A DNA stretch of 21,367 nucleotides from a virus (IMGVR_UViG_3300000553_000386:1-21367), one strand, 5' to 3'. Numbered from the stretch's first letter, positions 1-21,367 are shown. A program made the numbers and translations. The notes: generated from the letters alone by a model not told the origin.

Positions 1-931
1 CCCTACCTTCTACTTGCGTCCAATATACCCTCATCGCTTTATACGGATTTTTCATTGGATCTTCATCCGGTAACTCTGCAGCAGTCATCAACTCCCAAAA
101 CATATTATAACCATTTGGAGTTGATGTAATTATAATTCTAGAATTATCAACTGAAGATACAACTGGTACAATAGAACCATAATAATCTCTAATAAAATTA
201 TCAGGAATATGTGCAAACTCATCCAGATATAACAGATCTATCGTAAATCCAATTGATGGATCTTTTGTTCTATTTTCTGTTTGAATTCTAGAGTTGTTTT
301 CAAATGCAATTTGTGTTTCATTCCAGTTCGTAACACCTTTCTTTAAGAAAAATGGCAATAATTTATAAATATCTTTAATTTTTCTAATAATTTCTTTAAC
401 TGTTTTGCCTTTATTAGCAACAATCATAACACCTTTCTCATCATTAAATAAAACAAAATGTAAAATTACTATTGCTGCTGAAACTGTATTGTGTGATAAT
501 ATATCATTTGTATAATAACTCATTTCTGGTGTGTTTATGGATAAATCAAACATGCTTGTTTTTCCATAAACTTTTTCAACTTTCTTTACTCTACTTTGAC
601 CTTGTTTCGTTAAAATAATATCATTAATAGTTAAATCAATTAACATTTTTGTTTCATGATTTTCACAATATAGTATGTGTGTGTCAGCGCCTTCAAACCA
701 TAAACCATTTTCTAATTCCAATCTATATCGTTGAAAGGGTTGAGTTATATTTATTTCAGTTACTGGAACCATTCCATAATCGGTTTCAACTAACAATTCA
801 TTTTCAAGAAAGATAGTATTAACAAATTTCTTCATTAGGTCTTCTTCATTAGGATTAAAATTTCTAAATTCATATTTTTCTATTAATTGAATTAAGAAAT
901 AAATTATTGTTTTTATTATATTTTTTAACAT
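1..931 (-). CDS. Terminase large subunit, C-terminal half with C-intein (partial)
   Basis: This gene encodes the second half of the DNA-packaging motor ATPase (T4 gp17 type) and runs off the window at base 1. Reading from the ATG at 931, residues 1-148 are a C-intein ending DILSHN. Residue 149 (Thr) starts the extein with TVSAAIVILHF, the continuation of the P-loop. Walker B follows as DLLYLDEFAHIP, then a coupling-motif region IIITSTPNGYN. The nuclease domain lies outside the window. The reading frame upstream of the ATG is closed by stops, so this is a free-standing gene and not the result of a simple frameshift. Its partner half is at 3039-3548 on the same strand. The sequence shows that both halves are separate ORFs with matching intein borders. 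Protein trans-splicing is inferred from the intein family. Confidence 0.93.
   Translation of the reverse strand, partial: MLKNIIKTIIYFLIQLIEKYEFRNFNPNEEDLMKKFVNTIFLENELLVETDYGMVPVTEINITQPFQRYRLELENGLWFEGADTHILYCENHETKMLIDLTINDIILTKQGQSRVKKVEKVYGKTSMFDLSINTPEMSYYTNDILSHNTVSAAIVILHFVLFNDEKGVMIVANKGKTVKEIIRKIKDIYKLLPFFLKKGVTNWNETQIAFENNSRIQTENRTKDPSIGFTIDLLYLDEFAHIPDNFIRDYYGSIVPVVSSVDNSRIIITSTPNGYNMFWELMTAAELPDEDPMKNPYKAMRVYWTQVEGR
488..931 (-). other. C-intein coding segment (148 residues)
   Basis: This segment codes for the C-terminal part of a split intein. Block B is carried here (GADTHILY, His about residue 85), as are block F (MFDLSINTPEMSYYTNDIL) and block G (SHN, followed by Thr as the +1 extein residue). 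Only block A lies on the other piece. That makes it an atypical split like the short-N-fragment terminase intein known from the Ace Lake metagenome (AceL-TerL). The first 40 residues form an extra hydrophobic/charged helical stretch that could dock onto the helical tail of the N-intein. No LAGLIDADG or other endonuclease motif is visible. Confidence 0.9.
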
Positions 932-1068
932 AAAATTCGTTTTTTTAATGTGATTTTACCACAATCACAAATATACGGCAAATTTAATTTTTCATTAAAT
1001 CTAATATTCCATCTTCTTTTCTTTTACTATGTAGTTTTATATATTATATTTTTCATCTCCTAACTTTT

Positions 1069-1077
1069 TATATATAT
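1069..1077. promoter_or_regulatory. TATATATAT box between divergent genes
   Basis: TATATATAT lies 14 bases before the ATG at 1092 on the plus strand, and about 140 bases before the minus-strand ATG at 931. The same box occurs near the start of most transcription units in this window. A late-promoter role, comparable to T4 TATAAATA, is inferred. Confidence 0.4.
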
Positions 1078-1091
1078 GATAAAAAATTATT

Positions 1092-1412
1092 ATGAAACAT
1101 TTAAAGCTATTTGAAAATACAAATAAAAAATTATATGTCGTTTATGATGTTGATGATAATGATAATCCAACTGTTTATGCTTTTAATAATAAAAAAGATA
1201 GGAATAATTTTTTAATAAATCACATACATACTGATTTTTCTGAGGCCGGATTGAATGATGTTGAAGATATATTTGATATTAAGAAATTAGTTGAACTTTA
1301 CAATTTTGATGGTGATAATAAAATATATCTACATACCGCCGAATTTTTAGAAAATGTCAAATTAAAACCAGAAATAGAGACACATATGTTAGCTAACAAA
1401 TATAATTTATAA
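1092..1412 (+). CDS. Small protein with capsid-targeting-like N-terminus
   Basis: This is a 106-residue protein of unknown function. It starts MKHLKLFENTNKK, which resembles the T4 capsid-targeting peptide MKTYQEFIAE, and ends ANKYNL. The C-terminal KYNL and the N-terminal MKxLKxxEN are shared with the protein at 4259-4564, although the middles differ. The middle is acidic and Asn-rich (DVDDNDN). No membrane segment or catalytic motif is seen. It lies on the opposite strand inside the gap between the two terminase halves, with its own TATATATAT box 14 bases upstream and no Shine-Dalgarno sequence. Its 3' end overlaps the frameshifted tail of the next minus-strand gene by 6 bases. It may be head cargo, which is inference. 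Confidence 0.75.
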   Translation: MKHLKLFENTNKKLYVVYDVDDNDNPTVYAFNNKKDRNNFLINHIHTDFSEAGLNDVEDIFDIKKLVELYNFDGDNKIYLHTAEFLENVKLKPEIETHMLANKYNL

Positions 1413-1577
1413 AAATTCTTTTATTATAGACATTAATCTACTTTCCATCAAAGGAAAATTTCCTGTCCACATATTTTTTTTCTCCATATAGGGTCTTTTA
1501 TCCATAATTAATTCATCTATAATCAATTTTGATTTTTCTAAATATTCTCTTGCTAAATCATGAAATAATTTTTCCCA
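1407..1577 (-). pseudogene. Frameshifted C-terminal tail of the HExxH gene at 1553-2134
   Basis: In the -1 frame relative to the gene at 1553-2134, codons stay open for over 50 residues, from KWEKLFHDLAREY to SIIKEFL, and end in TAA at 1407. The junction is an 8-A run (1578-1585 on the coding strand). Losing one A there explains the break. A stretch this long without a stop is unlikely by chance at this base composition, so it is almost certainly the gene's original C-terminus. Joined, the protein would be about 240 residues. The break could be a real mutation, an assembly indel in the homopolymer, or a site of slippage. Confidence 0.75.
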
Positions 1578-2134
1578 TTTTTTTTAAATTCTTCTTCTAA
1601 CTGTATATCATCATATGTTGCTAACCATCTTAATCTATCATATAGCATAGTATTTCTGGCATCAATCTCATGCCTTAAAGATTCATAAACAAGTTGAATA
1701 AATTCGTCATATCTATTATTTTTAAATATTTTTTTTAATCTTAATACTGAATCAATTTGTAAAAAACTTTGTGTTTGATAATCTTCCGAATATATATCAA
1801 ATACATGCTTCAATTCATGTAATATACAAGAAAACAATTCATTATAATCTATATTAATATCAATTACTAATATATTAACAACTATGTCAACTTTTTTACC
1901 CATAGATTTTTCAATAATATTGTAGATATCAACATTACCTGAGTATGGATGTTTTTTTAATTTAGTGTATTCTATATTTAGAATAAATTCTACGAAAGAT
2001 TGATCATTAATCTTAAATATATTTTTTCCTTCTTTTATATTATCAATGATTGTATCTTTTACCTTTGACATAGTTTTTTTCAAAGGAAATTCAACAATTG
2101 ATTCATTAATAAAATTCTGCCATTTACTAATCAT
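1553..2134 (-). CDS. HExxHxxD metalloprotease-like protein (frameshifted near its end)
   Basis: A 193-residue open frame carries ILHELKHVFD at about residues 106-115. This is a zinc-metallopeptidase-type HExxH followed by Asp three residues later. The N-terminus MISKWQNFINES matches the capsid-targeting-like FINE signature seen in several genes here. The frame ends prematurely, just after the A8 run at 1578-1585, and the natural continuation is in the -1 frame down to 1407. It lies between the two halves of the terminase gene, on the same strand, next to a second HExxHxxD gene at 2150-2815. The family is not recognised, the third zinc ligand cannot be assigned, and peptidase activity is inference from the motif only. 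Confidence 0.7.
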   Translation of the reverse strand: MISKWQNFINESIVEFPLKKTMSKVKDTIIDNIKEGKNIFKINDQSFVEFILNIEYTKLKKHPYSGNVDIYNIIEKSMGKKVDIVVNILVIDINIDYNELFSCILHELKHVFDIYSEDYQTQSFLQIDSVLRLKKIFKNNRYDEFIQLVYESLRHEIDARNTMLYDRLRWLATYDDIQLEEEFKKNGKNYFMI

Positions 2135-2149
2135 AAATTAAAATAATTT

Positions 2150-2815
2150 TTACCATAATCCATATAATCTATGAATTCTATTTCTGAATTCTATACCTTT
2201 ATTATTTATAAATTTTTGTGTCTTTCTCATAATAATATCTAGACTTATATTGTTTTCTTTAGAAAAAAGATAATAAAAAATAATAAGCAATTTATGAATT
2301 AAAGGATATCTTTTAATTTTAACCATTTTTTTATTCAAATTCATAAAACCATTAAAAAAATTTATTTTTACTTTATCAGATACATTTTCTAAATCTTTAT
2401 TAATGTCGTAATTAATCATTTTTTCATATAAATTTTTAATACCACTTTCCACCAGAACATGTTCAAATATGAAATTTTTATCATATCCATCTTTTAACAT
2501 TTCTAACATTACTTCATCAATCATATTGTGCATTTGATGTGTAATGGCTTTTATCTCTCCATCATCACTCAAATATAACATATTACATAAATTGTCAAAT
2601 TCTTTTTTATTAAATAGATTTGATATTTTTGATGATATAATATTATCTCTAATTTTTTTAATTTTTAATGAAATCTTTTTTTCATGATCTATTAAATGTG
2701 ATAATTCATGATTAATTGTTGATTTTTTTAATTCTACATTTCTATTAAAAGATAATGAAATTATCATTCCATTATCTGTTAATTTAGAATATCTTTCATT
2801 AAAAAATGCAGACAC
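2150..2815 (-). CDS. HExxHxxD metalloprotease-like protein, 3' part of a frameshifted gene
   Basis: This 221-residue frame has TINHELSHLIDHE at about residues 34-46, the same HExxHxxD pattern as the neighbour at 1553-2134. The listed start is a GTG, but the frame stays open upstream into KYIPKTSFRIHKFIINFNSG, overlapping the ORF at 2836-3018 in another frame. The natural reading joins the two: ...KFEIDR, then KYIPKTSF, with one A missing in the short A-tract at 2876-2878. The restored protein would be near 290 residues and would begin with a FEDFINEK signature. The rest is Lys/Asn/Ile-rich and mostly helical in appearance. Peptidase activity is inferred from the motif alone. Confidence 0.65.
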   Translation of the reverse strand: MSAFFNERYSKLTDNGMIISLSFNRNVELKKSTINHELSHLIDHEKKISLKIKKIRDNIISSKISNLFNKKEFDNLCNMLYLSDDGEIKAITHQMHNMIDEVMLEMLKDGYDKNFIFEHVLVESGIKNLYEKMINYDINKDLENVSDKVKINFFNGFMNLNKKMVKIKRYPLIHKLLIIFYYLFSKENNISLDIIMRKTQKFINNKGIEFRNRIHRLYGLW

Positions 2816-2835
2816 ATCACCAGAATTAAAATTTA

Positions 2836-3018
2836 TTATGAATTTATGAATTCTAAAACTTGTTTTAGGTATATATTTCTATCAATCTCAAATTTAATTT
2901 TATCATGATTTTTTAATATTTCATATAAAAAATTAGATAAAATCAAAACATCATCATGTATGCCAAGTTTTTCATTAATAAAATCTTCAAAATCTAAATA
3001 TTGGTCGCATTCAGTCAA
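2836..3018 (-). CDS. 5' part of the frameshifted HExxH gene (FINE-signature N-terminus)
   Basis: A 60-codon frame carries YLDFEDFINEKLG near its start, a good match to the capsid-targeting-like signature found in other genes here. No ATG exists in this frame, and the TTG at 3018 is the most plausible start. An ATG at 3010 is in a different frame and stops after seven residues. The last residues (IYLKQVLEFINS) are probably out-of-frame translation past a one-base deletion at about 2876-2880, because the -1 frame continues smoothly into the HExxH ORF at 2150-2815. It follows the N-terminal terminase gene by about 20 bases. It is best regarded as the front of a broken gene and not as an independent small protein. 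Confidence 0.5.
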   Translation of the reverse strand: MTECDQYLDFEDFINEKLGIHDDVLILSNFLYEILKNHDKIKFEIDRNIYLKQVLEFINS

Positions 3019-3038
3019 AATGGTAAATACTTTAAATA

Positions 3039-3548
3039 TTATTGCAATTTATACAAAATATTATACAATTTAATTTTTATTTTTTCTAATAAAGTTAATT
3101 TTCTTTCCTTCTTTAATTCATTATAATAAAGCAATCCAATTGGAATAATAATTTTTTGATTATTTTCCGAAATTACTAACACATTGGTTATGAACGAGTT
3201 GCATTTTCCTGTCTGCCTACTTGCCATTAATATACTTCTAGGATTTTTTGTATATAGATCTATAATATCTTTTTGATAGTCTCGAAGTTTCATTGGTCCG
3301 ACTGATCCATCTTCTCTTTTAATTTGACAATATTTTTCAGCAAAATAATGTATATCAATTTTACATTTAACATATTCTTCAAATTCATCTTTTGTCATTG
3401 CGAACGTTAAAAAAGGTTTACGAACACCTCTAGTATTTGCGAACCAAACTTTTTCATATCGTTTAAGAATTTTTCCTAAATTTTCTCTTTGTTCAATGTC
3501 GTTTATTATATCTGTAGTTAATACAAATTCATCAATTTTTTCACCCAT
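3039..3548 (-). CDS. Terminase large subunit, N-terminal half with N-intein
   Basis: This gene encodes the first part of the packaging ATPase. Residues 1-115 are terminase: a helical N-terminus with KPFLTFAMTKDEFEEYV, then an adenine-binding-type MKLRDYQKDIIDLY, then the P-loop SILMASRQTGK ending at Lys115. Cys116 starts a 54-residue N-intein (CNSFITNVLVI is block A) that ends in a basic helical tail. The chain is cut exactly where the P-loop needs its Thr/Ser, and that residue is supplied by the other half (TVSAAIVIL at 1-931). Neither half alone would be a working ATPase. It sits downstream of the gp25-like gene, with no clear Shine-Dalgarno sequence and an AT-rich leader containing TATAAAT. 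Confidence 0.93.
   Translation of the reverse strand: MGEKIDEFVLTTDIINDIEQRENLGKILKRYEKVWFANTRGVRKPFLTFAMTKDEFEEYVKCKIDIHYFAEKYCQIKREDGSVGPMKLRDYQKDIIDLYTKNPRSILMASRQTGKCNSFITNVLVISENNQKIIIPIGLLYYNELKKERKLTLLEKIKIKLYNILYKLQ
3042..3203 (-). other. N-intein coding segment (54 residues)
   Basis: The segment starts at Cys116 of the N-terminal terminase protein. Block A is present as CNSFITNVLVI. No TxxH block B follows, and that block is found on the C-terminal piece. The second half (ELKKERKLTLLEKIKIKLY) is basic and probably helical, while the partner fragment begins with a hydrophobic helical stretch, so the tails may help the halves associate. N-fragments of naturally split terminase inteins can be this short or shorter. 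Confidence 0.88.
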
Positions 3549-3563
3549 AAAAATTTATATTTT

Positions 3564-3935
3564 TTATTCAAAAATGAACTCTATATTGTATCCTTTTATA
3601 ACAAAATTCAGATAGAGTATATCTCTTAGTGTACCTTCAAATACATTTACTGATAAAGTGTAACCTAAATCAGCAAGTTCCGTTATATAAATAGATATTT
3701 GTTCGTCCACTTTCTTTTTTAATGTCTCAGTTGTAACTCTTGTTTGCCACAAGTAATATTCTAAATTTACTCCCATATTAATGTCACCTAAAACTTCACC
3801 TTGGTTAGTAAAAAGTATCATTTCTAATTTTTGAACAATAACTTCGATTTCATCATCTTCAACTATTCTATTTACTTCATATTTTGGATGACCTGGATAT
3901 CTGATAACTAAATCTTTTATGTCTTTTAATGCCAT
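3564..3935 (-). CDS. Baseplate wedge protein, gp25-like
   Basis: This 123-residue protein belongs to the T4 gp25 / GPW-gp25 family, which forms part of the inner baseplate wedge and initiates sheath assembly. The typical central pattern is LEMILFTNQGEVLGDINMG, followed by LEYYLWQT and a VxxxxLRDIL-type C-terminal region with alternating beta strands. The length is close to T4 gp25 (132 residues). It lies between the gp6-like gene and the terminase half. Its promoter probably sits in the palindromic TATATATATA segment at 3940-3973, about 18 bases upstream. The start ATG at 3935 follows AAAGGTTTCAG, at best a weak ribosome-binding site. Confidence 0.85.
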   Translation of the reverse strand: MALKDIKDLVIRYPGHPKYEVNRIVEDDEIEVIVQKLEMILFTNQGEVLGDINMGVNLEYYLWQTRVTTETLKKKVDEQISIYITELADLGYTLSVNVFEGTLRDILYLNFVIKGYNIEFIFE

Positions 3936-3939
3936 CTGA

Positions 3940-3973
3940 AACCTTTTTTTATTATATATATAAAAAAAAGGTT
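3940..3973. promoter_or_regulatory. Palindromic divergent promoter region (AACCTTTTTT...AAAAAAGGTT)
   Basis: A near-perfect inverted repeat, AACCTTTTTTT at 3940-3950 and AAAAAAAAGGTT at 3962-3973, surrounds TATATATATA at 3953-3962. It separates the divergent genes ending at 3935 (minus start) and starting at 3980 (plus), with the box about 18 bases from both start codons. A bidirectional promoter is inferred from position. A hairpin role cannot be excluded. Confidence 0.45.
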
Positions 3974-3979
3974 ATCTAA

Positions 3980-4264
3980 ATGGAGGAAGAAAAAGAAGTT
4001 AATTTTATATCAATTATAGATTACATTGGAGAAATAAATGGTGGTGTTGCAGTTTTATTATCAATAAAAGTAAGAGATAAAATTTATCAATTGTTATATT
4101 GGTTTACCAGAGATGATAATTATATAATGTCAATTGATGAAAATTTTTTAAGAGACTACAACATTAAAAATATTTATGAGTATGAAAACTACAAAAAACT
4201 AGCATTTTATATTCATACATTTGTATTAAATAATAAAGAAGAAATATTTAAAGAATTTTTATAA
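3980..4264 (+). CDS. Hypothetical protein (94 residues)
   Basis: The function is not recognised. The protein starts MEEEKEVNFISIIDYIG, with an acidic start, a beta-rich middle (GGVAVLLSIKVRDKIYQLLYWF) and a Tyr/Asn/Lys-rich C-terminus. No signal peptide or clear membrane segment is seen. It is a lone plus-strand gene inserted in the minus-strand baseplate block, with its own TATATATATA box 18 bases upstream, and it overlaps the convergent gene at 4259-4564 by 6 bases. Its N-terminus does not match the capsid-targeting signature of the other small genes. Isolated opposite-strand genes like this are typical of cargo or moron insertions. Confidence 0.65.
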   Translation: MEEEKEVNFISIIDYIGEINGGVAVLLSIKVRDKIYQLLYWFTRDDNYIMSIDENFLRDYNIKNIYEYENYKKLAFYIHTFVLNNKEEIFKEFL

Positions 4265-4564
4265 ATTATATTTTTGTGCAGCTATAGATAATTCTACCTC
4301 TTTTACCTCTGATTTAGTAAGTTTTTTAACTATTTCATAATCAAAAAACATATATGATTCTTCTTCTTTAAGTGGATTATGAACACTTACACAAAAATGT
4401 TTTAAAAACTTAAATAATTCTGGATGTTTATCAAGAACCATCAATTTATTTTTAAAACCAATATCAGAAGAAGTTATGATAACATAATCACCTTTTTTGA
4501 GATCTTCATATTCAACAACATGCGTGTAATCGGTTGAGTTTTCGTATGTTTTTAAATATTTCAT
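4259..4564 (-). CDS. Small protein with capsid-targeting-like N-terminus
   Basis: This is a 101-residue protein of unknown function. It starts MKYLKTYENSTDYTH, close to the T4 capsid-targeting peptide (MKTYQEFIAE), and ends AAQKYNL, sharing its C-terminal KYNL with the protein at 1092-1412. The middle contains LKKGDYVIITSS, which reads like a small beta-barrel segment. It follows the gp6-like gene by a few bases, with GATAGGAA before the ATG as a possible weak ribosome-binding site. It is probably co-transcribed with the baseplate genes. Head cargo is a possibility by signature only. Confidence 0.75.
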   Translation of the reverse strand: MKYLKTYENSTDYTHVVEYEDLKKGDYVIITSSDIGFKNKLMVLDKHPELFKFLKHFCVSVHNPLKEEESYMFFDYEIVKKLTKSEVKEVELSIAAQKYNL

Positions 4565-4572
4565 TTCCTATC

Positions 4573-6540
4573 TTATTTTCTAGGTGTTACACCTTTCCAA
4601 ATTATATTAATTGTACTAAAACCATCTGTTGATCTTGGGTCTTCGTGAAAAAATACGCCATTTCTATTACTCCAACCACCTCTTAATATAACTAATTCAT
4701 TTTTTCCAATAATAATATCACCTAAAGTAGGATCAATATCTATTAATTTTTTAGAATCATATTGTGTTTCCTTATATGATACTATTGTAGTGTTTCCTAC
4801 TGAAGTTTTATCGGTATTGGTCACTGTGGTTGATTGATTTTGTGTTGGAGTGCCTAGTATAGAAAGCTTATTAACTGTGGATTGTGATTTATCTGTACTT
4901 ACTTTATTTAAAGTTTGCTGATTATTAACTGCATTGGTATAAGAATCTACTGTTACATTAACTGCTGATGTTGTAGTAGCATATGTTGATTGTAATACAT
5001 TTTTCTTTGTTGCAGATAAAATAGCTCCATCTTTATGATAATCCTCAGTAGCTTTACTAACAAATTCTAAATTAATAGAATCTATACCATCAATTCCTTT
5101 TAATTGGCTAATTAAATCAGCTTTAATAATTCTATCATACCTACTATATGTCGAAAAATAATCAGATAAAACATTTACAATTTGATCTCTAATATTTTCT
5201 TTTGTAACATCATCAAATTTTCTAATAAAAATATTTACTATAAATTTTTTAATTATGGGGTCAAGTATTTTTATTGATGATGTTATACTTACAATACCTT
5301 GTTTTTTTAAATATGTTATTATTCGTTGTTTTTCTTCAGAATCTAGATAAAAACTACTAAAAGGAACATTAAAATAATTAACATCTGTAGAAAAATAATC
5401 AGTAATTCTTGGAACTAAATTTAAGTACATCTCATTTATATTAATAGCATCTAAAGTTCCATCACTATCTATATCTATTTTAATCATATCCAACGTATTA
5501 AATGCATTAACCTTAGAAAACATATTTAATTTTTTTAAATGATAAATAAATTGTGCTGGTGTTGCAAGTACAAAATTTCTGGAAACATAAGGAATAATAG
5601 TTTTGGTATATTGAATATCTTCACCATCAGATGCAAAAATTATGTCTGTATCAACATAAACATCAAAAATTTGGTCTACTTGTATTGCATTACCATCATC
5701 GTCATATAAATCATCAACAAAACTAAAATCATTTACTTTACTATTTAAAATATTACCTTGTAAACCATTAGTCAATAGATATTTAACTTCAATTAGAGAT
5801 CCGATTGGTGGAATGATACCATTTATACTATTACCAAAATAAACATCCATTCCACCATTAAAACCAGTTCTAGTATAACATGCATATTCATTTTGAAGTA
5901 GATCAGTTAAATGATCTTTAATTGTTAAATTTATACCATTAAGTGTGATTTGATAATCAAAATTATCAATTGTTGTATTATTACTAACATTCACTTGTAT
6001 AGATTGTGTTGGATTACCATCACCTGTAAATGATTGAGTATCATATTTTCCTTGAATAATGTTTACAAAAAATTGACAGCCTGGTGTTAAGGAATATAAA
6101 TTTTTATCAGTTCCAACTTTTAATGTATAAAAAAGGCTATTGGTTTTATTTTTAAGAACTGTATCGTCATAAATAGTTACTTGCCCACCAGATACTTTAT
6201 CTGCAATACTAATTCCTTGTTTAAGTTTAAATTTAAGTGTACCTTTTGCCGATATTGCTCTTGATGGATTATGACCAGAAATTCTAGCAATATTATTTAT
6301 CATTCTTCTAGTGTTTGCTTGATCTATATCAATTTGTTTAGTATAATTTTTCAACATTAAGATATTTTGAAGAAAAAATTCTTTAACAACTTCTAATATT
6401 TGTCCATACCCTGAAGATGAATTAAAAAGTAGACCTGATTTATTATAAGCAGCACTTAACCAATTAGTTACTTGGTTAGTTAAATTTGTATAATTTAACT
6501 CTATAAAATTAAAAACTCTATTTAATTTTGTATTTGCCAT
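4573..6540 (-). CDS. Baseplate wedge protein, gp6 / baseplate-J-like
   Basis: This 655-residue protein is close in length to T4 gp6 (660). The baseplate-J-type core is at about residues 230-265: GGMDVYFGNSINGIIPP, then GSLIEVKYLLTNG and QGN. That is the family pattern of a glycine/proline-rich turn followed by a T-G-GN strand. The N-terminal 70 residues are helical (NQVTNWLSAAYN). Residues of about 515-605 form a Ser/Thr/Asn/Gln-rich low-complexity linker, then a C-terminal domain with VILRGGWSNRNGVFF. In T4, gp6 dimers link baseplate wedges into the ring. It is in a tight array with the upstream 216-residue gene (2-base spacing) and the 921-residue gene, as expected for a wedge operon. The exact equivalent is inferred from architecture. 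Confidence 0.8.
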   Translation of the reverse strand: MANTKLNRVFNFIELNYTNLTNQVTNWLSAAYNKSGLLFNSSSGYGQILEVVKEFFLQNILMLKNYTKQIDIDQANTRRMINNIARISGHNPSRAISAKGTLKFKLKQGISIADKVSGGQVTIYDDTVLKNKTNSLFYTLKVGTDKNLYSLTPGCQFFVNIIQGKYDTQSFTGDGNPTQSIQVNVSNNTTIDNFDYQITLNGINLTIKDHLTDLLQNEYACYTRTGFNGGMDVYFGNSINGIIPPIGSLIEVKYLLTNGLQGNILNSKVNDFSFVDDLYDDDGNAIQVDQIFDVYVDTDIIFASDGEDIQYTKTIIPYVSRNFVLATPAQFIYHLKKLNMFSKVNAFNTLDMIKIDIDSDGTLDAININEMYLNLVPRITDYFSTDVNYFNVPFSSFYLDSEEKQRIITYLKKQGIVSITSSIKILDPIIKKFIVNIFIRKFDDVTKENIRDQIVNVLSDYFSTYSRYDRIIKADLISQLKGIDGIDSINLEFVSKATEDYHKDGAILSATKKNVLQSTYATTTSAVNVTVDSYTNAVNNQQTLNKVSTDKSQSTVNKLSILGTPTQNQSTTVTNTDKTSVGNTTIVSYKETQYDSKKLIDIDPTLGDIIIGKNELVILRGGWSNRNGVFFHEDPRSTDGFSTINIIWKGVTPRK

Positions 6541-6542
6541 TG

Positions 6543-7193
6543 TTATATTTTAATATTATTTTTTAAATTATTACCAATTGTTTCAACTAAGGTTTTTAAA
6601 CTAGTTTGTTTGTCTTCATAAACTTTATCAAAGACCTTAAATTGAAAAATATATTCTTTTTCTTTTTCTTTTGAAATTTCTAAAGTTATATTTTGATTAT
6701 TGTTCAATCCAATAACAAACCTAAAAAATAATGATTTACAAGGCATAATTGATATTTTTTCTTCTTTAACATTTATAATTGAAATATCGGTGACACCATT
6801 TTCTTGAAACCATTCATTAATTATAGTTGCTGGTGATTTAACAAATTTTGATAAAATTTTAATATTTTCTCCAAATTTATTTTTCTTAAATATTTCTGTA
6901 ATTTTAGATGTAAAATCTTCTAAATCAGAAAATTCCACTCTAATATATTCACAATTAATATCAAATAAATACGTAAAATTATTTTTAGTGATTTTGGTTT
7001 TCTTATTGTCTGTTAAAAATATCAATTTTGTATAAATTATATTAACATCGTCATATAAAATTTTATTTATAGATATAATTAATTTTAAATCTCCTGTTAC
7101 AGTTTTCTCATAAACAGTTTCAACAGAAAGAACTTTCGTAGAGTCAAATACTTCTTTTATTTTATTAATCAAATCACCAACTAATATATTCAT
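6543..7193 (-). CDS. Hypothetical protein in the baseplate operon
   Basis: The 216-residue sequence is not recognised. It is Lys/Ile/Asn-rich with alternating beta strands and short helices, and has no signal peptide, membrane segment or catalytic motif. It is packed between the 921-residue structural gene (4-base gap) and the gp6-like gene (2-base gap), so it is almost surely co-transcribed and may be a wedge or tail-completion component. Its ATG overlaps the AT-rich stretch AATTTAATTAA, with no Shine-Dalgarno sequence. By position it could be a counterpart of one of the smaller T4 wedge proteins (for example gp53), but no sequence feature proves that. Confidence 0.7.
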   Translation of the reverse strand: MNILVGDLINKIKEVFDSTKVLSVETVYEKTVTGDLKLIISINKILYDDVNIIYTKLIFLTDNKKTKITKNNFTYLFDINCEYIRVEFSDLEDFTSKITEIFKKNKFGENIKILSKFVKSPATIINEWFQENGVTDISIINVKEEKISIMPCKSLFFRFVIGLNNNQNITLEISKEKEKEYIFQFKVFDKVYEDKQTSLKTLVETIGNNLKNNIKI

Positions 7194-7197
7194 TTAA

Positions 7198-9963
7198 TTA
7201 AATTATTTTGTATGTTACGTCATATCTCTCATTAAACGTAGTAGTATTATCTGCGCTAACTCTCAAAATAGAAACTTGTACACCTCTATAATAACTAACA
7301 ACAGGTTGACCCTTTAATATACAACCTGCAGAAACAGGATTGAATAAGTCATCATAAGCTGGTAAATCAATCGTTAAATTTGTATTTAACGTATATCCAG
7401 TATAGCCAGAAACTGTAAATTTATTATAATTAGTGTTTTTATTTAAAATTTTATATGCACCACTATAATCTACCGTATTACCAGAAAGATCAAAAAGGTA
7501 TAAATTTTGTACATAAACAGTATCACCAGTTTTAAAAATATCTTCAGTGACTGTAATATCAGTATAACCAGTTGAACACCAACTTGCACCTGTGTTAATA
7601 CCTAATGTATTAACATGTATATTTTCATTTAAATAAAAATTATCAGTAAATATTGATTGATCTGGTGCCAATACATTATAAGATTCAATATCCTTAGGTA
7701 AATCTATATTAAAGACATTTATTTCTGTTTTAGTACCATTTTGATCAAACATCATATTAACATATAGTCTCTGAGAGAATTCAGCATACTGAGGTTTAAT
7801 GATAATATCTAATTTTTGCATATTTTTTAAATCTCTATCTAATAATATAATAACATTTCCACTATCTGTAGAAACATTATCATTATTAATATTTAATAAT
7901 AATTTATTGGTAAATGATAATGCAACTGGATAAGATGTACCAGTATTTGTAAAATTATAATTATAAGCAACTGTTGTACTTACATTTATAATTGCATCAT
8001 ATTCTACGCCAACAACATTAAATTTTAGTTGTGGATAAATTCCAGAATTATCTACTGAAATTTTAGCAGTATCAGAATCTATAAATTGATTTGTAGCATA
8101 TAATCTTAGTAAATCTTCCATATTTTTCATTCTAGACTTTAAATCGTCCATATCAGTCTGAGAATAAATTAAACTCTTCATATCTTGAAGATCCATATTA
8201 ATTCGTATAAATTCACTTATAATGTTCACAAAATTTTCATTTACTTGATAAAATTTTCTCATCATTTCATTATAGAGATCAAAACCAAACATATTGTAAA
8301 TTGTACTTGGATCATATGTCAATGGAAGAACATCATTATCTATATTATAATGTATATTTAAATTAAAAATATAAGATAATCCATCATGCACACCGTTAGT
8401 AACTAGTTTGTGGTAAGGTGTTATTAAAGTTGAATAATTATCATCATCATTGTCTGGATTATTTAAAAATTCGATTCCATATAAATTAACATAAGAATTA
8501 ATATTATTATTATTATCTTTTTCTATTAATTCATAATACCAAAGAATAGCATTAAAATCAAAATCTTCTGGCGCTTGATCTTGAATAGAAATAGAATTAA
8601 ATTCATCAAAATTTTGAGTCTCTAAACCTGGAATATTCATCTTATAATAATGATTTCTATCAACATCAATATAGACACCATCTATTTCATCAGAATTAAA
8701 ATCTGTTAATTTTTCAGTATAATTTTCAGCATTTAAACCAGTATTATCAGATAATAAAACTCCATAATAATCACCTTGATATCTTACACTATCACCATTT
8801 GAACATATATATGTGTGATCAACTGTATCATATTGTCCATAAAAAGAACCAGGATAATCTGATGGGTTCGTCCTTATTGGTGAATTTAAACTTTCGGCAC
8901 CTACAATCTCTTCTTGAATCTCATCTGGAAGTATAGGCACTTCCAAATTTGGAGTATAATTAGTATTACTTCTAATCCCAAATAAAATTGTAGGCGTTTT
9001 TCCTACTTGATGAGGTATATATGCCGTTATCTCTTGCCCAACTCTAGATGCAGTTTGAATATTTGTAATCTGATTAATTTCTCCAATATATTGTACCAAT
9101 CTATTGTAATTCAGATATATATAAGTTGCGGATAAAACAGGAGAACTTCCTTGTCCTTGAATATCTGAATTCAACCAAAGTTCGGTTATTGCAGTAGAAC
9201 CAGTTGGAAAATTAATTTGACCTATTATATAAGTTTGACCAAATGTAATTCCTGAAATATGATCAGTATCACTTTTTAAAATAACTTTATCACCAACCTT
9301 AAATTTTGCAAAATCATTTGTAGTTGTACCTTTTATTGTAATTTTAGGAGTATTTCTATATTCATATTGATAATCTGCACTTTCTTCAACTTGATATACA
9401 GAATAATCAACAGATTGTCTTTCTTTCCATAAATATTTACGGAAATAATCATGATTAGTTACAGTAGATTCATTTGTATTTTCAAAATCTGAAAGATTTT
9501 TATCCCAATCTACTTTGTGAACTGCAGGTTCAAAATCAATTAAATTTAATTTTTTACACCATTTCCAAAAAATATGTTCTGTAGGTGTATATCTTTCAGC
9601 AATATTATAAAAATCTGTATTTGTATTTATTCTACTTTCGTGTAAAACTGTATCATAATTAGCAACATAATTTCTCAAAGATTCAACTAATTGATCAGAA
9701 AATAATGTCGGTGTTGTATAATTTGGATCAGGACTATAAAAAGAATTATCTCCTATATTACTTTTTGGCAAAAAATCCACAGTACCATCAATCGGGTTAG
9801 GACTACCTTCTACCTGACGAGGTATATTTAATAACATAAATTTAGTAAAATTAAGATCATAAAAATCATTATAATTTGCTAAATTTAAATCGTTCGCTGA
9901 ACTTGGGAAAGCATAGAATGAACTTCCACGTTGCTTCATTCGTTTATATAAAGGTGTTGCCAT
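7198..9963 (-). CDS. Large baseplate-type structural protein (gp7 candidate)
   Basis: A 921-residue protein with the composition of a virion protein: rich in Asn, Asp, Tyr and Thr, few Cys, many beta segments. The N-terminus reads LYKRMKQRGSSFYAFPSS. A central region at about residues 565-650 has a long helical section (NIISEFIRINMDLQDM, then MDDLKSRMKNMEDLLRLY) that looks like a coiled coil. The C-terminal part has repeated small beta domains with Gly/Thr turns. It is the first gene of the operon leading into the unknown protein and the gp6-like gene. The T4 counterpart in this size class and position is gp7 (1032 residues), but no diagnostic motif confirms this. A TATATATA box lies about 24 bases upstream of the ATG. 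Confidence 0.7.
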   Translation of the reverse strand: MATPLYKRMKQRGSSFYAFPSSANDLNLANYNDFYDLNFTKFMLLNIPRQVEGSPNPIDGTVDFLPKSNIGDNSFYSPDPNYTTPTLFSDQLVESLRNYVANYDTVLHESRINTNTDFYNIAERYTPTEHIFWKWCKKLNLIDFEPAVHKVDWDKNLSDFENTNESTVTNHDYFRKYLWKERQSVDYSVYQVEESADYQYEYRNTPKITIKGTTTNDFAKFKVGDKVILKSDTDHISGITFGQTYIIGQINFPTGSTAITELWLNSDIQGQGSSPVLSATYIYLNYNRLVQYIGEINQITNIQTASRVGQEITAYIPHQVGKTPTILFGIRSNTNYTPNLEVPILPDEIQEEIVGAESLNSPIRTNPSDYPGSFYGQYDTVDHTYICSNGDSVRYQGDYYGVLLSDNTGLNAENYTEKLTDFNSDEIDGVYIDVDRNHYYKMNIPGLETQNFDEFNSISIQDQAPEDFDFNAILWYYELIEKDNNNNINSYVNLYGIEFLNNPDNDDDNYSTLITPYHKLVTNGVHDGLSYIFNLNIHYNIDNDVLPLTYDPSTIYNMFGFDLYNEMMRKFYQVNENFVNIISEFIRINMDLQDMKSLIYSQTDMDDLKSRMKNMEDLLRLYATNQFIDSDTAKISVDNSGIYPQLKFNVVGVEYDAIINVSTTVAYNYNFTNTGTSYPVALSFTNKLLLNINNDNVSTDSGNVIILLDRDLKNMQKLDIIIKPQYAEFSQRLYVNMMFDQNGTKTEINVFNIDLPKDIESYNVLAPDQSIFTDNFYLNENIHVNTLGINTGASWCSTGYTDITVTEDIFKTGDTVYVQNLYLFDLSGNTVDYSGAYKILNKNTNYNKFTVSGYTGYTLNTNLTIDLPAYDDLFNPVSAGCILKGQPVVSYYRGVQVSILRVSADNTTTFNERYDVTYKII

Positions 9964-9986
9964 ATTATTTTTAAATATTTTAATAT

Positions 9987-9994
9987 TATATATA
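9987..9994 (-). promoter_or_regulatory. TATATATA box upstream of the baseplate operon
   Basis: On the minus strand the box reads TATATATAATATTAAAA and ends 23 bases before the ATG at 9963. It follows a strong terminator hairpin at 10017-10050, as expected where one transcription unit ends and the next begins. The promoter role is inferred. Confidence 0.45.
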
Positions 9995-10016
9995 AAAATT
10001 ACAGCCCCATAAAATG

Positions 10017-10050
10017 AAAAGAGTGATATATTTCTAAATCACTCTTTTTT
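10017..10050. terminator. Rho-independent terminator hairpin
   Basis: A perfect 11-bp stem, AAAAGAGTGAT at 10017-10027 and ATCACTCTTTT at 10038-10048, has a 10-base loop and further T residues. It lies just downstream of the minus-strand gene ending at 10055. The A-rich arm makes it usable in either direction. It separates the small/GT2 genes from the baseplate operon. Confidence 0.8.
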
Positions 10051-10054
10051 AAAA

Positions 10055-10273
10055 TTATTCATTAAACCAAAGTCGTTTATTTAACTCCATTCGGATCAAA
10101 TGCACATCTATTTCATAATCTTTGCTCATTTTTTCTAAATCTTCACAATCTTCATTTTTCTCTTTGGCTCTTTCTATAAGTAAATCTGTATTGTCTAGAA
10201 AAGTGTCATATTCCTTTAATAAGGATTGTAAAATACTAGATTCGGTTTTTTCGTAAGTCTTAATTGTATTCAT
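10055..10273 (-). CDS. Small helical protein with capsid-targeting-like N-terminus
   Basis: From the ATG at 10273 it encodes 72 residues beginning MNTIKTYEKTESS, which matches the signature shared by several small genes here. The frame is open further upstream, to 10330, but the longer start would add a Lys/Asn/Tyr-rich leader that overlaps the stop of the glycosyltransferase gene, so the internal ATG is preferred. The body is predicted helical and acidic (DNTDLLIERAKEKNEDCEDL), possibly a short coiled coil. The function is unknown. It is followed by a strong terminator at 10017-10050. Confidence 0.65.
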   Translation of the reverse strand: MNTIKTYEKTESSILQSLLKEYDTFLDNTDLLIERAKEKNEDCEDLEKMSKDYEIDVHLIRMELNKRLWFNE

Positions 10274-10326
10274 TTTAGTTAATTTATTATAAATATAAAA
10301 AATATTTAAATTTGTTGTTTTTTTGA

Positions 10327-10956
10327 TCAAAAATCACCCCCACTATAGTGTGCCACTAAATATTCACTATTTTTTTCTAATTTTTTGAATTTTAATCCCA
10401 TACTAGCTAATTTTAGTATAAACATGAAATCATGACCATAACCTCCTGAATTTGACCATCTTACATATTCTAAATTTTTATGACTGATAGAACTTGTTCC
10501 AATACTTGCCCATCTTGGTTCTACAATTCTTAAATAAAATTTCTTAAAGGTGCTATCCAGTACTAATAAATCATTATAATAAATGAAATCTACAGTGTTT
10601 AAATCAAAGCCATCTACAATAATTTGTAGATGTTTTGAACCTAAAACATCATCGCTATCTAAGTATGAAATTATATCTCCATCAACAACATCTAATGCAA
10701 TATTTCGCATTGCGCCTGAATATAATTGCTGTTTAGGAATTTGTAATATTTTAATATTTGATTCATTAGAGAAATATTGATTATATAAATCAACAGTTAA
10801 AGGACAACCATCTGATACAATCACTAATTCCTTATTTTCATAAGTTTGTTTTTTGAAACTGTTAACAGCACGAATAAATTTTTTATCTGCATTGCTACGA
10901 CTTCCTGGATAGGGAAGCAAGTAACTCGCCATAATTACACTAACTTTAGGATTCAT
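10327..10956 (-). CDS. Glycosyltransferase family 2 (GT-A fold)
   Basis: This 209-residue GT2-type enzyme transfers a sugar from a nucleotide-sugar donor. It starts KVSVIMASYL, with the first beta strand and the nucleotide-binding region. KELVIVSDGCP follows, then the metal-binding DxD region ISYLDSDD at about residues 97-103, and YGHDFMFILKLASMG near residue 175, where the catalytic base usually lies. It is shorter than many GT2 proteins and has no membrane anchor. It lies directly downstream of the collagen-like fibre gene and upstream of a small gene, outside the large sugar operon at 14.5-21.4 kb. This placement suggests it may modify a virion protein such as the fibre, which is inference. 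A TATATATA box lies 18 bases upstream. Confidence 0.85.
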   Translation of the reverse strand: MNPKVSVIMASYLLPYPGSRSNADKKFIRAVNSFKKQTYENKELVIVSDGCPLTVDLYNQYFSNESNIKILQIPKQQLYSGAMRNIALDVVDGDIISYLDSDDVLGSKHLQIIVDGFDLNTVDFIYYNDLLVLDSTFKKFYLRIVEPRWASIGTSSISHKNLEYVRWSNSGGYGHDFMFILKLASMGLKFKKLEKNSEYLVAHYSGGDF

Positions 10957-10973
10957 AAAATATGTTATTTTTC

Positions 10974-10981
10974 TATATATA
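10974..10981 (-). promoter_or_regulatory. TATATATA box upstream of GT2
   Basis: CATATATATAG on the minus strand ends about 18 bases before the ATG at 10956. It is the same spacing class as the other boxes in this window. The promoter role is inferred. Confidence 0.4.
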
Positions 10982-11010
10982 TGAAAAAATAAAGGTTGTG
11001 TTTACAAAAA

Positions 11011-11829
11011 TTAATAACTAGTTCCTATAACATCCCAAACTAAAGGAAATGCATCTTTAATAGTCAAACTATAATATGAATCTAATATTAGATGACTACC
11101 AGGTGAATCTATAACACTACTAATAAGTGTTATATCAACAGTCCCGTTTGTTGCGTTTTTTATTTTCATTTCTTGATATGGAAAATTACCAGTGGCGTCA
11201 TGTATTGTAAGAGTAACACCAGTGCTTGTAACTCTTATATAGGTATCACCTGTGTTAGTAGTATAATCCAATGAAACTATTGTTATAGGACCAACATTTC
11301 CATTTATTCCTGATGAACCTGAACTACCTGATGAACCTGAACTGCCGTCTGTGCCTGAAGAACCAGAACTACCTGATGAACCTGAAGTGCCATCTGTTCC
11401 TGATGTACCACTTCCTGATTGAAAAGTTACACCTGTAGGATACCAAAAACCATATGAGGAAGTAACTGCACTATACACTAATATATCTCCATCTTGAACT
11501 GGTTTTGTCCAAGATTTTCCAAATGTAGTACCAGTAAAGTAAATATTGGTCACCCACATACCTTCAACTGTACCTCCAGAAAAAATACCATCTAACTTGA
11601 TTAAGCCATCTTGTTCTTCAAATTGAATATCATGAATTATATCACCAGTTTGTCCAGACGTAATTCCAGAAACAAAACTGTATGTAATTGCACTAATATA
11701 ACTATTAAATCCTGATAATGTAATTCTTTTAGCATTACTTAAATAAGACGAAGAATCTATTGGAATTGATTCGTCACCTTTTAAATTATTTTCTATTTGT
11801 AAATTTCTAATTCTTACTATATTTGCCAT
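11011..11829 (-). CDS. Collagen-like repeat fibre or tail protein
   Basis: A 272-residue protein with three parts. Residues 1-140 are beta-rich with many Gly/Thr turns (YSFVSGITSGQTGDI). Residues 141-182 are about 14 Gly-X-Y triplets, almost all GSS, GTS, GTD or GSD-like, ending GINGNVGP. The C-terminal 90 residues form a beta-type head (VSLDYTTNTGDTYIRVTS, TLTIHDATGNFPY). Collagen-like triplets form trimeric stalks in many phage fibres. The C-terminal head would be the exposed tip or a trimerisation domain. The Ser-rich Y positions could be glycosylated, and a GT2 gene follows directly. The host-receptor role is inferred. The N-terminus MANIVRIRNLQIENNL has no signal peptide. Confidence 0.75.
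   Translation of the reverse strand: MANIVRIRNLQIENNLKGDESIPIDSSSYLSNAKRITLSGFNSYISAITYSFVSGITSGQTGDIIHDIQFEEQDGLIKLDGIFSGGTVEGMWVTNIYFTGTTFGKSWTKPVQDGDILVYSAVTSSYGFWYPTGVTFQSGSGTSGTDGTSGSSGSSGSSGTDGSSGSSGSSGSSGINGNVGPITIVSLDYTTNTGDTYIRVTSTGVTLTIHDATGNFPYQEMKIKNATNGTVDITLISSVIDSPGSHLILDSYYSLTIKDAFPLVWDVIGTSY
11284..11409 (-). repeat. Collagen-like Gly-X-Y repeat tract
   Basis: Nine-base units of the type coding for GSS/GTD triplets recur across this segment, with near-identical blocks such as TCAGGTAGTTCAGG-like units. Direct repeats of this kind can expand or contract by recombination, which would change stalk length. Confidence 0.75.
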
Positions 11830-11849
11830 TAAAAATGGAATTTTTTATG

Positions 11850-11885
11850 TATATATAATTTTTTGAATGTTAAAAATTATATATA
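11850..11885. promoter_or_regulatory. 14-bp inverted repeat with TATATATA boxes (divergent promoter)
   Basis: TATATATAATTTTT at 11850-11863 and its exact reverse complement AAAAATTATATATA at 11872-11885 are separated by 8 bases. The repeat lies between the minus-strand fibre gene (start 11829) and the plus-strand gene (start 11911). Each arm gives one strand a TATATATA box about 20-26 bases before its start codon. It reads as a symmetrical pair of promoters, which is inferred from position and recurrence. Confidence 0.5.
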
Positions 11886-11892
11886 CGATATG

Positions 11893-11902
11893 AAAAAGGA
11901 GG
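11893..11902 (+). promoter_or_regulatory. Strong Shine-Dalgarno sequence (AAAAAGGAGG)
   Basis: A full AAGGAGG sits 8 bases before the ATG at 11911 and decides that start over the upstream in-frame ATGs at 11863 and 11890. It stands out because nearly all other genes here have AT-rich leaders without a Shine-Dalgarno sequence. Confidence 0.75.
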
Positions 11903-11910
11903 AAAATATA

Positions 11911-12342
11911 ATGATCACAAAATTTAAAACATTATTTGAGAAGAATATTGATTTAACTGATATATCCGTCAAAGTAGGAAATGAAAAAAAGGAATTAATT
12001 GATAAAATTAAACATGAATTGTCAATTATAACGTATAAAAAAAGTAATAGTCCAAAATCAATTAGAATTTTAGATATTAGTGGATATTTTAATAAGAGGG
12101 ATTTTAGAGATATTAAATTAATATATAGAACATATTTAGTTATTAATTTGTCAAATCAAGATAAAATAAAAGCTACATTATCAATATTTCAAGATGAAAA
12201 TAAGAATAATATTTGCATTAGGATAAATGATGATTTAGTTTTTGATCTTGATAATAAAAATTACACAAATGAAATATTTATTGATAAAATAATTAATAAA
12301 TATAAAGAATATCTTGTAAAAGATTTTAAAAAAATAAGATAA
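11911..12342 (+). CDS. Hypothetical protein with capsid-targeting-like N-terminus
   Basis: The start at 11911 is chosen because of the strong AAGGAGG 8 bases upstream, giving 143 residues that begin MITKFKTLFEKNIDL. That N-terminus fits the signature shared by the small genes. The rest alternates charged helices and beta segments (RIRINDDLVFDLDNK-like content) and is Lys/Ile/Asn-rich, with no recognised domain. It heads a plus-strand block of four closely packed genes (11911-13312). The next gene starts 2 bases after its stop. The function is unknown. Confidence 0.7.
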   Translation: MITKFKTLFEKNIDLTDISVKVGNEKKELIDKIKHELSIITYKKSNSPKSIRILDISGYFNKRDFRDIKLIYRTYLVINLSNQDKIKATLSIFQDENKNNICIRINDDLVFDLDNKNYTNEIFIDKIINKYKEYLVKDFKKIR

Positions 12343-12343
12343 A

Positions 12344-12658
12344 ATGGAAAATATTAGATTGTACGAAGATTTCGAAGATGATATTGTTGTTGAAGATGAT
12401 ATGATTACTATCCCAAAATCAACACTTGAAGGTTGGATAAACGGTTTAAAAGAAAATGAAAATTTAGAAGAAGGTGGTCATAATACTATTATCGATGATA
12501 TGGAATCTTTTTTAGATGATTATTATGATAATCAAATAGAATCATCTGATCCAGATGAGGTTGATAGGAAACTTTCTAAAGATGAAATTGAACCAGTTGA
12601 GGAATTATCATCTGATGATGAAAATCCTAACTTTATAAAAAAATTCGAAGACTCATGA
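12344..12658 (+). CDS. Acidic small protein with capsid-targeting-like N-terminus
   Basis: This 104-residue protein is very rich in Asp and Glu. It starts MENIRLYEDFEDDIVVED, whose first ten residues resemble the capsid-targeting peptide. Low-complexity acidic stretches (SSDPDEVDRKLSKDEIE) suggest an extended or partly disordered chain. Acidic small proteins of this kind occur as head-core or scaffold components in T4-like phages (for example gp67), but no specific similarity is seen. It overlaps the next gene by 4 bases (ATGA), so translation is probably coupled. Confidence 0.7.
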   Translation: MENIRLYEDFEDDIVVEDDMITIPKSTLEGWINGLKENENLEEGGHNTIIDDMESFLDDYYDNQIESSDPDEVDRKLSKDEIEPVEELSSDDENPNFIKKFEDS

Positions 12659-12918
12659 AAAAATTTACGACATTAAAAGAGGATTTAATTAAAGAAAATG
12701 CTCAATTGAATGAAAAATTTGATAATAAAATTGAAAAAACTCAGGAAAATTTAAAAAGAGTTAATGATGTTTTAATTATTCTAAAAGAAGAATACACCAA
12801 ACAACCATACAATTTAAATATTATCAATGAAGTTGAACATATTAATGAACAATTAGATGCAATAGGATTAAACAAAGAATACGCAATGGGTGCAAAAAAT
12901 CCTAATGAAAATGTCTGA
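12655..12918 (+). CDS. Small coiled-coil protein
   Basis: This is an 87-residue protein. It starts MKKFTTLKEDLIKEN, and residues 10-50 have the heptad-like charged pattern of a coiled coil (KIEKTQENLKRVNDVLIILK). It starts within the ATGA overlap with the acidic gene before it. The next gene starts inside its last codons. The function is unknown. A structural or head-core role is possible given its acidic neighbour. Confidence 0.65.
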   Translation: MKKFTTLKEDLIKENAQLNEKFDNKIEKTQENLKRVNDVLIILKEEYTKQPYNLNIINEVEHINEQLDAIGLNKEYAMGAKNPNENV

Positions 12919-13312
12919 TATAACTACAAAATTTGATGATTTTAAAACGAAAAAGGTGAAAGACTTTGATAAAACCAAAGAATTTTCACCTCTTTCTGAT
13001 GATATTATTGCAATATCCAGATTAGATAATGGTGATTATAAAAAAATCACCGAACCTGTTAATATTATTCAAATTACTGGAGTTATAACAGATGAAGAAG
13101 AAATAAAAAAATTAGATGAAATTGCTGGTGGTCCTGTTCTTAACACAGACATAAGTTTAAAACAAGTTAAAAGGGGTGATATAATCTGGCTCTCCGCCAT
13201 AGCACAGCTACCTGGACATTCTTCTGTATATAACACACAATCGTATATTACGATAAAAGCGAGAATTATCGATTGGTATACTGGTTTAAATAAACTCAAC
13301 CAAATGAAATAA
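12911..13312 (+). CDS. Hypothetical protein
   Basis: From the ATG at 12911 it encodes 133 residues starting MSDITTKFDDFKTKKV. In-frame ATGs at 12890 and 12905 are alternatives. The later one is preferred because it overlaps only 8 bases of the previous gene, but the choice is uncertain. The middle reads PVNIIQITGVITDEEEIKKL, and the C-terminal half has LKQVKRGDIIWLSAIAQLPG, which looks like a beta-sheet domain. No family is recognised. Its stop codon directly abuts the stop of the convergent gene at 13313 (TAATTA). Confidence 0.6.
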   Translation: MSDITTKFDDFKTKKVKDFDKTKEFSPLSDDIIAISRLDNGDYKKITEPVNIIQITGVITDEEEIKKLDEIAGGPVLNTDISLKQVKRGDIIWLSAIAQLPGHSSVYNTQSYITIKARIIDWYTGLNKLNQMK

Positions 13313-13540
13313 TTAAAACTTCAATTGTGAAGTTGTTACAGTTGTTTCATTTCCTTTCAAATCCCGAATTTTAGATTTATCCTTAGATTGACTGATAACA
13401 AAAACTTCCTTTGAAGTTACTTTTTTAGATTTTCCTGTATAAATAGCCTTTCCAAGTTTTTCTCCACCTAAAAATTCTATAACTTGTTTTCTCAAACCAT
13501 TACTTTCAGGCAATTCTAATGCTCGTTTTGCTAAACTCAT
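13313..13540 (-). CDS. Small hypothetical protein
   Basis: This 75-residue basic protein starts MSLAKRALELPESNGLRK. The frame is open further upstream to 13579, but that would add a Tyr/Ile/Cys-rich leader (KYFLYICVNIKD), and the internal ATG at 13540 gives a more natural start. The body is Lys/Ser/Thr-rich, with beta strands of the small-barrel type (GKAIYTGKSKKVTSKEVFVI). It is a single minus-strand gene among plus-strand genes, with a palindromic TATATATA region upstream at 13587-13619. The function is unknown. Confidence 0.55.
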   Translation of the reverse strand: MSLAKRALELPESNGLRKQVIEFLGGEKLGKAIYTGKSKKVTSKEVFVISQSKDKSKIRDLKGNETTVTTSQLKF

Positions 13541-13586
13541 ATCTTTTATATTTACACAAATATACAAAAAATATTTCATATAAAAA

Positions 13587-13619
13587 AAATTATATATAGC
13601 ATAAAGAAATATATAATTT
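13587..13619. promoter_or_regulatory. Inverted repeat with TATATA boxes (divergent promoter)
   Basis: AAATTATATAT at 13587-13597 pairs with ATATATAATTT at 13609-13619 across an 11-base spacer. The layout is the same as at 11850-11885. It lies between the minus-strand gene starting at 13540 and the plus-strand gene at 13702. Confidence 0.4.
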
Positions 13620-13622
13620 ATA

Positions 13623-13692
13623 ATGGATTATGTAAAAACAGACAAAAGATGAAATTGAAGAATATGAATTAAAAAATCAGCAAAAAATATAA
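13623..13692 (+). pseudogene. Possible micro-ORF broken by a one-base insertion
   Basis: ATGGATTATGTAAAAACAGA reads MDYVKTDK and then hits TGA. With one A removed from the AAAA run at 13654-13657 it continues DEIEEYELKNQQKI and stops at 13692, giving a 22-residue acidic peptide. It sits right after the promoter-like palindrome. It could be chance, since this is a very short and AT-rich stretch. Confidence 0.2.
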
Positions 13693-13701
13693 TTTATAAT
13701 T

Positions 13702-14082
13702 ATGTCAGTAGTAGCACTTAAAAATTTAGCAAAAAAACACGGCATTAGTATGAAAAAAGCCGAAAAGAAATGGGACGAAGCAAAAGCAATCGTTTCAAAA
13801 GAATATTCAGAAGATGATCCAAAATATTGGGGTACCGTTATGAACATAACCAAATCTAAAATAAAAAAGCATTCAAAGAAAAAATCAAAAAAAGAATCTA
13901 GAATTTACAATTTTGAAACTTTTATTAATGAAGGAAAAAAGGAAAAAATGGAAATTAATAAAGAAATCAAAAAAATAAATCGTGAGGAACGACTTAAATC
14001 AGGTGCAAATTTATCCACAAAAGTAATTCCAGATAAAAAGAATCGATATAAACGAAAGAAAAAAGTTGATTTAGATGAGTAA
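13702..14082 (+). CDS. Basic phage protein with internal FINE signature
   Basis: A 126-residue, very Lys-rich protein. Residues 1-50 (LKNLAKKHGISMKKAEKKWD, then DPKYWGTVMNITK) match a small conserved phage domain often seen as MxVxALKxxAKKxGxSxxxxExxWD, of unknown function. After a Lys-rich linker comes SRIYNFETFINEGKKEK at about residues 66-82, a clear capsid-targeting-like sequence that is internal here and not at the N-terminus. The C-terminal 40 residues are again strongly basic (KNRYKRKKKVD). The basic character would suit binding DNA or being packaged with DNA. A bidirectional terminator follows immediately. Confidence 0.75.
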   Translation: MSVVALKNLAKKHGISMKKAEKKWDEAKAIVSKEYSEDDPKYWGTVMNITKSKIKKHSKKKSKKESRIYNFETFINEGKKEKMEINKEIKKINREERLKSGANLSTKVIPDKKNRYKRKKKVDLDE

Positions 14083-14102
14083 AAAAGACAAATGTCTTTT
14101 TT
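14081..14102. terminator. Bidirectional terminator between convergent genes
   Basis: AAAAAAGACA at 14081-14090 and TGTCTTTTTT at 14093-14102 form a compact hairpin with an A-run on one side and a T-run on the other. It overlaps the stop codons of the convergent genes ending at 14082 (plus) and 14101 (minus), so it can stop transcription from both sides. Confidence 0.75.
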
Positions 14103-14553
14103 ACAATAATACACCTTGAGTATCTCTCACATATCCACTATATATTCTACCAAATTTTATTTTTTTCTCTTCATCAGAAAGGGAACCTTGAATAGTTTTA
14201 ATTTTCATTTTTCTAATAAGTTGTTCATTGTCATTTTCAAAATGTATATAATTATCATCCCATCTTATATAAGGATCAATAAAAATTTTAACACCGTCTA
14301 TTTGTCCAACAGAATAATTTTTATTAATATTGTTTATCACCAAACTAACAAATGTATAATTTTTGCTATCAGTAATGACAGACGCAATATTACCATTAGT
14401 AATTATTTTATTAGATTTTAATTCTCTACATTTTTTTAATATTTCCTCTATAAAATCTTGATGTAATAAATATTTTGTCATGGCAGAAGCAGTATTAAAA
14501 TTTATAGATTTTATAATAAAATCAACATCAAAAAATATATCTTTTTCTTCCAT
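14101..14553 (-). CDS. Hypothetical protein (150 residues)
   Basis: No family is recognised with confidence. The acidic start MEEKDIFFDVDFI is followed by helices and then a beta-rich C-terminal half with SVGQIDGVKIFIDPYIRWDD and FGRIYSGYVRDTQGVLL. The G-x-K-hydrophobic-x-x-DPY arrangement loosely recalls the C-terminal strand region of gp23-type capsid proteins (VYVDPYA), but the protein is far too short for a capsid protein and the likeness is weak. It is the last gene of the minus-strand sugar operon direction, starting 10 bases after the gmd remnant. It may belong to a different unit. Confidence 0.6.
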   Translation of the reverse strand: MEEKDIFFDVDFIIKSINFNTASAMTKYLLHQDFIEEILKKCRELKSNKIITNGNIASVITDSKNYTFVSLVINNINKNYSVGQIDGVKIFIDPYIRWDDNYIHFENDNEQLIRKMKIKTIQGSLSDEEKKIKFGRIYSGYVRDTQGVLL

Positions 14554-14563
14554 AATAAATATA

Positions 14564-14878
14564 TTATTTTAAATCGTGTTTCATCATTATTTTTACCAAT
14601 TCTTTAAATTTAACTTTTGGCTCCCAACCTAAAATAGTTTTTGCTTTTGTTGAATCACCTAGCAACAATTCAACTTCTGTGGGTCTGAAATATTTAGAAT
14701 CTATTTCAACAACAGTAAAACCTGATTTTTTATCGATACCAATTTCCTTTATACCCGAATGAAGCCATAATATATCAACTTCGATATATTTACAAGCCTC
14801 TTCAATAAATTCTCTGATGGAATGATATTCACCTGTAGATAATACAAAATCATCTGGTTTATCCTGTTGTAACATCAA
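14564..14878 (-). pseudogene. gmd: gmd 3' remnant (GDP-mannose 4,6-dehydratase C-terminus)
   Basis: About 104 codons match the last third of GDP-mannose 4,6-dehydratase: LQQDKPDDFVLSTGEYHS, then VEIDSKYFRPTEVELLLGD, then TKAKTILGWEPKVKF. The family is about 345-370 residues. The whole NAD-binding Rossmann part and the catalytic Tyr/Lys are absent. The frame is closed by a TAG just upstream of LMLQQ. The first possible start (ATG at 14875) overlaps the stop of the small zinc-finger ORF as TGATG, so the fragment might still be translated, but it cannot be an active dehydratase. Its partner 5' remnant is at 14987-15043. Confidence 0.88.
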
Positions 14879-14982
14879 ATACTACCAGAACAAAATCTTT
14901 TAGCATTTGATCTTTTATCATTTATATTAATCTCAAAAGATTTATCACATAATTCACATTTTTTTAATTCTATCTTCTTCAT
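14875..14982 (-). pseudogene. Truncated zinc-finger ORF (homing-endonuclease-like N-terminus)
   Basis: This 35-codon ORF reads MKKIELKKCELCDKSFEI and continues with a KRSNAKRFCSGS stretch before TGA. The CxxC...FC spacing is the zinc-binding start typical of free-standing HNH-type and other phage homing endonucleases, where a second Cys normally follows the last Ser-Gly-Ser. Here the frame stops right at that point. It sits exactly between the two remnants of gmd and has a TATATATA box 5 bases upstream (14988-14995). The reading as a mobile endonuclease that entered gmd and was then cut back together with it is inference. Confidence 0.5.
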
Positions 14983-14986
14983 GTGC

Positions 14987-15043
14987 TTATATATAAATTT
15001 TTATTAGTCCCTTTATTCCAGTAATTAGTCCAATTTTTTTCAT
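14987..15043 (-). pseudogene. gmd: gmd 5' remnant (first codons of GDP-mannose dehydratase)
   Basis: The ATG at 15043 overlaps the TGA of the Nudix gene as ATGA, the same 4-base coupling used at other junctions of this operon. It reads MKKIGLITGIKG, which is the start of a Gmd Rossmann fold (family pattern MKKxALITGITGQDG), and then loses similarity and stops at 14987. The matching C-terminal third is at 14564-14878. The middle, roughly 230-250 residues, is missing and replaced by a zinc-finger fragment. Twelve residues alone would be weak evidence. The position, coupling and partner fragment make it convincing. Confidence 0.65.
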
Positions 15044-15495
15044 TCATTTTTATTATTTTTAAAATTCAGTAATGAAATAGGATGATTTACAGCTTCATGG
15101 TATGATTCTGATTGTTCATTTATCCATTTATAGTCATTATGATATTCGTCAATTCGTATATTTTCAATAGAATCACAAGTTAAATGACAACAAATATTTA
15201 TCGTATGTAAATCAGTTCTCATATCTTTCTCTTTGGGAAAAATTGTTTCTTCAACCGAAATTATTTTAACAAATTCACAATCTAAATTTGTTTCTTCTTT
15301 TGATTTTCTAATTGTGGCATCTTCAATTGTTTCCATCTTATTTATTCTACCACCAGGAAACCAATATTGTCCTTTTGCAGGTTCAGTGTTTCTTAAAAGT
15401 AATAAACATTTATTATTATATGTAATTATTAAATCTACACATATAATTGGCATAAATTCTAATATTTTTTGATATTCTAAATCAGGTATGTGCAT
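15040..15495 (-). CDS. Nudix hydrolase, GDP-mannose mannosyl hydrolase-like
   Basis: A 151-residue protein with the Gmm/WcaH layout: LLLLRNTEPAKGQYWFPGGR, then a degenerate Nudix box at residues 49-71 (GRINKMETIEDATIRKSKEE). The usual REUxEExGU reads RKSKEETNL, so the first Glu and the Gly are replaced. GDP-mannose mannosyl hydrolases are known for a deviant box of this kind. They release mannose from GDP-mannose by cleaving at the sugar carbon. The gene lies between the ColD-like gene (1-base gap) and the gmd remnant (ATGA overlap), a grouping known from GDP-deoxyhexose clusters. The role is probably control of GDP-mannose level. The substrate is inferred. Confidence 0.8.
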   Translation of the reverse strand: MHIPDLEYQKILEFMPIICVDLIITYNNKCLLLLRNTEPAKGQYWFPGGRINKMETIEDATIRKSKEETNLDCEFVKIISVEETIFPKEKDMRTDLHTINICCHLTCDSIENIRIDEYHNDYKWINEQSESYHEAVNHPISLLNFKNNKNE

Positions 15496-15496
15496 A

Positions 15497-16651
15497 TTAA
15501 AAAGTTTCAGTTATAATTTTATTCAACAAATCTAATTTTTCATCATCAACAAATTGATTATTACCAATATAAAATCCATTCTCATGAATAAATTGTGCAT
15601 TTTTATAATTTTTATAATTTCCATATTGTAAAAAACAAGGTTGGTTTAATAAATTACCACCAATAATAGGTCTAAGTTCAACCTCATTTTTAATAAAAAC
15701 CTTCTCTAATTTATTTTTATCATCAATATTTTTAAAAATAAACGGAAAACAGAATGATGAAATACCCTCATTATCAATGATGTATAATTTATCTTTAATT
15801 TTTTCTATAATTTTAAGATATTTTTTATGATTTTCATTGCGAATTTTAATATATTGGTCTAAATGTTCTATTTGATGTATACCAAACAGAGCATTTAATT
15901 CTGTGTTTCTTAAATTATAACCATGTGTTATGAACAAAAAATTAAAATCAATATCTGGATACAAATCTTTATATTTTTGATGTTTTGAATTATCCAATTC
16001 TCTTGCAAGTCCATGTGACCTTTTCAAAATAAACAAATCATTCAATTCTTCATTGTTAGTACATATCATTCCACCTTCTACTGTTGTGATATGATGTCCC
16101 CAATAAAAACTAAAAGTACTAGCAATACCAAAATTACCAACTTTTTCTGAATTATACGTTGCTCCATGTGATTCACAACAATCCTCTAATAAAATCAAAT
16201 TATATTTATTTGCAATTTTTTGAATTATATCAATGTTTGCAGGTACACCAATTAAATGTGTGACTAAAATAATTCTAGTACTTGGCGTAATTAATTTTTC
16301 TAATTTTTCATAATCAAAAGACAAATCATTCAGATTAATATCAACAAAAACAGGTATCATCTTTGTTTGTATAACTGAAGTTATATTTGTTGTCCAAGTT
16401 ACTGCTGGCACCAAAACTTCTGCACCATCTTCAATATTATAAAATTCTTTTACTGCATCCAACATAACTAAATCTGCAGAACTACCTGAATTCAAATATG
16501 TTGAATATTTTATATTTTGCCATAAACTCCATAATTTTTCAAATTCTTTAACTTTTTCAAATTGTGTAAACCTTTGAGTTTTTAAAATAAATTCAGCCAG
16601 ATACTCTCTATCCTTAGTTGTTAAAACATTTTCTTGTAATCTCCACATCAT
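15497..16651 (-). CDS. ColD-like PLP-dependent 3-dehydratase (DegT family, catalytic His)
   Basis: A 384-residue DegT/DnrJ/EryC1/StrS fold enzyme. Landmarks are NSGSSADLVMLDAV (cofactor phosphate site), VPAVTWTTNI, the PLP-binding Asp157 in LLEDCCESHGA, and STFSFYWGHHITTVEGGM, where the Schiff-base Lys of aminotransferases is replaced by His186. GYNLRNTELNALFGIHQIEHL follows at about 245-265. His at this position defines the 3-dehydratases ColD and E1/DdhC. The length and the lack of a Cys cluster favour ColD, which removes the 3-OH from GDP-4-keto-6-deoxymannose. The ATGA overlap with the SDR upstream and the gmd and gmm-like genes downstream fit a GDP-sugar route. Confidence 0.88.
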   Translation of the reverse strand: MMWRLQENVLTTKDREYLAEFILKTQRFTQFEKVKEFEKLWSLWQNIKYSTYLNSGSSADLVMLDAVKEFYNIEDGAEVLVPAVTWTTNITSVIQTKMIPVFVDINLNDLSFDYEKLEKLITPSTRIILVTHLIGVPANIDIIQKIANKYNLILLEDCCESHGATYNSEKVGNFGIASTFSFYWGHHITTVEGGMICTNNEELNDLFILKRSHGLARELDNSKHQKYKDLYPDIDFNFLFITHGYNLRNTELNALFGIHQIEHLDQYIKIRNENHKKYLKIIEKIKDKLYIIDNEGISSFCFPFIFKNIDDKNKLEKVFIKNEVELRPIIGGNLLNQPCFLQYGNYKNYKNAQFIHENGFYIGNNQFVDDEKLDLLNKIITETF

Positions 16652-17649
16652 TCATTCATTATTTTCATGTACCATTTTATGGTATTTTCTATTCCTACGT
16701 TAATATCTACAAAATCCTTTTCAAATTCATCAATATATTTATTAATACTCACATTAACTATTTTAGGACTACCAGAAAGTTCATTTGTTATTTCTGGCAA
16801 AAGAACTTTTTTATTAAAATATAAACCAATTTTTTCGGCTAGTTCTAAAATACTTAAACTATAGACACCTCCAACATTATAAGTTGTCTCTTTACCATAT
16901 AAAAGAATATTCCACATCATTTCTATCACATCTGATATATAACAATAAGTTCTAATTGCTTGCCCTCTGTCTAATAATTGTATATTTTCATTTAGAATTG
17001 CTTTTTTAATTAAGGAATTTAATACTCTATCATCATCTTTTTTAACACCTGGACCAAATCCTAAACTTAATCTAGCAATTTTAATATTTTTATTAGCAAA
17101 TGAATGACAAATTGCTTCACCACATCTTTTTGATTCTATATAACAAGATCTTGAATTATTTGTATTTGTTACACCAATTTCATTTTCTGTTATTTCAGAT
17201 TTTTCTAGCCCGTTATATACCTCACTTGAACTTATAAATAAAAATTTACCATCATGTTTTAATAAATTTAATAGTTCTATTGTTGATGTTGTATTAATTT
17301 GAATAGTTTTAATTTTATTTTTTACAAATTTAGTTGGCTGACCATATCCAGACGAATGAATAATATAATCAAACTTAATTAAACTATCAAAAAATCTAGC
17401 ATCTGTAATATCATGTTGAATAATATTACATTTAAAATCGAAGAAATATTGAAAATTTTTTTCAATATCACTCTTAATCCAAAAATAAATATCTAAATTA
17501 TATTCTTTTTGTAATCTCTTTAAACAAGAAACGAAATAAATACCTAATAATCCAGAAGCACCAGTTATTAATATTGATTTATTTTTTAATGGTAACAAAT
17601 TAACTTTTGATAATATTACATCAACATCATTTTCAATTATTTCATACAT
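16648..17649 (-). CDS. Extended SDR, NDP-sugar epimerase/dehydratase/reductase
   Basis: This 333-residue protein has the NAD(P)-binding motif ILITGASGLLGIY at about residues 26-38, Ser at FISSSEVYNG (about 139-147), and the catalytic pair Tyr170/Lys174 in CYIESKRCGEA. The C-terminal half carries LLDRGQAIRTYCYISDV, the family's sugar-binding region. The closest general likeness is the UXS / dTDP-glucose dehydratase branch and not the GDP-fucose-synthase branch to which ColC belongs. In this operon it could reduce or epimerise the product of the ColD-like and transketolase steps. It overlaps the transketolase C gene by 13 bases and the ColD-like gene by 4. The exact reaction is not determined. 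Confidence 0.82.
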   Translation of the reverse strand: MYEIIENDVDVILSKVNLLPLKNKSILITGASGLLGIYFVSCLKRLQKEYNLDIYFWIKSDIEKNFQYFFDFKCNIIQHDITDARFFDSLIKFDYIIHSSGYGQPTKFVKNKIKTIQINTTSTIELLNLLKHDGKFLFISSSEVYNGLEKSEITENEIGVTNTNNSRSCYIESKRCGEAICHSFANKNIKIARLSLGFGPGVKKDDDRVLNSLIKKAILNENIQLLDRGQAIRTYCYISDVIEMMWNILLYGKETTYNVGGVYSLSILELAEKIGLYFNKKVLLPEITNELSGSPKIVNVSINKYIDEFEKDFVDINVGIENTIKWYMKIMNE

Positions 17650-18515
17650 ATTTCTTCTATTTTTTTTCTTAATGATTCAGAATCCAACCCCAAATTAATG
17701 TCGTGTTCTTCCTTATTTCCATAATTTACTAAAAACTCTTTTTTCATTCCTATATTATATAAAGAATATTTTTTACCAACTAGTGCTTTATTTACATCAT
17801 AATTTAATGATCCTTCGTAAAATTGCTCACAAATAATTATTTTTTCTGTAAAATTATCTCTTATAATCTGATAATCAAATGGTTCCAACGTTGTATAATA
17901 AAGTATATTTACGTCTAATTCTTTAGTTGCGTTAATTATTTTATCTAGCATATCACCAACACATATAATTGTAGCGTTATTGCCTTTTTTAATTAAATTT
18001 GCTTTTCCAAATTCAACATTTAAATCTTGTGTATGTTGATATTCACTTAATCTATAATATGTTGGATGATTATTATCATATGTAGAATTAAATAAAATAT
18101 CAAATTCTTTTGAATTTCCAGGTGTTATAATTTGAAAATTTGGTATGCTTTTCAATAACATCACATCAGCAGGACAATGATGTGTTGGTCCTAGTGCGGC
18201 ATAATCGTATGATGCACCGATACTTATAAAATTACCATTTAAATTTTGATAACCAAAATCAATTTTGAGTTGTTCTAATGCTCTCTCAACTATAAAAGGT
18301 GCAATTGAGTGAAAAATTGGAACAAGACCTGTTTTTGATAAACCTGACATCATACTAATAGTAGATTGCTCTAAAATTCCAATATTATAAGCTCTGTCTG
18401 GATATTTTGTAAGAGAATTTCTAAATCCAAAAACACCTATATCACCCAATAATAACATAACATTAGAATTGGATTCTAATAATTTTTCAACTGTCTTAAC
18501 TAATTGTTTTCTCAT
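17637..18515 (-). CDS. Transketolase-type ThDP enzyme, C-terminal (PYR) subunit
   Basis: This 292-residue protein carries the pyrimidine-binding domain, including RAYNIGILEQSTISMMSGLS with the conserved Glu49 that activates ThDP. The C-terminal transketolase domain follows, with VGDMLDKIINATKEL and LYYTTLEPFD. It pairs with the N-terminal subunit encoded just upstream (ATGA overlap at 18512-18515). The combined length of 541 residues is shorter than housekeeping transketolase (about 620-660), as is typical for two-subunit forms. Transketolases move a two-carbon ketol unit. Here, among deoxysugar genes, a sugar acceptor is more likely than the pentose-phosphate pathway (inference). Confidence 0.88.
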   Translation of the reverse strand: MRKQLVKTVEKLLESNSNVMLLLGDIGVFGFRNSLTKYPDRAYNIGILEQSTISMMSGLSKTGLVPIFHSIAPFIVERALEQLKIDFGYQNLNGNFISIGASYDYAALGPTHHCPADVMLLKSIPNFQIITPGNSKEFDILFNSTYDNNHPTYYRLSEYQHTQDLNVEFGKANLIKKGNNATIICVGDMLDKIINATKELDVNILYYTTLEPFDYQIIRDNFTEKIIICEQFYEGSLNYDVNKALVGKKYSLYNIGMKKEFLVNYGNKEEHDINLGLDSESLRKKIEEICMK

Positions 18516-19261
18516 AATTCGTTGATAATTTTTTTATATTCTTCGTCACTTGGAAATTTATGATGCCATTCTGGATTATTTTCCATCATTTTGATACCAT
18601 TTCCTTTAATTGTATTTGCTAGAATAAAATTTGGTTTATTTGATTTTTCATTTAATGCTACATATATTTCATTTTTATTATGTCCATCAATTTCTTGACA
18701 ATTCCAATTAAAAGATTTAAATTTGTCTATAATATTATCAATTTTTAATGCTCTATCACCAGAATGATTATAATCCATTATACAATAAAGATTATTTAAA
18801 TTGTGATGCGATGCTAAAAGTGCCGATTCCCAAATAGTTCCTTCATTTGTTTCTCCATCTCCTATAATCACATATACATTATGATTAAAATTTTGAATTT
18901 TATAACCCATTGCAACACCTACACCTTGTGGCAATCCATGACCCAATGAACCTGTTGATGCTTCAACAAAAGGAATTTTATCAGACGGATGACCACCCAA
19001 TATACTATTAAATTGACAAAAATTATTAAGATTATGATTAATTAAATCAAAGTGATTTAAAATTGCATATAATCCTAATGATGCATGACCTTTACTTAAA
19101 ATTAATCTATCTCTATCATTTAACTCAGATTTAATTGGATTTATATCTAAAATTTGATCATATAAAACATATAATATGTCCAATATTGACAAAGAACTTG
19201 CAATATGACCCTCTTTTGATATATAAGCAGCATCAACGATATCTTTTATAATTTTTTTCAT
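18512..19261 (-). CDS. Transketolase-type ThDP enzyme, N-terminal (PP) subunit
   Basis: This 249-residue protein holds the diphosphate-binding domain: DRLILSKGHASLGLYA (His59 of the transketolase active site), STGSLGHGLPQGVGVAMG, then the ThDP motif IIGDGETNEGTIWESALLAS at about 132-151 with MDYN closing the GDG...N pattern. The protein ends soon after NNPEWHHKFP, so the PYR and C-terminal domains are on the partner gene. Both subunits appear complete with intact cofactor residues. The gene starts 2 bases after the stop of the GT10 gene. No pentose-phosphate genes are nearby. Confidence 0.9.
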   Translation of the reverse strand: MKKIIKDIVDAAYISKEGHIASSLSILDILYVLYDQILDINPIKSELNDRDRLILSKGHASLGLYAILNHFDLINHNLNNFCQFNSILGGHPSDKIPFVEASTGSLGHGLPQGVGVAMGYKIQNFNHNVYVIIGDGETNEGTIWESALLASHHNLNNLYCIMDYNHSGDRALKIDNIIDKFKSFNWNCQEIDGHNKNEIYVALNEKSNKPNFILANTIKGNGIKMMENNPEWHHKFPSDEEYKKIINEL

Positions 19262-19262
19262 C

Positions 19263-20231
19263 TTATCCTATTATTTTTTTCAAAAATTCAGCAATTTCAT
19301 CAAATTTCAATACATCTAAATTCAAAAAAGTAGGTTGATTTAAATATTCTAAATATAAATCATCATCATTATCCAATTCTATTATTTTATTTACAAAACT
19401 TTCATCAGATTCAAAATTGTGCCAGTTAAGAAAACTTTTTTCATTAAAATAATCAGTTATTTTATCATTTCCGTAATATAGTGGTATAGTATTCGAAATA
19501 TAAGAATCCATTATTTTTTCACAAATAAAACCGGGATAAAAATGATGCTCTGGTAATAGTTCTTTTACAAAATGATTTTGCATAGCAAAAGAAAATTTAT
19601 AATTATTGAATAAATTTATCTTATCTTCTGATATAAATTCTGAAATTAAATGACTTACGTCTTGTTTAGTGTCTATTTGTTTATGATTTTTTAACTTATT
19701 ATAAATTTGATTTCTTCTAAATGGTTGATTATTATAAAGATATATACAAAATTTTTTATTTTTAATATCTTTTTTTGTAAAATTCTTATATTGAGTAAAA
19801 TATTCCAAGGATGGAATCAATTTAGTTATAAAAACATGATGATATAACCAAAACAAAAAACATGGTACATAATAATTTTTTGGTGAATCTATTTTAAATG
19901 AAGTTAAGATATAATCAGCATTTATTAAACATTGATATTGACGAATACCAGAAATCCAAGTTGTGGCTGGTTTATATATAGATATATCATCTGGATGATA
20001 TGGATTTGGTTCATTTGTACAAAAAATCTTAATGCTATTTTTATAGTTTAATACATTATTAAATGAAGCTTCATAATCAGGCAAATCATAAAAAACAACA
20101 TCAGGATTTATTGAATCTATGATAACATTATAATTTTTACTCAATAAATATGTATATAAATTATTAGTATTATTGCCAGGCAAAAACCTTCCAGTCCACC
20201 AATTTGAAAAAAATACCCTTAAATCCCTCAT
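19263..20231 (-). CDS. Glycosyltransferase family 10 (fucosyltransferase-like)
   Basis: This 322-residue protein has the GT10 C-terminal donor domain: KFCIYLYNNQPFRRNQIYNK at about 160-179, NNYKFSFAMQN, then GFICEKIMDSYISNTIPLYY at 234-253 with Glu238/Lys239, and KITDYFNEKSFLNW. Known members transfer fucose from GDP-fucose. A GDP-linked 6-deoxy or 3,6-dideoxy sugar made by this operon would fit the same type of donor. No signal peptide or membrane helix is seen, so it should act in the cytoplasm. The neighbours are a methyltransferase gene 3 bases upstream and the transketolase N gene downstream. The acceptor is unknown. Confidence 0.88.
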   Translation of the reverse strand: MRDLRVFFSNWWTGRFLPGNNTNNLYTYLLSKNYNVIIDSINPDVVFYDLPDYEASFNNVLNYKNSIKIFCTNEPNPYHPDDISIYKPATTWISGIRQYQCLINADYILTSFKIDSPKNYYVPCFLFWLYHHVFITKLIPSLEYFTQYKNFTKKDIKNKKFCIYLYNNQPFRRNQIYNKLKNHKQIDTKQDVSHLISEFISEDKINLFNNYKFSFAMQNHFVKELLPEHHFYPGFICEKIMDSYISNTIPLYYGNDKITDYFNEKSFLNWHNFESDESFVNKIIELDNDDDLYLEYLNQPTFLNLDVLKFDEIAEFLKKIIG

Positions 20232-20234
20232 ATT

Positions 20235-20813
20235 CTATCTTTTTTCATAAAGCCAACTACTATCTATAAATGTCATATCAGGATCTCTGTCAAAACACTC
20301 AGATAATGCTCTTTGTACAGAGGGCCAACCATAATCATGACCAGAAATAATACCTCCTGTTTTTATTTTCGGCATCCATGCTAATATGTCTTCTTTTACT
20401 GAAGAATATTGATGGTTACCATCTATATAGACAAAATCAATAGAATTGTTTTCTAATTGCTCACAAAAATCTAAACTATAAATTTTATTTTTCTTTACAT
20501 TTGAAAAATTTTTAATTCTTTCAGTAAATTTTAATTCTGCTTCTTCTAATTCTAATTGCTGAGATTCTAATGTATAATTTAAAGTACCATCACCATTAAC
20601 ATCCTCAATATATTGATGCCATATATCTACAGCATTAATTTCACTATTTAGAAAAGTTTTAGCAATTATTTCTGTTGATTCACCCTGATAAGAACCAATC
20701 TCTATTATTTTTAAATTGTCACCCAACTTATTTTTAACGAATTTGTTTAATTCATTTAATCCATCATAAAGACTATTTCCTGGACCACCTCTCATATTTA
20801 TAAGTCTGCTCAT
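20235..20813 (-). CDS. Class I SAM-dependent methyltransferase
   Basis: This 192-residue methyltransferase has the SAM-binding motif IIEIGSYQGEST at residues 36-47, the acidic strand-end INAVDIWHQ, then SIDFVYIDGNHQYSSVKED at about 124-142 and TGGIISGHDYGWPSV. This is the Methyltransf_24-type layout common in surface-sugar clusters. It overlaps the upstream glycosyltransferase by ATGA. It probably O-methylates a sugar or a small precursor. The target cannot be told from sequence. Confidence 0.85.
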   Translation of the reverse strand: MSRLINMRGGPGNSLYDGLNELNKFVKNKLGDNLKIIEIGSYQGESTEIIAKTFLNSEINAVDIWHQYIEDVNGDGTLNYTLESQQLELEEAELKFTERIKNFSNVKKNKIYSLDFCEQLENNSIDFVYIDGNHQYSSVKEDILAWMPKIKTGGIISGHDYGWPSVQRALSECFDRDPDMTFIDSSWLYEKR

Positions 20814-21367
20814 TTTTCTAAATTATTTTTATAAATTATTTCCAATTTTTCATTACTGAGACCCCAATCTTCACCATTCGCACCAAAATCACTTGATTCT
20901 ATCGGTTCATTTATTCTAATTGTTGAATCCAATCTATTGTTATAGTTAGTGTTAACCCAATGTTCTAAATGATAAGTTTTTATATTTAAATCTTCTAAAT
21001 CACCACCAAATTTATATTTTTTTAATAATCTTCTATGAAACTCAATATCTTGCCAACCCCAATATATCAATTTTTCCCACATGCCAGTTGTTTCAATATA
21101 CATATCCTTTGTCAATAAAGAAATAGCAGCACCACCATGAAAATCATAACAATTAAATTTATCATGTGAAAAAATATTATTCAAAACTAAATAATCATCA
21201 ATTTCGTTTATTGTTTTAAAATCTTTATAATCAGATCTTTGTATGTGATATCTTGAACCCCAATAAAATGTGTCATATTGGTTATTTTTTTTCATTTCAA
21301 TAATTAAATTGTAAAGATTTTTAAAACTTTCCAGTGGCAAAAAACCATCTGAGTCACCCCAAATTAT
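20810..21367 (-). CDS. Glycosyltransferase family 2 (partial, runs off window)
   Basis: The frame is open to the window end, beginning IIWGDSDGFLPLESF, so the metal-binding DSD is present and the N-terminal nucleotide-binding half lies outside. An internal TTG at 21340 is not the real start. Downstream are FHGGAAISLLTKDMYIETTG and YWGWQDIEFHRRLLKKYKF, where a Gly-Trp-x-(D/E)-(D/E)-like element marks the acceptor/catalytic part of GT-A enzymes (galactosyltransferase-like C-terminus). It is the first visible gene of the operon and overlaps the methyltransferase gene by 4 bases. Confidence 0.82.
   Translation of the reverse strand: MIWGDSDGFLPLESFKNLYNLIIEMKKNNQYDTFYWGSRYHIQRSDYKDFKTINEIDDYLVLNNIFSHDKFNCYDFHGGAAISLLTKDMYIETTGMWEKLIYWGWQDIEFHRRLLKKYKFGGDLEDLNIKTYHLEHWVNTNYNNRLDSTIRINEPIESSDFGANGEDWGLSNEKLEIIYKNNLEK

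What the first reader, a model, noticed from the sequence alone, without database searches (positions are those of the whole stretch)
1..3548. Terminase gene fractured at the Walker A lysine by an atypical split intein
The N-half ends ASRQTGK, then the N-intein starting with Cys. The C-half has a C-intein ending SHN, then TVSAAIVIL. Joining the exteins rebuilds a perfect P-loop (QTGKTVSAA). The N-intein is only 54 residues and holds block A alone; block B is on the C-piece. Short-N split inteins in terminase are known (AceL-TerL) and fractured genes with split inteins are known in metagenomic phages, but the pairing here, with about 2.1 kb of other genes in between, appears to be a new member. 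Packaging ATPase activity would depend wholly on trans-splicing.
Basis: partly seen in the sequence, partly recalled or inferred. Interest (0 to 1): 0.85.

Follow-up and report, generated by a model that had tools for sequence, protein, structure and literature searches.

The report
Phage packaging motor gene split by intein
This phage's DNA-packaging motor gene is broken in two inside its ATP-binding site, and the two proteins carry matching halves of a self-splicing element that should rejoin them; this is a real and widespread arrangement in large phages, with an unusual design, but not a new principle.

Summary
On the minus strand, 3548-3039 encodes a 115-aa terminase (TerL) N-extein ending ASRQTGK plus a 54-aa N-intein. 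931-2 encodes a 148-aa C-intein ending SHN plus TVSAAIVIL (cut by the contig end). 2,107 bp of other sequence separates them.

It is not chance. I recovered 63 distinct split pairs at the same K|T bond: Cys1 60/60, terminal Asn 79/80, His-Asn 76/80. Both intein halves are under purifying selection. Near relatives, up to 95% identical in the C-extein, have an uninterrupted RQTGKTVSAA. A model of the closest read-through relative folds as an intein (Foldseek E about 1e-7).

Best reading: a natural class-1 split intein whose trans-splicing makes TerL. It descends from a fractured-gene element: 37/63 relatives keep a homing endonuclease (HEN) between the halves, and a strain identical over window 1-1417 still has the HEN's last 75 codons. 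The window lineage lost it.

Unusual: every pair has helical extensions at the break, so IntN is 54 aa (known atypical: 15-37). In the 735-kb megaphage the halves lie 12.4 kb apart. In cultured Vibrio phage vB_VmeM-32 a same-site split lies about 79 kb apart on opposite strands. Splicing itself is inferred.

The parts
3204..3548 (-). TerL N-extein, 115 aa, ends ...ASRQTGK
   Evidence: ORF; phrog_5989 TerL 2e-19; aligned to uninterrupted TerL of relatives
3042..3203 (-). N-intein, 54 aa, Cys1 (stop codon at 3039-3041)
   Evidence: Cys1 in 60/60 distinct N-inteins; median dN/dS 0.24
3042..3098 (-). helical extension at C-end of N-intein (LTLLEKIKIKLYNILYKLQ)
   Evidence: conserved in all pairs; helix 53-70 in the model of relative L053
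932..3038 (.). 2,107-bp gap between the halves; no homing endonuclease detected
   Evidence: a strain with identical C-half (L004) has a HEN C-terminus here
2836..3018 (-). 60-aa ORF (TTG start), probably the 5' part of the gene at 2815-2150, now out of frame
2150..2815 (-). 221-aa ORF with HELSH (HExxH) motif, metallopeptidase-like
   Evidence: weak Peptidase_M78 hit E 0.079
1553..2134 (-). 193-aa ORF with HELKH motif, metallopeptidase-like
   Evidence: no family
1092..1412 (+). 106-aa ORF starting MKHLKLFE, unknown
   Evidence: no convincing family
488..931 (-). C-intein, 148 aa, ends ILSHN
   Evidence: terminal Asn 79/80, penultimate His 76/80; profile hits gp41-1 1.1e-8, CatC 3.3e-7, VidaL 4.7e-6; median dN/dS 0.12
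860..931 (-). helical extension at N-end of C-intein (MLKNIIKTIIYFLIQLIEKYEFRN)
   Evidence: conserved; helix 83-107 in the model
2..487 (-). TerL C-extein (start), TVSAAIVIL..., cut by contig end
   Evidence: Terminase_6N 2.1e-9, phrog_36964 1.3e-28

Best explanation
A natural class-1 split intein sits between the Walker A lysine and threonine of a T4-type large terminase. The N-half and C-half are made as two proteins. The intein pieces associate and complete one Hint fold, probably helped by the helices at the break. Cys1 attacks, the P-loop Thr takes over as +1 nucleophile, the terminal Asn cyclises, and the exteins join as ...ASRQTGKTVSAAIVIL..., giving a complete packaging ATPase-nuclease. 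The locus descends from a fractured-gene mobile element: split intein plus a free-standing homing endonuclease between the halves. In the window lineage the endonuclease is gone and other ORFs occupy the gap. Shown: sequence anatomy, conservation, empty sites, selection, predicted Hint fold, HEN in sister strains. Inferred: splicing activity, docking role of the helices, dependence of packaging on splicing.
For: Exact anatomy. Uninterrupted TerL at the same bond in close relatives, e.g. L062/L030, C-extein 95% identical. 63 distinct split pairs with Cys1 60/60, Asn 79/80, His 76/80, +1 Thr/Ser/Cys 80/80. dN/dS medians: N-intein 0.24, C-intein 0.12, where dS could be estimated. C-intein profile hits solved inteins. 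AF2 model of an in-frame relative, L053 read through four TAA codons: pLDDT 81.5, pTM 0.76; the 50 listed PDB fold hits are inteins or intein-like (Hint) domains. 37/63 loci have a full-length HEN between the halves; L004, identical over window 1-1417, keeps the HEN's last 75 codons. Patchy distribution on the TerL tree: at least 10 gains/losses forced by well-supported branches, with sister pairs differing in state. No Rfam intron.
Against: No splicing measured. Block B has Ala in place of the usual Thr/Ser (ADTH; Ala-Asp-x-His is invariant in the family). A few members lack the penultimate His (LN in LR756501, L146, L152) or end in SQ (LR756500), so some could be slow or inactive. The window genome is a fragment, so an intact second TerL cannot be excluded for it. 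The structure model is of a relative (about 79% identical over the C-intein), not of the window pair.
Confidence: 0.88

Rival explanations
1. The halves act as two non-covalently associated subunits without splicing; the intein pieces are only a docking device.
For: The added helices could hold the halves together; split enzymes that work without splicing exist (a ribonucleotide reductase broken by a homing endonuclease, mentioned in PMC10448857). A few members have altered splice residues.
Against: Cys1, His-Asn and +1 Thr are near invariant although only splicing needs them. An unspliced break between P-loop K and T, with 54 and 148 foreign residues on the new ends, should destroy the ATP site.
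Confidence: 0.06
2. The gene is broken by an intron (group I/II) or by trans-splicing of RNA rather than by an intein; group I introns do split terL in Jug huge phages (PMC12363816).
For: terL introns are known in large phages (PMC12363816; ICP1, PMC10448857).
Against: No Rfam match in 1-6000 at E<=0.1. Both fragments carry conserved translated intein sequence under purifying selection. Contiguous in-frame versions exist at the same site (L175, L194, L212).
Confidence: 0.02
3. The split copy is a decaying remnant and packaging uses another intact terminase.
For: The window genome is incomplete. Large relatives have a second TerL-like gene (L125, L131, L132).
Against: dN/dS well below 1 in all four segments. 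The second TerL-like genes lack the P-loop lysine (SRQMGIT, SRQMGIS). The spliced sequence keeps Walker A, Walker B (LLYLDEF), STPNG and nuclease motifs in L078.
Confidence: 0.03
4. Assembly or sequencing artefact.
For: Metagenomic contig.
Against: Identical in an independent contig over 9.5 kb; the same arrangement in dozens of other contigs.
Confidence: 0.01

Closest known systems
Fractured genes with split inteins (Dassa et al. 2009, cited in PMC10448857 and PMC6892783; text not held, so its content here is from general knowledge)
   Same: Conserved phage gene broken in two by a split intein; in most relatives an endonuclease gene lies between the halves, with a VSR/EDxHD-like core (invariant IxE..G..H, weak DUF559/MTES_1575 and ROS_MUCR zinc-finger hits).
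   Different: Window itself lacks the endonuclease; break is near the intein N-terminus; helical extensions flank the break; host gene site is the TerL P-loop.
AceL-TerL / GOS-TerL atypical split inteins (PMC11766414, PMC13014065, PMC10189870)
   Same: TerL host; short N-intein with block A only, long C-intein with blocks B, F and G; C-intein related to the engineered consensus CatC.
   Different: IntN 54 aa (known 15-37); +1 Thr at the Walker A K|T bond (GOS-TerL is Ser1/Cys+1); extra helices at both new ends.
Contiguous TerL inteins of Ackermannviridae (Dickeya phage LIMEstone1, Vibrio phage BX-1)
   Same: Same insertion bond (RQSGK|C...SHN|TTVV).
   Different: One polypeptide; no helical pair.
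Split TerL of cultured Vibrio phage vB_VmeM-32 (KU160494)
   Same: Same K|T site, two genes.
   Different: 34-aa IntN and C-intein without helices; halves about 79 kb apart on opposite strands; a second, contiguous intein at Walker B.
Split PolB intein of jumbo phage MIJ3 (PMC6892783)
   Same: Split intein with an endonuclease ORF between the halves in a jumbo phage.
   Different: PolB host; conventional split (block B on the N-piece); HNH endonuclease.

Membership tests
Class-1 (cis/trans-splicing) intein | Cys/Ser at position 1 | tested here: met
   Cys1; 60/60 in family
Class-1 (cis/trans-splicing) intein | Terminal Asn/Gln with penultimate His, and Cys/Ser/Thr at +1 | tested here: met
   SHN|T in the window; family 79/80 Asn, 76/80 His, 80/80 T/S/C
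Class-1 (cis/trans-splicing) intein | Block B TxxH | tested here: inconclusive
   His kept, Thr replaced: ADTH; A-D-x-H invariant in the family
Class-1 (cis/trans-splicing) intein | Hint fold | tested here: met
   AF2 model of relative L053 (N- and C-pieces joined by reading TAA as Gly); Foldseek top hits VidaL 1.2e-7, gp41-1 1.4e-7
Class-1 (cis/trans-splicing) intein | Splicing activity | not testable with these tools
   needs co-expression or mass spectrometry
Natural split intein | Two separate ORFs with complementary pieces and extein halves of one protein | tested here: met
   intact TerL in relatives
Fractured gene (Dassa 2009) | Free-standing endonuclease gene between the halves | tested here: not met
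   No HEN in window 932-3038; present in 37/63 relatives, and a HEN C-terminus in near-identical strain L004, so the window is a derived endonuclease-less relative
AceL/GOS-TerL atypical split intein | IntN of 15-37 aa | tested here: not met
   54 aa; most of the family 53-56
AceL/GOS-TerL atypical split intein | Same TerL insertion site / Cys+1 (GOS-TerL) | tested here: not met
   +1 is Thr of Walker A; GOS-TerL Cys+1 from PMC10189870; AceL site itself not checked against sequence
AceL/GOS-TerL atypical split intein | Block A alone on the N-piece, block B and the rest on the C-piece | tested here: met

The most novel reading that the evidence does not exclude
The paired helices at the break are a dedicated docking module that makes this TerL split intein efficient and permanent. 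The fractured state could then outlive the homing endonuclease, take in unrelated genes, and let the two halves of an essential packaging gene drift to distant places in the genome, while splicing in trans may set when the motor becomes active.
Probability: 0.25. Interest if true: 0.8.

Novelty: new variant of a known kind. Interest (0 to 1): 0.62.

Why it matters
It shows that split-intein fracture of an essential packaging gene is common in huge phages, including the 735-kb phage whose terminase would otherwise look broken, and affects annotation of terL as a marker gene. The series HEN-full, HEN-remnant, HEN-less, fused, empty gives a natural test of the homing cycle for split inteins. The helical extension offers a possible new association module for protein ligation tools. 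vB_VmeM-32 is a cultured phage in which trans-splicing of a terminase can be tested directly.

Tried and rejected
Single-sequence PDB search with the C-intein found nothing; the profile did. PDB search with a HEN sequence or profile gave no firm hit, so the EDxHD/VSR assignment of the HEN rests on motifs and weak Pfam hits. Joint alignments of N-pieces with contiguous inteins were misaligned by MAFFT and not used for folding; A6 and A8 were. A search for contiguous forms found few. Gap ORFs of the window have no homologue in the other fetched loci apart from its own near-identical strains, so cargo shared with relatives was rejected. The single-sequence helix amphipathicity test was weak (shuffle p 0.11 and 0.03) and is not relied on. 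Intron rejected. Dassa 2009 and Stevens 2018 texts are not held.

Full report
Observation. On the minus strand of the window the N-half ORF (3548-3039) is 115 aa of large-terminase N-extein ending ASRQTGK followed by 54 aa beginning with Cys. The C-half ORF (931-2, cut by the contig end) is 148 aa ending SHN followed by TVSAAIVIL. Both halves match terminase families (phrog_5989 2e-19; phrog_36964 1e-28; Terminase_6N 2e-9). The 2,107 bp between them hold two HExxH ORFs, a short ORF and a reverse ORF. The window is a complete virus record of 21,367 bp. A second contig, identical over 9,548 bp, contains the whole 727-aa C-half.

Related loci. tblastn and IMG/VR scans returned many loci with the same pair of pieces. 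After removing identical copies there are 63 distinct split pairs and 4 contiguous inteins in the fetched set. Close relatives of the window carry an uninterrupted RQTGKTVSAA at the same bond (L030/L062, L031, L034), so joining the window's exteins restores a known intact protein. On a TerL tree, presence and absence interleave: well-supported branches force at least 10 changes, and sister pairs differ, e.g. L016 with intein and L111 without. Two close groups (L028/L065/L066 and L097) have instead a different, contiguous LAGLIDADG-type intein at the same bond.

Function of the intein. Cys1 is present in 60/60 N-pieces; the C-piece ends in Asn in 79/80 and in His-Asn in 76/80; +1 is Thr 75, Ser 3, Cys 2. 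Pairwise dN/dS medians are 0.24 (N-intein), 0.12 (C-intein), 0.11 (N-extein) and 0.05 (C-extein), with dS near 1 and saturated in some N-intein pairs. The C-intein profile finds gp41-1 (1e-8), CatC (3e-7), VidaL (5e-6) and NrdJ-1 (2e-4) in the PDB.

Structure. In locus L053 the two ORFs are in the same frame only 42 bp apart, so reading its TAA codons as Gly gives one chain of N-piece, 14-residue linker and C-piece. The AF2 model has pLDDT 81.5 and pTM 0.76; the 50 fold matches listed are inteins or intein-like (Hint) domains. It shows helices at 53-70 and 83-107 on either side of a low-confidence linker (71-82) that coincides with the natural break. In the naturally contiguous L194 the same region is modelled as one long helix with moderate confidence (52-83; pLDDT 76, pTM 0.68). 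The helices therefore lie at the split point and are found in all split pairs of this lineage that I aligned. Their docking role is inferred.

Origin. In 37 of 63 pairs the gap holds a full-length endonuclease of about 300-420 aa with an N-terminal zinc-finger-like segment and an invariant IxE..G..H core. 15 have remnants or other endonuclease-like ORFs. 9 have short gaps (-4 to 149 bp). 2 have a large gap with no endonuclease, one of them the window. Strain L004 is identical to window 1-1417 and carries the endonuclease's last 75 codons just upstream, followed by 24 residues of the window's 60-aa ORF, but lacks the HExxH ORFs. The simplest history is an ancestor with endonuclease plus extra ORFs, from which the window lineage lost the endonuclease and L004 lost the ORFs.

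Distance between halves. In the 735,411-bp phage LR756501 the halves are on one strand 12.4 kb apart (610570-611493 and 623871-624356), and the C-piece ends NLN. In the 462-kb LR756500 the endonuclease lies between the halves and the intein ends SSQ. Cultured Vibrio phage vB_VmeM-32 has a split at the same bond with its halves at 79947-80624 (-) and 1102-3216 (+); its paper does not mention inteins. Its pieces lack the helices, so it shares the site and mechanism but not this helical form.

Essentiality. In the large relatives searched, the only other TerL-like genes have a degenerate P-loop (SRQMGIT, SRQMGIS or none), so the split gene is the plausible packaging motor. This cannot be checked for the window, whose genome is a fragment.

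Verdict. A real, probably active split intein in a fractured terL gene; a new variant of a known kind. The principle (fractured genes, atypical TerL split inteins) is established. The helical extensions, the P-loop K|T site with a 54-aa IntN, the endonuclease-loss series and the separation of the halves are what a specialist would find new; I found no description of them in the held literature. That library lacks most subscription papers and the key 2009 paper.

Noticed in passing
KU160494.1 (Vibrio phage vB_VmeM-32) 1102-3216 (+) and 79947-80624 (-); loci L119, L124, L244: TerL split at the same K|T bond with halves about 79 kb apart on opposite strands, plus a second contiguous intein at Walker B (DE|C...SHN|CAFIENF); its paper does not mention inteins.
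   Followed up: partly
LR756501.1 610570-611493 and 623871-624356 (loci L115, L121): 735-kb megaphage: fractured terL with halves 12.4 kb apart; C-intein ends NLN instead of SHN.
   Followed up: partly
L125 715-1887 (-), L131 1435-2334 (+), L132 1039-1776 (-): Second TerL-like genes (245-390 aa) in huge phages with a degenerate P-loop; possible pseudo-ATPase paralogues.
   Followed up: no
L065 6346-7377, L028, L066, L097: A different contiguous LAGLIDADG intein (starts AQDLDSVVW) at the same P-loop bond in close relatives of the window.
   Followed up: partly
L004 1-320 versus window 1417-3001: Near-identical strains differ in gap content: endonuclease tail in L004, HExxH ORFs in the window.
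   Followed up: yes
window 3018-2836 and 2815-2150: The two ORFs look like one HExxH peptidase gene broken by a frameshift near 2830.
   Followed up: partly
window 1092-1412, 4259-4564, 12344-12658, 1553-2134: Several small ORFs begin with similar N termini (K-x-LK-x-FE or FINE), perhaps a shared targeting or processing signal.
   Followed up: no
window 15497-20813: Cluster of sugar-metabolism genes: aminotransferase, nucleotide-sugar epimerase, two ORFs resembling N- and C-terminal halves of transketolase (own reading, no PHROG support), methyltransferase.
   Followed up: no
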